Shown in pieces: positions 1-64,000 of a stretch of 64,000 bases of DNA. The stretch's first letter is position 1. Every line of letters begins with the position of its first letter. Under the pieces are notes generated by a model. The model worked only from the letters and a program-made list of their open reading frames with translations. It ran no database searches and was not told where the DNA came from. The stretch comes from Rivularia sp. T60_A2020_040 (GTDB taxonomy: Bacteria; Cyanobacteriota; Cyanobacteriia; Cyanobacteriales; Nostocaceae), in contig JACYMD010000007.1 of assembly GCA_015272215.1 (NCBI GenBank), positions 1-64,000 on the forward strand. The letters are read 5' to 3'. Made by a program: the position numbers and the translations under genes.

Positions 1-1460
1 TTATCAGGCTTACTTTTCCTAGAACAAAACTCAGTCTATGACCGTGCAAAGTATAGTATGCATCACCAAACCACTTGAGATATAAACCTTTTAGAGACTA
101 AGCTTATTTTTGATGCTCTACTTAACTCCGTAAAAAATTTCCTGGTTATCATAGCTAAAACAAGCCGATACTTAAGAAGTTGTAAGCTGTATAAAGCTTG
201 GTAGAAACCATGGGTATTATATATGTACCAATATCTAGTTTGCAACCAAGTCATATCAGCCATTTGTGAGTGTTGTTTACAACTCTAAAAGAACCAAGTT
301 GATTCGCAAACAATTGTGAAGAAGTTGTATTCACCTCTTTTTAATTAACTAAAAAATACGGATATCCAGAGAAAAAATACTACAACTTTAAGTGATTCTC
401 CTGAGTTTAAGCTTTAGTTATCTAATCCTCCAAAACAAATTGGTTAATTTTGATAACTCAACAATTCATAAATATTTACGAATTGAAACCATAAATATCA
501 GCCGTCCTAATCGACTTAGGAGAGTGTATTTTACCGAACTAGCCTGTCAATAGGGATTCTATATTCAATAACTTACTACCGAATCTGGAATACATCAAAG
601 ACTGTTTTTCCTAGAGAATAGTAGTTCCTCACACCTTTTAGGAAACTACCGTAACTAATAATAAATTATCGAACATTCTGTCAAGAGTTTATCATATAAA
701 AAAGCAGCTATCATCAAAAAACTACATTATCTTCATGAAAACTTTAAAATAAAGGCAATATTAATTTATGATTAAGATTAGAACTCCATATCAGAAAGTA
801 AGTAACCTACTTCCCTAAATGATTATTCAAATAAAACTATAAAACAATTAACAATAAAATATAGATATATAGATATCCATAAAAAGTTTCTAAATTTAAC
901 AATTCAAGGTAGTTTTTTTTCTTTTTAGCTAGAATAATTATCTAGCAAGTTGCTATATAGTTGACATCTATCAAAAGTAATACAAAAGGTATTTAATAAA
1001 TGACATCTGTCATAAGTAATAGATTTCTAAAGATGATCAAAAATATTTTGTGCCACTGACAAAAATTGGTTTACTTAAATCTTGCACCTTACTCATAAAT
1101 ACTTACCTTTATTAAAGACTAGTAATAAATAAATTTACTTTCTACGAAATATTTATAGTCCATTTAAATGGACTTATGCTTTTAGACTAGGACTTATAGT
1201 CCTAGGCGTATCGGAATGTAGTCGAGTATTTGGATAAATATGAAGTAACATTTATTGTTAACTTATAGATGGTGTAAGATGTGAGTTTATTTATTCTAAT
1301 AAATGGATCAATGACGCAGATATATAGTGAAAAATCCCAGATTCTAGATAATCTTGATTTGAGCAATGCAAGGAGGACTTTCGTAGATTAGGATGATATT
1401 TTTGATATGTAGTTCTTCTACATCTAAAAATAGTAATGTATTGTATAGTATAAGTTTTAT
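1..1460. other. Long AT-rich gene-free region upstream of argS
   Basis: I find no convincing gene here. A 66-codon frame on the minus strand near the left edge has no recognisable features. The region holds a MITE-like repeat (1079-1280), two imperfect direct repeats of about 22 bp at 961-983 and 1000-1022 built around GACATCT-TCA, and small hairpins near 505-521 and 624-650. Base composition is strongly AT-rich. The last 100 bases must carry the argS promoter, but I cannot place it with confidence. Confidence 0.6.
1079..1280. repeat. MITE-like repeat, copy 1 (diverged)
   Basis: The left end reads ATCTTGCACC and the right end GGTGTAAGAT, a 10-base terminal inverted repeat with one mismatch. 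Inside are two hairpins in the order seen in copies 2 and 3: AGTCCATTTAAATGGACT near 1158-1175, and a second one around CTAGGACTTATAGTCCTAG near 1185-1205. This is the most diverged of three copies (others at 16338-16529 and 54002-54194). The element is too short to code for a transposase, so it would have to be mobilised in trans. Mobility is inferred from the structure only. Confidence 0.65.
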
Positions 1461-3221
1461 ATGAACGCTACACAGGAACAACTAAAAGATAAATTAAAGC
1501 AGGCTTTAGGTGAAGCTTTCGGTGATGAATACGCTGATACTGACCCAATGTTAGTTCCTGCGTCAAATCCCAAATTTGGGGATTATCAAGCAAATATGGC
1601 TTTGTCTTTAGCGAAGAAGTTGGGACAAAAGCCCAGAGATATCGCCCATCTTGTAGTTGATCGACTTGATATCTCTGATATGTGCGAAACTCCAGAAATT
1701 GCTGGCCCTGGTTTTATCAATTTACGACTGACTCCATCTTACCTGGAAACTCAGTTAAATTCTATTCAAACTGATGCACGTTTAGGAGTTCCCATTTCTT
1801 CCCATCCTCAGCGGGAAATTGTAGATTTTTCCAGCCCGAATATTGCCAAAGAAATGCACGTGGGACATTTACGTTCTACAATTATTGGTGATGCGATCGC
1901 GAGGGTTTTAGAATTTAGAGGACATGATGTATTGCGGTTGAATCATGTGGGTGATTGGGGTACGCAGTTTGGAATGTTGATTAGTTATCTGCGAGAAGTT
2001 TCACCAGCAGCGTTAACTACTGCAAATGCTTTGGATATTGGAGATTTAGTTAATTTTTACAAGCAAGCCAAAAAACGGTTTGATGAAGATGCAGATTTTC
2101 AAGAAACAGCGCGGCAAGAAGTTGTAAGATTGCAAGCGGGTGCAGAAGATACAATTCACGCTTGGAAGTTACTGTGTGAACAATCGCGTCTTGAATTTCA
2201 AGTAATTTATGATTTATTAGATATCAAAGTAGAGGAAAGAGGAGAATCTTTTTATAATCCTTTATTACCAGCAGTTGTAGACGATTTAGAAAAAGCTGGA
2301 TTGTTGGAAGAAAACCAAGGTGCAAAAGTTGTATTTTTAGAAGGTTTTAAAAATAGAGAAGGTGAACCTTTACCGTTGATTGTACAAAAATCTGATGGTG
2401 GTTATAATTACGCGACGACAGATTTAGCAGCATTACGTTATCGGATAAAAGAAGACAAAGCCAAAAGGTTAATTTATGTTACGGATGCTGGACAAGCGAA
2501 CCACTTTGCGGGTGTTTTTCAAGTAGCAAATCGTGCTAATTGGATTCCTGAAGATGTAGAAATCGTTCACGTACCCTTCGGTTTAGTATTAGGAGAAGAT
2601 GGGAAGAAACTTAAAACTCGTGCTGGTGATACAGTAAGATTGCGGGATTTATTAGATGAAGCTGTTGCTCGCGCTCATGAGGATTTAGAAAGTAGATTAA
2701 ATGAAGTTGAAGCAAGAGCAGAAACAGAAGAATTTATTGCTAATGTAGCCAAAGTGGTGGGAATAAGTGCGGTGAAATATGCTGACTTGAGTCAAAACCG
2801 GACTGGTAATTATAAATTCAGCTTTGACAAAATGCTGGCGCTCAAAGGTAATACTGCACCTTATATGCTTTATGCTTATGCACGGACTCAAAGCATTAGT
2901 CGTAAAGGTAATATTAACTATGAAAAATTAGGTGAAAATGTCAAAATTATCCTCAAAGAAGACGCGGAATTTACTTTAGCAAAACATCTATTGCAATTAG
3001 ATGAAGTGATTACAGAAGTTGAGCAAGAATTGCTTCCCAATCGTTTATGTGAATACCTTTATCAATTGAGTGAAAAGTTCAATCAATTCTTTGAAAATTG
3101 TCCGGTTTTAAAATCGGAAGAACCGATGAGAACATCCCGTTTAGCTTTGTGCGATTTGACAGCGAGAACTTTGAAATTGGGGTTATCTTTGTTGGGAATT
3201 GGTGTTTTGGAGAGGATGTAA
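1461..3221 (+). CDS. argS: Arginyl-tRNA synthetase
   Basis: Class I aminoacyl-tRNA synthetase that charges tRNA-Arg with arginine in the cytoplasm. The 586-residue length is normal for bacterial ArgRS. The N-terminal additional domain covers about residues 1-110. The HIGH-type motif is HVGH at 133-136, after SSPNIAKEM, and the KMSK-equivalent loop is in [12 protein letters not shown] near residue 380. The C-terminal anticodon-binding domain includes [20 protein letters not shown] and ends in the family-typical GIGVLERM. It starts at an ATG after 1.46 kb of non-coding DNA and appears to be a single-gene unit, with mgtE about 300 bp downstream. No disruption is seen. Confidence 0.97.
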
Positions 3222-3528
3222 TAACACTCTTCTTCGCGTACCTTTGCGCTTACTTCGCGTACCTTTGCGTTACAGTACGATATATTATTTTTTTAACGCA
3301 GAGGAACGCTGAGGTTCTCGCAAAGGTTTGCAGAGGGTTTATTGTTATTTGCGATTCGATAAGTAACTCATTCAAATTAAGTCTAAAGGATGAATAAAAC
3401 AAGTTCAATCAGTTATGAATATCAATCATCAGAATGAAAATTAACCGATTTGACGTTTTTGACTACCAATTTCCCATAAACTATGATTAAGTATTCATGA
3501 TTAAATTAACTTAAGGAGATAGCCGAAT
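3222..3528. repeat. Intergenic region with CTTTGCG/CTCTGCG repeat copies
   Basis: Between argS and mgtE lie two tandem copies of a CTTCGCGTACCTTTGCG-type unit (about 3231-3268), then a partly inverted AACGCAGAGGAACGCTGAGG segment (3296-3315). Related pieces occur near 43053, 54204 and 59881, so this is a dispersed intergenic repeat. A clear Shine-Dalgarno AAGGAG lies at 3513-3518, 10 bases before the mgtE GTG codon. Confidence 0.6.
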
Positions 3529-4929
3529 GTGACCGAAATGAACAATGTAGCTTCTGTCATCCAAGAATCCTCGCGTCGGGAATTGCGGGATTTAGTACGA
3601 ACTCAATTGCAAATGCTGCTCGAACAAGGTGACTTGCAGGGTGCAAAAGCAATTCTCGTACCAGTGCAACCTGCGGATATAGCAGAAGTAATTGAAGGTT
3701 TACCCGAAACTATGCACGCTTTGGTATTTCGCTTACTTTCTAAGGATGAAGCGATTGAGGTTTACGAATATCTCGATTATAGTGTCCAGGAAAAATTGCT
3801 TGAGGAATTTCGTTCTCAAGAAGTGCTTGACATTGTTGATAAAATGTGACCAGATGACCGTGCTAGGTTATTTGATGAATTACCAGCAAAAGTTGTAAAT
3901 CGCCTCTTAGAACAGCTTAGCCCGGCTCAAAAAGAAGCAACTGCTCAACTTTTGGGTTATGAATCCGGTACTGCTGGAAGAATCATGACTCCTCAAGTCA
4001 TCTTGCTCAAGGAAAATTTTACTGTAGCGCAAGCTTTAGAGCGGATTCGCCGTCAAGCCAACGCTAGCGAGATGATTTATTATCTTTATGTTACCGATGA
4101 TGCTAGGCGTTTAAGCGGGATTGTTTCCTTGCGTCAATTGGTTACAGCTCAGACAGAACAAAAAATCAGTGAAATTATCAGTCACGATCCAATATATGTT
4201 TATACTGATACCGACCAAGAAGAGGTTGCTAGAGTTATCCAAAAGTATGATTTTCTCGCCGTACCTGTAGTAGATAGAGAACAGCGTTTAGTCGGTATTG
4301 TCACCGTTGATGATGTGATAGATATTATTCAGGAAGAAACCACTGAAGATATTTATGCTCTTGGTGGTGGCGTACAATCGAGTGGTGATAACTATTTTCA
4401 AACAGATTTATTTACCGTTGCTCGTAAACGTGTTGTTTGGTTATTAGTGTTGCTGATTACTAATACCGTAACCGGAACAATTATTAAATCACAAGAAGAT
4501 ATTTTACAAAAAGTTGTCACCTTAGCGGCTTTCATTCCCTTACTTACGGGTACTGGAGGAAACGTCGGCGCTCAATCTTCTACTGTGGTAATTCGCGGGA
4601 TGAATACCGATGAAATCCGCTCTCTCGGCACAGTTCAAGTTGTTGTTAGAGAAGCTATGGCTGGTGCAATATTGGGCATAACACTAGGAACAATTGCTAC
4701 CCTTTGGGCTTTTCTATTGCAAGGTAACTTACAAGTTGCGATCGCAGTTGGTACTAGTTTGGTTGCGATTTCGATTTTAGCTTCTATTTCCGGTTCTGCA
4801 TTACCGTTTTTATTCCGCTTCATGAAATTAGATCCAGCGTTGATGTCTGCACCATTTATTACAACAGCTGTGGATGTCGCTGGTGTTTTAATTTATTTTG
4901 GTTTAGCAAGGTTTATTCTCAAATTGTGA
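3529..4929 (+). pseudogene. mgtE: Magnesium transporter MgtE, interrupted by an in-frame TGA
   Basis: MgtE forms a homodimeric Mg2+ channel in the inner membrane, gated by cytoplasmic N and CBS domains. The frame opens with GTG at 3529 (AAGGAG 10 bases upstream) and reads the N domain for 106 codons. It then meets TGA at 3847-3849 and continues in the same frame, without a gap, through PDDRARLFDELPAKVV, a CBS pair (MTPQVILLKENFTVAQAL onward) and about five membrane segments to 4929. In related proteins I recall a Ser before PDDRARLF, so a single-base TCA-to-TGA change explains the stop. No other damage is visible, so the mutation is recent, a sequence error, or read through. Without readthrough, the first CBS/TM methionine (3952) has no evident ribosome-binding site. 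Confidence 0.88.
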
Positions 4930-5027
4930 TTGCCAAGTTATAATCGTTTAATACCTTTCAATTTAGTTTGCTATTTAAATAGAATATTTCTCAATAATCA
5001 GCTTGATCTGTTGGGGAAAATCAAGAA

Positions 5028-5100
5028 TTGGGGGATTCTCCCCCAAGCCCCCAATTGGGTGACGGCTGCGTCCCCCAAACCCCCTCCAGAGGGGTTGATT
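5028..5100. repeat. C/G-rich hairpin repeat after mgtE
   Basis: A 7-bp perfect stem TTGGGGG/CCCCCAA (5028-5034 and 5040-5046) is followed by runs of CCCCCAA and CCCCTCCAGAGGGG (5081-5094). It lies 100 bases after the mgtE stop and could end that transcript, although no long T-tract follows. The style matches CCCCCAA-rich dispersed repeats of filamentous cyanobacteria. Confidence 0.5.
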
Positions 5101-5151
5101 TGTTTTTTGCTGGAATTTTGGCATATTAGATTTTATTCCCTACTCCCTAGT

Positions 5152-5409
5152 TTACAAATCCGCTGGAGTATCGGGAGCAACAATTTCCCCAGTACCGATA
5201 TTTAACATCATATCTTGGTCGGTAATCAGTTCATTGAGTTCGGTGACTTGTAAATTCATTTCTTCACAAGCTTGACGTAATTCTCGCGCAAATGTATTTA
5301 AATCATCACCATAACCACATTGAAAAGCAGCAGTTTCTATTCCTTGTTTAGCATTTGCTTTCGCGCAATCAACCAAATCGGTACCTTTTAATGGTGTAGA
5401 AGATGCCAT
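5152..5409 (-). CDS. Small conserved-type hypothetical protein
   Basis: Encodes 85 residues from the ATG at 5409 (MASSTPLKGTDLVDCAKANA...). A start 11 codons further upstream is possible but less likely, because those codons show no protein-like pattern. The product is acidic, soluble and mostly helical, with two cysteines (DCAKAN and QCGYGDD), no signal peptide and no membrane segment. I believe similar short proteins occur in other cyanobacteria but know no named domain or function. It faces mgtE convergently and is separated from the ligase gene by about 300 bp, so context gives no functional hint. Confidence 0.7.
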   Translation of the reverse strand: MASSTPLKGTDLVDCAKANAKQGIETAAFQCGYGDDLNTFARELRQACEEMNLQVTELNELITDQDMMLNIGTGEIVAPDTPADL

Positions 5410-5704
5410 ATTTAATATTTGTAATTTCGTGTGGGTTAACAATAATTATTGTAATTTTAACAGCAATTGTAGATATACTCATCTCTCTAATGGTTGAAGA
5501 TTTTTTGATTCTTCAGGAATAGATTTAAATATTAATTGGGAATAAAAATTAAATTAAAGGTTTTTTATCCTTAGTTACAAATTATGTATGAATTATTAGA
5601 TTGCATCCTAATGACGCTGCGTTAGGTAAGTTTTAACTGATAATTGATCAATGATAGATGAACAATCAAACCAACTCTCTGGATAATAATTAATAATTAA
5701 TGCA

Positions 5705-7306
5705 ATGTTTCACATATCTGATTTAGAACAACTGGAAAAATTTCGTTATCTTCAATCAGGTTTACGAGAGCGCTGGGAATCGGTAGAAGGAGATGAAAGT
5801 AGTACAAGTGATGTTGATATTCTGGTGATTCCTTCTCTTAGTCTTGATCAACGAGAATTAAAGAAGATCGAAGGTTACGAACATTATGAAGAACGATTGC
5901 TATTTTCTTTAATTCGCTTGTGGAATCCTCGTAATCGATTAATTTATGTCACATCAGTACCCTTACATCCGAGTATTATCGATTATTATTTACAACTTTT
6001 ACCGGGAATTCCCTTTTCTCACGCTCGCAATCGCTTGTTATTGCTTTCTACTTACGATTCTTCTCTCAAACCTCTGAGTCAAAAGATTTTAGAACGTCCC
6101 CGGTTATTACAGCATATTCGTCGCGCTCTGAGAATAGACAAAGCGTTCATGACGTGCTATAATTCAACAGATTTTGAAGCAGAATTATCTTTGAAATTGG
6201 GAGTACCTTTATATGCGGCGGCTCCCGATTTGCAGATTTGGGGAACAAAGAGCGGTTCCAGACAAATTTTTGCCGAAGCTGGAATTCCTCATCCAGATGG
6301 TAGTGAACTGATGTGGAATGTTTCCGATTTAGCAGAAGCAGCAGCTCAATTGTGGGAACGTCAACCCACATTACAAAGAATGGTAGTAAAGCTCAATGAA
6401 GGAATTTCTGGAGAAGGAAACGCCCTGTTAGATTTAAGACCAATTCCTGAAGTTGCACCAGATAAAGCTTCTCATCAACAACGGGTAATGGCGATCGCCA
6501 ATAATTTTGTTAACATGAGTTTTCAAGCCAAACAAGAGACTTGGGAAACATTTTCTAAACGTATCACTGAATTAGGAGCGATTGTAGAGGCTTTTGTGGA
6601 AGGTGAGATTAAACTTTCACCAAGCGTTCAAGGGCGTATCACTCCCACGGGAGAAGTATCCGTACTTTCTACTCATGACCAAATTTTAGGAGGGCCCGAC
6701 GGTCAAATTTATCTGGGTTGTAAATTCCCCGCTGCGGAAGCTTACCGATTACAGTTACAGCAATTAGGTTTACAAATTGGTCGTAAGTTAGCAGAAAAAG
6801 GTGCATTAGAAAGATATGGTGTAGATTTTATAGTTGTCAAGCAAGATGATGGAACATGGGACATTCAAGCAATTGAAATTAATTTGCGAAAAGGCGGTAC
6901 TACCCATCCTTTTATGACCTTGAAATTACTGACAAATGGTCGCTACGAACTTTCTACAGGTTTATTTTATTCCCAGCAAGGACGACCAAAATATTATATT
7001 GCTACCGATAATCTGCAAAAAGACCGTTATCGGGGACTTTTACCCAACGATTTGATGGATATCATCGCTCACCACAGATTGCATTTCGACACCGGAACCG
7101 AAACAGGTACAGTATTCCATTTAATGGGTTCTCTATCGGAATTTGGTAAATTAGGATTAACCAGCATCGGAGATTCTCCCCAACAAGCAGAAGAAATTTA
7201 TAACAAAGTAGTCAAAGTCCTTGATGAAGAAACTCCAAGCAATGAAAATGATTTTTCGTTACTATCAAAACAAACTTTTCCTATTTCTTGGGAAGGATGT
7301 AGTTAA
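5705..7306 (+). CDS. ATP-grasp carboxylate-amine ligase, PGM1-related
   Basis: A 533-residue soluble protein resembling the cyanobacterial 'peptide ligase PGM1-related' family. PGM1 is the ATP-grasp ligase of pheganomycin synthesis, which joins a peptide to an amino-acid-like unit. The N-terminal third (about 1-180) is family-specific. The ATP-grasp region starts near LQIWGTKSGSRQIFAEAGIP, where the GTKSGSR/FAEAGIP pattern is the usual entry. It continues through VVKLNEGISGEGN (ATP-binding Lys and Gly-rich loop), VEAFVEGEIKLSPSVQ, and a Mg-binding end IQAIEINLRKGGTTHPF. No precursor-peptide gene or other biosynthetic gene is adjacent, so the substrate is unknown. The gene starts at ATG and stands alone. 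Confidence 0.8.
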   Translation: MFHISDLEQLEKFRYLQSGLRERWESVEGDESSTSDVDILVIPSLSLDQRELKKIEGYEHYEERLLFSLIRLWNPRNRLIYVTSVPLHPSIIDYYLQLLPGIPFSHARNRLLLLSTYDSSLKPLSQKILERPRLLQHIRRALRIDKAFMTCYNSTDFEAELSLKLGVPLYAAAPDLQIWGTKSGSRQIFAEAGIPHPDGSELMWNVSDLAEAAAQLWERQPTLQRMVVKLNEGISGEGNALLDLRPIPEVAPDKASHQQRVMAIANNFVNMSFQAKQETWETFSKRITELGAIVEAFVEGEIKLSPSVQGRITPTGEVSVLSTHDQILGGPDGQIYLGCKFPAAEAYRLQLQQLGLQIGRKLAEKGALERYGVDFIVVKQDDGTWDIQAIEINLRKGGTTHPFMTLKLLTNGRYELSTGLFYSQQGRPKYYIATDNLQKDRYRGLLPNDLMDIIAHHRLHFDTGTETGTVFHLMGSLSEFGKLGLTSIGDSPQQAEEIYNKVVKVLDEETPSNENDFSLLSKQTFPISWEGCS

Positions 7307-7471
7307 GAATTTTGGATACATTCGCTTCGCTCAGTACAAGCTTTAAATTTTGGATTTTGGATTAAAAGTTAGGAGTTAGGAATTAAGAGTTAGGAGTTAT
7401 TAGTTTAAATTTCCCCCCATCCCCTTGTCCCCCCATCCCCTTGTCACCCCATCCCCCAATTCCCAATTCCC

Positions 7472-9205
7472 GTGTCTCAACCTAATTTAAATGCGATTCA
7501 CTGCGTAAATCCGAATTGTTCCCGCCCTTATCCCCAACCGTGGGGAAACAAATTTTGCTTGAGTTGTGGTGCAAAATTACAACTTGAAAATAGATTTATT
7601 CCGCTTGAACGCTTGGGTTCTGGGGGTTTTGCTCGCATTTATACGGTTTGGGATATTGAGACACAAACAGAAAAAGTATTGAAAGTTCTAGTAGAAACTT
7701 CAACCAAAGCGCTGGAATTATTTGCTCAAGAAGCAGAGGTTTTACAACGCTTAAAGCATCCCGGTACTCCTCAAGTTGAAGATAATGGGTATTTCTTCCA
7801 TAATCTCTCAAGTTCTACGACTGACTTGGATTTACCTTGTTTGATTATGGAAAAAATTAATGGTCAAACTTTGGAGGAAGTTCCTTATTTGTATCCCCAA
7901 GGTTGTCCTCAAGAATTGGTATTAGACTGGTTGAAGCAAGCGGTGGATATTTTGCGACATCTCCACGAACACATGATTATTCACCGTGACATCAAGCCTT
8001 CTAACTTGATGCTGCGTAATCCCTCTCCCCATCTTAAAGGCGCTCAATTAGTGTTAATTGACTTTGGTGGTGCAAAACACTTTAGCGTTGCTGCTGCTCA
8101 TCGTCAATCGGGTTCTACTAGATTATTTTCTACTGGTTATAGTCCACCAGAACAAGTCACCGGACGTAATGTCGGGCCAACGGCGGATTTTTACGCTCTT
8201 GGCAGAACAATGATTGAATTGCTTACGGGTAAAAATCCTCAAGATTTGGAAGATCCAATGACAGGAACATTGCGCTGGCGAGAAGCATTAAAATTTTCAG
8301 CAAATGGTACTAATGTCAACCCCCTGTTGGTAGATTTACTCGACGACATGGCACAAGAAGAAGTGCGAGCGCGTCCCGAAAATGCGGTAATCATTCAAAA
8401 ACGTTTGCAGCAAATAATTAAATCTACTAAATCAACATCATATTTACCAGCAAGTCAGCGAAAAGGGATTTTTAAGGAAATCAAGGAATTTGTCGAACAA
8501 TTTACGATTGGAATAACCGAAGGTGTAGGTAAAAGTAGTGTTTTTACATTCAAGATAATTATAGGAATAATTCGCGGTTGTTTTGAAACTTTATGGACAA
8601 TGATTCTTGTAAGTATTGGAGCTTGTGTCGGTACAATTGCCGGTTTTTTTCTGGCATTCGGGACAATTTTAGGCGATAAAATCGGCGAAGTTGTGACTAA
8701 CCTATTATTTGCTTTTACCTCTAATCCCCAACCAGTAGTAGGTTCAGAAATAGTTTTATTTGCATTATCCGGTTTGGGAACCGCTTGGGGAATAACCTTA
8801 GCCGGAGGATTCGAGCAAAAGCGGCGATTTTTAATTGCGTCATTAATGGGAATAATCGGCTATAGCGGAGGCTGGTTTATTTTACAATTAATTACACCAC
8901 AACAAGCATCCGCATGGGTGGGAATGATATTATTTGCGATGTCGATGCTGACTCTGGGTTTAGGACTTCGTTCCCATCAAATCATCCATGCCATCATGAC
9001 AGCATTGGGTACGGCAATTATTTTTGCAGGCTTAATCAAATTAGGTTTATCACCAACTATATTAAATGGATCGACTCCCTTCAACCTATCACAACTGTGG
9101 CTAAAAATAGCCTTTTTCTGTGCGTTAGGTATCTTCATGAGTTTTTGGTTAGGGATAAGCAATTATTTAATCGTTCCCACATTACGTCTTTTAGGTTGGA
9201 GATAG
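7472..9205 (+). CDS. Ser/Thr protein kinase with N-terminal zinc ribbon and C-terminal membrane domain
   Basis: Hanks-type kinase of 577 residues. Residues 11-32 hold a four-cysteine zinc ribbon (C11, C16, C29, C32). The kinase core follows: Gly-rich loop LGSGGFARIY, a VAIK-equivalent Lys in KVLKVL, catalytic loop HRDIKPSN near 171-178, metal-binding DFGG, and a P+1 region GYSPPEQ. After the kinase, about residues 330-577 contain five or six hydrophobic segments rich in glycine, so the kinase domain is probably tethered on the cytoplasmic face. Start is GTG; the upstream 150 bp is low-complexity CCCCATCCC repeat, so an upstream start is unlikely. Substrate and signal are unknown, and there is no partner phosphatase nearby. 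Confidence 0.9.
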   Translation: MSQPNLNAIHCVNPNCSRPYPQPWGNKFCLSCGAKLQLENRFIPLERLGSGGFARIYTVWDIETQTEKVLKVLVETSTKALELFAQEAEVLQRLKHPGTPQVEDNGYFFHNLSSSTTDLDLPCLIMEKINGQTLEEVPYLYPQGCPQELVLDWLKQAVDILRHLHEHMIIHRDIKPSNLMLRNPSPHLKGAQLVLIDFGGAKHFSVAAAHRQSGSTRLFSTGYSPPEQVTGRNVGPTADFYALGRTMIELLTGKNPQDLEDPMTGTLRWREALKFSANGTNVNPLLVDLLDDMAQEEVRARPENAVIIQKRLQQIIKSTKSTSYLPASQRKGIFKEIKEFVEQFTIGITEGVGKSSVFTFKIIIGIIRGCFETLWTMILVSIGACVGTIAGFFLAFGTILGDKIGEVVTNLLFAFTSNPQPVVGSEIVLFALSGLGTAWGITLAGGFEQKRRFLIASLMGIIGYSGGWFILQLITPQQASAWVGMILFAMSMLTLGLGLRSHQIIHAIMTALGTAIIFAGLIKLGLSPTILNGSTPFNLSQLWLKIAFFCALGIFMSFWLGISNYLIVPTLRLLGWR

Positions 9206-9581
9206 GCAGTTGACAGTGGACAGTTGACAGTTGACAGTGGACAGTTAATTTCTCCCCATCACCCCATCTTCCCATTACCAAATTACCCATTCCCCATTAC
9301 CAATTACCAATTACCAAAAAAAGTGAATCCCTCCGCCACCATATAAACTGGGCTAGAGGGATTCGATAATTCGTAGACTATAGAGCTTTCGGTATATTTT
9401 TCGATGAGACTATTCTAAGACCTGTATGTGAGATTGAGTAGTTCAAATCTTACAATTTACAAATTTTTTATACTTTTTTTATATATTCTTCATACTTATT
9501 ATATAATTATCAGTTTCTATATGTAAGTATAGCAGTACATAATTGTTTAAAACCATTATCAAATAAGTTTCTCTAAAGAAT
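9206..9581. repeat. Heptamer STRR, hairpin and AT-rich spacer
   Basis: Directly after the kinase stop lies a heptameric tandem repeat (CAGTTGA/CAGTGGA, about 9208-9246), followed by CCCATTACC-type repeats to 9318. A long-range inverted repeat GAATCCCTC ... GAGGGATTC (about 9325-9363, loop ~21) follows and may form a terminator-like stem. The rest, to the pentapeptide gene, is AT-rich with no coding signal. Confidence 0.6.
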
Positions 9582-10145
9582 ATGAAATTAGAAATTGTAG
9601 CTAGTTTTACCTTGTTAACTTGTTTGGGATTTATGCAGCAGGTAAAAGCGTTTAATCCGCAAGATATAGAACTATTTAAAGCCACTGGTGCTTGTCCGAG
9701 ATGTGATTTAAGTGGTGCTAATTTATCACAAGCCAATTTGTCAACAGTAAATTTACGCGATGCAAACTTAAAAGGGGCAAATTTAACAGGTACAAATCTC
9801 ACAAATGCTGATTTAACGGGTGCTGACTTAGAAAATGCGGTGATGAACAATGCTAATCTTGCCAACGCTTCTTTAGTTGGTGCTAATCTTAGATCGGCTT
9901 CTATGGAAAATGCTAATTTATCTTTTGCGGCTTTAATGAGTGCTAATTTATCAGCAGCTAACTTAAATGGAGCAAAGTTATTTTTAACTAATTTTCGAGG
10001 AGCAAATTTCCGCTTAACTACTATGGCTAATGGTGTAGTTACATCTGATAAACCTTATTGGTGGTCATTACAATCTGAAAGTTTTAAGGATTGTAATGAG
10101 TTTAAATCGGAAAATCTTCGGGGTACAACTTGTTATAATGAATAA
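9582..10145 (+). CDS. Exported pentapeptide-repeat protein
   Basis: 187 residues beginning with a signal peptide (MKLEIVASFTLLTCLGF, likely cleavage after QVKA, near residue 23). The mature part starts with a CPRC pair (residues 38-41), followed by about 20 tandem A(N/D)LxX pentapeptides from LSGANLSQANL to about residue 145. These should fold as a right-handed quadrilateral beta-helix. The C-terminal 40 residues are non-repetitive, with two cysteines (KDCNEF, GTTCYNE) that may form disulfides with the CPRC pair in the periplasm or thylakoid lumen. Molecular function is unknown; such proteins are abundant in cyanobacteria. Single-gene unit. Confidence 0.88.
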   Translation: MKLEIVASFTLLTCLGFMQQVKAFNPQDIELFKATGACPRCDLSGANLSQANLSTVNLRDANLKGANLTGTNLTNADLTGADLENAVMNNANLANASLVGANLRSASMENANLSFAALMSANLSAANLNGAKLFLTNFRGANFRLTTMANGVVTSDKPYWWSLQSESFKDCNEFKSENLRGTTCYNE

Positions 10146-10245
10146 ATTAATTTGGTCATATTAAGTAATTAATAGTTAATAGCTTAGTTAATAGTTTAGT
10201 TAATAGTGAGCTAGTGGTTTATTGCTCGATGAACTACTTTTAAAA

Positions 10246-10267
10246 ACCTGGTTTAAAAAAACTGGGT
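10246..10267. terminator. Bidirectional terminator between pentapeptide and BtuF-like genes
   Basis: A 7-bp stem with two wobbles, ACCTGGT (10246-10252) and ACTGGGT (10261-10267), lies between convergent genes. On the plus strand it is followed by TTTCTTATTTT; on the minus strand by TTTTTAAAA. Its arms resemble the dispersed AAACCCGACTTC repeat. Confidence 0.6.
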
Positions 10268-10275
10268 TTCTTATT

Positions 10276-11202
10276 TTAATATCGTTCCCAACCGATACGT
10301 TGATAATGGGGTGGAAAGATTTCTGGATGGATAATTTCTGCTAAAATTTCTAAAGAATCGACTAAACGTGGTCCGGGACGATTAAAGTAGGAATTACCAT
10401 CTGTAATGTAAACTTTGTGATTTTGTACTGCTTGTAGCTGTTGCCATTCGGAACGTTGAGTTAATGAATGGGCTTCGGTGCGAGTACGATTTAAATCGAA
10501 ACCGCAAGGCATAAAAATAATTATATCGGGATTGGCATTGACAAAACTTTCCCATTTCAATTTTTCCGAAGCTTTACCTGTCAAGCTAAATAAAGGCTTT
10601 CCTCCAGCAGAACTAACTAATTCGGGAATCCAATTTGCTGCACTCATTAACGGTTCAGTCCATTCGATACAGCCAATACTAGGAATATCTGTAGAAAAGA
10701 GCGATCGCGTTTTATCCTCGACAATTTGAACGCGATTTTTTAAACTTTCTAAAACTGGTTCTGAATCTAGATGAAAAACTTCAGCAACCCGTGCTATATC
10801 GTTCCAAACATCTTGGAGAACATCTGGTTGTAAGGAAATAACTTGTGGTGAAGAATTAGTCAAGGTTTTGAGTGCGTTTTCAACTTCCCCAAAGCTGACA
10901 GCACAAACATCGCATTGATCTTGGGTAATAATATGAGTGGGTTGTAATTGCTCTAAAATATCTGTTTTGATTTGATAGATGCTCAAAGCGGATTGCAAGA
11001 GTTCGTTAACTTTATGATCAATTTCGCTACTATTAGCGTTACTGTTTAATCTGGCTTGAGTACAAACGGGGAGATTTTGGATTTCTGGAGGAAAGTCGCA
11101 TTCGTGGGAACGTCCGACTATTACATCAGTCAAACCTAATGCTGCTAATATCTCTGTGCCGCTAGGAATCAAAGAAACTATTCTGGTGTTGTCTTTAGTC
11201 AT
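10276..11202 (-). CDS. BtuF-like cobalamin-binding (ABC substrate-binding) protein without signal peptide
   Basis: 308 residues from the ATG at 11202; a TTG four codons upstream is a weaker alternative. The fold is the two-lobed helical-backbone type of BtuF and iron-siderophore binding proteins. It opens RIVSLIPSGTEILAALGL, followed by VVGRSHECDFP, an interlobe segment, a CDVCAVSF motif, and later HKVYITDGNSYFNRPGPRL. The protein starts almost directly with the first beta-strand, so there is no export signal or lipobox, unlike Escherichia coli BtuF. It may act in the cytoplasm or be wrongly named. No btuC or btuD is adjacent. It is divergent from the hybrid histidine kinase gene. Confidence 0.82.
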   Translation of the reverse strand: MTKDNTRIVSLIPSGTEILAALGLTDVIVGRSHECDFPPEIQNLPVCTQARLNSNANSSEIDHKVNELLQSALSIYQIKTDILEQLQPTHIITQDQCDVCAVSFGEVENALKTLTNSSPQVISLQPDVLQDVWNDIARVAEVFHLDSEPVLESLKNRVQIVEDKTRSLFSTDIPSIGCIEWTEPLMSAANWIPELVSSAGGKPLFSLTGKASEKLKWESFVNANPDIIIFMPCGFDLNRTRTEAHSLTQRSEWQQLQAVQNHKVYITDGNSYFNRPGPRLVDSLEILAEIIHPEIFPPHYQRIGWERY

Positions 11203-11214
11203 CACTTGATTCAA

Positions 11215-11723
11215 ATCAAAAGGTTAATACTATCTTATTAATTATCTCCGGCTTTGTTAATTTCAATAATCTACCAAGAGAGTTAAATACAAATGTTATC
11301 GTGTATATTTTGGAATCTAATAAAGATGAAAAAATATTCGTGGTAAAGTTGTTTGAGAACCATTATGATAACTGTATACAGCGATAAAAGCAAAGAAGTA
11401 CTTGTCGTCAGTCACATTGAATTAAACATTTCGTTTAAGTCCCGGTAACAAAAAGTAGAGAGCGGTTATATAACTAAATAGTAAATAGATAAATAATCAA
11501 GGTTTGAATAATTAACATATATTTTCAGCCTTTGACTTTTGATCTTTGACCTGAAAATGATACTGTTTACTATATAATAAAACCTCACTTGTTTACGTTC
11601 GGCTTATGTCTATGTAAATACACTCATCTAAAATATTGTTTTCATGCTCATAGGATTTTATGAGACACTAATGATACTTTAGTTGCGTCACGTTCTTAAA
11701 TAATTGCTCTATTGGGGACGAGC
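11215..11723. other. Divergent intergenic region
   Basis: About 510 bp between the BtuF-like gene and the hybrid histidine kinase. It is AT-rich and must carry promoters in both directions. I see no ORF and no hairpin with a T-tract. I looked for a cobalamin riboswitch (a B12 box near GCCACTG) because of the BtuF-like gene and did not find one. Confidence 0.5.
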
Positions 11724-14582
11724 ATGGCATTAAATAGTTATAGTATTCTGTTGTTAGAAACAAATCAAAACGATAGTGAGTGGTTACAGCCAATGCTGTT
11801 ACAACATCAGGTCACTTTGGCTCAATTATCTGAAGCTAAATCGATTAGCTCCGCTCAATCAATGGATGCTGTTATATTAAATTTACCATTGAGTAATATT
11901 CAAGATTTTGAAATTATTTCCTCAGTTCGTAAACTGTTACCTGATGGAGCAATTGTGGTAATCAGTGAAAATGAAGATGAAACGGTGATGGCAAAAGCAA
12001 TCGAATCGGGTGCAGATGATTTTATATACAAAAATAATATCACTAAGAATTTACAATGGACTTTGATATCTGCGATTGAGAGACGAAAGCGTTTTAATTA
12101 TAATATTCAAGAACGTCAGATATCCGAGCAAAATGAAGACAATAGCGAAGCGAGATGGCGTTTTTTGTTCGAGGCAACTTCTCAAGGAATCATGATACAT
12201 GATCGAGGCACGATTTTAGACGTGAATCATGCTTTAGCGCAAATGACTGGTTATGAAATTGAGGAACTAATTGGTAGAAATGGGTTTGAATTAGCTACAC
12301 CAGAATCCCAAGAATTAATTAGAAAAAATATTATTTCCGGTTATGAAAAACCTTATCGGGCTAATGTAATCAAAAAAGATGGTTCTATATTTATGGTGGA
12401 AATTGAAGGTAAAATAATTTCTCAAAGTTCTCAAAATATACGGGTAGCAGTGATTAGAGATATTACAGAATGCCATCGAGTAGAAACAGCTTTACACGCA
12501 AGGGAAAATCTGTTGCGACAACAAAGTCAAACTTTAGTTGAACTGGCTAACAGTAAAGCTTTTATCAAAGGAAATTTAATTGCCTCTGTACGGGAAATTA
12601 CTCAAGCAGCAGCAATAATTTTGGATGTTGAACAAGTAGGGGTTTGGCTGTATAACGAAGACTGTTCTCAATTAGAAAGTGTTGATTTATATAATCGTAA
12701 AATTAGCAGTCATTCACAATCAATTGTTTTAAAAAAAGAAGATTATCCCAACTATTTTACGGCATTAGAAACAAATATTAATTCTGTGAATGATAGTTCA
12801 AAATCTATTGTCAATCAAGAACTATCAAAATTTTATCTCGCTGTATTTGGTGTGACATCTGTATTAAACGTACCGATTTGGCTTGGCGGTTCTGTGGTAG
12901 GTATAGTATGTCATGCATACTTTAATAACGATACATCTTCATCTCATCAATGGACTTTGGAAGAAGAACGTTTTGCAATCGCCATCGCAGATTTTTTAAC
13001 ATTAGCAATAGAAGCAAGCGAGCGTAAAGCCGCAGAAAAAGCATTAAAACAAAGCGAAGCCCAGTTTAGGGCAATTTTTGAACGTTCTTCTATGGGTATT
13101 TGCTTAGTAGATATCAAAGGAAGAATTATTGACATCAATCCAGCGCTGTGCAAAATACTCAGATATAATTTTGACGAACTTAGGCACAAAAATTTTACAA
13201 ATTATATTTGTTTTGAAAAGGGTGATTTAGAACTTTACAAACAATTGATAGCTCGAAAAGTTGAGCGCTTGGAAATTGAAAGAAGGCTTTTGCACAAAGA
13301 TGGTGGCACAGTTTGGACTCATTTAAGTATTTCTTTGATTGTACATAGTAATGGTAAACCCAAATTTTTTCTTGCCATTATTGAAGATATCAGCGAACGT
13401 AAAGAAACTGAATTAGAACTACGAAAAAGTAAAGAAGCCGCAGAAGTTGCCAGTAGAGCAAAGAGTGAATTTTTAGCAACCATGAGCCATGAATTGCGAA
13501 CTCCTCTCAATGCAATTATGGGTTTATCGCAATTACTTCAACAAGAGATTGTTGGTTCTATAAATGATAAACAAAAAGAATATATAGACTGTATATACAG
13601 CAGTGGGTTACATTTATTAGAATTAATTAATGATATTCTTGATTTGTCAAAAGTAGAAGCAGGAAAAGAAGAATTATCGTTGTTTCCTTTGCGGGTAGAA
13701 GATTTGTGTAATTACGTGATTTCAACAGTACGCGAACGTGCTGAAGAAAAAGGATTAAAACTATATTTTTCAATTGATAAACAAGTAGAAACTTGCATTG
13801 CTGATGAACGAAGAATTAAACAAATGCTCTTAAATCTACTCACCAATGCAATTAAATTTACTTCTGTTGGTTCAGTTTCATTACAAGTCATCAAAATGCC
13901 TCAAGGAATTGCATTTCGAGTATGTGATACTGGTATTGGCATTAAATCACATCAATTTCAATATTTATTTGAACCTTTTAAACAACTTGATTCTCGGTTA
14001 AATCGTCAATATGAAGGTACTGGTTTGGGTTTAGCTTTAACGCGCAAATTAGCCCGTTTACATGGTGGAGATGTAACCGTAGAATCAACTTTTGGTAAAG
14101 GTAGTCAGTTTACTTTATTTCTTCCCGACAAGGAATTTGAAGCAGAAAATGAAATAGAAAAATGGGAAGCAAAAATCAACAATATTAATAATTTAATATC
14201 TTCCACAGATACTTTAGTAAATAAACGTATTTTACTGATAGAAGACGACACACATACTGGTACATTATTACAAGATTATCTACAAACAATTGGTTATCAA
14301 GTAGAGTGGATGGTAGATGGAAAAGATTTTCTAGATAAAGTCAGAATTTACCAACCTAATCTAATTTTACTAGATATCCAGTTAGGAGATTTTAGCGGTT
14401 GGGACTTACTTACTTCCTTACGACAAACTTCAGATTTAGAAGATAAATTTGTAGTCATGATGACACCGAGTCCGGATGATGATATAAGAGATAAATATAT
14501 TCAAGCTGGTGCAAATGATTTTGTGAGTAAACCAATTGGTATTGTAAAATTAGAATTGATATTAATGCGGTATTTTAATTAA
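11724..14582 (+). CDS. Hybrid sensor histidine kinase (pseudo-REC, PAS, GAF, PAS, HisKA, HATPase, REC)
   Basis: 952 residues from the ATG at 11724; a TTG four codons upstream is less likely. Order of domains: an N-terminal receiver-like domain (about 1-115) in which the usual phospho-acceptor Asp is Asn (AVILNLPL), so it probably cannot be phosphorylated; PAS ([18 protein letters not shown]); GAF (about 250-430); a second PAS ([15 protein letters not shown]); HisKA with the phospho-His in [18 protein letters not shown]; HATPase with DTGIGI and [13 protein letters not shown]; and a C-terminal receiver with acceptor Asp in [13 protein letters not shown]. It has no membrane segment, so it should be a cytoplasmic phosphorelay protein. 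The input signal is unknown; no cognate regulator lies next to it. Confidence 0.93.
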
Positions 14583-14707
14583 AAATAGAATTGCTAATGG
14601 GTAATGGGTAATTGGGAATGGGTAATTAAATCCGTGAAATCAGTGTAATCATGAATGAATCCGTGGTCAGTAATCAGTAATAAATCATCAATAAATTATA
14701 ATTAATT

Positions 14708-14902
14708 ATGATAAAACTTGATCAATTTTTGAAATTGTTAGGTGTAGCACAAAGTGGAGGACAAGCCAAACACATCATTGTGGAAGGTAATGTCAAGGTT
14801 AACGGTGTCTTAGAAACTCGTCGAGGTAGACAGTTAGTAATTGGAGATAAAGTCACCGTGGGAACCCAAACTTTTGAAGTTAAAGATTTGGAAAAATTAT
14901 AA
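14708..14902 (+). CDS. Small S4-domain RNA-binding protein
   Basis: 64 residues, essentially one S4 fold: IKLDQFLKLLGVAQSGGQAK, then VEGNVKVNGVLETRRGRQL and GDKVTVG. This matches the YbcJ/YaaA-type free-standing S4 proteins, which bind structured RNA such as rRNA. The RNA target here is unknown. Its 3' end overlaps tail-to-tail by 23 bases with the minus-strand zinc-ribbon gene that follows. Confidence 0.9.
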   Translation: MIKLDQFLKLLGVAQSGGQAKHIIVEGNVKVNGVLETRRGRQLVIGDKVTVGTQTFEVKDLEKL

Positions 14903-15134
14903 ATAGAGCTAAAGATGTTTTTGTAGTAGTTGATGGTTGAGGTTTTTGCTGCGGTTTAATTAAATTAAATAAAGTAATTATTAAAGGTAAAAGCAAGGCT
15001 AAAACCACAATAATTGCAGTAATTTTAAATATTACAGGTCGTTTATGTCCCTTTGTCGGATAACCGCAGCTTAGACAAATTTCCTCTTCACTACTATTGA
15101 GAACACCACAAACTTTACAAGGTTCTAAAGACAT
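14880..15134 (-). CDS. Small zinc-ribbon membrane protein
   Basis: 84 residues. Two CxxC pairs at the N-terminus (CKVCGVLNSSEEEICLSCG) form a probable zinc ribbon. They are followed by basic residues, one strong membrane helix (FKITAIIVVLALLLPLIITL), and a short Pro/Thr-rich tail. Likely a single-pass inner-membrane protein with a cytoplasmic ribbon. Function unknown. Its last codons overlap the end of the S4 gene on the other strand. Confidence 0.65.
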   Translation of the reverse strand: MSLEPCKVCGVLNSSEEEICLSCGYPTKGHKRPVIFKITAIIVVLALLLPLIITLFNLIKPQQKPQPSTTTKTSLALFIIFPNL

Positions 15135-15170
15135 TTTTTATATACTCATATTTTGATCATCAAACTAATG

Positions 15171-15404
15171 TTATAACCAAAAAAGCAGCCAATACCAAAA
15201 TTTCTCGCCGAAAGCTACCGATAATAAACCACATACCACTGCCGATATAAATATTATCCCTAATAAAGCAGCAACTGTTGGCGCATCCGCTGCTAATCCT
15301 AACGCAATTGCCAAGAAAATACCAAATATGAATCCGCAACCAAAACGAGCAGTAAATTGAGCCTGCTTATCGTTTTTTCGATCTGAGCGATTGTTTTTAT
15401 CCAT
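15171..15404 (-). CDS. Small membrane protein, unknown function
   Basis: 77 residues. A charged N-terminus (DKNNRSDRKNDKQ) precedes two hydrophobic segments (GCGFIFGIFLAIALGLAADA and AALLGIIFISAVVCGLLSVA), and it ends WYWLLFWL. I do not recognise a family. It is on the same strand as the zinc-ribbon gene, 36 bp upstream of it, so the two may be co-transcribed. Confidence 0.6.
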   Translation of the reverse strand: MDKNNRSDRKNDKQAQFTARFGCGFIFGIFLAIALGLAADAPTVAALLGIIFISAVVCGLLSVAFGEKFWYWLLFWL

Positions 15405-15589
15405 TAATTTGGGATGTTTAGAAGAACTTGCTTATTTTTATACTTCCCAAATCAAGTTAAATTTGAACACACTTTTGAGAATTATCTGTAATATCAAGTG
15501 CGGATGATTAATTATTATTCTTTATTGAGTGTTCCCTATTCCCTATTTCAGCAATCTTTAAATCACAATAAACCATATTCTTCTCCGGT

Positions 15590-15660
15590 TGTTTGATGTA
15601 AAAACCCGACTTCTAACCCCACGAAAAATCAAGATTTTGCAGCTTCCTTATGATTTAAAC
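15590..15660. repeat. AAACCCGACTTCT dispersed repeat
   Basis: Contains AAAACCCGACTTCTAACCCC. Related copies lie near 16558, 42185, 53873-53906 and 54294, and divergent hairpin versions at 10246 and 58158. In some locations the repeat pairs with an inverted copy to form a terminator-like stem; here it stands alone. Confidence 0.6.
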
Positions 15661-15697
15661 AGTAATAGAAGCAGCGAACATCGAACTCACCTTAAAT

Positions 15698-16339
15698 TCA
15701 CACCAACCGTAAACAAGGACATTTCTGCAAATACCCATCGGCTTTAAGTTGTGCATCTGGATTATCTATATTTGCTGGAGTTGGGCGGATAATACCATTA
15801 AATAAATCGTCTAAACCGTAAGGAGTGAAAAATTCCCATTCTCCTTGAGTATTTAAACGTACACCGATGGCTGCTGTCGTGTGCAGCCAATTTTTGATAC
15901 CGTCTTCAGTGCTAGTGTAAGTTTTTCTACCAGAACGCCATCGAGAAAAGCTAGCTTGATTTTTGATATCGAATAGATAGTCTGGAAATACAGAATTTAA
16001 AGCTGCTTTCGCGGTTAATTCTTGATTGCGATCGCCATTTTCGTCAAAGAATGCAATATCAAAGTCTTTGATAAACAGTTTACAGTTATCGCCAAAAATT
16101 GAGCGCCAAACTGTGTTTCGTACAGCACCTCCAGCTAACCACCAATTGGGAAGGTTGAGTTGAGATATGGGACTTAGTACAGCACCAACAGTCGAATTAG
16201 TCAGAATATTTTGTAGGCGATCGACACCGTTCATAATATAAAATTGATTCCTATTTATTTGGCAAAGTATATCATTAACCTGAGTATCCTTGATAATCAC
16301 AGAACTTGGGTTTTTACGATCAATATCCGTAAATGACAT
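15698..16339 (-). CDS. Nucleotidyltransferase family protein (DUF925-like)
   Basis: 213 residues. The central part reads LPNWWLAGGAVRNTVW, then IKDFDIAFFD, later FDIKNQASF. It resembles the NTP_transf_6/DUF925 family, whose (AG)GxVRN...D(I/V)D pattern is that of minimal nucleotidyltransferases; IKDFDIAFFD would supply the metal-binding acids. The substrate is not known. The ATG at 16339 lies inside the left end of a MITE-like repeat, so either the natural start is internal (MNGVDRLQ... at residue 37) or the repeat reshaped the 5' end. The N-terminal 36 residues are not typical of the family as I know it. Confidence 0.75.
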   Translation of the reverse strand: MSFTDIDRKNPSSVIIKDTQVNDILCQINRNQFYIMNGVDRLQNILTNSTVGAVLSPISQLNLPNWWLAGGAVRNTVWRSIFGDNCKLFIKDFDIAFFDENGDRNQELTAKAALNSVFPDYLFDIKNQASFSRWRSGRKTYTSTEDGIKNWLHTTAAIGVRLNTQGEWEFFTPYGLDDLFNGIIRPTPANIDNPDAQLKADGYLQKCPCLRLV

Positions 16340-16529
16340 CTTGCAGATTACGCATAATTAACTACATAACAAAAAAGATACATAAAAACATTACGAACAG
16401 AAAAATGTAGTATTTTAGTCCATTTTAATGGACTTATGCTATCAGACTGGGACTTGCAGTCCCAGGCGGGCAAGAACGAAGTTAAACAATTAGTAATTAT
16501 TTTGACTATAGGTTTCTATGGTGCAAATA
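16338..16529. repeat. MITE-like repeat, copy 2
   Basis: Left end ATCTTGCAGA, right end GGTGCAAAT. Internal hairpins are AGTCCATTTTAATGGACT (near 16418-16435) and CTGGGACTTGCAGTCCCAG (near 16446-16464). It shares its body closely with copy 3 (54002-54194), including ACGCATAATTAACTA on the left and TAATTATTTTGA on the right. It lies at the start of the nucleotidyltransferase gene and covers that gene's ATG. Confidence 0.78.
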
Positions 16530-16606
16530 TAACGTAACACGCTCATAACAGTAATCAAAACCCGACTTCTTGCCCTATCGAATTCACGTATCATTAGATA
16601 AAAATG

Positions 16607-16634
16607 TAGAAGCGTAATAGTGTTACGTCTCTAC
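16607..16634. repeat. Degenerate TAGAGACGTAGC-type palindrome
   Basis: A TGTAGAAGCGTAA / TTACGTCTCTACA inverted repeat downstream of the DUF4870 gene (minus strand). It belongs to the GTAGAGACGTAGC palindrome family seen at 17286, 52676 and 62798. Confidence 0.5.
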
Positions 16635-16676
16635 ATTATTTATATATCTATATTTTTACCAAAACAAAGCGGCTAC

Positions 16677-17012
16677 TTATACTAAACGGAAGATATACGG
16701 ATAACGATAGGGTTGCTCTGGTGAGTTCAAAACTTGAACAAGAGCGATAATTGGCATGACAATACTAATTAAACCCAAAACCATTAATAATGGAATACCG
16801 ATAAGAACTATAGTCAACATTCCAGCGACTAATCCATATATGTACAGATTAATGTGAAAATTCAAGGATTCTCTCGCATTAGCCTTTACAACTGAATCTT
16901 CTGTGGTAAATAAAATAACAATTGGTATGGCAATAGTTACAATCGTAGAGCTAAAAAATATCGCTCCATGACATAGCGCTGATAATAATTTGCGTTGATC
17001 TACATTTTCCAT
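16677..17012 (-). CDS. DUF4870 domain membrane protein
   Basis: 111 residues matching the DUF4870 pattern: SALCHGAIFFSSTIVTIAIP, the conserved KANARESLNFHINLYIYG segment, then a second and third hydrophobic stretch, and a final PYRYPYIFRLV. Three or four membrane helices are predicted by eye. This family of small inner-membrane proteins is widespread and has no established function. It is transcribed alone. Confidence 0.88.
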   Translation of the reverse strand: MENVDQRKLLSALCHGAIFFSSTIVTIAIPIVILFTTEDSVVKANARESLNFHINLYIYGLVAGMLTIVLIGIPLLMVLGLISIVMPIIALVQVLNSPEQPYRYPYIFRLV

Positions 17013-17420
17013 ATCACAAATCCTTACTAGAATTTATATACACTTCTACAATCATAATTGTACTAATTTCGTAATATGATTTAAGTTAAAACTAGTAATT
17101 TAAATATATAAATTCAATTTAAGAACTACATATAATTACGTAGAGAATACCTAAGTGATTTTATCAAGTTTACTGTTTTTAATAAATTAGGAATTAAAGT
17201 TAAGAGTAATCAAAGAGAGACAATTCTTTGAGGAAATTCTTTATTGAACGTCAGGTGATTTTATCCTAAATACAAAAAGCTTGTAGAGACGTAGCACTGC
17301 TACGTCTCCAACAATATGAAATCATCACTTCATATTTTTATTCACCAATACCCTGATTTAAAATCTGAAAATTTAAGCTGGTAAGAATCTTTCTAGATTA
17401 TAGCTTCCCTGAAACTTTTG
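17013..17420. repeat. Intergenic region with perfect GAGACGTAGC hairpin
   Basis: A perfect inverted repeat GAGACGTAGC-ACT-GCTACGTCTC sits at 17286-17308, downstream of the minus-strand methyltransferase. The rest is AT-rich with no ORF. Confidence 0.6.
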
Positions 17421-18311
17421 CTAACTAATACGTCTAGCGATGCACATAACCGATTGTGCAGCTTCTGGAGTGTCCGGGTTGATACCTGATAACCGTTGAC
17501 TTAATCTCAATCTCCATGAATTACGACCATTTTTACCCTCAAGTACTTCAGCACCTAAATCGTGACTATGAGGGTACAATTTCACCTCAAAGCCCAATGG
17601 TTCCAAAGCTTCATAGTACACAGAGGCTGTAATTCCATCCCCTGGTTTTTGGTTATGAATCTCCGTTTTCCAGCGTGCATATCTTTCCTCGTAGGGAATA
17701 TAATGCTTGCTCCTCAACAGACGATAGAGAGGATACCTAATATCCCGAATCAATAAACCTACCCCTTTTAGATTCCAAGCAGTACGCTGGGGGTCTTGAT
17801 CAGTAAATAATAATCCACCAGGACGCACCAACCGCGCAGCTTCTTGTAAAATTCTACCCATATCATCGCAATGATGAACGGTAGCATTTGCAACTACGAT
17901 ATCTGCAAATCCATCTATGAACGGTAAATGATGAGCATCAGTCAAAATTGGTGTATAGCCAACTTCACGAGCCATCTTGAGAGCGCTTAGAGAAATATCA
18001 ACCCCAATTAAAAGTTTGGGTAGACCACCCAACGTTGCATAGACATTACCAGGACCGCAACCGATATCTACAACTATTTTGTCATCCCAACTACCCATTG
18101 CAGCCTGCCAACGTGCTTTAAACGGTTCGCTGCGATGACTACTTTCAAAGTACTCCTTGCCCCATTTAGGATGTCCAAAAAAGAAACTATTAGCCTGCAT
18201 ACCCTTTGTAAAAACTGGAATTGGACAGGTTGGAATATCTCCCCTTTCCCCATCCACCATCGCATCTGAAGCTAGATAAGGTTTCAATCGCGAAAACGCA
18301 GAATCTTCCAT
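17421..18311 (-). CDS. Class I SAM-dependent methyltransferase
   Basis: 296 residues. The SAM-binding motif I is VVDIGCGPGNVYATLGG (about residues 80-96), motif II is LIGVDISLSALKMA, then FADIVVANATVHHCDD as motif III, and LVRPGGLLFTDQD as the post-motif strand. This is the UbiE/Methyltransf_11 type. The N-terminal 75 residues and the C-terminal part with YYEALEPLGFEVKLYPHSHD are less general and may define substrate. The substrate cannot be told from sequence, and neighbours give no pathway. Single gene. Confidence 0.88.
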   Translation of the reverse strand: MEDSAFSRLKPYLASDAMVDGERGDIPTCPIPVFTKGMQANSFFFGHPKWGKEYFESSHRSEPFKARWQAAMGSWDDKIVVDIGCGPGNVYATLGGLPKLLIGVDISLSALKMAREVGYTPILTDAHHLPFIDGFADIVVANATVHHCDDMGRILQEAARLVRPGGLLFTDQDPQRTAWNLKGVGLLIRDIRYPLYRLLRSKHYIPYEERYARWKTEIHNQKPGDGITASVYYEALEPLGFEVKLYPHSHDLGAEVLEGKNGRNSWRLRLSQRLSGINPDTPEAAQSVMCIARRIS

Positions 18312-18892
18312 TCTTGTTCCTTAAGTATTATTTGCAGGGTTTCAGTTGTATTTACTACCAACTAAACTTGATGGTATCAAATATCTATGTATTACTATGG
18401 TATTATTCAAGTAATATACAAAGAAAGATAAAAAGAATTGATAAAGTTATTTTTATTTAAGAAAAACAAGTTAAAGAATTAATATTTTAGCTTTTATTTA
18501 AAGAGAATCTTCCGGTTTTTCATACCATGTATTATTTGAAATAATTTAAATTATATAAATATTAAAAAAATCTTTATTGCTGTGTATTATCTACTAATTT
18601 ATCAGAATTTAAATATTATTTAAGGAAATAGATAGATTTATTTATTGTTATATATATTTTTTTTTGCCAAACACAATTTTTTTTTAAGTTATTATTTGTC
18701 TCAAGCAATAAATTTGAAAAAATCTTGTTTTATTTCCTATTGAATAATATAAATATCCTACGTAAGATAGAAGCGGATTGAAGAATTCTCATCTCTTAGA
18801 AAGAAGTATTTATCCTACCGTTTGAACTAAAAAGGAATGGTTTGCCTCAATCGAACGGGGTAGATAGAAACCATATATACAAGTAAAATTTT
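18312..18892. other. AT-rich divergent intergenic region
   Basis: About 580 bp between the methyltransferase and the HPF-CSD gene, extremely AT-rich with poly-T runs near 18655-18690. I see no ORF, no repeat copy and no clear hairpin. Both flanking promoters must lie here. Confidence 0.5.
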
Positions 18893-19465
18893 ATGAACAT
18901 ACAACCAGAAGTGACTTATCGCGGTGTTGAAAAAACAGATGCAATAGACACACTAGTAAATAGTAAAATTGCCAAATTAGAACAATTTTGCGACCACATC
19001 AGTAGTTGTCGTGTAGCCATAGAAAAAGCGCACAACCACCCCAGTAGCGGTTCTCCCTATCGAGTGCGTTTAGATGTTACCGTACCACCTGCCCACGAAC
19101 TAGCAGTAGACCGCAGCCCCGATACTGGAATTCAGTACCAACCCTTGGATGCAGTAATTCGCCATGCTTTCGATGCGATGCAGCGTCAATTAAAAGAACT
19201 TAATGACAGACAGCAAGGTGAAGTTAAAGAACATCCCCAACAAGCAATGGTAGCGGTTGTCAGTAAACTTTTCCCAGAGCAAGATTACGGCTTTATCAAA
19301 ACCCTCGAAACCGGAAGAGAAATTTATTTTCACCGCAATAGCGTCACTCACGGAGATTTTGAGCGTATAGAAGTTGGTACCGGCGTACAATTTAGCGAAA
19401 CCCTAGGTGAAATGGGACCCCAAGCAACCACTGTCAGAATTGTAGATACAGTAACAAATAGGTAA
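18893..19465 (+). CDS. HPF/RaiA-type ribosome-associated protein fused to a cold-shock domain
   Basis: 190 residues. The N-terminal ~115 residues form the S30AE/HPF fold (IQPEVTYRGVEKTDAIDTLV, with RVRLDVTVPP and DAVIRHAFDAMQRQLKE), which binds the 30S decoding region in ribosome hibernation. Residues about 125-190 form a cold-shock (OB) domain: VVSKLFPEQDYGFIKTLE, then EIYFHRNSV with the aromatic RNA-binding signature. The fusion suggests a stress factor acting on ribosomes with extra RNA contact. Such HPF-CSD fusions occur in several bacterial groups. It is not the long cyanobacterial LrtA type, which ends in a dimerisation domain. Confidence 0.85.
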   Translation: MNIQPEVTYRGVEKTDAIDTLVNSKIAKLEQFCDHISSCRVAIEKAHNHPSSGSPYRVRLDVTVPPAHELAVDRSPDTGIQYQPLDAVIRHAFDAMQRQLKELNDRQQGEVKEHPQQAMVAVVSKLFPEQDYGFIKTLETGREIYFHRNSVTHGDFERIEVGTGVQFSETLGEMGPQATTVRIVDTVTNR

Positions 19466-19674
19466 TTGGGTATAGGTAATTGGGCATTGGTAGTAGGAAA
19501 TAGATAATTATTAACTCCCAACTCCCAACTCCCGTACAGACGTAGCAATACGCCCCGTCTCTACAAAACTAACTCCTCACTCCGGTGGTACTAACTTTTT
19601 CTTCCTCTCCCTACCGCCTGGTACCATTTTTTGATAACATCATTAAACCCGATTCTTAACAAACGGATTGATGT

Positions 19675-21081
19675 ATGAGCAAAGGCACTTTATTTGATAA
19701 AGTTTGGGATTTACATACGGTTAGTATGCTTGCTTCCGGACAAACGCAACTGTTTATCGGACTGCATCTGATTCATGAAGTGACAAGTCCTCAAGCCTTT
19801 GCCATGTTAAAGGAACGGGGTTTGAAAGTGATGTTTCCTCAACGCACGGTGGCAACTGTTGACCATATCGTGCCTACCGAAAATCAAGCGCGTCCTTTTG
19901 TCGATACTTTGGCTGAAGAGATGATGCAGGCTCTGGAAAATAATTGCCAGGAGCATAAGATTACTTTTTACAATATTGGTACCGGAAATCAAGGGATTGT
20001 TCATGTCATCGCTCCAGAATTGGGACTTACACAGCCGGGAATGACTATTGCTTGTGGAGATAGTCACACTTCAACTCATGGTGCATTTGGGGCGATCGCC
20101 TTTGGTATTGGCACCTCTCAAGTGCGGGATGTGTTGGCTTCCCAAACCTTGGCGCTATCTAAATTAAAAGTCCGCAAAATTGAAGTCAACGGTAGTTTAA
20201 ATCCTGGTGTTTACGCCAAAGATGTGGTACTGCACATTATCCGCACTCTCGGTGTTAAAGGTGGTGTGGGATATGCTTACGAATTCGCCGGTACCACCTT
20301 TGAGCAAATGAACATGGAAGAACGGATGACTGTGTGTAATATGTCCATCGAAGGTGGTGCGAGATGCGGTTACGTTAATCCTGACCAAGTTACCTATGAA
20401 TACCTTAAAAATCAAGACTTTGCGCCCAAAGGTGAAGATTGGGAACAAGCTGTTAATTGGTGGAATTCTATCCGTAGTGATGCGGATGCAGAATATGATG
20501 ATATCGTAGTATTTGATGCTGTTGATATTGCACCTACAGTTACTTGGGGAATTACTCCCGGTCAAGGTATAGCAGTGAATCAAACTGTTCCGTTACCCTC
20601 CGAATTACCATCCGATGAACGTTTTCTTGCCGAGGAAGCTTATAGCTACATGGATTTAGCACCCGGTAATCCCATTAAAGGTACAAAAATAGATGTGTGC
20701 TTTATTGGTAGCTGCACCAACGGTAGAATCAGCGACTTACGAGAAGCCGCGAAAATTGCCCAAGGACATCACGTTGCCTCCGGTGTCAAAGCCTTTGTAG
20801 TTCCCGGCTCCGAACGAGTCAAAAAACAAGCCGAAGCCGAAGGTTTAGATAAAATCTTTCAAGCAGCTGGATTTGAATGGCGCGAACCGGGATGCTCTAT
20901 GTGTTTGGCTATGAACCCCGATAAATTGCAAGGAAGACAAATCAGCGCTTCTTCCTCCAACCGCAACTTTAAAGGAAGGCAAGGTTCCTCTTCCGGACGT
21001 ACATTATTAATGAGTCCAGCAATGGTTGCAGCCGCCGCAATTAAAGGTACAGTTACAGATGTACGTGAATTAGTTAGTTGA
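19675..21081 (+). CDS. leuC: 3-isopropylmalate dehydratase large subunit
   Basis: Aconitase-family subunit that isomerises 2- to 3-isopropylmalate in leucine synthesis, together with LeuD. At 468 residues it is full length. It starts [13 protein letters not shown]. The 4Fe-4S ligands are in FIGSCTNGR (about 344-352) and in the [14 protein letters not shown] pair. The active-site loop [19 protein letters not shown] is present near the C-terminus. leuD follows 192 bp downstream on the same strand, separated by short AAAATCT repeats, so co-transcription is likely but not certain. Confidence 0.97.
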
Positions 21082-21273
21082 TAATTAATTGTTAATTGTT
21101 AGTTGAAAAGGTAAGGGTAAGAGTGGGAAGAGGGGAGTCATGAATAATTAATTTTCTACTTGCTATTTATTCTTAGCTCCTAATACCCCATGCCCAATCC
21201 AAAATCTCAAATCTCAAATCCAAAATTGTCAATTTCCCAATCCAAAATCTAAAATCTAAAATCCAAAATTGCC

Positions 21274-21870
21274 ATGAGTGAAGTTAAAACAGTTTCCGGA
21301 AACGGTATTCCTTTAGTCGGTAACGACATCGATACAGATAGAATCATCCCAGCCAGGTTTTTGCGTTGCGTTACCTTCGATGGCTTGGGGAAATATGCCT
21401 TTGCAGATGATCGAAAAGCACTTGTAGATAAACATCCTTTCGACCAACCGCAGTATCAAAATGCCAATATATTAGTAGTCAATCGCAACTTTGGCTGTGG
21501 TTCCTCCAGAGAACACGCACCCCAAGCCCTCGCAAAATGGGGAATTCAAGCTTTAGTTGGCGAAAGTTTTGCAGAAATATTCTTCGGTAATTGCGTAGCA
21601 ATGGGCATTCCTTGTGTTACCGCTGATACTGCTATTGTTCAAGAATTGCAGGTCATGTTAACAGATAATCCCCAAGTAAATATCATCATAGATTTGCAAA
21701 TTATGAAAGTGCATTGCGGTGATTTTTCAGCAGCCGTAAACATGGGTGAAGGAGCGAAAAATATGTTTATTTCTGGTACTTGGGATGCTTGCGGACAATT
21801 AGTCGCAAATGCACCGAAAATTCAACAGACTACAGCAAAATTACCCTATATGAATTGGGCGTATTTATAA
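21274..21870 (+). CDS. leuD: 3-isopropylmalate dehydratase small subunit
   Basis: 198 residues, swivel-domain partner of LeuC. It shows [18 protein letters not shown] near the N-terminus and the conserved [15 protein letters not shown] (about 71-85), then [13 protein letters not shown]. It is in the usual order after leuC. The intervening 192 bp are made of CCAAAATCTCAAATC-type repeats that look like later insertions into a leuCD operon. Confidence 0.97.
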
Positions 21871-22061
21871 AACAATAGGGCGCAATTGATTGTAAAAATA
21901 CACAATTTTAACTTTGTGCGCTACCGTTTTATCAGCATAATTTGTTGAGAAAAAAACAAAATTACAAAAATTAATCATTTATTTATCTAAAATTTATCTA
22001 AAACTATCGGTGAAATTACTTTAAGTAGCGTAGAAAGTATTCATAGACTATTCATAACACC

Positions 22062-22553
22062 TTAAAATTGAAACCATGCTGTTAAGGCGATCGCCAAAGC
22101 ATCAGCGGCATCATCAGGACGAGGAATGTAGTCTAAATCAAGTTCTCGTGCTACTGCTTCTTGAACTTCCGATTTTTCAGCCTTGCCATAACCAGTCAAA
22201 GCGAGTTTAATTTGAGCAGGTGCAAATTCTACAATAGATAAACGATGTTGTCCCAAGACTAACATGATGATTCCTCTAGCTTGAGCAACCAAGATAGTGT
22301 TTGCCATCCGGTAAAAGAAGAATTTTTCAATCGCTACCAAATCTGGTTGGGATTGTTCAATTACAGTATGTAAATCATCGTAAAGCGTACATAATCTTTG
22401 CTCCAGTGGAGTATTAGCAGGCGTACTAATTACCCCAAAATCTTGTAAAATTACTGATTCCGAAGGCGAATTAACTTGATTTTTTTGGCATATAATTACT
22501 CCAAAACCTAAAATTGCTAATCCTGGATCTAATCCTAAAATTTTTTTTTGCAT
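22062..22553 (-). CDS. ruvC: Crossover junction endodeoxyribonuclease
   Basis: Holliday-junction resolvase of 163 residues, acting with RuvAB in recombination. Catalytic acids are visible: the first Asp in [12 protein letters not shown], Glu in VAIEKFFF, and the C-terminal pair in [13 protein letters not shown]. The length is normal. Starts at ATG (22553), with the TTTTTTTTG run just inside the gene. It faces leuD convergently, and the spacer holds only AT-rich sequence. Confidence 0.95.
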
Positions 22554-22734
22554 TTACTTTACAATATTTTCATATAACTAAAGTGATTTTACTTAATCTT
22601 TTCGCGAAGTTAATTAGATCAGTCCAATCAATTAGATAGAATTAATTATTGTTATAATTCCATTCTTAGATTTGAATGTTCTTAGTGTAAATTTTCAATT
22701 AATTATTGTTTAGACCACTGCTTACCATTGCAAT

Positions 22735-24144
22735 ATGTCAATTGGTTTTATCAGACAAGCCCTTAATCTCATGCAAGAACAGTCGCGTCGTCGCACTCCC
22801 CATCGAGTTAATCAGTGGTTTAAGTGGTTGTCCCCTGGGTTATCAGTCAAACGTTGGTTTTTAATGAGTATGGCTGGTGTAGTGCTGGCAAGTCTGGGCT
22901 TCGCAATTTGGAGCGGATTAACCCCAATTTATTGGGTACTGGAGTTGATTCGAGGCGCACTCTCGCTAATTACCAATATTATGCCTTACTACATTAGCGG
23001 ACCAGTGGTAATGATTAGCGGTTTGCTGTTGTTGCTTTGGGGACAAAGCCGTACTGTTGGTTCGATTACTCGCGTATTACAACCGGAAGGAAATGAAGAA
23101 TTAGTAGATCTACTCTTAGCTCATCGTAGATTATACAGAGGACCAAAAATTGTTGTCATTGGTGGTGGTACAGGACTTTCCACCTTGTTGAGAGGACTCA
23201 AAACTTACAGTGCCAATATTACTGCTATTGTGACTGTAGCTGATGACGGTGGTTCATCCGGTCGATTACGTGAAGAATTTGGCGTATTACCACCAGGAGA
23301 TATTCGTAACTGTTTGGCAGCTTTAGCAGACGAAGAAAAATTATTGACAGAATTGTTTCAATATCGCTTCAGTGCTGGAGACGGTTTAACTGGTCACAGT
23401 TTTGGCAATTTATTCTTAACTGCCATGAGTGAAATTACTGGGGATTTAGAACAAGCCGTTACTGCCAGTTCCAAAGTTCTCGCCATCAGAGGACAAGTAC
23501 TTCCAGCAACTCTTAGCGACGTTCGTCTCTGGGCTGAACTAGCCGACGGTCGCCGGATTGAAGGTGAATCAAAAATTACCAAAGCTGGTGGTAAAGTTGT
23601 GAAAATAGGCTGCACTCCCGCCAATCCACCCGGTTTACCTGCCGCACTCAAAGCAATCGAAGATGCCGATTACATCATCATGGGACCCGGTAGTCTTTAT
23701 ACCAGCGTCATTCCCAATCTTTTAGTACCCGAAATTGCCAGGGCGATCGCCGCAACATCGGTACCTAAAATATATGTGTGTAATATTATGACTCAGCCGG
23801 GAGAAACTGAAGGATATACAGTTGCGAATCACATTCAAGCTATTGATAAAGCTTGCGGACAAAAACTATTTGATGCGGTTTTGGTACACCAAAAATCTCC
23901 CACAGCCCGCGCATTGATCCGCTATGCTAAGGAGAATTCCCACCCTGTGTTTTTAGATCGCGAAGAAGTAATTATAAGCGGACGCAGAATAGTTTCAGCT
24001 AACGTCATGAGCGAAGATGAAATCGGTTGCGTGCGTCACGATCACCAAAAACTAGCGCAAGTTCTGCTACGTTGGTACAGTGGAACCCCCAAAGGAATGC
24101 GAAAGTTGTACAAGATTTTTCATAAAGAATCGACAATTAGTTGA
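22735..24144 (+). CDS. YvcK/CofD-like gluconeogenesis factor
   Basis: 469 residues. About 130 N-terminal residues contain two hydrophobic segments ([19 protein letters not shown] and a second near [20 protein letters not shown]). The YvcK core follows: [58 protein letters not shown], and [15 protein letters not shown]. YvcK proteins bind UDP-sugars and adjust carbon flux and cell-wall synthesis in other bacteria. The membrane-anchored N-terminus is common in cyanobacterial members. No operon partner is evident; tsaE follows after 154 bp on the same strand. Confidence 0.9.
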
Positions 24145-24189
24145 TCGTCAAGTTTATTGCAAAATCAAACAAACAGACTTAAGCATTCA

Positions 24190-24260
24190 TGACTTCTCTG
24201 CCGGGAAAAGGCAAAATGCGTCTCCGGAGGAGATACGGAGACGCGGAAGCAGGAAAAATT
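24190..24260. repeat. GCGTCTCCGG hairpin repeat
   Basis: ATGCGTCTCCGGAGGAGATACGGAGACGC forms a stem GCGTCTCCG/CGGAGACGC between yvcK and tsaE (about 24219-24246). It is a G/C-rich dispersed-repeat type and could act as an attenuator between the two genes. A strong Shine-Dalgarno AGGAG for tsaE is at 24286-24290. Confidence 0.55.
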
Positions 24261-24298
24261 TTGCTCGGTAATTTTAGAGCGCTTTAGGAGCAAAGACA

Positions 24299-24796
24299 AT
24301 GAAAATCCTTCTTGAAGATGCACTTGCAACTCAAAATTTGGGCATAATTCTCGGCAAAACCCTAACTGCCAATAGTGTAATTTTACTAGAAGGTGATTTG
24401 GGGACGGGTAAAACTACCTTAGTGCAAGGTATAGGTGAAGGTTTGGGTATTAACGAAACAATCGTTAGTCCAACTTTCACTATTATTAATGAGTATACTC
24501 AAGGACGCTTACCCCTTTACCATCTAGATTTATATCGTTTAGAATCTCGTGAAATACTGGGCTTAAACCTCGAAACTTACTGGGAAGCTCTTGAAGTTGC
24601 ACCGGGAATAGTAGCTATTGAATGGGCGCAACGAATGCCTTATAAACCCTCTTATTATCTCACCATACATTTAACTGAGGACAACCGGGACATTCAAGCG
24701 TCTAACTCTTCTATACGCTTTGCCGAAATCACTCCATTTAATTGCACTCTTAGCGAGAAAATCCTCAGCTTAACTGAAGAATATCATTGTCAGTAG
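24299..24796 (+). CDS. tsaE: tRNA threonylcarbamoyladenosine biosynthesis ATPase
   Basis: 165 residues. TsaE is the P-loop ATPase that works with TsaB and TsaD in making t6A37 of ANN-decoding tRNAs. Walker A is GDLGTGKTT (about 33-41). SPTFTIINEY and the LDLYRL segment are the family signature, and IEWAQRMP is the switch/Walker B-like strand. The ATG is set by AGGAG eight bases upstream. Confidence 0.95.
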   Translation: MKILLEDALATQNLGIILGKTLTANSVILLEGDLGTGKTTLVQGIGEGLGINETIVSPTFTIINEYTQGRLPLYHLDLYRLESREILGLNLETYWEALEVAPGIVAIEWAQRMPYKPSYYLTIHLTEDNRDIQASNSSIRFAEITPFNCTLSEKILSLTEEYHCQ

Positions 24797-25561
24797 CAAT
24801 ATCTCTTCTAAAACATCAAGGCTTAGATATACTCCCACAAGTAATCTAGGTTCTTTCTGTAGTCCGTTCTATCTGCCACTGCCTCGTTCATCAAAAAAAA
24901 TGCAGCACATTGTAATTATAATCACCCAATAATTGATTTACAAAATAGAAAGACGTATTCATTTTTCGCGCTTATTTTATACTAACTATGACGATTGATT
25001 AAGTATCATGCCAAACCAAGTAAGAGTTAACAAGGGAGGATGATACCTTAATTAGTCATAAATTTGTCAAGTATTTTATTTTTAGGGTTTTTTGTCAGTA
25101 GATGCTTCTAAATAGTGCTTGTTTACCAAGATTTTTATCATCTTTAGCAACCAAGCTTATTTATTTTTGTGTTTAGTTTGACACGTTTATTAGTGATATG
25201 CCTGAGTAATTGCTCGTAAGAGTAAATGCTAGTAATTTATTGAAAAAAATAAAGTTAAGATTAAATTAATCTTTTTGTCTTAAGTAGTTTTGCATACTCT
25301 TAATAATTGCAGTATCTAGATTTTTGTGGTTTGTCAAATGTCATAAATACTGAAAAATTTAATTTTTAACTACAATTAATCCGATTAAAAGCAGAATATA
25401 TACTTAAGAAGAACGGTTGAAGGAACTTAGTGTTTAGTATAAATATAAACATAATAATAATTACGTAAATTTTGCTAGATGAAAAATAGACTATTTGTAC
25501 CTGTAGTTGACTGAAAGTTTAACTAATTAGTGCCTTCAAATTACTGGTAAACAAAAATAAA
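24797..25561. other. Long AT-rich intergenic region
   Basis: About 765 bp between tsaE and the pyrC terminator. I found no ORF with protein-like features, no member of the dispersed repeats, and no hairpin with a T-tract other than the pyrC terminator at its right end. A small RNA cannot be excluded; the only relatively G/C-rich stretch is about 24820-24895. Confidence 0.5.
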
Positions 25562-25586
25562 GCGCTTGTGTAAAAACCACAAGCGC
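25562..25586 (-). terminator. Intrinsic terminator of pyrC
   Basis: A perfect 9-bp stem GCGCTTGTG/CACAAGCGC with a 7-base loop, followed on the minus strand by TTTATTTTTGTTT. It lies 27 bases after the pyrC stop codon. Confidence 0.85.
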
Positions 25587-25612
25587 CCTTAAGCTTTTTA
25601 CCTGATTAGGAA

Positions 25613-26932
25613 TTAACGCTCAAAAGTTAAAGCTCTACCTCTGATAGAAGTATTTAACTCACCTTTGTGATATACAACTTCACCTCCAACAATAGTTGTT
25701 ACCGGCCATCCCGTGAGATTCCAGCCTTCAAAAGGACTCCAACCGCATTTAGTCACAAGTTCTTCGCGGCGGACTTGTTTGCGCGAATTTAAATCTACTA
25801 GCACTAAATCGGCATCATAACCGGGAGAAATTAGCCCTTTATTGGGAATAGAATAAGCAGTAGCAACAGCAGTTGACATCCAGTTAACAACTTGAGCAAC
25901 AGTACAACGTCCATCAACAGCGGCAGTTAACATTAAAGGTAAAGAAGTTTCGACTCCCGGCATTCCCGAAGGAGTTTGAGGATAAGTTTGGGCTTTTTCC
26001 TCTAAAGTGTGGGGTGCATGATCCGTTGCAATAAAATCAATTACTCCATCCAACAAAGCCTGCCAAAGTACTTGATTATCATCAGGAGTTCGTAAAGGGG
26101 GATTCATCTGCGCCAAACTGCCTATTTTTTCATAAGCAGTTGTATTCAACAATAAATGTTGGGGTGTGACTTCTGCCGTCACCCAACTGGGTTTATCTTC
26201 ACGAAGTAAATTTGCTTCCTCTGCCGTAGACATATGCAGAATATGTAGGCGACGGCGATATTTTTTAGCAAGTGCTAAAGCTCTTTTGGTTGCTATCAAT
26301 GCTGCAAGAGAATCTTGTATTTGCGAGTGAATAGCCACATCATGAATATTTGCAAATTCTTCTCTGCGCTGTCTTAACCTAGTTTGATCTTCTGCATGAA
26401 CAGCAATTAAAATGTTACCGTTGGCGAATATCCTTTCTAATATTTCTTGAGGATCTACTAGCAAAGGACCATGCATTGACCCCATGAAGATTTTAATTCC
26501 TGGAGTCGGGTTAGCGTGTAGTAATTCTGACAAATTATCTGAGGTTGCTCCAATAAAAAAGCCATAATTCACAAGACACTTATTAGCAGCACGTTCTAAC
26601 TTGTCATTTAAAGCAGCTTGACTAATCGTTAAAGGGCGCGTATTTGGCATTTCCAGGAACGAAGTCACTCCTCCCTTGGCACAGGCACAAGAAGCAGTAA
26701 ATAAGTCTTCCTTATGCTCCAGCCCCGGTTCCCGAAAATGTACTTGTGGATCGATAACTCCTGGCAACAAAGTTAACCCATCAGCGTCAATTGAACGGGT
26801 AGCTGTTTCCTCTATCTCTGATGGTGAAACGTTAACAATTTGGCGATCGCGTATCAACACATTCCCAACGATGGATTCACCATTGGGTAAAATGATGTTC
26901 GCACGGCGAATTAGTAAACCTTGAGATGACAT
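25613..26932 (-). CDS. pyrC: Dihydroorotase (class I)
   Basis: 439 residues. Cyclic amidohydrolase that converts carbamoyl-aspartate to dihydroorotate in pyrimidine synthesis. Metal ligands are in DPQVHFREPG (about 61-70). The carboxylated-Lys strand is probably GIKIFMGSM; further His ligands are in AVHAEDQ and ILHMSTAEEA, and the catalytic Asp in IATDHAPHT. The length and motifs fit the long class I DHOase used by cyanobacteria. It is divergent from lepB, with about 260 bp between. Confidence 0.94.
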   Translation of the reverse strand: MSSQGLLIRRANIILPNGESIVGNVLIRDRQIVNVSPSEIEETATRSIDADGLTLLPGVIDPQVHFREPGLEHKEDLFTASCACAKGGVTSFLEMPNTRPLTISQAALNDKLERAANKCLVNYGFFIGATSDNLSELLHANPTPGIKIFMGSMHGPLLVDPQEILERIFANGNILIAVHAEDQTRLRQRREEFANIHDVAIHSQIQDSLAALIATKRALALAKKYRRRLHILHMSTAEEANLLREDKPSWVTAEVTPQHLLLNTTAYEKIGSLAQMNPPLRTPDDNQVLWQALLDGVIDFIATDHAPHTLEEKAQTYPQTPSGMPGVETSLPLMLTAAVDGRCTVAQVVNWMSTAVATAYSIPNKGLISPGYDADLVLVDLNSRKQVRREELVTKCGWSPFEGWNLTGWPVTTIVGGEVVYHKGELNTSIRGRALTFER

Positions 26933-27193
26933 GAGAATATACCAAACTCAAATAACATTAAATTCTGACATACAGCGATCCTTAATTGAAGTTAAACTTA
27001 TGGAATGCCAGACAGTAGGGATTATGTGTTATTAACAACGAAGACTCTCTAGCTTTTCAATTACAAAATAACCACGTCAACATGACAACATAACTCCTAA
27101 CAGCATCTTTGTACAGTTAAGATAAAAAAATCCAGTATTTCTAGAAATCAGTCTCTTTTTGGAGCATAATTTAGTTTCTACTTGAGTAATTAC

Positions 27194-27868
27194 ATGCAAA
27201 ATCCAGTGTCTGACCATCACTCCAACCAACAACCCGATAATTCCTGGTTTTTTGAATTAGGTAAAACAATCGGATTAAGCATCGTGCTTGCTCTTTCGAT
27301 TCGCACTTTTGTTGCTGAAGCTCGTTGGATTCCTTCCGGCTCGATGGAACCCACTTTGCACGGTACTCCAAATCAGTGGGAGGCAGACAAAATAATTGTT
27401 GATAAGTTAAGTTATAATTTTTCGATTCCTCAGCGGGGAGATGTTGTAGTTTTTTCTCCTACAGAAGAGCTACGCAAAGAGCAATTTGAAGATGCCTTTA
27501 TTAAACGGATAATTGGTTTACCTGGAGAGAAGGTAGAGTTGATTGGGGGGAAAGTACATATAAATGGAAAGCCTTTACAAGAGCAAAATTATCTCGTTTC
27601 CGAACAAAATACATCTGTTGACGTTTGCGCTTCCGCATCTGCACAGCCATTTTTGTCTACACCTCAGACTATTCCACCAGATTCCTATTTAGTGTTAGGA
27701 GACAACCGTGGCAGCAGTTACGATGGCCGTTGTTGGGGTGTTGTTCCTCGTGGAAACATTATTGGTCGTGCGGTAGTTCGTTTTTGGCCTTTAAATAAAG
27801 TCGGTGGAATTGATCAAACCCCATTGTATAACGAGGAATTACCTCAAGACAAAATCAAAGCTGAATAA
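27194..27868 (+). CDS. lepB: Signal peptidase I
   Basis: 224 residues from the ATG at 27194; a TTG four codons upstream is a weaker alternative. S26 leader peptidase cleaving Sec signal peptides on the outer face of the membrane. One N-terminal membrane anchor (LGKTIGLSIVLALSIRTFVA). Nucleophile Ser is in IPSGSMEPTL, general-base Lys in FIKRIIGLPGE, then box E GDNRGSSYDGRCWG. A cysteine-containing insert (SVDVCASASAQP) between boxes D and E is unusual only in detail. Single unit. Confidence 0.95.
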   Translation: MQNPVSDHHSNQQPDNSWFFELGKTIGLSIVLALSIRTFVAEARWIPSGSMEPTLHGTPNQWEADKIIVDKLSYNFSIPQRGDVVVFSPTEELRKEQFEDAFIKRIIGLPGEKVELIGGKVHINGKPLQEQNYLVSEQNTSVDVCASASAQPFLSTPQTIPPDSYLVLGDNRGSSYDGRCWGVVPRGNIIGRAVVRFWPLNKVGGIDQTPLYNEELPQDKIKAE

Positions 27869-28333
27869 AATATTTTAATACATATCTATTGCTGTCTTTT
27901 CAAAAGCACATTTTTGTACATAAAGGCAGCTAATTTTTTGTGAATATGTCAAGGATGTCGATCGCGATTGTTTTTTTTCATGGCAATACGGTTTAGTTAA
28001 TAATAACTACTTTTTTATCACCAAAATCCCAATATAAGTCAATATAATTAAACAAATATTAATATTTGTTTAATTTATTTTGTAACTTAGAAAACATAAT
28101 ATATTTTATAACTTAAGACATAGACCTGTATGTATAAAATACTACTATGCTATAGCAAGCAATAGTAAGACAAATTAGATTCAAACGCTGTTTGGCAAGA
28201 CTGGTGCTATTTCAGATTTGAGATAACTACTTTAATTTAAGGAATAAATAAAACTTAAAAAATCATCAGAATAAGTCAATGATGATTAAAATTCAGGAAT
28301 TTAGGTTGCTTGTAATTATAGCTTGAATAAATT
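27869..28333. other. AT-rich spacer with a 30-bp perfect palindrome
   Basis: Between lepB and the REC-GGDEF-EAL gene. The notable object is a perfect palindrome at 28046-28075 whose half-site is AATTAAACAAATATT. The rest is AT-rich without coding signal. Confidence 0.6.
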
Positions 28334-30193
28334 ATGGAATTGACTCAAAAAAATACATTCGGGAATTACTCATCGCACCTTAATAAACAAGATATTCTAA
28401 TTATTGATGATACAGCGGATAACTTACGTATTTTATCCTCAATTTTAGCTAAAGTTGGGTATAACGTTCGCAAAGCTTTGAACTGGCAAATGGCTTTTAC
28501 TGCTTGTCAAACTCAATTACCTGATTTGATTTTACTAGATATCATGATGCCAGACATCGATGGATATGAGATTTGCCGACGTTTTAAAGCAAATCAACCA
28601 ACTGCCGAAATACCAATTATTTTTATCAGTGCATTAGACGATGTTTTTGATAAAGTCAAAGCTTTTAAAGTAGGAGGTGTGGATTATATTACAAAGCCCT
28701 TTGAATTTGCAGAAGTCATAGTCAGAATAAAAAATCAACTGGAGTTGAGGAACGCTAAATTAGAAGTTTTAAAATTAAATAATCAACTTGAAGAAAGAGT
28801 CAAACAACGGACTTTAGAACTTGAAAATACCCTCTTAAAGCTGCAAACAGAAATTAATTCTCGTCAAGAATTACAAAGTAAGCTATTAGAAAGTGCCTTG
28901 CGGGATGCTTTGACTGGTTTACCGAATAGAGTGTTTTTTATTAATCGATTAGAACAAGCATTAAATCGCGCCAAATTAGAAGAAGATTATCACTTTGCAG
29001 TGCTTTTTCTCGATTGCGATCGATTTAAAATTATTAATGATTCCTTGGGACATTTAGTAGGAGATAAATTATTAGTTGCTATAGCCAAGCGCTTGCAATC
29101 TTCGTTATCACCATTTGATACTTTAGTAAGATTAGGAGGCGATGAATTCGGTATTATTTTAGAGAACATTTCAGATATCAAGATGGTAATTAGTGTTGCC
29201 GAAAGTATCCTCAAATCACTGGGAAAGCATTTTAATATATCTAGATATCAAGTATTTATTAATGTCAGTATTGGCATAAATTGGGGCAGTTTGAATTACG
29301 AAAAATCCGAGTATCTCCTCAGAGATGCCGATACGGCAATGTATCGTGCCAAAGCGCTGGGAAGGGGAAGATTTCACGTATTTGATCCAGCAATGCATCG
29401 GGAAGCTATTCAAATTTTAGAATTAGAAAATGATTTGAGAAGAGCCTTAGAAAAGCAAGAATTAATTGTTTACTATCAACCGATAATTTCCTTAAATACA
29501 GGGACAATTATTGGATTTGAGGCACTTGTTCGTTGGCAACATCCTACCAAAGGTTTGATTTTGCCGACAGAATTTATTTCTGTAGCGGAAGAAACAGGGT
29601 TGATTTATAATTTAGATACTTGGGTATTACGATCAGCTTGTAACCAACTGCGTATTTGGCAAAATCATCCATCAATTCCTAAACCTTTACATATGAGTGT
29701 TAACTTGAGTGCAAAATTATTTTTACAACCAAACTTTATCGCTCAAGTTGACCAAATAATTTATGAAACTAAAATAAATCCTGCCTTCTTAGAGTTGGAA
29801 ATTACCGAAACTGTAATTATGGAAAATAGTATAAATGTAAAAACAATTCTTGAAGAACTTAAACAGCGGAATATTAAATTAATCATGGATGACTTTGGTA
29901 CAGGTTATTCTTCTTTAAGTTATCTGCATAGCTTTCCATTGAATACTCTTAAAATTGATAAATCATTTCTGAATTTGATGCAGGAAAATCATCAAAATGT
30001 TAGCTTGGTTCCAGCAATTATTGAAATAGCTCATTCAATGGGAATGAAAGCAATAGCTGAAGGTGTAGAAACTTGCGAGCAATTATCGCAAATTAGAAAT
30101 TTAAATTGTGATTTCGCTCAAGGAAACTTGTTTTCTTCTGCAATGGAACCACAATCAATTTTAGACTTAATGTTGACAACACCTCAATGGTAA
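28334..30193 (+). CDS. Response regulator with GGDEF and EAL domains
   Basis: 619 residues. Receiver domain at about 18-140 with acceptor Asp in LILLDIMMPDIDGYE and the Lys in DYITKPFEF, then a coiled-coil linker (about 140-185). GGDEF domain: LTGLPNRVFF, with active-site RLGGDEFGI intact, so it may be a diguanylate cyclase. EAL domain: FEALVRWQHP with the catalytic Glu, NLSAKLF, ELEITETVI and DDFGTGYSSL, so phosphodiesterase residues are also present. The net c-di-GMP activity is therefore uncertain. There is no membrane segment; input is via phosphorylation of the receiver. The next gene has a closely similar receiver. Confidence 0.94.
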   Translation: MELTQKNTFGNYSSHLNKQDILIIDDTADNLRILSSILAKVGYNVRKALNWQMAFTACQTQLPDLILLDIMMPDIDGYEICRRFKANQPTAEIPIIFISALDDVFDKVKAFKVGGVDYITKPFEFAEVIVRIKNQLELRNAKLEVLKLNNQLEERVKQRTLELENTLLKLQTEINSRQELQSKLLESALRDALTGLPNRVFFINRLEQALNRAKLEEDYHFAVLFLDCDRFKIINDSLGHLVGDKLLVAIAKRLQSSLSPFDTLVRLGGDEFGIILENISDIKMVISVAESILKSLGKHFNISRYQVFINVSIGINWGSLNYEKSEYLLRDADTAMYRAKALGRGRFHVFDPAMHREAIQILELENDLRRALEKQELIVYYQPIISLNTGTIIGFEALVRWQHPTKGLILPTEFISVAEETGLIYNLDTWVLRSACNQLRIWQNHPSIPKPLHMSVNLSAKLFLQPNFIAQVDQIIYETKINPAFLELEITETVIMENSINVKTILEELKQRNIKLIMDDFGTGYSSLSYLHSFPLNTLKIDKSFLNLMQENHQNVSLVPAIIEIAHSMGMKAIAEGVETCEQLSQIRNLNCDFAQGNLFSSAMEPQSILDLMLTTPQW

Positions 30194-30460
30194 ATATCAA
30201 GCTGTTGTAGATTTTAACCATCTTAAGTATAAAAAATAATTAAGATGTATACAACAATACTCGGATACTTGATAACTACTTCTATAATTTAAAGACGTTA
30301 TTTAATATACTTTTACGCATACAAAATGGATAGAATGTATTATTTTATAATAGTTATTCATTTGTGATTCCTTAATAGATTTTTCCAATTTGTAATAAAT
30401 AAACATAATAATTGTATGACTAAAAAAACAGCATTTATGGGATGTTTTTTAGGATAAAAA

Positions 30461-31768
30461 ATGTATTCAAATCAAAATGAGAAAATTAATATATTAGTAG
30501 TAGATGATACCCCGGATAACTTGCGTCTTTTGTCGGCAATGTTAACCACACAAGGTTATGAAGTTCGCAAAGCTTTGAACGGGAAAATGGCATTAAATGC
30601 TTGTAAAATATTACAACCAGATTTAATTTTACTTGATATCAATATGCCCGAAATGAACGGGTATGAAGTTTGTCAAGAATTAAAAGCAGAGGAAATAACT
30701 TTTCAGATTCCAGTCATATTTATCAGCGCTCTTGATAATGTATTAGATAAAGTAAAAGCTTTTGATGTCGGAGGTTCTGACTATATAAGTAAACCTTTTC
30801 ATGCCGCAGAAGTTATATCTAGAATAGAAAATCAAATTAATTTGCGTCGTTTACAGATAAAATTGTATGAAAAAAATGCCTTATTACAAAAAGCTAATCA
30901 AGATTTACAAGCAGCACAAGTACAGCAAATTCAAAATGAAAAAATGTTTGCTTTGGGACATTTAGTTGCAGGCATTGCTCATGAAATTAATAATCCGGTT
31001 AGTTTTATCTACGGAAATTTAGAATATGCTAGGGAATATATCGAAAATTTAGTTAGTTTGGTTGAAGCTTATCAAGAAGAATATCCACATCCTACTACCA
31101 AAATTCGGGAAATGGAAGAAGAGATAGACCTTGATTTTTTAAAAAATGATTTACCATCCCTAATGGGTGCGATGTATAGAGGAGCAGAGCGCATTCGTTC
31201 GATTGTACTAGCGCTGCAAAACTTTGCTAGACATGATGAAACCGGCAGCAAACTAGTTGATATTCATCACGGGATAGATAGTACGATTATCATGTTGGAG
31301 CATCGATTGGAAAAAACTAGTTATCGTCATGCAGCAGTTAAAATAGTCAAAAAATATGGTAATTTACCGTTAATTTCTTGCTATGCTAGCGAACTCAATC
31401 AGGTGTTTATGCATTTATTAAACAACGCTATTGATGCCTTAGACGAGCAAGCAGAAAGTTGTCAGAGGAAAAAAGATTTTGATGATTCAACGTTCATTCC
31501 GACTATTTGCATCACCACTGACGAGATTGAATGCGATAGTACTGCTAGAATTTGCATCAGCGATAACGGCGTGGGAATACCAGAAGAAGTTCGCAAATGT
31601 ATATTTAACCCTTTCTTCACCACAAAGCCCGTAGGCAAGGGTAGCGGGCTGGGATTATCTATTTGCCATCAAATTATAGTACAAAAGCACTCAGGAACAA
31701 TAGTTTGTAATTCAACTCCTGGAGAGGGAACAGAATTTGCAATTCAAATTCCTTTGAAACAATTTTGA
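30461..31768 (+). CDS. Receiver-histidine kinase (REC-HisKA-HATPase)
   Basis: 435 residues. The N-terminal receiver (about 8-128) has acceptor Asp in LILLDINMPEMNGYE and the DYISKPFHA Lys. A coiled coil (about 130-165) follows, then a histidine-kinase core: phospho-His in GHLVAGIAHEINNPVSF, N-box HLLNNAIDALDE, G1 ISDNGVGIPEEV, F-box FFTTKPVGKGSGLGL. It is cytoplasmic, without sensor domain, so the receiver is its probable input. The receiver is very similar to that of the preceding gene, and the two (same strand, 267 bp apart) may form a relay in which this kinase and the GGDEF-EAL protein share a partner. Confidence 0.93.
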   Translation: MYSNQNEKINILVVDDTPDNLRLLSAMLTTQGYEVRKALNGKMALNACKILQPDLILLDINMPEMNGYEVCQELKAEEITFQIPVIFISALDNVLDKVKAFDVGGSDYISKPFHAAEVISRIENQINLRRLQIKLYEKNALLQKANQDLQAAQVQQIQNEKMFALGHLVAGIAHEINNPVSFIYGNLEYAREYIENLVSLVEAYQEEYPHPTTKIREMEEEIDLDFLKNDLPSLMGAMYRGAERIRSIVLALQNFARHDETGSKLVDIHHGIDSTIIMLEHRLEKTSYRHAAVKIVKKYGNLPLISCYASELNQVFMHLLNNAIDALDEQAESCQRKKDFDDSTFIPTICITTDEIECDSTARICISDNGVGIPEEVRKCIFNPFFTTKPVGKGSGLGLSICHQIIVQKHSGTIVCNSTPGEGTEFAIQIPLKQF

Positions 31769-31821
31769 TCAAATTGAGAATTTACCGCATCGATTTCTCG
31801 CTCACGTAGCATAATAGAAGT

Positions 31822-32979
31822 GTGACTGATTTGTTTGACCCCTTACTATCGCTTAAAAAAGGTCACTGGTTCAAGCTGATTTGCGGAGCCAGCTTCCAAC
31901 ATCTGCCTGCGGTTAGAAGTTTAACATTAGCTTACACCCTGGCTGGAGCTGACTGCATAGATGTCGCTGCCGATCCAGCGGTCATTTCCGCAGCTCGAGA
32001 AGGGTTAGAAGCTGCTGCTTGTTTAGGCGCCAATGCACGACAACGAGGCTTTTCCTATCAAGGAACCCCATTGTTAATGGTTAGCTTAAACGATGGCGAA
32101 GACCCCCACTTCCGCAAAGCAGAATTTGATGCTACTAAATGCCCAACTGAATGTTCCCGACCATGCGAAACCATTTGTCCCGCACAAGCGATTACGTTCA
32201 ACAGTATAAAATACGACTTTAATGGGGTTTTGTCCGACAAATGTTATGGCTGCGGTCGTTGCCTTCCTATCTGTCCGTATGGTAGAATAGAGGAGGTATC
32301 TTACATAACAACCGTGAGAGCTATTGCACCATTGATACTGAAATCTGGGGTTGATGCTGTAGAGATTCATACAACTGTCGGGCGGTTGGCAGAATTCACG
32401 AAATTGTGGCAAACAATTTTGCCATATATTGGGCATTTGAAATTAGTTGCCATCAGTTGCCCGAATGGTGAAGGGATGATTGATTATCTACATGAATTGT
32501 ATGATGCGATCGCCCCGCTCAGTTGCGTGAATATCTGGCAAACAGACGGTAGGTCAATGAGTGGTGATATTGGTGCGGGTACCACATTAGCCACTGTGAA
32601 ATTAGGTGCCAAAGTATTGAGAGCAAAAATACCAGGATATGTGCAGTTAGCAGGTGGTACGAATAATTACACCGTGCCGAAATTGCGGGCAATGGGATTG
32701 TTGAAGGAATTAACGAGGTCAAAAAGTCAAGTTATGGGAGAGAATAATGTTATTTCTCATACATCAGCTCGTTTGGGAACCGAAACATCCGTTGCCGGTG
32801 TTGCTTACGGTAGCTATGCCCGAAAACTGCTCTCAAGTGTTCTCGAAGAACTAGAAGCAAAGGAGGTGAATAATTCCAGTGTCAAAGTAACTGCTCGTCT
32901 GGAAGAAGAAGCAACATTGCTTTGGCAAGCTGTATCGCTTGCTGATTCATTAGTTTCCCAGCTTAAACATCAATTTTGA
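31822..32979 (+). CDS. ldpA: Circadian/redox Fe-S protein LdpA
   Basis: 385 residues, GTG start. Matches the LdpA (light-dependent period) family: FDPLLSLKKGHWFKLICGAS at the start, then a ferredoxin-like double cluster region with CPTECSRPCETICP and DKCYGCGRCLPICPYGR. LdpA in Synechococcus elongatus carries Fe-S clusters, senses redox state and feeds light/quinone information to the KaiABC clock. The clusters are at about 111-160 and look intact. The ycf45-like ATPase gene begins about 55 bp downstream on the same strand, so the two are probably co-transcribed. Confidence 0.92.
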   Translation: MTDLFDPLLSLKKGHWFKLICGASFQHLPAVRSLTLAYTLAGADCIDVAADPAVISAAREGLEAAACLGANARQRGFSYQGTPLLMVSLNDGEDPHFRKAEFDATKCPTECSRPCETICPAQAITFNSIKYDFNGVLSDKCYGCGRCLPICPYGRIEEVSYITTVRAIAPLILKSGVDAVEIHTTVGRLAEFTKLWQTILPYIGHLKLVAISCPNGEGMIDYLHELYDAIAPLSCVNIWQTDGRSMSGDIGAGTTLATVKLGAKVLRAKIPGYVQLAGGTNNYTVPKLRAMGLLKELTRSKSQVMGENNVISHTSARLGTETSVAGVAYGSYARKLLSSVLEELEAKEVNNSSVKVTARLEEEATLLWQAVSLADSLVSQLKHQF

Positions 32980-33034
32980 GCTTCTCTTGAGCCTTGGCTC
33001 GTCCCCTATCTCCAAAAACGTCACCATAAAAAGC

Positions 33035-34783
33035 ATGACGATTACAGACGATCTCCAAAAATTATTAGCCATATTGCCCCAAGACTTACAGGAGATGCTC
33101 GAACAGCATCCTCAAAGAGATAGTTTAGTAGAAGTGGTCTTGGATCTGGGTCGTCGCCCAGAAGCACGTTTTCCGGATGGAGCCGAATATCTTAGCGAAA
33201 TAGCCATTACACAGCAACAAATAGATGATTGCATTGTGCGAGTGGGAACTTTTGGTGGAGATAATCGGGCAGGAATAGAACAAACTTTACATAGGATCAG
33301 CGCCATTCGCAACCGCGCCGGCAAGATTATCGGTTTAACTTGTCGCGTGGGACGGGCGATATATGGAACGATTACCATGATCCGCGATTTAGTAGAAAAA
33401 GGTCAATCAATTCTGATGCTGGGTCGCCCAGGTGTCGGAAAAACTACTGTTTTAAGAGAGATTGCCCGTGTTTTAGCGGATGAGCTTGATAAAAGAGTGG
33501 TAATCATTGACAGTTCAAATGAAATTGCCGGAGATGGTGATGTTCCCCATCCCGCCATTGGTAGAGCGAGACGAATGCAAGTGTCTCATCCCGATCAACA
33601 GCATCAAGTAATGATTGAGGCAGTGGAAAACCATATGCCGGAGGTGATAATTATTGATGAAATTGGTACGGAATTAGAAGCATTAGCATCTCGGACTATT
33701 GCCGAACGCGGTGTGCAGTTAATTGGTACAGCACACGGTAATCAAATAGAAAACTTGATCAAAAACCCTACCCTTTCGGATTTAGTCGGGGGTATACAGG
33801 CTGTGACGTTGGGAGATGACGAAGCCAGACGGCGAGGCTCTCAAAAAACGGTTTTGGAACGCAAAGCGCCTCCTACCTTTGAAATTGCTGTGGAAATGCA
33901 AGAAAGGCAGCGTTGGGTAATTCATGAAAGCGTTGCTGACACTATAGATAGTCTTCTCAGAGGACGACAGCCCAGCCCGCAAGTGAGAACTATGGATGAG
34001 AACGGTAAAGTGGGAATTGCTCGTCACTTAACTGCGATCAACGGTGGTGCCTCACAAACTTTAACAGGAGAAGAAACTTTTCGCGGGCGGAATTCTGCTA
34101 GATCCAATAGCTGGAGAGAATCCGGTCAAATGCGTCCTTTAGTGCCATTAAATGCTGAATATCAAGTTGCTAATGGTTCCGGACGCAGTGAATTTGACCG
34201 TTTATTGGATCAATCTTTCAATAACTCAAATGGGTTTGAAAGCAACGGGAATAAAGACTCCGGACCAAATGGTGAAGATTTACCTCTACATATTTACCCT
34301 TATGGCGTTAGTCGCTCTCAATTAGACCAAGTAGTTGGGGTACTTCATTTACCAGTAGTCTTGACAAAAGACATTGATAGTGCTGATGCAATTTTAGCAT
34401 TGCGATCGCACGTTAAAAATCATGCGAAGTTACGGCAAATGGCGAAGGCTCGTCAAGTACCGATTCACATGATTAAATCCAGTACTATTCCGCAAATTAC
34501 CCGTGGTTTGCGGCGGTTGTTAAATATGGACGACCCCGAAGTTGGCGACGAGCGCGAGTTAGAATTATTTCTTCATCAAGGCAGCGATGATGAAATTGAT
34601 GCTTTAGAAGAAGCCAGGCTTGCGGTAGAACAAATCGTCATACCCAAAGGTCAACCTGTAGAATTACTGCCGCGTTCGTCGCAAGTGCGTAAAATGCAGC
34701 ACGAATTAGTCGAACATTATCGACTCAAATCAAACAGTTTCGGGGAAGAACCAAACCGGAGGCTACGGATTTATCCTGCCTAA
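33035..34783 (+). CDS. Ycf45-like AAA ATPase with C-terminal R3H domain
   Basis: 582 residues from the ATG at 33035; a TTG 16 codons upstream would overlap the ldpA region without giving family sequence. The ATPase part resembles SpoIIIAA and chloroplast Ycf45: Walker A LGRPGVGKTT, VVIIDSSNEIAGDGD, HPAIGRARRMQV, Walker B EVIIIDEIGTE, IGTAHGN. A less conserved middle (about 340-440) is followed by a jag-like region and an R3H motif (LLPRSSQVRKMQHELVEHYR ... EPNRRLRIYP), which binds single-stranded nucleic acid. Role in cyanobacteria is not established. Downstream of ldpA. Confidence 0.9.
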   Translation: MTITDDLQKLLAILPQDLQEMLEQHPQRDSLVEVVLDLGRRPEARFPDGAEYLSEIAITQQQIDDCIVRVGTFGGDNRAGIEQTLHRISAIRNRAGKIIGLTCRVGRAIYGTITMIRDLVEKGQSILMLGRPGVGKTTVLREIARVLADELDKRVVIIDSSNEIAGDGDVPHPAIGRARRMQVSHPDQQHQVMIEAVENHMPEVIIIDEIGTELEALASRTIAERGVQLIGTAHGNQIENLIKNPTLSDLVGGIQAVTLGDDEARRRGSQKTVLERKAPPTFEIAVEMQERQRWVIHESVADTIDSLLRGRQPSPQVRTMDENGKVGIARHLTAINGGASQTLTGEETFRGRNSARSNSWRESGQMRPLVPLNAEYQVANGSGRSEFDRLLDQSFNNSNGFESNGNKDSGPNGEDLPLHIYPYGVSRSQLDQVVGVLHLPVVLTKDIDSADAILALRSHVKNHAKLRQMAKARQVPIHMIKSSTIPQITRGLRRLLNMDDPEVGDERELELFLHQGSDDEIDALEEARLAVEQIVIPKGQPVELLPRSSQVRKMQHELVEHYRLKSNSFGEEPNRRLRIYPA

Positions 34784-34826
34784 ATTTTCCCTATCTCTTT
34801 TTTTTCACCAGTGTGCAGCACAACAA

Positions 34827-34858
34827 ACCCCTTCTTCATTTACGGAGAGGGGGATTTT
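34827..34858 (+). terminator. Possible terminator after the ycf45-like gene
   Basis: CCCCTT...GAGGGG imperfect stem (loop TCTTCATTTACG region) followed by ATTTTAATTATTGTTTT, 45 bases after the stop codon. The stem is short and has wobble pairs. Confidence 0.45.
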
Positions 34859-34989
34859 AATTATTGTTTTATATCACAAACGACAAGAATAATATTATAG
34901 TACAAATTTAAGAGAAAGTTAATTAATGGTTAGATTATGTTTGTTTTTTGGTTAATTATTTGGTTGGTGGATGAAAATAGATAATTGAA

Positions 34990-35040
34990 TCTGGCGGTTT
35001 AAACCGCTGCTACACAAACGAAACCCACCTACGTGGGTTT
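34990..35040. repeat. REP-like repeat A, left of the tnpA locus
   Basis: CTGGCGGTTTAAACCGC followed by GCTACACAAACGAAACCCACC and a short ACCCACCTACGTGGGT hairpin. The same order of elements (CTGGCG...CCGC-GCTACACAAACGAA...) occurs at 36860-36935 in direct orientation and inverted at about 36971-37048 and 37080-37160. It directly follows the 3' remnant of tnpA. Confidence 0.7.
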
Positions 35041-35046
35041 AAATGA

Positions 35047-35128
35047 TTAGTTATGATTTAGTTCCCAAGTTGGAATTATGGATTTTTGTTGGTGGTGGTA
35101 GGGTTGATTTTTAATATAATTGGCTACC
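35047..35128 (-). pseudogene. 3' fragment of split, frameshifted tnpA (Y1 transposase)
   Basis: On the minus strand from 35128 the frame reads VANYIKNQP, carrying the Y1 catalytic-tyrosine helix (YIKNQ pattern). After one extra base in the CCCTTACCAC run, it continues in another frame as YHHQQKSIIPTWELNHN and stop. The HH...IIP.WE ending is what I expect for this TnpA family. Without correcting the shift the product ends in a non-family tail (PLPPPTKIH...). Joined to the fragment ending at 36497 it gives ...SHDGIDQ-VANYIKNQ with no lost or gained codon. Confidence 0.8.
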
Positions 35129-35265
35129 AGAACCGCGCACAGTGCCCCTGATTTCTAATTATGGGGGTGTAGTGCGCTACGGGAATTCATTCCCCGTGAT
35201 GCTCTAAAAAGTAATTATTGATTTTTAGAAAATGGTGGTAAAGTAGAGTTAGGAGGCATTCATAG

Positions 35266-36462
35266 ATGTTTAATCTGACTTACGAATTCAAATTAAAGCC
35301 AACTAAAAATCAAATAAATTTATTTGAAGAGTGGTTAGAAACTCACAGACGAGTTTATAACTATGCTTTATCTGAACGTAAAGACTGGTATAAATCCCGG
35401 ACTTGTCAAATTAACGCTTGTAGCCTCCACAGTTGTTACATTATAAGAGCCGACGCGCCGCGTCCAACGTTCGCTTCTCAATGCAAGTCTTTAACTGCTG
35501 CGAGGAAAAGTAATGAGTATTTAAACAAAGTTAATGCTCAATCCTTACAGCAAACATTGAGAAGAATTGAAAAAGCTTTTGTGAGTATGTGGGAAAGGAA
35601 TCATGGGTTCCCGCGTTTTAAAAAAGTTGGACGGATGCGGTCTTTCTCTTTTCCGCAATTAGGTAAAAATCCGCTGCAAAATGGATTTATCAAACTGCCT
35701 GTAATTGGACAAGTAAAACTGAGACAATCCAGAGAGATTCCAGATGGGGGAATTTTAAAACAAGCACGTATAGTAAAGCGTGTTTCTGGATGGTATGTAA
35801 TGTTAACTGTTCAGTGGGATTGTAGCTACGCACAACCAATACCACACGGCGAGGGAATAGGGATTGACGTAGGGCTAATTTCAATGGTTGCAACTTCCAA
35901 TGGACTTTTAATTAAGCGTCCAAAGTTTTTTGTTGAGGCGGAAGGCAAGCTTAAATTGCTGCAACAACGTGTCAGTAGAAAGCACAAAGGATCGAATAAT
36001 TGGTTAAAAGCTCACAAGAAAGTTGCCAAATTACATGAATACGTTGCTAATTGTAGTAAAGACTGGCATAGAAAGTTATCACATCAGTTATGTAATAACA
36101 ATGGGATGATATTTGTAGAAGATTTGAACCTTGTGGGGCTATCTAGAGGAATGCTAGGTAAGCATTGCTTAGATGCGGGATTTGGTCAATTCTTTAATAT
36201 CCTCGAACAAACTTGTTTTAAGCGTGGTGTTTTTTTTCAAAAAGTTGATGCCCGAAAAACTTCTCAAATATGTCCTAATTGCCAACATGAGACAGGCAAG
36301 AAAGTATTAGCTGAGCGTATTCATAAATGTGATAATTGCGGCTATCAAACTGATAGAGATATTGCAGCCGCACAAGTAGTTCTAATTAGAGGACTTGCAG
36401 CTGTAGGACATACAGTCAAGATGCTTAATGAGGGTAAAGTCGTTGGACTCCCTGTGAGCTAA
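35266..36462 (+). CDS. tnpB: RNA-guided endonuclease TnpB
   Basis: 398 residues. TnpB is the transposon-encoded RuvC nuclease, an evolutionary relative of Cas12, guided by an omega RNA made from the right end of the element. The N-terminal helix-turn-helix opens FNLTYEFKLKPTKNQI. RuvC acids are visible: Asp201 in GIGIDVGLIS, Glu285 in FVEDLNLVGLS, Asp363/365 in QTDRDIAAAQ. The zinc-finger cysteines are C336/C339 and C355/C358. All key residues are present, so it looks active. The IAAAQ ending of the third RuvC motif, instead of VNAAxN, marks a clade I have seen in cyanobacteria. AGGAGG-like sequence precedes the ATG at 35251-35256. Confidence 0.95.
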   Translation: MFNLTYEFKLKPTKNQINLFEEWLETHRRVYNYALSERKDWYKSRTCQINACSLHSCYIIRADAPRPTFASQCKSLTAARKSNEYLNKVNAQSLQQTLRRIEKAFVSMWERNHGFPRFKKVGRMRSFSFPQLGKNPLQNGFIKLPVIGQVKLRQSREIPDGGILKQARIVKRVSGWYVMLTVQWDCSYAQPIPHGEGIGIDVGLISMVATSNGLLIKRPKFFVEAEGKLKLLQQRVSRKHKGSNNWLKAHKKVAKLHEYVANCSKDWHRKLSHQLCNNNGMIFVEDLNLVGLSRGMLGKHCLDAGFGQFFNILEQTCFKRGVFFQKVDARKTSQICPNCQHETGKKVLAERIHKCDNCGYQTDRDIAAAQVVLIRGLAAVGHTVKMLNEGKVVGLPVS

Positions 36463-36496
36463 GAATCCCCTTCCATTTATGGATGGGGAGTGTCAA
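36350..36496 (+). ncRNA. Probable omega RNA region of the TnpB element
   Basis: In TnpB systems the guide RNA derives from the 3' end of tnpB through the right end, with the guide taken from flanking DNA just past it. Here that would be roughly the last 110 bases of tnpB plus the RE hairpin (36467-36488), with the guide starting at 36497 (TTGATCTATACC..., which is tnpA sequence). Boundaries are inferred; no promoter or processing signal was identified. Confidence 0.45.
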
Positions 36497-36829
36497 TTGA
36501 TCTATACCATCATGACTGACGGTAAATGCTCCGTAACTTCCTTGCCATTTAAAGAATTCACCCGGTTTGATTTCGTGGGTGACAAAATGCGATGAACTAC
36601 CTTTGATATTTTGGATCAAGTCAGATACTGATAAAGTAGGAGAAAGACCTATTAATAAATGTACGTGGTCTTCAACGCCGCCGACAGCAATCATTGTGCA
36701 TCGTAATTGTTCGCAATGTTTAATAATTGCAGCGTAAATATTTTGTTGTATATCGGGTGTAATTAAAGGTAATCTATCCCAGGTAGCCCAAACAAGGTGT
36801 AAATACAATTGGGTGAAATTGGATCTCAT
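36497..36829 (-). pseudogene. 5' fragment of tnpA, HUH/Y1 transposase (RAYT-type), split by the TnpB element
   Basis: The first 111 codons: SNFTQLYLHLVWATWDRLPL, the HUH motif in VEDHVHLLIGL (His55, His57), KGSSSHFVTHE, and WQGSYGAFTVSHDGIDQ. The frame then runs into the TnpB element and reads 23 unrelated codons. The catalytic Tyr helix is on the far side of the element (35128 downward). The protein is of the single-domain Y1 type called REP-associated tyrosine transposase, fitting with REP-like repeats on both sides. With the split it cannot make an active enzyme. Confidence 0.85.
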
Positions 36830-36859
36830 ATTATTAATGTTTTTTAAATAGGTAAAAAA

Positions 36860-36935
36860 TCTGGCGCTTTGTTACCGCAGCTACACAAACGAAGTCCGCC
36901 TATGCGCTAAGGCGCACGCTACGCTAACGCGGACT
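36860..36935. repeat. REP-like repeat B, right of the tnpA locus
   Basis: CTGGCGCTTTGTTACCGC-AGCTACACAAACGAAGTCCGCC, in the same orientation as repeat A, with a nested GCGCACGCTACGCTAACGCGGAC insert that pairs with the GTCCGC just before it. Confidence 0.65.
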
Positions 36936-36964
36936 AAAGATTTAAAATCGGATAAAATAGATTA

Positions 36965-37186
36965 TATTCTTTATAACCCCTGCTACGGTGGGTTTTGTCT
37001 GTGTAGCCGCGTTAGCGTAGCGTGCCGAAGGCATATTCAATCGCCAGGTTAATTAAATCGGATAACATACATTTATTCTTTATAACCCCTGCTACGGTGG
37101 GTTTTGTCTGTGTAGCCGCGTTAGCGTAGCGTGCCGAAGGCATATTAAATCGCCAGGTTAATTAAAAATCGGATAACATATATTCT
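36965..37186. repeat. Tandem duplication (109 bp x2) of inverted REP-like repeats C and D
   Basis: Two nearly identical units, ATAACCCCTGCTACGGTGGG at 36973 and at 37082, i.e. a period of 109 bp. Each contains GTGTAGCCGCGTTAGCGTAG, GTGCCGAAGGCAT and ends TCGCCAGG. Read on the minus strand each is CCTGGCGATT...GCGGCTACACAGACAAAACCCACC, the inverted form of repeats A and B. The duplication reaches to within about 30 bp of the bioA start and may carry or displace its promoter. Confidence 0.75.
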
Positions 37187-37212
37187 TCCAATCCAAACCC
37201 CCAAAACAACCA

Positions 37213-38490
37213 ATGCACCCAAACATCTGGTATCCCTTTACCCAAGCAAAAACTTCTCCTCCACCTCTTAAAGTAAAATCGGCTCGTGGAATTTGGCTGG
37301 AGTTGGAAGACAAACGCAAAATTATGGACTGCATCTCTAGTTGGTGGGTAAATCTTCATGGACATTCTCATCCTAAGATTGCCGAAGCAATTTATCGTCA
37401 AGCGCAAGAATTGGAACAGGTGATTTTTGCGGGATTTACTCATCAACCAGCGGAAACACTCTCAGAACAATTAGTTAAAAAACTTCCAAATGGATTAAGT
37501 AGGGTTTTCTTTTCCGATAACGGCTCAACTGCGGTAGAAGTTGCGCTGAAAATGGCTTATCAATATTGGGTAAATCAAAATCAACAGCGTCAGAAGTTCA
37601 TTGCTTTTCAAGGAGCGTATCATGGGGATACATTTGGAGCAATGTCTGTGGGTTCGCGATCGCTATTTTCTCAAGTTTTTTCTGATATGTTGTTTAAGGT
37701 GGATTTCTCACCTTTTCCTGAAACTTATATCGGTGATTCTAATATTGAAGAGAAGGAAGAAGTAGTTTTAACTTTATTGAAAGAAACATTAGAGCGAAAT
37801 TGTCAAGAGTATGCGGGGATTATTATTGAACCTTTGGTGCAGGGTGCTGGTGGAATGCGGATGTGTAGAGTGGAGTTTTTGCAGAAATTACAACAATTAG
37901 TTAAACAATTTGATATTTTATTGATTTTCGATGAAGTAATGACTGGGTTTGGTAGAACTGGGGAATGGTTTGCTTGTCTTAAAAGTCAAGTTACACCGGA
38001 TATTATTTGTTTATCAAAGGGGATTACAGGAGGTTTTTTACCGCTTTCAGTTACTATATGTACGGAGAAAATCTACGATACTTTTTACAGCGATGACCCG
38101 ATAAAAACACTGTATCACGGTCATAGTTACACGGCGAATCCTTTAGGTTGTGCTGCTGCTTTAGCTTCTTTGGAATTGATGGTAGAAAATCAAGTTGTTT
38201 TTAATAGTATGGCAGCGAAACATTTAAAATATTTGGAAGTTTTGCATGGAAATTCAAAAGTTGAAAAGTTGCGAGTAACGGGTACAATTGCCGCAATGGA
38301 TATTGTAAGTACGCAAGAATCCGGGTACTTAAATCAAGTTAGTTTGGAAGTTAGAGAAAAAGCTTTAGAAAAAGGTTTACTTTTACGTCCTTTGGGAAAT
38401 GTACTTTATATAATGCCGCCTTATTGTATTACTGATGAAGAATTATCGGAAGTTTATCAGGGAATTTATAGTATTTTGCAGAGTATTTAA
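37213..38490 (+). CDS. bioA: Adenosylmethionine-8-amino-7-oxononanoate aminotransferase
   Basis: 425 residues, PLP-dependent class III aminotransferase making 7,8-diaminopelargonate in biotin synthesis, with S-adenosylmethionine as amino donor. It starts with the BioA-typical HPNIWYPFTQ. Also visible: DCISSWWVNLHGHSHP, FSDNGSTAVEVALKM, FQGAYHGDTFGAMS, PLP-binding IFDEVMTGFGRTG, and Schiff-base Lys in CLSKGITGG, then YHGHSYTANPLGCAAA. The other bio genes are not next to it. The promoter region lies in or beside the duplicated REP-like repeats. Confidence 0.95.
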   Translation: MHPNIWYPFTQAKTSPPPLKVKSARGIWLELEDKRKIMDCISSWWVNLHGHSHPKIAEAIYRQAQELEQVIFAGFTHQPAETLSEQLVKKLPNGLSRVFFSDNGSTAVEVALKMAYQYWVNQNQQRQKFIAFQGAYHGDTFGAMSVGSRSLFSQVFSDMLFKVDFSPFPETYIGDSNIEEKEEVVLTLLKETLERNCQEYAGIIIEPLVQGAGGMRMCRVEFLQKLQQLVKQFDILLIFDEVMTGFGRTGEWFACLKSQVTPDIICLSKGITGGFLPLSVTICTEKIYDTFYSDDPIKTLYHGHSYTANPLGCAAALASLELMVENQVVFNSMAAKHLKYLEVLHGNSKVEKLRVTGTIAAMDIVSTQESGYLNQVSLEVREKALEKGLLLRPLGNVLYIMPPYCITDEELSEVYQGIYSILQSI

Positions 38491-38595
38491 ATTGGATATT
38501 TTGTACCTAATATATTTATCAAAATAGTTATAAAGAATAGATTTTAATTGAAATTAATTGTGAGTTTATTCTCTAAAGTAGAGTGATATTAAAAT

Positions 38596-38614
38596 GCGGG
38601 GGCTAAACCCCCGC
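38596..38614 (-). terminator. Likely terminator of the pst operon
   Basis: A perfect 7-bp stem GCGGGGG/CCCCCGC with loop CTAAA. On the minus strand it is followed by ATTTTAATATC. It lies about 140 bases after the pstA stop, and on the plus strand (bioA side, 105 bases after bioA) there is no T-tract. Confidence 0.6.
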
Positions 38615-38751
38615 AAGAATATGATTTCGCTAGGGTAGCTGAGGCTAGGAACAGCCCCAAGAAAGCGCTCAATTGGATAACTCATATCGTACTGAGCAAT
38701 GCCATACAAGACATTTTCAAGCATTATATCCGGCACTCAACTCAAGAATAT

Positions 38752-39684
38752 TCAACGATTTTTTTGAAACTTGTTGCGTAAGAATATTGCCGTTGCATTC
38801 ATCAGTACCAGAACTACCATCAGAACAATAATACCCGCAGCCGCAGTCATGTGAAACTCTGATTGAGGACGGGAAACCCAGTTATAGATTTGAATTGGCA
38901 GCGCTGTAAAAGGACTTTGTAAACCTTGTAAAGAAATACGAGGTAAAAAAGCAATGTAAGTTAAGGCTCCAATTGTAATCAAAGGTGCTGTTTCCCCAAT
39001 AGCTCGCGACAAAGCCAAAATTGTACCTGTGAGGATACCAGGTAAAGCAACAGGGAAAACTAGTTCCCGAATTACTTGCCAGCGCGTGGCACCTAAACCA
39101 AAACCAGCCTGGCGTAAACTACCTGGTACTGAACGCAGTGCTTCACGAGTAGCAACAATAATGATTGGCATTACCAATAAGGCAAGGGTGAGACCACCTG
39201 TAATGATAGTACGTCCTTTGGTGATTGGTTCGAGCCAGCGAACAAAAACTTGCAAACCCAGCAAGCCATAAATAATTGAGGGTACCGCAGCTAAGTTAGC
39301 AATGTTGATTTCTACAACTTTGCTAAACCAGTTATTGGTGGCGTATTCTTCTAAGAATATTCCTGCTCCAACCCCAACAGGGAAAGCGATTAAAGTGGTT
39401 AGGATCAAAAGCCAGATACTACCAACTAACGCCGACACAATACCAGCGTCTTCTGGTATACGAGAAGGAAAATTAGTCAGGAAACCCCAACTCAATCGCT
39501 GTAGTCCATCTGTAAAGACATCGAACAACAAAATAGCCAGTACTACCAAGCCCAACAAGGTAGCAATCCAAGTTGCAATTGCAAATATCTGATCAAACTT
39601 ATGACGATTAGGGAGAGAGGTCTCAAAGTTTCTATCCCTTTCATTTTGTATGGAATCTTCATACTGAGGATTCTGCGTAGTCAT
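38752..39684 (-). CDS. pstA: Phosphate ABC transporter permease PstA
   Basis: 310 residues from the ATG at 39684, which overlaps the pstC stop as ATGA and so indicates translational coupling; an ATG 33 bases upstream lies inside pstC and is unlikely. Inner-membrane subunit of the high-affinity phosphate importer. Five or six membrane segments; the EAA loop includes [20 protein letters not shown] and the [17 protein letters not shown] signature of PstA. No pstB follows on the same strand: the next 260 bp are non-coding, then bioA in the opposite direction. Confidence 0.95.
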
Positions 39685-40619
39685 TCGTATTTCTCCCGGT
39701 AACGGCTGACAAACCAAAAGCTAAGGATATTCAGTACCAAGGTAATCAAGAACAGAGTCATACCGACCACAAAAATCGTCTTATATGCCAATGAACCAGC
39801 TGGGGTATCTCCTAAACTCACCTGAACGATGTAAGCTGTCATCGTTGCGATCGGCACAAGGGGATTCAGTGTCAGTGTGGGGTTTTGACCTGCGGCAAGT
39901 GTTACAATCATTGTCTCACCCACAGCGCGGGAAGTTGCCAAAATAAAAGATGCAACAATCCCGGATAAAGCAGCAGGTAATACAGTTCCGATGACGGCTT
40001 CACGTTTAGTACACCCTAACGCATAAGCTCCTTCCCGAAGATTGGCTGGTACAGAATAGATTGCATCTTCACTTAAAGAAGCTACCAAAGGAATAATAGA
40101 AACTCCTAGTACCAGCCCTGCACTCAAAGCATTAAATCCTTGTAAACCAGGAATAAAACTTCGTAGAAAAGGTGTGACCAACAAAAGTGCAAAGTAGCCG
40201 AAAACAATACTAGGTACTCCTGCGAGAATTTCTAGAGCTGGTTTGAGCCATCGACGGGCTTTAGAAGGAGCATATTCACTTAAACAGATGGCAGCTAGTA
40301 AGCCTACAGGTAAAGCGAGTACAAGTGCAATTACAGAGGTCATAAACGTAGCACTTATTAAAACAAAGATGCCAAATTGAGGATTGGAAAAAAGTGGAGT
40401 CCACTGCCCATCCGTCAAAAACCGCCAAAGGGGAACTTCTCGGAAAAAGTCTACAGTCTCAAAAATTAGAGTGAAGACAATGCCAATTGTCGTTGCGACA
40501 GAAACAAAGGCAAAAAGTGCGAAGATAGCTTTTACTGCTAACTCGACCGATTTATTTAGACGACGATTCGGATTCCATAGTTCTGAGTCAGGTCTTTCAG
40601 GAGATAAGTTGGTATTCAT
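39681..40619 (-). CDS. pstC: Phosphate ABC transporter permease PstC
   Basis: 312 residues, partner permease to PstA. Six membrane segments can be seen, starting [20 protein letters not shown]. The EAA loop is [20 protein letters not shown], and [17 protein letters not shown] is the family signature. It follows pstS after 87 bp containing a stable hairpin and overlaps pstA by four bases. Confidence 0.95.
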
Positions 40620-40651
40620 TGTGGAAACATTGCAATAATTTAGAACAGTTG

Positions 40652-40671
40652 GCCAGACATTTAAGTCTGGC
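40652..40671 (-). promoter_or_regulatory. Intercistronic hairpin between pstS and pstC
   Basis: GCCAGAC-ATTTAA-GTCTGGC, a perfect 7-bp stem in the pstS-pstC gap. No T-tract follows on the minus strand, so it is more likely an mRNA-stabilising or attenuating stem that raises binding-protein output over the permeases than a full terminator. Confidence 0.6.
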
Positions 40672-40706
40672 TTTGTTTAACTAAGCGGGTATTAACTTGA
40701 ATTTAC

Positions 40707-41750
40707 TTATTCTTTTTTCAGAAGGTCTTCGAGTTTTACACCAATTGTAGAACCTTCTCCCTCAAATACTGAACCTGTTGTACCCTTGTCAATTCTTGCC
40801 TGAATTGCTTCTAAAATATTATCAGGTAAGGCAACGTAACCAACTTGTGATACTAAGTTAGCATTCTCTTTTGCTATGTAAAAGTCAACGAAAGCTTTAA
40901 CTTCTGGACGACTAAGAGCAGATTTCTTCAGATAGATAAATTCTGGACGGTTCAATGGCTGATAGCTACCATCTGCGATTGTTTCTGGGCTAGGCTTAAC
41001 ACAACCTTGACCGTTATCAATACTAAGCACCTTTAACTTATCTTTGTTTTGTTCGTAATAGGCATAGCCGAAAAAGCCCAATCCATTTGTATCTGTGGAT
41101 ACACCTTGTACTAAGACGTTATCATCTTCACTGGCAGTGTAGTCACCGCGACTGTCGCCTTCTTTACCAACAATTGCAGCAGTAAAGTAGTCGTAAGTAC
41201 CTGAATCAGTACCAGCACCATAGAGACCCAATCGCTGATTGGGGAAGCTAGGACGTATTTGATTCCAATTGCTAATTTTACCCTGAGCAGCTGGTTCCCA
41301 CATTGTTTTCAATTCTTGGACTGTGAGGCATTCCACAAAATCGTTTTTGGGGTTGACAACAACCGAGAGACCATCAAGAGCAGCAGGAATTTCAATGTAT
41401 TCAACGTTGCCCTTCTTACAGAGTTCTACTTCTGAAGGCTTAATTGGGCGTGAAGCTCCTGTTATATCAGTTTCATTATTACAGAACTTCTTGAAGCCAC
41501 CACCAGTACCAGAGGAACCAACTGTAACTCTGACGTTTGGATTCGCCTTTTGAAACTCTTCTGCCATCGCTTCAGATATGGGGAACACAGTACTAGATCC
41601 ATCTACTAATACTTTACCAGAGATATCGGAGCCAGCAGCACCGCCGCCAGTAGGCGCTGTGCCTTGATTGCCATCACCGCACGCAGATACAAGCAACACA
41701 AGAGCGCTTACAGATGCTAAAGATAAATACTTAATTTGAGGAAGCATCAT
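40707..41750 (-). CDS. pstS: Phosphate-binding lipoprotein PstS
   Basis: 347 residues, periplasmic binding protein of the Pst importer. It has a lipoprotein signal peptide with lipobox LVSACGDG (Cys about 24). The binding site motifs [32 protein letters not shown], and [12 protein letters not shown] are those that contact phosphate in PstS. It is first gene of pstSCA and has a candidate Pho box about 65-95 bases upstream of its start. Confidence 0.95.
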
Positions 41751-41812
41751 TTTTTCAGGTATTGTACTAATAGGTTATCACCTTTGAAGGTTATCGCTTT
41801 GTCGTAAAGAAA

Positions 41813-41842
41813 AAGTAAATCTCAGGTTAAGTAAAGATTAAG
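41813..41842 (-). promoter_or_regulatory. Candidate Pho box upstream of pstS
   Basis: On the minus strand, CTTAATCT, CTTAACCT and a weaker ATTTACTT occur in direct order with 11-bp periodicity (41835-41842, 41824-41831, 41813-41820). The cyanobacterial SphR/PhoB box is described as repeated (C/T)TTAACCT-type octamers with three-base spacers. The spacing and the pst context agree; the third repeat is weak. Confidence 0.6.
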
Positions 41843-42236
41843 ACAGAATTAATTAATACAAAGTAAGTGATGCTGTTAATTTTATATCTGAAAAAGGTAT
41901 ACCAGACTGATAAAAGCAAAAAGAGGGAAGTGGCGATCGCCTTGATAAGTAGGTAAAAATATCACAATTATTGGGGTCTAATTAGATGGGGCAGAAGTGC
42001 CTAGTCTTGTCTAAATTAGTTACGTAAATACACGTATTTTTAGCGCATAAAAATAAATATTTAATACTTATTCTTTTGTTAGGTTCGACGTATTTCTAAC
42101 TAGTAAGTAATGGGAGTGACAGGTAAAATTGCGGCAGTGTCAATAAGGTTCTGTTATTTTTGGTGTTCAGGATATTTTTCCTAAAAACCCGACTTCTGTG
42201 ATTACCCATTACCCATTACCAATTACCCATTACCTA
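41843..42236. other. Intergenic region between PhzF and pstS genes
   Basis: Contains an AAAACCCGACTTCTGTG copy of the dispersed repeat (about 42184-42200) and TTACCCATTACC repeats up to the PhzF stop codon. No ORF. Confidence 0.5.
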
Positions 42237-43031
42237 TTAACAAAGAATTTCCCCTCTTAAAACAGTAACAGCTTGTCCACTCAGAAAAACTCGATCTAAA
42301 CCTGGATATTTGACTTTTACTACACCACCCCGACTTGATGCTTGATAAGCCAAAAATTCGTCTTTATTTAATTTGTTTCTCCAATAAGGTGCAAGACAAC
42401 AATGAGCAGCACCTGTTACTGGGTCTTCATTAATACCTAATCCTGGACAAAAGAAACGAGAAATAAAGTCATATTCTGAGCTATTATCAGCGATACTAGT
42501 AACAATAACTTGGGGAAATTTATTTACTAAAAGTGTAAAATTTGGCTCTATCTTTCTCACTAATTCTGCTGATTCTACTTCTACTAAATAACCCAAAGAG
42601 TTTTTCAATACTGTTTTAATCGGTACTCCTAAAGCTTGACTAAGTTCCGCAGTTGTGGAAGTTGTTTCTGATAAATTAGCGGGAAAATCTAACTCAATCC
42701 AATCTTGTTGTTTTTTAGCGATTAATAAACCACTTTTAGTATGAAAACAAGCTGATTCCTGGGGAGAAAGATGATTTTCTGACCATAAAACGTGACAACT
42801 TGCAAGGGTAGCGTGACCACACAATGGTACTTCTGTTGTAGGAGTAAACCAGCGTAAACTGTAACCGTCTTGTTGTTTTACTAAAAATGCGGTTTCGGAT
42901 AAGTTCATTTCTTTGGCTACATTTTGCATCCATTCGTCATCTTTTGGAGAAGGTAAAACGCAGACAGCAGCAGGATTTCCGGTGAAGGCTTTGTTGGTGA
43001 ATGCGTCAACTTGGTAAAGGGTTTGTTTCAT
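42237..43031 (-). CDS. PhzF-family isomerase-like protein
   Basis: 264 residues of the PhzF/DapF-like fold. Visible are QVDAFTNKAFTGNPAAVCVL, the catalytic-Glu segment NLSETAFL (about residues 44-51), RWFTPTTEVPLCGHATLA, and the C-terminal GINEDPVTGAAHCCLAPYW. The two lobes are complete. PhzF isomerises a dihydro-anthranilate in phenazine synthesis, but most family members, including this one outside any phz cluster, have unknown substrates. The plus-strand gene to the right diverges from it. Confidence 0.9.
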   Translation of the reverse strand: MKQTLYQVDAFTNKAFTGNPAAVCVLPSPKDDEWMQNVAKEMNLSETAFLVKQQDGYSLRWFTPTTEVPLCGHATLASCHVLWSENHLSPQESACFHTKSGLLIAKKQQDWIELDFPANLSETTSTTAELSQALGVPIKTVLKNSLGYLVEVESAELVRKIEPNFTLLVNKFPQVIVTSIADNSSEYDFISRFFCPGLGINEDPVTGAAHCCLAPYWRNKLNKDEFLAYQASSRGGVVKVKYPGLDRVFLSGQAVTVLRGEILC

Positions 43032-43180
43032 GTTTTAAGGAAGGAGAATATATTTAACGCAAAGGAGTGCGGAGGTTAACGCTGAGGTACGCTGAGAAGA
43101 AGGAAGAGGTATTAAATAATCTTAAAATAATATCTGAAAATAGTTCTAAAATAATATCTAAAAACTGTTACTCACACATA

Positions 43181-43972
43181 ATGAATACCAAAATTTCAAA
43201 TGCTGAAAATGTTTACTCGATTTTAAATCAAACTCAACGCTTACGAGTCAGCGATGGAGAGATTAAACCTGTTTTAGATGGTTGCTCCAATGCTTCACAT
43301 TTACTTGTACTTATTTGGTCACAATTAGGGGATTTTGATAATCTAGAATATGCTTGGTGGCTGCACAAGGAAAAATCAAAGCTCGAAGCTAAAGGTATCA
43401 CTATTCGTGCGGTAGGAATTGGCGACTATCATTCTGGGATAAAATTTTGTAACTATACTGGATTCCCTCAAGAATGGCTGTTTGTTGATACCATCGCTGA
43501 AATTCACGCTGATTTAAAACTTTATCGCGGTTTAAATATAAACTTTGCGTTGCTATCAACTTCACAAAAAGCTTGGCTGAATTTAATGTTAATGTGTGCT
43601 GGAATTGGTAGCCCAGGAACTTTAAGGGAAGTTTTTCGGGGTTATAGAGGTGACAGACAAGCTCCTCAGTTAATCGCTGATGAAGAAGTTATTCGCGGTA
43701 CACCTCTACCACCAATCAAAGGTTCGTTTTTTCAAGCTGCTGGAGGAACAGGTTTTCAACGTCCTTTTGAACTCGCAACCCTACGCCTACGAAATATGAC
43801 TGAAGTTTTGAGCAACTGGAATACCTATGTTCCCAACTCGGCTTATTTGACACAACGGGGAGCAACTTTTCTATTCGATTCTCAAAGAAAATTGATTTAC
43901 GAACATCGCGATGGCGGTATTCTGGGTTTTGCTGAAAATAAAAGCAATCCTTTGTCTTTTTTATCTCTATAA
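43181..43972 (+). CDS. Peroxiredoxin-like (AhpC/TSA-type) protein
   Basis: 263 residues from the ATG at 43181. The frame is open from 43067, but the extra 38 codons cover an AACGCTGAGGTACGCTGAG dispersed repeat, so I reject them. The thioredoxin-like part reads HLLVLIWSQLGDFDNLEYAWWL, AKGITIRAVGIGDY, FPQEWLFVDTIAEIHADLKL, and the C-terminus GATFLFDSQRKLIYEHRDGG, as in the PRXL2-type peroxiredoxin-like family. The usual catalytic CxxC after the first strand is absent (SQLGDFDN), so peroxidase activity is doubtful. Confidence 0.75.
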   Translation: MNTKISNAENVYSILNQTQRLRVSDGEIKPVLDGCSNASHLLVLIWSQLGDFDNLEYAWWLHKEKSKLEAKGITIRAVGIGDYHSGIKFCNYTGFPQEWLFVDTIAEIHADLKLYRGLNINFALLSTSQKAWLNLMLMCAGIGSPGTLREVFRGYRGDRQAPQLIADEEVIRGTPLPPIKGSFFQAAGGTGFQRPFELATLRLRNMTEVLSNWNTYVPNSAYLTQRGATFLFDSQRKLIYEHRDGGILGFAENKSNPLSFLSL

Positions 43973-44332
43973 ATTAATTAAACAATAATTCCGCTGTCAC
44001 TAAAATACTAAGTAATAACTATTTACTCAGTTAGTGATTATTTTACAAATACAAAATATTTAGCGATTCACAATCAATAAACTTAAATCATGGAATTTTG
44101 TATCAACAACTACTAATTATTCAAATTATCCGCGTAAATATATTTACATTCCTTGACTTTTAATCGAAAATTAACCAATTTTCTTTGAAAAATTGTTTTG
44201 AAATTACTTATAATTTCTGAGGAGTGTTGTATATCTAAATTTAGTTTACTATCATCTTTTGTAAAGCAGCATACAACTTAGTTTAGTTGTTGCTATAAAA
44301 TTGCAATAGTCCTTGGAGTCGTCAAGTTTATC
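43973..44332. other. AT-rich spacer
   Basis: About 360 bp with no ORF. It has an inverted repeat TCACTAA ... TTAGTGA (about 43996-44039) with a long loop, and no member of the dispersed repeats that I can see. Confidence 0.45.
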
Positions 44333-44515
44333 ATGATTAAAGTAACATCGAATATACCCACCTTACTATTTACTGAGAGTAAATGGCAGGATGAAGAAGA
44401 TAATTATCAATCTGAGGAGTATTTAGCTAAACTCCAAGATTTAATTAGCAAACGTTGGGACGATATTTGGAAAGAAGTCCAAGCAAGAAAACAAGAAGAA
44501 ATCAAGCTTAATTAG
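44333..44515 (+). CDS. Small hypothetical protein
   Basis: 60 residues, acidic, with a predicted helical C-terminal half (YLAKLQDLISKRWDDIWKEV) and a charged tail. No signal peptide or membrane segment. A GGAG lies about 14-17 bases before the ATG. I do not recognise a family. Coding is supported by a clean start, near-average codon use and amphipathic helix pattern only. Confidence 0.5.
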   Translation: MIKVTSNIPTLLFTESKWQDEEDNYQSEEYLAKLQDLISKRWDDIWKEVQARKQEEIKLN

Positions 44516-44631
44516 TTTCAAGTTGCAAAAAGGCTTTGAGGATAAAGGTAAGAATCCCAAATGGCTTTTCTTTGCCTTTATCCCTTCACCTTTAACCATT
44601 GCTAAATTAAGAAATGGTTAAGTAATAATTG

Positions 44632-45732
44632 CTAACTATGATAAGTTTGTTTCAAGGTTGCTTCGATAGAATTAGTATGTTTGTATATTCGTATAAGTTC
44701 GTGGGCTGGAGTTTCTCGCTTTTCTAAAAGAGTTTTTAGTGGTGCGAGTAAAAGTACATCAGAGTCATCTTTCAATACAGTTTCTACAATTTGTAAAACC
44801 TGTTTAGCAGTACTAAAAATCTCATCGTTATCAAAACCTTCTTGTGCAGAAATTTGGTGTTTTTCGGTGTCGGGAACAATTGCTCTACCAGGTAATGATT
44901 CGTCCAAAACAATACCTTTTAATAAAGCTAATAATCCAGCATAGATAGAGAAATCACTACAGCTATCAAAAGCTTTAAATTCAATTCTGCCGACTTCTGC
45001 GGGAATGCGGGCAATTTTCGTTAAAGAAGGAACGCTTTTGATCAGTTCTTCTTGTTTTTCCACAAATACCATTGTCGCAGGTCTTTTCCCGGTTCTCACA
45101 AAAGTTCTCACAGAAAAACCGGACCACAAATTACCTTGATAGAATGGAGAACTGTAGCTAAAAGGAATAATATAAGGACTGTAAAAAGTCAGTTTTTTAC
45201 CAATATCAATAATACGCTCAGTACTTAACCCTACCATAGAAATATTCAAATCCGGACCATAAGTAAGCATGGGGATATTCGCAGTTTGTTTCTCCGGAGA
45301 AGCCTGTCTGCGTCTAGTTTCATACTCGTTTAAAGGTGGGTTTGGTACAAAAGTATCGTAGTGAGGATTAAAACTAATTAATGCTGGTGAAAAACCATAT
45401 TCTGCTGCTGTTTCTCTTAGTAAGCGAAAACTTTCGGATAATTCAGCAATAGCACTATGAATATCGGGATTTATAGTGGTTCTAATTTCGATGCCTTTGG
45501 GTACGCATTCGATAACTGTTTCGGAATCAGTAAAGCGTTCAAAACCTTCTATATACCAACGCTTTTCTTTAATCCCAGCGTCACCAATTCGTAATTCTGG
45601 GTAATCCTCTTTGTACACAGGTAATTTGTCAACTATTTGGTTAAAATCAGCGAACTTTACCCGTGAAAAATCAGCAAAATTTCCAGCATTGTCGAGGAAA
45701 GCAACCTCATGTTCGATGCCAAAATGAAACAT
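44632..45732 (-). CDS. Glutamate-cysteine ligase-like (GCS2-type) protein
   Basis: 366 residues. Starts FHFGIEHEVAFLD, with the GIEHE motif of carboxylate-amine ligases related to glutamate-cysteine ligase; also ALISFNPHYDTFVPN, MLTYGPDLNIS, and RIEFKAFDSCSDFSIYAGLL near the C-terminus, where the metal/substrate residues of GCS2 enzymes lie. It does not look like the main cyanobacterial GshA (which begins differently in the proteins I know), so it is probably a paralogue with another amine or acid substrate. A decayed methyltransferase gene lies 35 bp upstream on the same strand, suggesting they once formed an operon. Confidence 0.78.
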   Translation of the reverse strand: MFHFGIEHEVAFLDNAGNFADFSRVKFADFNQIVDKLPVYKEDYPELRIGDAGIKEKRWYIEGFERFTDSETVIECVPKGIEIRTTINPDIHSAIAELSESFRLLRETAAEYGFSPALISFNPHYDTFVPNPPLNEYETRRRQASPEKQTANIPMLTYGPDLNISMVGLSTERIIDIGKKLTFYSPYIIPFSYSSPFYQGNLWSGFSVRTFVRTGKRPATMVFVEKQEELIKSVPSLTKIARIPAEVGRIEFKAFDSCSDFSIYAGLLALLKGIVLDESLPGRAIVPDTEKHQISAQEGFDNDEIFSTAKQVLQIVETVLKDDSDVLLLAPLKTLLEKRETPAHELIRIYKHTNSIEATLKQTYHS

Positions 45733-45767
45733 TATTTATTCCTTTTTAAGAAGTTAGTAATTGTGGT

Positions 45768-46213
45768 TCAACTGAGTTGAAATAAAGTTAAACGATAAGT
45801 GTTTCTGAGCAAGGGAATATACTTGAAGAGCAAACGATTTATCAATGAAAAACGTCGCAGAAATTTAGCTTCAAGATTTGCTTCCGGTAACAACTTCCAT
45901 CATCAGATAACCGGAGTTACAATTCTGAATCTCGCGAATATCAGAAATGCTCCAATCAAATTTTGCTGACATATGCTTAATCGAATCATCATGCTCTTGA
46001 TTCTTCACCATCAGCGGTGAGATAGAATCAAAGGCAAACTGTGATTCTAAAAATTCTCAATAAGCTTATCAAACAGATGCTTAACTTGCTGTTCGCTGAG
46101 ATACATCAAGACACCTTCTGCGATGAAAATACTTGCTCAAGCTCTTTAGCTATTGCCAAAAGGGGAATTAATCGCGTTTCTTGAATAGTAACGAGGTTGA
46201 CTTGGGTTTTCAT
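45768..46213 (-). pseudogene. Decayed leucine-carboxyl-methyltransferase-type gene
   Basis: On the minus strand from the ATG at 46213: KTQVNLVTIQETRLIPLLAI, a start typical of LCM-family SAM methyltransferases. The middle (SAM-binding part, roughly 100 residues) is deleted. In other frames follow FIAEGVLMYLSEQQVKHLF, then FAFDSISPLMVKNQEHDDSI and FDWSISDIREIQ, and finally KFLRRFSLINRLLFKYIPLL to a TGA at 45768. At least two frameshifts are needed. All pieces are in the family order. It lies just upstream of the glutamate-cysteine ligase-like gene, whose promoter may be inside or before it. Confidence 0.82.
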
Positions 46214-46518
46214 AATGCACCTGTTGACAAAAACAGCAAACTTTTTCTAGAAATATCATAAACATAAATAAAAAGAATTATCAACAGTATCATAGATATA
46301 AATTTATATCAATAGAAATTATCAATTAACGATTAGAAAGCAAGTTTATTCTGAAAAAGATGATAAATAAAAGTTTTGAGGCTAATGGTACGAATTAAAA
46401 GTTGATTGATTGTATATATTAAGCAGAAAAAATTTTTTCGATTAATTGGCAATAAGCTATCAGAAAGATAGTTAGACAGCGAGTTAATATGTATTTGGGA
46501 AAGTTAGAGACGTGAATT
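46214..46518. other. AT-rich spacer
   Basis: About 305 bp between the decayed methyltransferase and the TerB-like gene. I see no ORF, repeat or terminator. Confidence 0.45.
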
Positions 46519-47208
46519 ATGACCAGTGCTATTCAATCTCCCTTATTCAGCGAGCAAATATCCGCTTGGCTGCGTGGGCTGCTGACTATTGCTTGGGCTG
46601 ATGGAAACTTTGACGAGCAAGAAAAGCAACTGATAAGTGCGATCGCTCAAGAAAAACTCAGTCCTGGAATAAATGTAGAATCATTTGAAGCAATCGCACC
46701 GTCGGAATTAGCTGCTATTTTGGGTAAAAATACCCCAATTGCAGAAAACTTTTTGCGAACTGCGGTAATGGTAGCTATTGCCGATGGAATCTATTCTCCT
46801 AGCGAAGACGAATTATTGCAACAATTGTGCGAAGCTTTGGGAGAGCCGACAAACCTGCTGGAATCTCTGCGCCACACTTTAGAAAATCCCCAACCAGCAG
46901 AAGCTACCTCAAGTGTTGCTTCACCTCTGACACCTCCAGGAAAGCCGCCAATTGAAGCTTTAAACCCTCTACGAGATTGGCTTGATGGATTGGACGTTCA
47001 AGACCCCACAGTGGCTCGCTTTTTATGCAAAATGATTCCGAATCAATGTCCTTTTGAGCGAGATGTCAAGCTGTTTGGACGCAAAATCGTACATATTCCT
47101 CCCTTGTGCAAAATAAATCCCTTGTACGAACAACTTGTAGGCTTACGCTTCCGTGCTTTGTCCTATTTAGCAGATGATTGTAATGAGGATATTTCGGAAT
47201 ATATTTAG
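46519..47208 (+). CDS. TerB-like protein with nitrogenase C-terminal domain
   Basis: 229 residues. The first ~125 residues resemble the TerB/tellurite-resistance helical domain (LRGLLTIAWADGNFDEQEKQ and TAVMVAIADGIYSPSEDELL, an internal two-fold pattern with acidic metal-like loops). A Pro-rich linker (about 125-145) follows. The C-terminus carries the domain annotated as 'Mo-dependent nitrogenase C-terminal' in cyanobacteria: LRDWLDGLDVQDPTVARFLC, MIPNQCPFERDVKLFGRKI, HIPPLCKINPLYEQLVGLRF. That domain is found in free-standing cyanobacterial proteins and its link to nitrogenase is by name only. Function unknown; no nif gene is nearby. Confidence 0.82.
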   Translation: MTSAIQSPLFSEQISAWLRGLLTIAWADGNFDEQEKQLISAIAQEKLSPGINVESFEAIAPSELAAILGKNTPIAENFLRTAVMVAIADGIYSPSEDELLQQLCEALGEPTNLLESLRHTLENPQPAEATSSVASPLTPPGKPPIEALNPLRDWLDGLDVQDPTVARFLCKMIPNQCPFERDVKLFGRKIVHIPPLCKINPLYEQLVGLRFRALSYLADDCNEDISEYI

Positions 47209-47601
47209 TTTGAAAGGGTAATGGGTAATTGGGGATGGGAATTTTGAGTATTAAAGTAAAAAGACAACTATCCTATCAATAGAAGGAAAAATACTTCTAC
47301 TCACTATTTCTTAGTAGTCAGCATTTAATTTTATACGACTTAGGCACGGATAACGTATTTATGTGATTGCGAGCGAACGGAAGCATTCACTCGTAAGATG
47401 AAGTTCCAGGGCAAACCATTAAAAATGGGTAAGGAGTGCGTAAGTCATGATTTAATTATGATGACTTGACTTCGGAACAGTGATAATAGTGGTATTATAG
47501 TTTGTTTGATTTGGGATATTGAGTGGTAATTAATTGCTGGCTGAGAATTGCCCCATTGCCAATTACCCATTACCAATTACCCATTCCCATTTTTTATAAT
47601 T
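47209..47601. other. Intergenic region upstream of obgE
   Basis: Holds GGGTAATTGGG-type low-complexity repeat at both ends (47218-47240 and 47551-47590) and the 110-bp MITE candidate. The frame of obgE is open from 47548, but the first 18 codons are made of this repeat and are not counted. Confidence 0.55.
47337..47446. mobile_element. Candidate 110-bp MITE
   Basis: Ends GACTTAGGCAC (47337-47347) and GTGCGTAAGTC (47436-47446), an 11-base terminal inverted repeat with one mismatch. No coding capacity. The GACTTACGCA end sequence is, as I recall, common at IS ends in Nostocales. It sits between the TerB-like gene and obgE. No second copy is in the window. Confidence 0.6.
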
Positions 47602-48642
47602 ATGCAATTTATTGATCAAGCAAAAATTGAAGTAGAAGCAGGTAAAGGCGGTGACGGTATGGTCGCTTTTCGTAGGGAAAAGTACGTACCTGCTGGTGGT
47701 CCTTCGGGAGGAAATGGCGGACGCGGTGGTTCGGTAATTTTGGTTGCTTCTGAAAATCTACAAACCTTGTTGGACTTTAGATACAAGCGTCGTTTTGTAG
47801 CACAAAACGGTTCTCGCGGCGGTCCGAAAAATTGTACCGGCGCATCTGGAGATGATTTATTAATTGAAGTTCCCTGTGGTACTGCTGTTTATAATGGGGA
47901 AACTGACGAATTAATTGGTGATTTAACTAAACCCGGAGAAACTTTCTTAGTTGCTCAAGGTGGTAAAGGTGGATTAGGAAATAAGTGCTTTTTGAGCAAC
48001 CGCAACCGCGCACCCGAATACGCTTTACCGGGATTGGATGGAGAAATTAAAGCGTTACGTTTAGAGTTGAAACTGTTAGCAGAAGTCGGAATTATTGGAT
48101 TACCAAATGCTGGTAAATCTACTTTAATTTCGGCTTTATCAGCAGCACGTCCCAAAATTGCCGATTATCCTTTTACTACTTTAATCCCTAATTTAGGTGT
48201 TGTAAGGAAACCTACTGGAGATGGTACGGTTTTTGCGGATATTCCGGGATTAATTGAAGGTGCTTCCCAAGGTGCGGGATTAGGACATGATTTCTTGCGT
48301 CATATCGAACGTACCCGCTTATTACTACACGTAATTGATGCCACGAGTGAAGATGTAATTGGCGAGTACAAGACGATTGTGCAGGAATTACAATCATATG
48401 GACGGAAATTGCGAGAAAAAACCCAAATTATCGCCTTGAATAAAATTGATGCTGTAGATAAAGAAAGTGTTGATTTAGAAGCATTAGCAACCCAATTAAA
48501 TCATCTTTCCTATGCTCCGGTTTTTCTAATTTCGGCAGTAACTGGTGAAGGTTTACAGCCGATGTTACAGCAAATTTGGGATACTCTTGATGCTTTGGTT
48601 GTTGATGAAGTTGAAGAGATTGAAATACCAGTTTCTAGTTGA
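47602..48642 (+). CDS. obgE: GTPase ObgE/CgtA
   Basis: 346 residues from the ATG at 47602. Obg is an essential GTPase associated with the 50S subunit and stress control. The Gly-rich Obg fold covers about 1-160 ([31 protein letters not shown]). The G domain: G1 [11 protein letters not shown]3 [11 protein letters not shown]4 NKID, G5 ISAVTGEG. The C-terminal extension of some Obg proteins is short here, ending acidic ([11 protein letters not shown]). The 18 codons in frame before 47602 are repeat DNA, so the start is well supported. Confidence 0.96.
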
Positions 48643-48677
48643 TCATTTGAATTTTAAAGCATGATTTAAAGCATGAT

Positions 48678-50078
48678 ATGGTTCCTAGCGCTCAACCAAA
48701 ATTAGATTTTATTCCGCCGACTTTTAACCCTTTTATTCTCAGACTTGTTCATTGGTCGTTACCAATTTTACAACGATTTAGGTTGCGACCTTGGTTACCA
48801 TCAGGAATTACCCAAATTGACATATTAAATGGAAAAATTTTAGTTAATCTTTACCATCAATTCCAGTTAGGAAAAATTCGTTTTATTTTAGCCTTTCGTC
48901 ATTGTGAAGTAGACGACCCTTTGAGTGGTTTATATTTATTTTCTCGTGGAATACCTCAGATTGCTCGTCAAGAAAAGATTAATTTAAAACTTCCAATTCA
49001 CAATCATTTTATGTATGACAGAGGTATGACAATCTGGGCTGGTGATTGGCTCGGTTGGTTATTTTCTCAGTTAGGAGGAATTCCCGTACATCGAGGTAAA
49101 ACTCTAGACTTACAAGCAATTAAAAAAACCAGAGAATTATTAATTAATGGTAAATTTCCTTTAGTGGTTGCTCCAGAAGGTGCGACTAATGGTCATAGTG
49201 AAATTATTAGTCCTCTCGAACCTGGTGTTGCTCAATTAGCGTTTTGGTGTGCAGAGGATTTGGCAAAAGCTAACCGGATTGAAAAAGTTATTGTTGTTCC
49301 GATTAATATTCAGTATCACTACATTAATCCTCAATGGTCAAAACTAGATTGGTTGTTAAGTAAATTAGAAACAGATTGTGGGTTATCAAAACAAACATTA
49401 GGAATTGCCACTACAGAACAACAAGAAAAATTATATTCACAACGTTTGTTGCGATTGGGAGAGTATTTACTCTCAGAAATGGAAGAGTTTTATCGTTGTT
49501 TTTATCATCGTCATTTACCAGATTTATCTGAAGATTGTGATAGTCGAGAAGAGAATATTACTATTAGATTAAAAAATTTATTAGATGTATCTTTACAAGT
49601 AGGAGAAGAATATTTTGGCATTAAGAAAACGGGAAATATTATTGAGCGCTGTAGACGTTTAGAAGAAGCAGGTTGGAATTATATTTATCGTGAAGAACCG
49701 AATACATTTAAACATTTATCTCCTGTCAAAAAAGGGTTAGCAGATTGGATTGCAGCAGAAGTCGATTTACGAATGCTGCATATGCGTTTAGTAGAAAGTT
49801 TTGTGGTCATGAAAGGTACTTATATTCAAGAAAAACCTTGTTTTGAAAGATTCGCCGAAACAACATTAATTTTATTTGATGCCATTGCCAGAATTAAAGG
49901 AAATATTAATCCTCGTCGTCCCCGTTTAGGATTCCGTAAATCAACAATTACCGTCGGACAACCAATTGACGTTAGCGATCGCGCTACTGTTTACCGACAA
50001 AACCGTCAAGGTGCAAAGCAAGCTGTAGCTCAATTAACTCAAGATTTAGAAACGGCTTTGAAAGAAATGATTTTTTAA
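48678..50078 (+). CDS. Lysophosphatidic acid acyltransferase-like protein (PlsC family)
   Basis: 466 residues. Acyltransferase motif I is HCEVDD (HX4D) in FRHCEVDDPLSG (about 70-75), with GGIPVHRGKTLD as block II and VVAPEGATNGHSE as block III, which is the PEG(xx)S-type phosphate-binding segment. The length exceeds the usual 220-300; the C-terminal ~200 residues (IKKTGNIIERCRRLEEAGWN onward) are a cyanobacterial extension without known domain. Probably transfers acyl groups in membrane lipid synthesis, but the acceptor is inferred. A 12-base repeat TTAAAGCATGAT occurs twice just before the ATG. Confidence 0.85.
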   Translation: MVPSAQPKLDFIPPTFNPFILRLVHWSLPILQRFRLRPWLPSGITQIDILNGKILVNLYHQFQLGKIRFILAFRHCEVDDPLSGLYLFSRGIPQIARQEKINLKLPIHNHFMYDRGMTIWAGDWLGWLFSQLGGIPVHRGKTLDLQAIKKTRELLINGKFPLVVAPEGATNGHSEIISPLEPGVAQLAFWCAEDLAKANRIEKVIVVPINIQYHYINPQWSKLDWLLSKLETDCGLSKQTLGIATTEQQEKLYSQRLLRLGEYLLSEMEEFYRCFYHRHLPDLSEDCDSREENITIRLKNLLDVSLQVGEEYFGIKKTGNIIERCRRLEEAGWNYIYREEPNTFKHLSPVKKGLADWIAAEVDLRMLHMRLVESFVVMKGTYIQEKPCFERFAETTLILFDAIARIKGNINPRRPRLGFRKSTITVGQPIDVSDRATVYRQNRQGAKQAVAQLTQDLETALKEMIF

Positions 50079-50082
50079 CAGG

Positions 50083-50218
50083 TAAGAGGCAAGAGGTAAG
50101 AGGTAAGAGGCAAGAGGCAAGAGGTAAGAGGCAAGAGGTAAGAGGCAAGAGGCAAGAGGCATTTATGTTAAGGGTCAACTGTCAACTGTCAACTGTCAAC
50201 TCACTGTCAACTGTCCAC
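50083..50218. repeat. Two heptameric STRR arrays
   Basis: GGCAAGA/GGTAAGA units repeat about eleven times (50083-50160), followed directly by CAACTGT units (50174-50215). Both are seven-base periodicities of the STRR type known from heterocystous cyanobacteria. They separate plsC-like and antiporter genes, with no coding potential. Confidence 0.8.
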
Positions 50219-50290
50219 TAACTCCTGAGCTAGTCTTCACAAAACTTTGTATGCTGGTAAAAAGAGTTATTGATATTTTTTTATAAGCTT

Positions 50291-52627
50291 GTGCAGGAAG
50301 ATTTTAGATTAATCGTTGATTTGGTTTCGGTTCTCGCTGTTGCTGCGGGTGGGGGACTGTTTGCTTCGCTTTTGGGTTTACCTGTGTTATTGGGGTATCT
50401 CGTGGGTGGGATGCTTATAGGTCCCGCTGGATTTGGATTAATTAAAGAATTTATCCAAGTAGAGACTTTAGCACAGTTTGGTGTGGCTTTCTTGCTGTTT
50501 GCGCTGGGAGTAGAATTTTCCTTCGCAGAACTTAATAAGGTTAAGAAAATTAGTTTGGGTGGTGGTGGTTTACAAATTATTTTAACCATCGCAATCACGA
50601 CTCTGGTATCGGTGGGGGTAGGTTGGGTAGATTCCCCGGTTCAAGGTGTGTTTTTGGGAGCAATTTTATCTTTGTCTTCCACTGCGGTGGTGCTAAAGTG
50701 CTTGATGGAACGCAATGAAACGGAAACTCCCCACGGACAGGTAATGTTGGGAATCCTAGTGGTGCAGGATTTAGCATTGGGATTGATGTTAGCGGTATTA
50801 CCCGCTCTCGATCAACCAGCGGAAACTCTTGCGATTGCGGTGTTAATGGCTCTGTTAAAGATTGGTTTATTCGCTGCGGGTGCTGTAGCTACAGGTATTT
50901 GGCTGATTCCCCCTTTATTACGATTGCTAGCTCAGACAGAAAGCCGAGAGTTGTTTTTATTGGGTGTGGTGGCGTTGTGTTTGGGAATTGCTCTGTTAAC
51001 GGAACAGTTAGGACTTTCCATTGAAATGGGGGCATTTGTCGCCGGTTTGATGATTTCCGAAGTCGAATATGCCGACCAAACTTTAACTTATGTGGAACCG
51101 TTGCGGGATATTTTCGCTAGTTTATTCTTTGCTGCTGTCGGGATGTTGATTGATCCGATATTTTTATGGAAAAATCTAGAGTTAATTTTGGGGTTGGTGA
51201 CGCTGGTATTTATCGGTAAATTTTTAATTATTACTCCTTTAGTTAAAATATTCCGCTATCCCCTAAAAACGGCTTTAATTTGTGGTTTGGGACTAGCTCA
51301 AATTGGTGAATTCTCCTTTGTGCTTGCTAGTGAAGGTCAACAATTAGGGCTAGTATCTCGCCGAGTATATTTACTGATATTAGGTACAACGGCAGTAACA
51401 TTAGTCTTAACGCCCTTCGTACTGCGTTTACTGCCAATTTTATTTGACTGGGCAGAAACAATGCCTTGGTTACAACCCTATCTCAACGGTGAAGGAAAAC
51501 CCCTCGACGTAGCTGACGATTTACCAATTAAAGACCACATCATAGTTTGCGGTTACGGTAGGGTCGGTAAAAACTTAGTAAAAGTACTACTTTCTCATCA
51601 ACTGCCCGTAATAGTTATAGACCAATCCGAACGGATAATTCAACAGTTACGAGAAGCCAAAATACCTTATGTATACGGAAATTGCGTCAGTTTTCATGTA
51701 TTAGAAACAGCCGGAATCAATCGCGCCAAAGCAATGGCGATCGCACTTCCCGATCCGATGAGTACTCGTCTGGCTCTACGACGGGGTTTAGAATTATTCC
51801 CAGAATTAAATATAGTCGTCCGTGCCACGAATAATAAAAATATTGAAGCACTTTACCAATTAGGAGCGCGAGAAGTTGTACAGCCAGAATTTGAAGCTAG
51901 TTTAGAAATGGTTTCCTTTCTGTTAACAGATATTGGTCTTTCAGCAATATTGGTACAACAAGAGATTCAAGAAATCCGTCAACGTCACTATCTAGATTTT
52001 CGTCCCGAACAATCAGCCTCCGAAGCAGCCCGTGCTTTACGACGTGCTACAGCCGATTTAAACAAACGCTGGTATACTTTACCAACAAACTCTCCCTTAG
52101 TCGGAATGACCTTAGAACAAGCCGATATGCGCTACTTAACCGGAGTAAGTTTAATGGCAATTCAGCGCACCGCAGGAGAAGAAATTGATTATCCCGACGC
52201 TAAAACTATTTTAGAACAAGGAGATCGGCTTTTAGTAGTTGGTTCATCCGAAGAAATAGCCGCATTAGAAGAATTCGCATCGGGAAAAGCCACCGTACCG
52301 GGAGAAAACAGCGCTTGTCAGTGGGTAAAACTCGATTCGGAATGCCCAGTGTTAGGTAAAAGCCTTGCCGATTTAGACATCCGCAGACAATACGCTGTAG
52401 AAATACAAGCAATCAGAAGGGAAGGAAAATTTCTTCGCTATCCTGAAAGTAAAACCCGACTACAAAACCGCGATCAATTATTATTGTGCGGTAGATTATC
52501 AGCTTTAAATAAACTAGAAGAACTATTTTCCTGCCAAAATCAGCCAGTATTATCAATTCCCATCGTCAAAGCCGCAGAATTAGAAGCATTACGCGAATAT
52601 TTGCCATTGGATGATTTACGGGAATAG
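50291..52627 (+). CDS. KefB-type cation:proton antiporter with RCK domains
   Basis: 778 residues from GTG at 50291 (QEDFRLIVDLVSVLAVAAGG); a TTG seven codons upstream is less likely. The CPA2 membrane part (about 1-385) shows ten or more helices, including SSTAVVLKCLMERNE and LGVVALCLGIALLTEQLGLS. TrkA-N domain: IIVCGYGRVGKNLVKVL with the Rossmann GxGxxG, VYGNCVS, RATNNKNIEALYQLGA. Two TrkA-C/RCK-C repeats follow (PLVGMTLEQADMRYLTGVS; CPVLGKSLADLDIRRQYAVE). It should move K+ or Na+ against H+ at the inner or thylakoid membrane, gated by NAD(H) or nucleotides. Ion choice cannot be read from sequence. Confidence 0.92.
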   Translation: MQEDFRLIVDLVSVLAVAAGGGLFASLLGLPVLLGYLVGGMLIGPAGFGLIKEFIQVETLAQFGVAFLLFALGVEFSFAELNKVKKISLGGGGLQIILTIAITTLVSVGVGWVDSPVQGVFLGAILSLSSTAVVLKCLMERNETETPHGQVMLGILVVQDLALGLMLAVLPALDQPAETLAIAVLMALLKIGLFAAGAVATGIWLIPPLLRLLAQTESRELFLLGVVALCLGIALLTEQLGLSIEMGAFVAGLMISEVEYADQTLTYVEPLRDIFASLFFAAVGMLIDPIFLWKNLELILGLVTLVFIGKFLIITPLVKIFRYPLKTALICGLGLAQIGEFSFVLASEGQQLGLVSRRVYLLILGTTAVTLVLTPFVLRLLPILFDWAETMPWLQPYLNGEGKPLDVADDLPIKDHIIVCGYGRVGKNLVKVLLSHQLPVIVIDQSERIIQQLREAKIPYVYGNCVSFHVLETAGINRAKAMAIALPDPMSTRLALRRGLELFPELNIVVRATNNKNIEALYQLGAREVVQPEFEASLEMVSFLLTDIGLSAILVQQEIQEIRQRHYLDFRPEQSASEAARALRRATADLNKRWYTLPTNSPLVGMTLEQADMRYLTGVSLMAIQRTAGEEIDYPDAKTILEQGDRLLVVGSSEEIAALEEFASGKATVPGENSACQWVKLDSECPVLGKSLADLDIRRQYAVEIQAIRREGKFLRYPESKTRLQNRDQLLLCGRLSALNKLEELFSCQNQPVLSIPIVKAAELEALREYLPLDDLRE

Positions 52628-52675
52628 AAGACTTTCGGGACAAGGGGATTAACTGTCAACTCCCAACTCCGGTAC

Positions 52676-52696
52676 AGACGTAGCATTGCTACGTCT
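52676..52696. repeat. AGACGTAGC palindrome at the hfq 3' end
   Basis: AGACGTAGC-ATT-GCTACGTCT, a perfect 9-bp stem that abuts the hfq stop codon on the minus strand. Probably serves as hfq terminator or 3' stabilising hairpin. One of the GAGACGTAGC family (17286, 62798). Confidence 0.6.
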
Positions 52697-52909
52697 CTAC
52701 AACTCTCTCAGATAAGCGATTGCTTGCTTCCAGACGGTGGTTTTTTGATTATCTTTTTCCATGACACAGAAACACTGTGAGTCTTGCCATAAAACTGTTC
52801 CTGCGATCATATCCCCAGTTATTAGCTTTAATTCAACTGATGTATTTTCTTTGATTAACCTTTGAACTTGTTTGATGCTAGGTAATGAGGTATCGAATTC
52901 TGTCAACAT
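52697..52909 (-). CDS. hfq: Cyanobacterial Hfq (Sm-like RNA-binding protein)
   Basis: 70 residues from the ATG at 52909; the in-frame extension upstream consists of AACCACTAACAACTA repeats and is rejected. The Sm1 strand pattern is in SIKQVQRLIKENTSVELKLI and TGDMIAGTVLWQDSQCFCVM; Sm2 is in TVWKQAIAYLREL. It has the divergent Sm2 found in cyanobacterial Hfq, which binds the pilus ATPase and is needed for motility in Synechocystis rather than acting as a classical sRNA chaperone. It is divergent from dapF, a neighbour pairing that I recall from other cyanobacteria. Confidence 0.93.
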   Translation of the reverse strand: MLTEFDTSLPSIKQVQRLIKENTSVELKLITGDMIAGTVLWQDSQCFCVMEKDNQKTTVWKQAIAYLREL

Positions 52910-53025
52910 TTTGTATATGAATGGTAGATAGTGGTTAATAGATAGTTGATAGTGATTGGTGGTTGGTAATACTTCACAACTAACCACTAACAACTAATAA
53001 CTGTAATAATTCATCTAATAGACAA

Positions 53026-53865
53026 ATGGCAATTGAATTTACTAAGTATCAGGGTTTAGGTAACGATTTTATTTTGATTGATAATCGCTCAAGTTCCGAG
53101 CCTGCGGTGACTCCAGCCCAAGCTATTCAACTGTGCGATCGCCATTTTGGTATCGGTGCTGATGGTGTCATTTTTGCGTTACCTGGTGAGCATGGTACTG
53201 ACTATACGATGCGGATTTTTAATTCGGATGGTTCGGAACCGGAAATGTGTGGTAATGGTATTCGCTGTATGGCTGCTTTTCTGGCTGAATTGGAAGGAGA
53301 CACCTCCAAAAGCGATAAGTACCGCATTCACACTCTAGGGGGTACAATTACGCCTCAATTGATGTCCGATGGTCAAGTTAAGGTGGATATGGGGATTCCT
53401 AGATTAACTGCGGATGAAATTCCTACTACTCTTACAGTCGAAACTGAAAAGGTGATTAACCAAACCCTGGAAGTTGCGGGGAAATCTTGGGATGTCACCT
53501 GTGTAAATATGGGTAATCCTCACTGCATTACTTTTGTGGAAGACGTTGCTGCAATTGACTTAGAAAAAATTGGTCCGCAATTTGAACATCACCCAGTTTT
53601 CCCCGAAAGAATTAACACTGAATTTATTCAAGTTATAAATTCTACCTACGTAAAAATGCGAGTATGGGAACGCGGTGCGGGTATTACTTTAGCTTGTGGT
53701 ACGGGTGCTTGTGCATCCTTAGTTGCTGGAGTATTAACAGGAAAGTGCGATCGAACAGCCACCGTAGAACTTCCCGGAGGCCCGTTATTAATCGAATGGT
53801 CAGAAATTGACCAGCGAATTTATATGACAGGGCCTGCTCAAAAGGTCTTTACTGGCAAATTTTAA
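53026..53865 (+). CDS. dapF: Diaminopimelate epimerase
   Basis: 279 residues. Converts LL- to meso-diaminopimelate for lysine and peptidoglycan synthesis. The two catalytic Cys are in [20 protein letters not shown] and in [10 protein letters not shown]. Also [14 protein letters not shown] at the N-terminus and [12 protein letters not shown] at mid-protein. Complete, with a [11 protein letters not shown]-like C-terminus. Divergent from hfq. Confidence 0.96.
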
Positions 53866-53872
53866 GTTTATC

Positions 53873-53906
53873 AGAAGTCGGGTTTTAGATTAAAAACCCG
53901 ACTTCT
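53873..53906. terminator. Strong hairpin after dapF made of inverted AAAACCCGACTTCT repeats
   Basis: AGAAGTCGGGTTTT (53873-53886) pairs perfectly over 14 bases with AAAACCCGACTTCT (53893-53906) around a 6-base loop. It begins eight bases after the dapF stop. No T-tract follows, but the A/T base of the stem with TTTT at the loop side could still destabilise transcription. It is two inverted copies of the dispersed repeat. Confidence 0.65.
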
Positions 53907-54336
53907 AACCCCCACGACAAATCTTGAACAATTCGGGTTTTAAATTACTCCTATTCCCCTCAAAAATTACCTATTTCTCTTTATCTCTTTCCTTTACTCA
54001 CATCTTGCACCCTACGCATAATTAACTAGATAATCAAAAATATAAATAAAAATATTACTAAAAGAAAAATATAATATTTTAGTCCATTTTAATGGACTTC
54101 TGCTATTAGACTGGGACTTGCAGTCCCAGGCGGGTAAGAATGAAGTCAAACAATCAGTAATTATTTTGAGTTAGGAGTTTTGATGGTGCAAGATATGAAT
54201 TTGCGTTCTCTGCGTCTAGAAGGGTTTTTTTTAATCGGTAATCTTCTGCCGGGAAGGGAGTAAATATGTGTAATATAAGACAATCATCATCAAAACCCGA
54301 CTTCTTACCCCTAGGAATGATAACGGAGACTGCAAA
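53907..54336. other. Intergenic region between dapF and DUF2809 gene
   Basis: Apart from the copy-3 MITE-like element it holds a TTGCGTTCTCTGCGTCT fragment (about 54201-54217) of the CTCTGCG repeat and an AAAACCCGACTTCTTACCCC copy (54293-54312). A GGAG near 54325 precedes the TTG start of the next gene. No other ORF. Confidence 0.55.
54002..54194. repeat. MITE-like repeat, copy 3 (best preserved ends)
   Basis: Ends are ATCTTGCACC (54002-54011) and GGTGCAAGAT (54185-54194), a perfect 10-bp terminal inverted repeat. Hairpins AGTCCATTTTAATGGACT (about 54080-54097) and CTGGGACTTGCAGTCCCAG (about 54110-54128) match copy 2. 193 bp, no coding capacity. Confidence 0.82.
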
Positions 54337-54732
54337 TTGAGTTCACCTGTGTTTAAATATCGCTTAGTGCTGCTAGCAAACATCATAATTATCATTCCTT
54401 TGGGTTACATAGTTAGATTTTCTCAAGGATTAAATCCAGCGTGGCTGCATGATGCTTTAGGAGCCGTTGCCTACGAAATATTCTGGATATTATTATTTGC
54501 CTTTCTTTTACCAAGAGTTTCGCTGTTACGGATTGCGATTGCAGTTTGTCTGACAACTTGCGCTCTCGAATTTTTGCAGCTATGGAAACCACCATTTTTA
54601 CAAGCCGCTCGTTCTACTTTACCCGGTAGACTGGTTTTAGGAAACACTTTTGTTTGGACAGATTTTCCCGTTTACTTCGTTGGTAGTTTTCTCGGATGGT
54701 TATGGGTACGCTTTTTAAAGGTTGAAGGTTAA
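54337..54732 (+). CDS. DUF2809 membrane protein
   Basis: 131 residues, starting at TTG with GGAG about 10 bases upstream; no ATG lies near. Four hydrophobic segments: VLLANIIIIIPLGYIVRF, FWILLFAFLLP, RIAIAVCLTTCALEFLQLW, and DFPVYFVGSFLGWLWVRFL. The LEFLQLWKPPFLQAAR and GNTFVWTDFPVY stretches match the DUF2809 family as I know it. Function unknown; resembles VanZ-like small membrane proteins in size. The stop is at the edge of a heptamer repeat array. Confidence 0.82.
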   Translation: MSSPVFKYRLVLLANIIIIIPLGYIVRFSQGLNPAWLHDALGAVAYEIFWILLFAFLLPRVSLLRIAIAVCLTTCALEFLQLWKPPFLQAARSTLPGRLVLGNTFVWTDFPVYFVGSFLGWLWVRFLKVEG

Positions 54733-54797
54733 AGGTCAAAGGTTGAAGGTTGAAGGTTGAAGGTTGAAGGTTGAAGGTTAAAGGTTGAAGGTTAAAG
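54715..54797. repeat. GGTTGAA heptamer STRR array
   Basis: About eleven GGTTGAA / GGTTAAA / GGTCAAA units in tandem. It starts within the last codons of the DUF2809 gene (so the protein's KVEG tail is encoded by the repeat) and continues beyond the stop. Confidence 0.85.
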
Positions 54798-54932
54798 AAT
54801 TTTTAATTACTAATTTTTAACTGATTATTTACCCAACTGTATCTTAAATATCTTGCAAAATTATTGAAAATTTTTTATAGAGTACAAGGCTTTTATTAAC
54901 TGTACAATCTAAAATCTAAAATCTAAAATGGT

Positions 54933-55928
54933 ATGATGCGAAAACTTTATTTTTTACTTCCTGGGACAGATGGTAAATTTGCTTGTGGTGGTTTATGGGC
55001 AGAATTAAAAACTCTAAATCTTGCTCAACAAATATGTGATGCTGATGTGGTGACTTACCGTCAAAGGGAAAAAGACAAGCTTTTTTTAGATGATGTACTC
55101 CAACAGCAAAATTTAAACGATGTCATATTTATAATTAGCTGGGGATTTGATGTTGCAAAACTTGCTCCCCGTCTCAAGTCTTATCATGTTGTTTATCATG
55201 CTCATAGTGCTGGTTATGGTTTTAAACTTCCGGCAAGTATTCCGATTATTACCGTTAGTCGAAATACTTTAGGATATTGGGGACAATTATCACCCCATTC
55301 TCTAATTTATTATTTACCAAATCAAATTAGCGATGAATTCAACAATCGAAATCTTGAACGAGATATTGATGTTTTAGTTTTAGCGCGGAAATCATCGCAA
55401 TATTTAATCAAAGATTTAGTTCCAGCATTGCAGCAAAAGTGTAAATTAGAGTTTGTTGATTACTATATAGATGATATTCAAACCTTATTTAATCGAACTA
55501 AAATTTACATTTATGATTCCGCTGAATACTGGGCGCAACAGCAAGTAACAGAAGGATTTGGCTTACAACCGATGGAAGCTTTGGCTTGTGGTTGTCATGT
55601 TTTTTCCAGCGTGAATGGTGGACTTTCTGATTATTTAGACCCTGGATTTAATTGTAATAAAATTGCCGTCTATTCTCAAGAATATGATATGCAACGTATT
55701 CTTAAATTACTGCAAAATTGGTCAGCTTTAACTTTACCTGAAAGCTTTTTTCAAGAATATCGTCGTGAACATATTATTCCCCGATTTGAAAACATTTTAG
55801 CTGAATTAAACGATTTCTTTGACCACAAACAAAATCAGACTTCCAATATTAAACCATTAACAAAAATACGCATGGCGAAATTATCTACACAAAGAATAAT
55901 TAATAAGGTAAAAAAGAAATTACAATAA
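54933..55928 (+). CDS. Glycosyltransferase, GT-B (GT4-like)
   Basis: 331 residues. N-terminal half without strong motifs (RKLYFLLPGTDGKFACGGLW), a middle IPIITVSRNTLGYW, then the C-terminal donor-binding region EGFGLQPMEALACGCHVFSS with the E-x7-E type pattern (EGFGLQPME), and NGGLSDYLD. This is characteristic of retaining GT4-type transferases. The basic tail (KIRMAKLSTQR, VKKKLQ) could touch the membrane. Sugar and acceptor unknown. rfbB follows 260 bp downstream, which hints at surface polysaccharide work. Start: first of two adjacent ATGs. Confidence 0.83.
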   Translation: MMRKLYFLLPGTDGKFACGGLWAELKTLNLAQQICDADVVTYRQREKDKLFLDDVLQQQNLNDVIFIISWGFDVAKLAPRLKSYHVVYHAHSAGYGFKLPASIPIITVSRNTLGYWGQLSPHSLIYYLPNQISDEFNNRNLERDIDVLVLARKSSQYLIKDLVPALQQKCKLEFVDYYIDDIQTLFNRTKIYIYDSAEYWAQQQVTEGFGLQPMEALACGCHVFSSVNGGLSDYLDPGFNCNKIAVYSQEYDMQRILKLLQNWSALTLPESFFQEYRREHIIPRFENILAELNDFFDHKQNQTSNIKPLTKIRMAKLSTQRIINKVKKKLQ

Positions 55929-55989
55929 CACCCTTCCATCTTAATCGCGAACATATCAATTATAGCGGTTTTCGCTTGGATAGAATATA

Positions 55990-56110
55990 GATGAACCTCA
56001 CCCCCTTCCCCTCTCCTTGTTAAGGAGAGGGGTGGAAGCAGAGGGGTGAGGTTGGGAGTGTATTGGACTCAACTGAAAACTGCTATATGTAGAGACGGGG
56101 TGTTTTGCAA
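55990..56110. repeat. CCCCTCTCC and GAGACGGGG repeats between glycosyltransferase and rfbB
   Basis: CCCCTTCCCCTCTCCTTG pairs with AAGGAGAGGGG (about 56004-56031) to form a hairpin after the glycosyltransferase. A TGTAGAGACGGGGTGTTTTG copy (about 56088-56108) of the TAGAGACG repeat follows. Confidence 0.55.
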
Positions 56111-56189
56111 CGTCTCCGTAAATTTAGATATATACCGATAATTCTGTGGAATAGTATAAAAATAAACCAATTCAAGAGGAATAAAATTA

Positions 56190-57254
56190 ATGAGTCGTAG
56201 ATTATTGGTAACAGGTGGTGCAGGGTTTATTGGTTCCAATTTCGTCCATCATTGGTGTGAAAAATACCCTTCGGATAGGATAATAGTATTGGATGCCCTT
56301 AGCTATGCGGGAAATCGCGCTAATAATAGTTATTTAGAAGTAAAAGATAACTTTCGATTTATCAAGGGAGATATTTGCGATACTTCCCTAATTAAAGAAC
56401 TTTTAGAAACAGAAAAAATAGATACTATCGCTCATTTTGCTGCTGAATCTCATGTCGATAGATCAATTTTAAGACCTGGTGCTTTTGTCGAAACCAACAT
56501 TGTGGGAACCTACACACTTTTAGAAAATTTTCGTCAGTATTGGTTAGCGAAAAAACAACCTGAAAATTATCGTTTTCTACACGTTTCTACCGACGAAGTT
56601 TATGGTAGCTTAAGTCCAAAAGACCCAGCTTTTACCGAAACTACAGCTTATGCTCCCAACAGTCCTTATTCAGCATCCAAAGCTGGTAGCGACCACTTAG
56701 TTAGAGCTTACTATCATACCTATAAATTACCCACAATTATTACCAATTGTTCTAATAATTATGGTCCCTATCAATTTCCAGAAAAACTAATTCCCTTAAT
56801 GTGTATTAACGCTTTATTAGGTAAATCATTACCAGTTTACGGTGACGGGAAAAACGTCCGAGATTGGCTTTATGTTGGAGACCATTGTACTGCTTTAGAT
56901 GTAGTGATTAATCATGGATTACCAGGAGAAACTTATAATATCGGTGGTAATAACGAAGTTGAAAATATTAACCTCGTTCATATGTTGTGCGGATTAATGG
57001 ATAAATTAGCACCTGATTTACCAGTAAAACCTTCAGAAAAATTAATTACCTTTGTTAAAGATAGAGCGGGACATGACCGCAGATATGCAATTGATGCAAC
57101 TAAAATTAAAACTGATTTAGGTTGGACACCTTCAGTAACCATTGAAGAAGGCTTGCTTCTAACCGTACAGTGGTATCTGAACCATGGTGAATGGTGGAAA
57201 CCTTTATTATCTCAAGAATACCAGGATTATTATCTTAAAGTTTACAGTAATTAG
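56190..57254 (+). CDS. rfbB: dTDP-glucose 4,6-dehydratase
   Basis: 354 residues, SDR-type enzyme making dTDP-4-keto-6-deoxyglucose for rhamnose and other deoxysugars. NAD-binding VTGGAGFIGSNFVHHW, HFAAESHVDRSI, catalytic THR/ASP/GLU segment VSTDEVYG, YXXXK in YSASKAGSDHL, NCSNNYGPYQFPEKLIPL, RDWLYVGDH. Full length. AGAGGA about 10 bases before the ATG. The nearby glycosyltransferases would be natural users of the sugar, but rfbA, C and D are not in the window. Confidence 0.95.
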   Translation: MSRRLLVTGGAGFIGSNFVHHWCEKYPSDRIIVLDALSYAGNRANNSYLEVKDNFRFIKGDICDTSLIKELLETEKIDTIAHFAAESHVDRSILRPGAFVETNIVGTYTLLENFRQYWLAKKQPENYRFLHVSTDEVYGSLSPKDPAFTETTAYAPNSPYSASKAGSDHLVRAYYHTYKLPTIITNCSNNYGPYQFPEKLIPLMCINALLGKSLPVYGDGKNVRDWLYVGDHCTALDVVINHGLPGETYNIGGNNEVENINLVHMLCGLMDKLAPDLPVKPSEKLITFVKDRAGHDRRYAIDATKIKTDLGWTPSVTIEEGLLLTVQWYLNHGEWWKPLLSQEYQDYYLKVYSN

Positions 57255-57309
57255 TTCGTAGTAAGGGCTTTAGCCCTTTCTTCTTAGGACTAAAGTCCTT
57301 ACTACGAAC
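57254..57309. repeat. Palindromic TTCGTAGTAAGG repeat between convergent genes
   Basis: GTTCGTAGTAAGG at the left and CCTTACTACGAAC at the right (57297-57309), with inner hairpins GGGCTTTAGCCC and GGACTAAAGTCC. The outer arms pair over 13 bases. It fills the gap between rfbB and msrA and shares the final base of the rfbB stop codon, so it probably works as a bidirectional terminator or stabilising stem. A type known to be dispersed in Nostocales. Confidence 0.8.
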
Positions 57310-57311
57310 CT

Positions 57312-57965
57312 TTAATTCATTACACCAACGGGACAAGCAACATTAGTTCCACCTAATCCGCAATAACCGTTGGGATTTTTCGCAAGATACTGCTGATGAT
57401 AATCTTCAGCATAGTAAAATTCTGGAGCATCAAGAATTTCTGTGGTAATATCCCCATAACCAGCAGACTTCAAAGCTTGTTGATAAGAATCTTTTGATGC
57501 TTGTGCTAACTTCTTCTGTTCTTCAGAATAAGTGTAAATTCCCGAACGATATTGAGTTCCACTGTCATTACCTTGACGCATTCCTTGAGTAGGATTGTGG
57601 CTTTCCCAAAAAGTTTTTAACAGTTGTTCGTAACTTACTTTTTTGGGATCATATACAACTAACACAACTTCATTGTGACCAGTCATTCCACTACACACTT
57701 CTTTATATGTAGGATTAGGGGTTGAACCAGCAGCATAACCTACAGCAGTAGTATAAACTCCGTCTAACTGCCAGAATTTACGCTCCGCACCCCAAAAACA
57801 TCCCATCCCAAATACAGCTTTTTCCATACCTTCAGGAAAAGGAGCCTTGAGACGATTACCGTTAACATAATGTTTTTCAGGTACTTGCATCGATTCTGCT
57901 CTTCCCGGCAAAGCTTCTTGGGGAGTAGGTATAGTCAATTTTTTACCAAGTCCAAATAATCCCAT
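57312..57965 (-). CDS. msrA: Peptide methionine sulfoxide reductase MsrA
   Basis: 217 residues. Reduces methionine-S-sulfoxide. Catalytic Cys in [14 protein letters not shown] (about 53-66). Typical stretches [12 protein letters not shown] and [13 protein letters not shown], and a C-terminal [13 protein letters not shown] region with two resolving-Cys candidates. The first ~45 residues precede the canonical domain as in cyanobacterial MsrA. Confidence 0.95.
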
Positions 57966-58057
57966 TGTTTATAACTCTTATTTGTGAAAAACGTCTTAAC
58001 CTTCCTTCATATTTTAAATACTTTGTGGCAAATTATGCGAGTGTGGAAGATACGACA

Positions 58058-58122
58058 AAGGTCAAAGGTCAGAGGTTAAAGGTCGGAGGTTAAAGGTTAG
58101 AGGTTAAGGGTTGAAGGTTTTA
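58058..58122. repeat. GGTTAAA/GGTCAGA heptamer STRR array
   Basis: About eight heptamers of the GGTTAAA/GGTCGGA/GGTTAGA type, upstream of msrA (minus strand). Confidence 0.75.
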
Positions 58123-58157
58123 CACATGATGATAAATAAACCTCTACTAAAAAGAAA

Positions 58158-58184
58158 AACCCGGCTTCATCAAGAAACCGAGTT
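58158..58184 (-). terminator. Terminator of the PEP-CTERM gene
   Basis: AACCCGGCTTC (58158-58168) and GAAACCGAGTT (58174-58184) form an 11-bp stem with wobbles. On the minus strand it is followed by TTTTTCTTTTTAG, a good T-tract. The arms are derived from the AAACCCGACTTC dispersed repeat. Confidence 0.75.
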
Positions 58185-58226
58185 GAAGATAATCCACTTG
58201 TGACAAATAGTTATCTTTCTACTTAT

Positions 58227-58880
58227 TTACGCTGTTATATCGGACTGATTTTTACGCTTTTTGTAAAACATCGCACCCAATCCACTCACTAATAACGAAC
58301 CTAAGATAGTGGTAGGTTCGGGAACTTCTTTAACTTCTACAGCTTTTAAGAAGTATTCGTTTCCTGTATCTTCACCGACACTGAAACCTAAAACTGTACC
58401 CTTTGCATTGAATGAAGTAAAGTCGAAACTTCCGATACCTGTATCAATTGCGTTACCACCAGGAATTGCAGCGGCAACTAATTCGTTTCCATCGACAAAT
58501 AATTTAAAATCATCGTTGGTATCAACTTTAGTAAAGGTAGCAGAAATTAAACTGACTAATTTATTGAAGCCTAAATTAAGTGTCTCTTTTTTACCTAAAG
58601 CATTACCATCGATTTCATTACGTTCCCCTTCTCCACTCGTAACCCCGAAGCCATTTTCATCTTGAAAAACATTACGAATCTCACCATTACGAGTTATTCC
58701 AGTTGCAGTTACCTCTAAATCTTCTTTCTTCAGAGTAAATAATGGAGCTTGTTGTGAGGGTGAACCGCTAAAATCAAATGTGATTGAGGCGGCTAAAGCT
58801 GCTGAAGTTGTTGTTAAAGCTATTGTCGCAGCGCCAGCGGTAGCGATGGATATTCTTTTTAAGATGGATGAAACAGACAT
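58227..58880 (-). CDS. PEP-CTERM sorting-signal protein
   Basis: 217 residues. Sec signal peptide at 1-31 (VSSILKRISIATAGAATIAL, ending ALAA). The mature part (about 32-185) is beta-rich with no named domain (ITFDFSGSPSQQAPLFTLKK; TFTKVDTNDDFKLFVDGNEL). The C-terminus is a PEP-CTERM signal: VPEPTTILGSLLVSGLGAMF followed by YKKRKN, recognised by an exosortase. Such proteins are secreted or surface-attached and often tied to exopolysaccharide production. No exosortase in the window. A terminator follows on the minus strand. Confidence 0.92.
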   Translation of the reverse strand: MSVSSILKRISIATAGAATIALTTTSAALAASITFDFSGSPSQQAPLFTLKKEDLEVTATGITRNGEIRNVFQDENGFGVTSGEGERNEIDGNALGKKETLNLGFNKLVSLISATFTKVDTNDDFKLFVDGNELVAAAIPGGNAIDTGIGSFDFTSFNAKGTVLGFSVGEDTGNEYFLKAVEVKEVPEPTTILGSLLVSGLGAMFYKKRKNQSDITA

Positions 58881-59374
58881 ATCTATAGTTCCTGTAAATG
58901 GTTAGAAATCATGATTTTAAAATTAATCTTGCAGAGTTCGTAACTATCATATTTACTAATAATTTAGTCATCACTGCCGAAAAGATTAATTTTGTTGTAA
59001 AGCACCAATTTAATTACTAAATACGTAACTTGAAATAGATAAATCTAAATCTGTAGATGACAAAATCACTCAGTCAAAGCAACTTCAAAGTAAGAACACT
59101 GAAAATTACTTTTCCCAAGGAAAAATATCATATATTTATTACGTACTTTCGTTGTCATTACGGTAGATGAACCGATTTTAAATTACATTCACGTAATTAA
59201 GTATGATTATGCGCTAGATTTGATTTTTATTGATAAAGTGATTGTAAAAAAAGAATATTATTTTGATTAATTACCAGCAATCATACTTAAATAAGGTTTC
59301 TTTCTGCGACCATATTTCAATGCCTCAAATCAATGAGACGATAAAGAAGGTTATAAAGTCCCGGAGGTGTTTGA
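58881..59374. other. Divergent AT-rich intergenic region
   Basis: About 490 bp between the PEP-CTERM and rhodanese genes. No ORF and no dispersed repeat copy found. Strong Shine-Dalgarno GGAGGT at 59363-59368 for the rhodanese gene. Confidence 0.5.
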
Positions 59375-59827
59375 ATGTTCTATTTACTCCGACTGCTGCT
59401 AAAGCTGAATTTCCCGGATGTTCGACTAATCACTATTTCTGAATTTTTGCAATCGTCGAAGCGTCAAACTTCACCAACTCCATTAATTATTGATGCTCGT
59501 TCACCAGAAGAATACGCAGTCAGTCATCTAAAAAAGGCACAACTGATTGAAACTGATAATTTAGATAAAATAATACTTTCGGAAGTACCTTTAGATAAAC
59601 CCATTGTGGTTTACTGTTCTATCGGCTACCGCAGTGGAAAACTTGCTCAACAACTTTCCTCCGCAGGATATGAAAATGTTTTTAATTTGAGCGGCGGTAT
59701 TTTCCAATGGATAAATCAAGGAAATCCTGTATTTCAAAATCACCATCAAGTAGAAGTTGTCCACCCTTTTAATTCAATTTGGGGAAAATTACTCAAATCT
59801 AAATATCATGCTTACAAGGTAGTATAA
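59375..59827 (+). CDS. Rhodanese-like domain protein
   Basis: 150 residues. A single rhodanese domain with LIIDARSPEEYAVSHLKKAQ and active-site loop VYCSIGYRSGKLAQQL holding the catalytic Cys (about residue 79), so sulfurtransferase activity is possible. About 25 extra N-terminal residues start FYLLRLLLKLNF and could give weak membrane contact. The start is well set by GGAGGT six bases upstream. It is followed by a glycosyltransferase of the TIGR04283 type. Confidence 0.88.
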   Translation: MFYLLRLLLKLNFPDVRLITISEFLQSSKRQTSPTPLIIDARSPEEYAVSHLKKAQLIETDNLDKIILSEVPLDKPIVVYCSIGYRSGKLAQQLSSAGYENVFNLSGGIFQWINQGNPVFQNHHQVEVVHPFNSIWGKLLKSKYHAYKVV

Positions 59828-60000
59828 GTGTCTCACTTACGCTGGTGGGTGGTACTCCTATCCCTCTCGATAATTACCTCTTTCCTCTGCGCTCTCTGCG
59901 TCTCTGCGGTTTTTTTTTTCTCCCTGGGGGAGACGCTGCGCGAACGGTAATCTTTTAACGGGTAGGTGGTAGTATGAGCGTCTCACTCACGCGGGTGGTA
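59826..60000. repeat. Direct repeat GTCTCACTTACGCTGGTGGG and CTCTGCG repeats
   Basis: GTCTCACTTACGC-GGTGGT appears at about 59830-59852 and again at 59979-60000 (GTCTCACTCACGCGGGTGGT). Between are CTGCGCTCTCTGCGTCTCTGCG and GGGAGACGCTGCGCGAACG segments. The second repeat forms the apparent extra N-terminus of the next gene's open frame. Confidence 0.6.
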
Positions 60001-60033
60001 CTACGAATATCTGTGAAAATAATTAATCTACAA

Positions 60034-60789
60034 ATGTCCTCAGTCTCGATAATTATTCCTACTTTTAACGAAGAAACCAGCTTGGGTAGAACATTGCGTC
60101 ATCTCGCTTTACTTTCACCACTACCCAAGGAAATCATTGTAGTTGACGGTGGCAGCGAAGATGAAACGCTGATCATCGCAAAAACGGTTTTTGAGTCTTT
60201 TTCACCAACTGTAAAAACCCAAGTGTTGAAATCTCCAAGTCGCGGACGTTCGGTACAAATGAACTACGGTGCGAAAGCTGCAACTGGAGATATTTTATGT
60301 TTTCTTCATGCTGATACTCGCGTACCCGATGATCTAATTACTTTAATTGAAAACACTTTAGCTGATGTAACGGTTGTTTGTGGTGGATTTATTTCTTTGA
60401 TGACTGGTTCTCAAACTACTCGTTGGGGTACTTCGCTACACAATTATCTTAAAACTTATTATGCTCCTTTGTTATTTAGACCTCATTTATTTTTCAAAGG
60501 TTTGCGCTTGTTATTCGGTGATCAGGTAATGTTTTGTCGTAGTAAAGACTTTTGGCAATGCGGTGGTTTTGATCAAGCGTTACCGATTATGGAAGATGGA
60601 GATTTGTGTCGAAAGCTTGCACGTCTGGGAAGAATATGCTTAGTCAACCGTGTGGTGCAAACTTCAGACCGTCGCGTTGCCCGTTGGGGTGCATTAAAAG
60701 CCAATGCAATTTATCTATACATCGGCTTCCTTTGGGGAATAGGTGTTAATACTAACTACCTTAAGCAGTTTTATCAGGATATTCGCTGA
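60034..60789 (+). CDS. Glycosyltransferase, GT2 (TIGR04283-type)
   Basis: 251 residues from the ATG at 60034; 20 further codons are in frame but consist of the direct repeat described above. GT-A fold: SVSIIIPTFNEETSLGRTLR, EIIVVDGGSEDETLIIA, FLHADTRVPDD with the metal-binding DxD-like HAD/DTR, GDQVMFCRSKDFWQCGGFD, and IMEDGDLCRKLARLG. This matches the TIGR04283 family, often found beside TIGR04282 proteins, which I do not see here. Near the C-terminus is one hydrophobic stretch (IYLYIGFLWGIGVNT). Acceptor unknown. Confidence 0.85.
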   Translation: MSSVSIIIPTFNEETSLGRTLRHLALLSPLPKEIIVVDGGSEDETLIIAKTVFESFSPTVKTQVLKSPSRGRSVQMNYGAKAATGDILCFLHADTRVPDDLITLIENTLADVTVVCGGFISLMTGSQTTRWGTSLHNYLKTYYAPLLFRPHLFFKGLRLLFGDQVMFCRSKDFWQCGGFDQALPIMEDGDLCRKLARLGRICLVNRVVQTSDRRVARWGALKANAIYLYIGFLWGIGVNTNYLKQFYQDIR

Positions 60790-61014
60790 TTTTTCGCCAC
60801 AATATTAATTTTTAAATCATCGCATATTTTCGCGGCTACAAACGTATTAATTATTAACGAGTTTAATTTAGATAATTTGAACTAAATGATTTGTATCAGT
60901 ATTATCTTGCAAAATTCAAGTCAAAAATATCTAATGTTTGGCATATTGTAGTCAAATTTACATTTGTCTTTATTCGCCAAATATTCATACTGAAAAATAG
61001 GAAATAAATAGAAC

Positions 61015-62739
61015 ATGAAAATCAATAAGATTGTTTGTAGTTTTGCGATCGCGACAACTTTGTTGACCGGAATCTCATTTAAAGCTAGCGCTCATCAACC
61101 TTTAGGTATAGTTACTCGCAGAAGCGAAGTTCAGCCAGAAGGAAGCGCACGTCAAATTCAAGGTACATTTGTTCTAGAAAACGTCACAGAATATCCTTTA
61201 GTACTACAAATACAGCCTCTTGAAACTAAATCGTATAATTTTAAATTTAGCGAAGAAAAATTACTGCTTAAACCAGGTCAATCAGCACCAGTAAAATTTC
61301 AAGGTGGAATTAATGAAGATGGAAAATGGCAAATTAATGTAGAAATTAAACAGTTGAGTGAAGAAGGTGTACTTGCAGGGAGACACACTGTTGATTTGTA
61401 TTTTTTAGTCAAAGAAGGCAAATATCAAGTTTCTACCTATGAAAAGTTGTTTCTGACTCCGGATATTCGGGATTCTCAATTGGGTGATTCTTTTGAATCT
61501 ATCGTCGATGATGGTTCTATACCCAAAGCTCCGCAAACAGTTAAGCGTCCGCGTATGGAACAATTGTTGGAGATGAATAAAGAAGCAATTTTTAAAATTC
61601 CTACAGAAACAGAAGGGAAGGAAAGACCTAGTACCGAACCGATTAGAACTATTAAGCCAGGATTAATTAGACAACCAATTCTTAAGCCTAGCCCTATTTT
61701 TAAACCAAATTCCGATACCAACCGTCTCAAAGCTACCACTATTAACGCAAAAGGTCGTTTCTCTTGGAAAGGTACAGATAATCAGTTGCATCCAGCTTTT
61801 GGATGGAGAGTACGTGCATGGCAAAAAGATGGTAGTAGCTGGAAGAAAGTTGCAGAGGATTGGATACAGTCTAATGGTTCTTGGCAATTACAATTTCCTA
61901 AATCTTCAGGGACTGTAAAATTCCAATATGTTGCTTTTAACGACTTCTTCACACCGCAAAATTCTTCTGGAGATACTTACCGTTGGGTTGGACCTCAGAG
62001 AAATAGTATTAGTACCAATCATGATGAAGGTGGTTGGATTGCAGATACAGCGAATGGTGCAGTGAGAGGTTTAGGTGAAATCTACGACGAGGGAATGAAT
62101 CTTTGGTCTAAGCTCTATTGGAATGGGAAAATTAATCCTTTACGGAAGAAGTCCATCGACGTGATTTTTCCTAACACCACTTATGATTGCGGAAATGGAA
62201 GCGGTAATCCTTGGAGTTGTGCGAATACTGGAGGTAAAATTTGGCTGATTCCGTCTCATGCAACTCGTAATGGAGTCATGCAGCATGAACTATCCCATCA
62301 AATCAACTATGAATATTGGAATAACAAACTACCTCCCAATTCTGGTGGTTCCCATAGTTTAGGTAGCTGCTATACTCCTGGATTAGCTTTAACTGAAGGA
62401 TTTGCTAACTTTATGGTTTTCTGGACGCAAGCACCGAGAAACTCTGCTCCAAGTGCTGGTTTTGATTTTGATGTAGAAAACCCGACATTTGCTTGTAAAA
62501 ACCCTTTAAACCTTAATGAATCTTGGGTAGCAGCAACTTTCTGGGATTTACACGATACCCGTCCTGATGGTAAAGATAATCTCTGGTTTAATCATGAAGG
62601 TGCAGTTCCCGGAATTTATTTACGTACAGGGAAGAAAAATAGCATGGCAGATTTTTATGAGATTTACCGTAATGCTGCCAATACTGAACATCGTACTATT
62701 ATTGACGATATCTTTAAGCAAAATTACATTATTCCGTAA
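61015..62739 (+). CDS. Secreted protein with a HELSH zinc-metalloprotease-like domain
   Basis: 574 residues. Signal peptide 1-26 (VCSFAIATTLLTGISFKASA). Residues ~40-140 form a beta-rich domain (FVLENVTEYPLVLQIQPLET). A Pro/Lys linker covers about 165-240 (KPGLIRQPILKPSPIFKP). A second beta domain (GRFSWKGTDNQLHPAFGWRV onward, about 245-330) looks like the transthyretin-like domains that precede secreted peptidases. Then VMQHELSHQINYEY, with HExxH at 424-428, and Glu461 in LTEGFANF, 33 residues later, a gluzincin-like spacing. Two CxxC-like pairs (C392/C402, C452/C494) suggest disulfides. The C-terminal WVAATFWDLHDTRPDG is often seen in this type. I cannot name a Pfam family; substrate unknown. 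Confidence 0.75.
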   Translation: MKINKIVCSFAIATTLLTGISFKASAHQPLGIVTRRSEVQPEGSARQIQGTFVLENVTEYPLVLQIQPLETKSYNFKFSEEKLLLKPGQSAPVKFQGGINEDGKWQINVEIKQLSEEGVLAGRHTVDLYFLVKEGKYQVSTYEKLFLTPDIRDSQLGDSFESIVDDGSIPKAPQTVKRPRMEQLLEMNKEAIFKIPTETEGKERPSTEPIRTIKPGLIRQPILKPSPIFKPNSDTNRLKATTINAKGRFSWKGTDNQLHPAFGWRVRAWQKDGSSWKKVAEDWIQSNGSWQLQFPKSSGTVKFQYVAFNDFFTPQNSSGDTYRWVGPQRNSISTNHDEGGWIADTANGAVRGLGEIYDEGMNLWSKLYWNGKINPLRKKSIDVIFPNTTYDCGNGSGNPWSCANTGGKIWLIPSHATRNGVMQHELSHQINYEYWNNKLPPNSGGSHSLGSCYTPGLALTEGFANFMVFWTQAPRNSAPSAGFDFDVENPTFACKNPLNLNESWVAATFWDLHDTRPDGKDNLWFNHEGAVPGIYLRTGKKNSMADFYEIYRNAANTEHRTIIDDIFKQNYIIP

Positions 62740-63042
62740 CTTGACATTATTAGTTTGAACTGCGGAATCCGGGTATCCGGTTATGAATCTAGATTTTGAG
62801 ACGTAGCAATGCTACGTCTCTACAAAATTTCCGCATTTTTACAATTAATAGGTCACATTTTTGACTATTAAATATAAAACATAATAACTATGTTTGATTA
62901 CATATTCTTGTTATAACCAGCTTTGGACGATTTTTTATTAAATCAACATTCTCTGACAAATGTAAATATTAAAACCTTGAGAATGTCTGATAAATCACAA
63001 AATAGTGATAACATTCCTTAGTTATATTCTGTGGGAATGTGA
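62740..63042. repeat. Intergenic region with GAGACGTAGC hairpin
   Basis: Perfect 10-bp stem GAGACGTAGC-AAT-GCTACGTCTC at 62798-62820, about 60 bases after the HELSH-gene stop. The rest is AT-rich with no ORF. Confidence 0.65.
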
Positions 63043-63609
63043 ATGAAAACAAATCAACTTGATTTGTTCTCACCGTCGGAAATTCAGGGAGCAATAATTA
63101 ATAGAACTCCCGTGTTATTGATGGATGTGAAAGCTTTAAAAAAATGGAAAAAGCAAATATCCGTCCATCAACAACAAGTGAGAACAAGTGAACCTGTAGT
63201 GCAAGTAGCTTTATTTGAAGTGTCATCAACACAGGTTGATCCGGATATCATAGATCCGTTTGAATTAAAACCTTGTTCACTATCATTTTATCGCTTACCA
63301 GCAGACAGTCCCGGTCAAGCTTGTGTTTACTTTGTCATCGATATGGCTGCTAATTTATTGTTGTACGTTGGTGAAACCTGTAAATCGAATCATCGCTGGA
63401 AGGGAATACACGATTGTAAGCGGTATATTGAAAAATATCAGGACTTACATTATCAATACGGTTTGAAAACAGCAGTTAACATCGCTTTTTGGTGGGATAC
63501 ACCCTCAGCTACCAGGGCGCGACAAAAGTTAGAATTAGCATTGATTCAAAAATGGAAATCCCCTTTTAACAAAGAAAATTGGAAGCTTTGGGGACAACCT
63601 TTTGGGTAA
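63043..63609 (+). CDS. GIY-YIG-type nuclease domain protein
   Basis: 188 residues. N-terminal ~90 residues have no named domain (NQLDLFSPSEIQGAIINRTP, then VLLMDVKALKKWKKQI). From residue 94 follows a GIY-YIG fold: ACVYFVIDMAANLLLYVGET, in which VYF/YVG replace GIY/YIG. Arg118 is in SNHRWKGIHD, Glu164 in QKLELALIQKW, and Asn176 in SPFNKENW, the expected order of catalytic residues. It looks like a full single-strand-type nuclease. No partner gene or restriction system is next to it, so its role (repair, defence or mobile-element relic) is open. Confidence 0.8.
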   Translation: MKTNQLDLFSPSEIQGAIINRTPVLLMDVKALKKWKKQISVHQQQVRTSEPVVQVALFEVSSTQVDPDIIDPFELKPCSLSFYRLPADSPGQACVYFVIDMAANLLLYVGETCKSNHRWKGIHDCKRYIEKYQDLHYQYGLKTAVNIAFWWDTPSATRARQKLELALIQKWKSPFNKENWKLWGQPFG

Positions 63610-63663
63610 ATTAGTTAGTACCACCGGAGTTAAGAGTTAGTACCACCGGAGTTAGGAGTTGAT

Positions 63664-63706
63664 TGTCAACTGTCAACTGTCAACTGTCAACTGTCCACTC
63701 TCAACT
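63664..63706. repeat. CAACTGT heptamer STRR array
   Basis: About five tandem TGTCAAC units, identical in type to that at 50174-50215. A GTTAGTACCACCGGAGTTA(A/G) unit also occurs twice just before it (63614-63658). Confidence 0.8.
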
Positions 63707-64000
63707 GTTTATAAGCAATTCGCAAACTTTGTACGAGAATGACAAGAGATGCGATCGCCATTAGTCCACCCCAAAACCAGTAAGGTAAAAACAATTGGCG
63801 CTGTATTTGTCCTGTATCGGAAAGTCCTAAAGGTCCTGCGGTACGGGTAAATAAATAATCAAGTTGATGATAGGTACTTATACAAGCTTGCACGCCCAGA
63901 AATTGAATGCTAAATCCTTGAAACCAACGGTTTGCTTTAAACCCGATACCCAAGATAATTAGACCTAATAATAAAATTGCTACTATTCCGAACAAGGAAC
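63687..64000 (-). CDS. Membrane protein, C-terminal part (gene continues past the window edge)
   Basis: The frame is open to the right edge; no ATG start is seen, so the gene is partial. 100-odd residues are visible: two membrane segments (VAILLLGLIILGIGF and WGGLMAIASLVILVQSLRIAY) around a conserved-looking loop with RWFQGFSIQFLGVQACISTY, YLFTRTAG, and SDTGQIQRQLFLPYWF. It resembles, in my recollection, the C-terminal part of a cyanobacterial M50-peptidase-like membrane protein, but I cannot confirm this because any HExxH would be upstream, outside the window. The stop is inside a heptamer repeat. Confidence 0.55.
   Translation of the reverse strand, partial: SLFGIVAILLLGLIILGIGFKANRWFQGFSIQFLGVQACISTYHQLDYLFTRTAGPLGLSDTGQIQRQLFLPYWFWGGLMAIASLVILVQSLRIAYKQLRVDS

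What the first reader, a model, noticed from the sequence alone, without database searches (positions are those of the whole stretch)
35047..36829. A TnpB-only element sits inside a RAYT-type tnpA, and excising it restores the frame to the codon
The minus-strand tnpA fragment ends ...SHDGIDQ at 36497. The sequence beyond the left end of the TnpB element resumes VANYIKNQ at 35128. Joining them gives an uninterrupted Y1 transposase through its catalytic tyrosine helix. That defines both ends of the TnpB element (35129-36496) with high precision. It also shows one HUH-transposase locus being inactivated by a member of a related system whose own transposition requires a TnpA it does not carry. The TnpB guide sequence would match tnpA at this site.
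Basis: partly seen in the sequence, partly recalled or inferred. Interest (0 to 1): 0.75.

Follow-up and report, generated by a model that had tools for sequence, protein, structure and literature searches.

The report
TnpB transposon inside a REP transposase
In a filamentous cyanobacterium, a small mobile element that carries an RNA-guided nuclease but no transposase has jumped into a transposase gene that appears to look after a family of tiny palindromic repeats, knocking it out; such nesting is ordinary, but the broken gene looks like a little-known kind of repeat-associated transposase.

Summary
Joining 36497 to 35127 gives a 137-codon transposase; the stated left end would give GSQLY*. 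Two same-genus genomes carry the uninterrupted gene at this locus, a third a decayed one, and a second near-identical element here confirms both ends. The element is IS608-like: target CTAC, right end GAAT-hairpin-TCAA. Left target and guide covary in relatives (24 CTAC/AG, 23 TTAC/AA, 1 exception; 48 of 72 loci scored). TnpB is intact and a guide-RNA-like structure covaries at its 3' end. No tnpA was detected beside 71 other copies. The broken gene is not a canonical RAYT: it matches TnpA-Y1 subclass 1.2, listed in print as without REPs. Yet 43 of 48 close homologues have GTAG-tagged REPs within 300 bp, and two tnpA clades track two REP types within genera (p 0.0007, 0.0003). 'RAYT-type' is wrong as a family label but probably right about function; that is the most interesting result. 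Activity was not tested.

The parts
35128..36496 (+). TnpB-only IS608-type element, 1369 bp
   Evidence: second copy in the same genome, 98% copy in G186, orthologous empty sites
35124..35127 (+). CTAC target retained on the left (left cleavage site; expected TAM of TnpB)
   Evidence: present at both sites in G000 and at the G186 copy; present in the empty orthologues
35141..35144 (+). AGTG, putative left guide tetranucleotide, followed by the left hairpin (35145-35166)
   Evidence: covaries with the target tetranucleotide in relatives; the left hairpin folds but not better than shuffles (z -1.46)
35266..36462 (+). tnpB, 398 aa, intact (HTH, OrfB_IS605, TNB domains; three acidic positions aligned with ISDra2 TnpB)
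36400..36489 (+). reRNA/omega-RNA-like structure: stems overlapping the end of tnpB and the right end
   Evidence: 23 of 35 predicted pairs counted: 98.2% of cells paired, 49 double changes versus 10.1 in shuffles, 0 of 500
36463..36496 (+). right end: GAAT, hairpin CCCCTTCCATTTATGGATGGGG, AGTG, TCAA cleavage site
   Evidence: z -3.11; same tetranucleotides as IS608 (PMC5934647)
36497..36516 (+). expected TnpB guide segment (TTGATCTATACCATCATGAC), which is tnpA sequence
   Evidence: position directly 3' of the right end; one mismatch (third base) to the intact orthologues
36497..36829 (-). tnpA (TnpA-Y1 subclass 1.2), first 111 codons
   Evidence: Pfam Y1_Tnp; orthologues 90-92% identical
35047..35127 (-). 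tnpA remainder: 26 codons with the tyrosine helix, and stop
   Evidence: frame and orthologues; tyrosine aligned with ISDra2 TnpA
36425..36829 (-). present chimaeric ORF, 134 aa, ends in antisense of the element; lacks the tyrosine
34985..35045 (-). REP-like double palindrome downstream of tnpA (GTAG-tagged unit at 34994-35013)
   Evidence: z -4.46
36864..36884 (-). REP-like unit upstream of tnpA (degenerate loop)

Best explanation
A TnpB-only member of the IS200/IS605 family with IS608-type ends was inserted, as single-stranded DNA, 3' of a CTAC in the last quarter of a Y1 transposase gene. An IS608-type TnpA acting in trans did this; a candidate of that class is seen in a sister genome, none was found in this one. 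The insertion removes the catalytic tyrosine and so inactivates the transposase. TnpB, loaded with an RNA from the end of its own gene and right end, now reads its guide from tnpA. It should cut a CTAC-plus-tnpA allele that lacks the element, including the scar left by excision and still-empty chromosome copies if the host is polyploid (recalled for filamentous cyanobacteria), favouring retention and spread of the element by repair. The inactivated gene is a subclass 1.2 TnpA that most likely mobilises its own clade-specific GTAG-tagged REP palindromes, that is, a REP transposase of the IS200 branch. Shown by sequence: insertion, ends, frame, empty orthologues, intact tnpB, covarying end code and RNA structure, REP association. 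Inferred: helper in trans, TnpB cutting, REP mobilisation.
For: Frame join; second copy with different flanks; two intact and one decayed empty orthologue. Purifying selection on tnpA: dN/dS about 0.16 (0.038/0.235 and 0.045/0.288) against two sisters. GAAT...TCAA right end in 66 of 72 loci and left target-guide covariation 24/23/1/0 in the 48 of 72 scored, matching the IS608 tetranucleotides in PMC5934647 (passages). No tnpA detected, with two TnpA queries at E 1e-4, in the stored flanks (up to about 1.5 kb) of 71 of 71 other copies. In sister G189 a tnpA followed by a tnpB-like ORF (by eye) has the same right-end hairpin type and a left end TGAC|CAGAA...CAAG. Covarying 3' RNA structure. TnpB aligned with ISDra2 TnpB. 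REP association: 43 of 48 loci, against 1 hit in 289 kb of control. Two clades against two REP types, within-genus permutation p 0.0007 and 0.0003 after removing flank copies, no cross-association (p 0.19, 0.97).
Against: No activity of any part was measured. No TnpA with matching ends was found in this assembly; the one intact IS200-type TnpA (C130) lies at a contig end, so its right end is not in the data and the scan cannot decide. 24 of 72 element loci gave no scorable left end. One scored locus (L246, CTAC with AAAG) breaks the end code; of six related loci with a longer spacing, left out of the count, three (L064, L066, L067) would break it and three (L068, L069, L071) would fit. The left hairpin of the window copy is no more stable than shuffles (24 of 200 at least as good). 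Printed work lists subclass 1.2 as without REPs (PMC6006769). Some genomes without this tnpA at E 1e-40 hold REPs, such as G139 with 15 of type 1 and G080 with 35 of type 2. Same-genus sisters also hold other, weakly scoring Y1 proteins with open frames of 180-217 aa (class not tested) that could act on REPs there.
Confidence: 0.85

Rival explanations
1. tnpA and tnpB are two genes of one autonomous IS605-type element, arranged tail to tail, and tnpA normally ends inside the overlap.
For: The two ORFs overlap at 36425-36462 and are convergent.
Against: Intact orthologues continue through the tyrosine helix with no element. The second copy and the 98% copy in G186 have no tnpA detected beside them. 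The element's right end lies inside tnpA.
Confidence: 0.02
2. The broken gene is a plain IS200-type transposase that only happens to lie among REP palindromes; it has no part in REP spread.
For: NCBIfam calls it IS200 (80.4 bits, cut-off 55) and not RAYT. PMC6006769 lists no REPs for subclass 1.2. REPs occur in some genomes without the gene at E 1e-40 (71 of 154 for type 1).
Against: REPs sit near fixed distances in inverted orientation (nearest upstream '-' 32 of 35, nearest downstream '+' 33 of 38). REP type and number track the tnpA clade within genera, with no cross-association. At E 1e-40 the gene is single-copy in 58 of the 63 genomes with a match, unlike a spreading IS.
Confidence: 0.2
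3. A canonical class 2 RAYT (TnpA-REP) was interrupted.
For: Flanking GTAG-tagged REPs and low copy number.
Against: Score 29.7 against a cut-off of 80 for the REP-associated family. Y motif is YIKNQ..HH, not Y...NP (motif table read).
Confidence: 0.05
4. The TnpB element is a dead or exapted copy with no mobility or guide function.
For: No helper TnpA with matching ends was found in this assembly.
Against: Two copies in this genome differ at 5 of 1369 positions and both keep an open 398 aa tnpB. A 98% copy lies at another site in a sister genome, so the element moved recently. RNA structure and the right end are conserved.
Confidence: 0.1

Closest known systems
IS608 / ISHp608 (IS200/IS605 family)
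   Same: Right end GAAT - hairpin - TCAA, left target of the form NTAC with a guide 5' of a subterminal hairpin, no target duplication (IS608 values read in PMC5934647, passages)
   Different: Left target CTAC with guide AGTG instead of TTAC with AAAG; no tnpA in the element (tnpB only)
TnpB-only elements of the IS200/IS605 family (often called IS1341 group; name recalled)
   Same: tnpB plus ends, no transposase; a DNA match, often partial, in 114 of 217 family genomes
   Different: This copy lies inside a transposase gene of the same superfamily
ISDra2 TnpB RNA-guided nuclease (8BF8, 8EXA)
   Same: Alignable over residues 70-383 with the three acidic RuvC positions and the zinc-ribbon domain (catalytic positions recalled); RNA structure overlapping the gene's end
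   Different: Expected TAM CTAC rather than the TTGAT of ISDra2 (recalled)
TnpA-Y1 subclass 1.2 (Quentin et al. 2018, PMC6006769)
   Same: Y---Q--HH signature, WQ, DHVH, low copy number, Cyanobacteria
   Different: That paper lists no REPs; here REPs flank and track the gene
REPtrons: TnpA-REP / RAYT with GTAG-tagged REPs (PMC3733652, PMC8266576; passages)
   Same: Low-copy Y1 gene bordered by GTAG-tagged palindromes that are also dispersed in the genome
   Different: The protein belongs to the IS200 branch (class 1), not to class 2

Membership tests
IS608-type IS200/IS605 element | Insertion 3' of a specific tetranucleotide, no target duplication | tested here: met
   empty orthologues and two further copies: CTAC retained on the left, TCAA at the right end
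IS608-type IS200/IS605 element | Guide tetranucleotides 5' of subterminal hairpins that pair with the cleavage sites | tested here: met
   GAAT...TCAA in 66 of 72; left pair covaries 24/23/1/0 in 48 of 72 scored; binding not tested
IS608-type IS200/IS605 element | Own Y1 transposase tnpA | tested here: not met
   no tnpA hit at E 1e-4 or better in the stored flanks of 71 of 71 other copies; so a TnpB-only derivative
TnpB RNA-guided nuclease | OrfB_IS605 and TNB domains with intact catalytic residues | tested here: met
   (catalytic positions in ISDra2 recalled)
TnpB RNA-guided nuclease | reRNA/omega-RNA at the 3' end of the gene | tested here: met
   structure with covariation, 0 of 500 shuffles; no Rfam match at E 1; transcription not tested
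TnpB RNA-guided nuclease | Guided DNA cleavage next to a TAM | not testable with these tools
   needs a bench assay
TnpA-Y1 subclass 1.2 | Y motif Y---Q--HH | tested here: met
   62 of 62 complete homologues, 6 of 68 loci dropped; joined window protein YIKNQPYHH
TnpA-Y1 subclass 1.2 | HUH motif DH[IV]H and WQ | tested here: met
   window protein has DHVH and WQ; among homologues 53 of 62 and 61 of 62
TnpA-Y1 subclass 1.2 | Low genomic copy number | tested here: met
   63 of 217 genomes with a match at E 1e-40, 68 matches in all, at most 2 per genome
TnpA-Y1 subclass 1.2 | No REPs (as listed in PMC6006769) | tested here: not met
   REPs within 300 bp at 43 of 48 closer homologues; other inverted palindromes at 15 of 20 more distant ones
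Canonical RAYT (class 2 TnpA-REP) | Family profile NF047646 above cut-off | tested here: not met
   29.7 bits against a cut-off of 80
Canonical RAYT (class 2 TnpA-REP) | Y motif of the Y...NP kind | tested here: not met
   YIKNQ..HH
REPtron (REP-associated Y1 transposase, any class) | GTAG-tagged palindromes at the gene and dispersed in the genome | tested here: met
REPtron (REP-associated Y1 transposase, any class) | Transposase cleaves its REP | not testable with these tools
   needs purified protein and REP oligonucleotides

The most novel reading that the evidence does not exclude
Subclass 1.2 TnpA proteins are a second, independent lineage of REP transposases arisen from the IS200 branch. 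Each clade has its own cognate double-palindrome REP, in Nostocales and possibly in Chloroflexi, Gemmatimonadetes and others. In this genome a TnpB element has naturally knocked one out and reprogrammed itself, through its guide, against intact alleles of that transposase, so that an RNA-guided selfish element drives the loss of a domesticated REP transposase in a polyploid host.
Probability: 0.5. Interest if true: 0.7.

Novelty: new variant of a known kind. Interest (0 to 1): 0.5.

Why it matters
The insertion gives a clean natural test case: exact ends, a known empty allele in sister genomes, an intact TnpB and a predicted guide that matches the interrupted gene, so retention by guided cutting can be tested in a cyanobacterium. 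The larger gain is the gene it broke. The NCBI family models call the six such proteins I scanned IS200/IS605 transposases, but their neighbourhood and the genome-wide REP counts say they are REP transposases. That would widen REP biology beyond class 2 RAYTs and give cyanobacterial REP families a transposase. This genome, next to two sisters with the intact gene, is a natural knockout for asking whether REPs stop spreading.

Tried and rejected
Rejected: tnpA and tnpB as one element (empty orthologues). Element start at 35129. Canonical RAYT. The disrupted tnpA as helper of the element: the REP tag GTAG does not fit the end code that the element follows (inference). C130 TnpA as helper: not decided, because its contig stops before a right end and the scan printed only loci with a right end. 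Recurrent TnpB insertion into this gene: 1 of 68 tnpA loci, the window's own, holds one. Other guide targets in this genome: a search allowing 3 mismatches found 3 places, all with 3 mismatches, one of them the element's own junction. Rfam: 0 matches at E 1 or better in 34800-37300. Paper searches with no result: TnpB, TAM, CTAC as whole words; TnpB, homing, TnpA, excision, scar.

Weak points of my own tests. The left-end scan accepted only [CT]TAC and A[AG][AT]G at spacing 10-17, so other codes were invisible to it; 24 of 72 loci were unscored, and L270 was resolved by a hand-written choice. The rows are related, so the Fisher value is not a probability. The RNA structure was predicted on the alignment on which it was counted, from 29 of 58 distinct ends picked by hand, and I counted 23 of the 35 predicted pairs. 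The REP type 1 pattern came from the window and its nearest relatives, and type 2 from the flanks of the clade it was then tested on; the 'present in 10 of 10' count is partly circular, and repeats the test after subtracting flank copies, counting five genomes with both clades (G007, G079, G081, G162, G165) in both tests. The 30 loci outside the family tested for flanking inverted palindromes were hand-picked from 79; 20 of 30 exceeded 20 block-of-two shuffles (19 of 28 without two cyanobacteria). In one search, 6 of 68 loci (the interrupted gene and incomplete matches) were dropped. REP counts per genome were typed by hand into scripts.

Full report
Observation. On the minus strand tnpA starts at 36829 and stays open to 36497; the ORF then runs into antisense of the element and stops at 36425. 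Joining 36497 to 35127 gives a 137-codon protein; joining to 35128, as the finding states, gives GSQLY*. A second copy (C61:1659-3027) has unrelated flanks and differs at 5 positions. Matching ends sharply at 36496 on the right and at 35124 on the left, so CTAC (35124-35127) is common to both sites. The element is therefore 35128-36496, 1369 bp, with CTAC as retained target.

Empty sites. G186 and G189, same genus, carry tnpA at 92% and 90% protein identity with collinear flanks. They read GATAAA|GTAGCC where the window has GATCAA, then the element, then GTAGCC. G188 has a decayed gene that aligns over 204 columns straight across the junction but lacks a middle part; in the loci read for G185 and G191 no tnpA was alignable between the flanking genes. 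dN/dS between the joined window gene and the two sisters is about 0.16, so the gene was under selection until recently. The displaced part holds the tyrosine aligned with that of ISDra2 TnpA (catalytic role recalled).

The element. tnpB is intact, with HTH, OrfB_IS605 and TNB domains and a full-length match to the guided TnpB family (287 bits, cut-off 100). It aligns with ISDra2 TnpB through the three acidic positions. Among 217 family genomes, 114 have a DNA match, many of them partial. I read 72 loci: the two copies here, a degenerate one here with a stop, and 69 from other genomes. GAAT...TCAA closes the right end in 66 of 72. In the 48 of 72 with a left end at 10-17 bases spacing, target and guide pair as CTAC/AG (24), TTAC/AA (23), CTAC/AA (1), TTAC/AG (0). 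IS608 has TTAC/AAAG and TCAA/GAAT (PMC5934647, passages). The pairing rule I used (second, first and fourth letters) is recalled, but fits both IS608 pairs. L242 has the same start of the left end as the window element (CAGAACCGCG) but TTAC with AAAG, a paired switch. No tnpA was found beside the 71 other copies at E 1e-4 with two TnpA queries. The left hairpin of the window copy is not more stable than shuffles (z -1.46); the right one is (z -3.11).

Helper. This genome has one intact IS200-type TnpA, at C130 near a contig end, and three partial or broken ones besides the window's gene. In sister G189 a tnpA (L288) is followed by an ORF that looks like a tnpB by eye (our TnpB gave no tblastn hit there) and the right end GAATCCCCCGCCTTATAGGCGTGGGGAGTTATCAA. 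By eye, its left end is TGAC|CAGAAAGCGAGACG-CAAG-CCCC, which obeys the same rule. A TnpA of this kind is the likely helper in trans. That is inference.

Guide RNA. An alignment of 29 of 58 distinct 3' ends gives 35 predicted pairs, 11 with a double change. Of these I counted 23, at 36400-36489: 98.2% of cells pair; 49 cells have double changes against a shuffled mean of 10.1 (0 of 500), and sliding the partner by one base drops pairing to about half. PMC10278001 (abstract and passages) describes TnpB making such RNA from its own mRNA and says it likely maintains the transposon. The guide position holds TTGATCTATACCATCATGAC. The intact sister alleles differ at its third base and carry CTAC next to it. 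No other CTAC-plus-guide site with fewer than 3 mismatches over 19 bases is in this genome.

The broken gene. NCBIfam scores the joined protein as IS200 (80.4, cut-off 55), not REP-associated (29.7, cut-off 80). PMC6006769 (passages and section 18) defines subclass 1.2 by Y---Q--HH, WQ, DH[IV]H, low copy number and presence mostly in Cyanobacteria and Bacteroidetes, and lists no REPs. All 62 complete homologues of 68 loci have Y---Q--HH; 61 have WQ; 53 have DH[IV]H.

REPs. Of 48 loci at 71% identity or more, 43 have GTAG-tagged palindromes within 300 bp, 30 on both sides, mostly in inverted orientation, against 1 hit in 289 kb of 69 control loci and 2 in 112 kb of their own farther flanks. Of 20 more distant loci 1 has that type, but 15 have other inverted palindromes on both sides. 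Genome-wide, after removing flank copies, type 1 averages 5.62 in the 48 genomes with the closer clade, 1.60 in 15 with only the other clade and 1.44 in 154 with neither at E 1e-40; type 2 averages 0.98, 21.13 and 0.89. Permutation within genera gives p 0.0007 and 0.0003; cross-associations give 0.19 and 0.97. Without the window's genus, p is 0.006 and 0.001. In that genus G000, G186 and G189 hold 23, 61 and 32 of type 1 and none of type 2, while G187 holds 0 and 57; G185, without the gene at E 1e-40, holds 19 and 8, so the link is not strict. GTAG REPs of filamentous cyanobacteria are known (PMC3733652, passages and section 16). Five searches of the held open-licence library listed no paper that I recognised as tying them to subclass 1.2 (listings, with passages of PMC8266576), but supplements could not be read.

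Conclusion. The insertion is a well-defined new case of a known kind. The RAYT label is wrong as a family name, yet the evidence points to a REP transposase from the IS200 branch, which is the novel part.

Noticed in passing
window 36940-37180: Two near-identical copies of a roughly 110-bp unit upstream of tnpA, each a REP-like palindrome whose loop holds another small repeat (GCCTTCGGCACGCTACGCTAACGC); G186 has four REP copies at 72-bp spacing there and G189 one.
   Followed up: partly
L026 (G186) 171-387 bp upstream of tnpA: Tandem amplification of REPs at exact 72-bp spacing beside an intact tnpA, as expected if the gene product copies REPs locally.
   Followed up: no
L206, L217 (Gemmatimonadetes), L186, L201 (Chloroflexi, Anaerolineales), L221 (Capsulimonas): Subclass 1.2-like TnpA genes in other phyla also have long inverted palindromes on both sides (ungapped match scores 32-48 against shuffle maxima 10-14).
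   Followed up: partly
G000:C113:5335-6534: A third, 77% identical tnpB in this genome carries a TAA stop and has TTAC with guide AAAG, so two end codes coexist in one genome.
   Followed up: partly
G000 whole genome: 17 TnpB-like matches, some of them pieces of one gene, against one intact IS200-type TnpA: TnpB copies far outnumber possible helpers.
   Followed up: no
G139, G140 (type 1: 15, 10); G080, G077 (type 2: 35, 14): Genomes with many REPs but no subclass 1.2 tnpA at E 1e-40: lost transposase or another one at work.
   Followed up: no
L064, L066-L069, L071: Related TnpB elements sharing flanks on both sides, with a longer spacing between target and guide; probably one old insertion or nesting in another repeat.
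   Followed up: no
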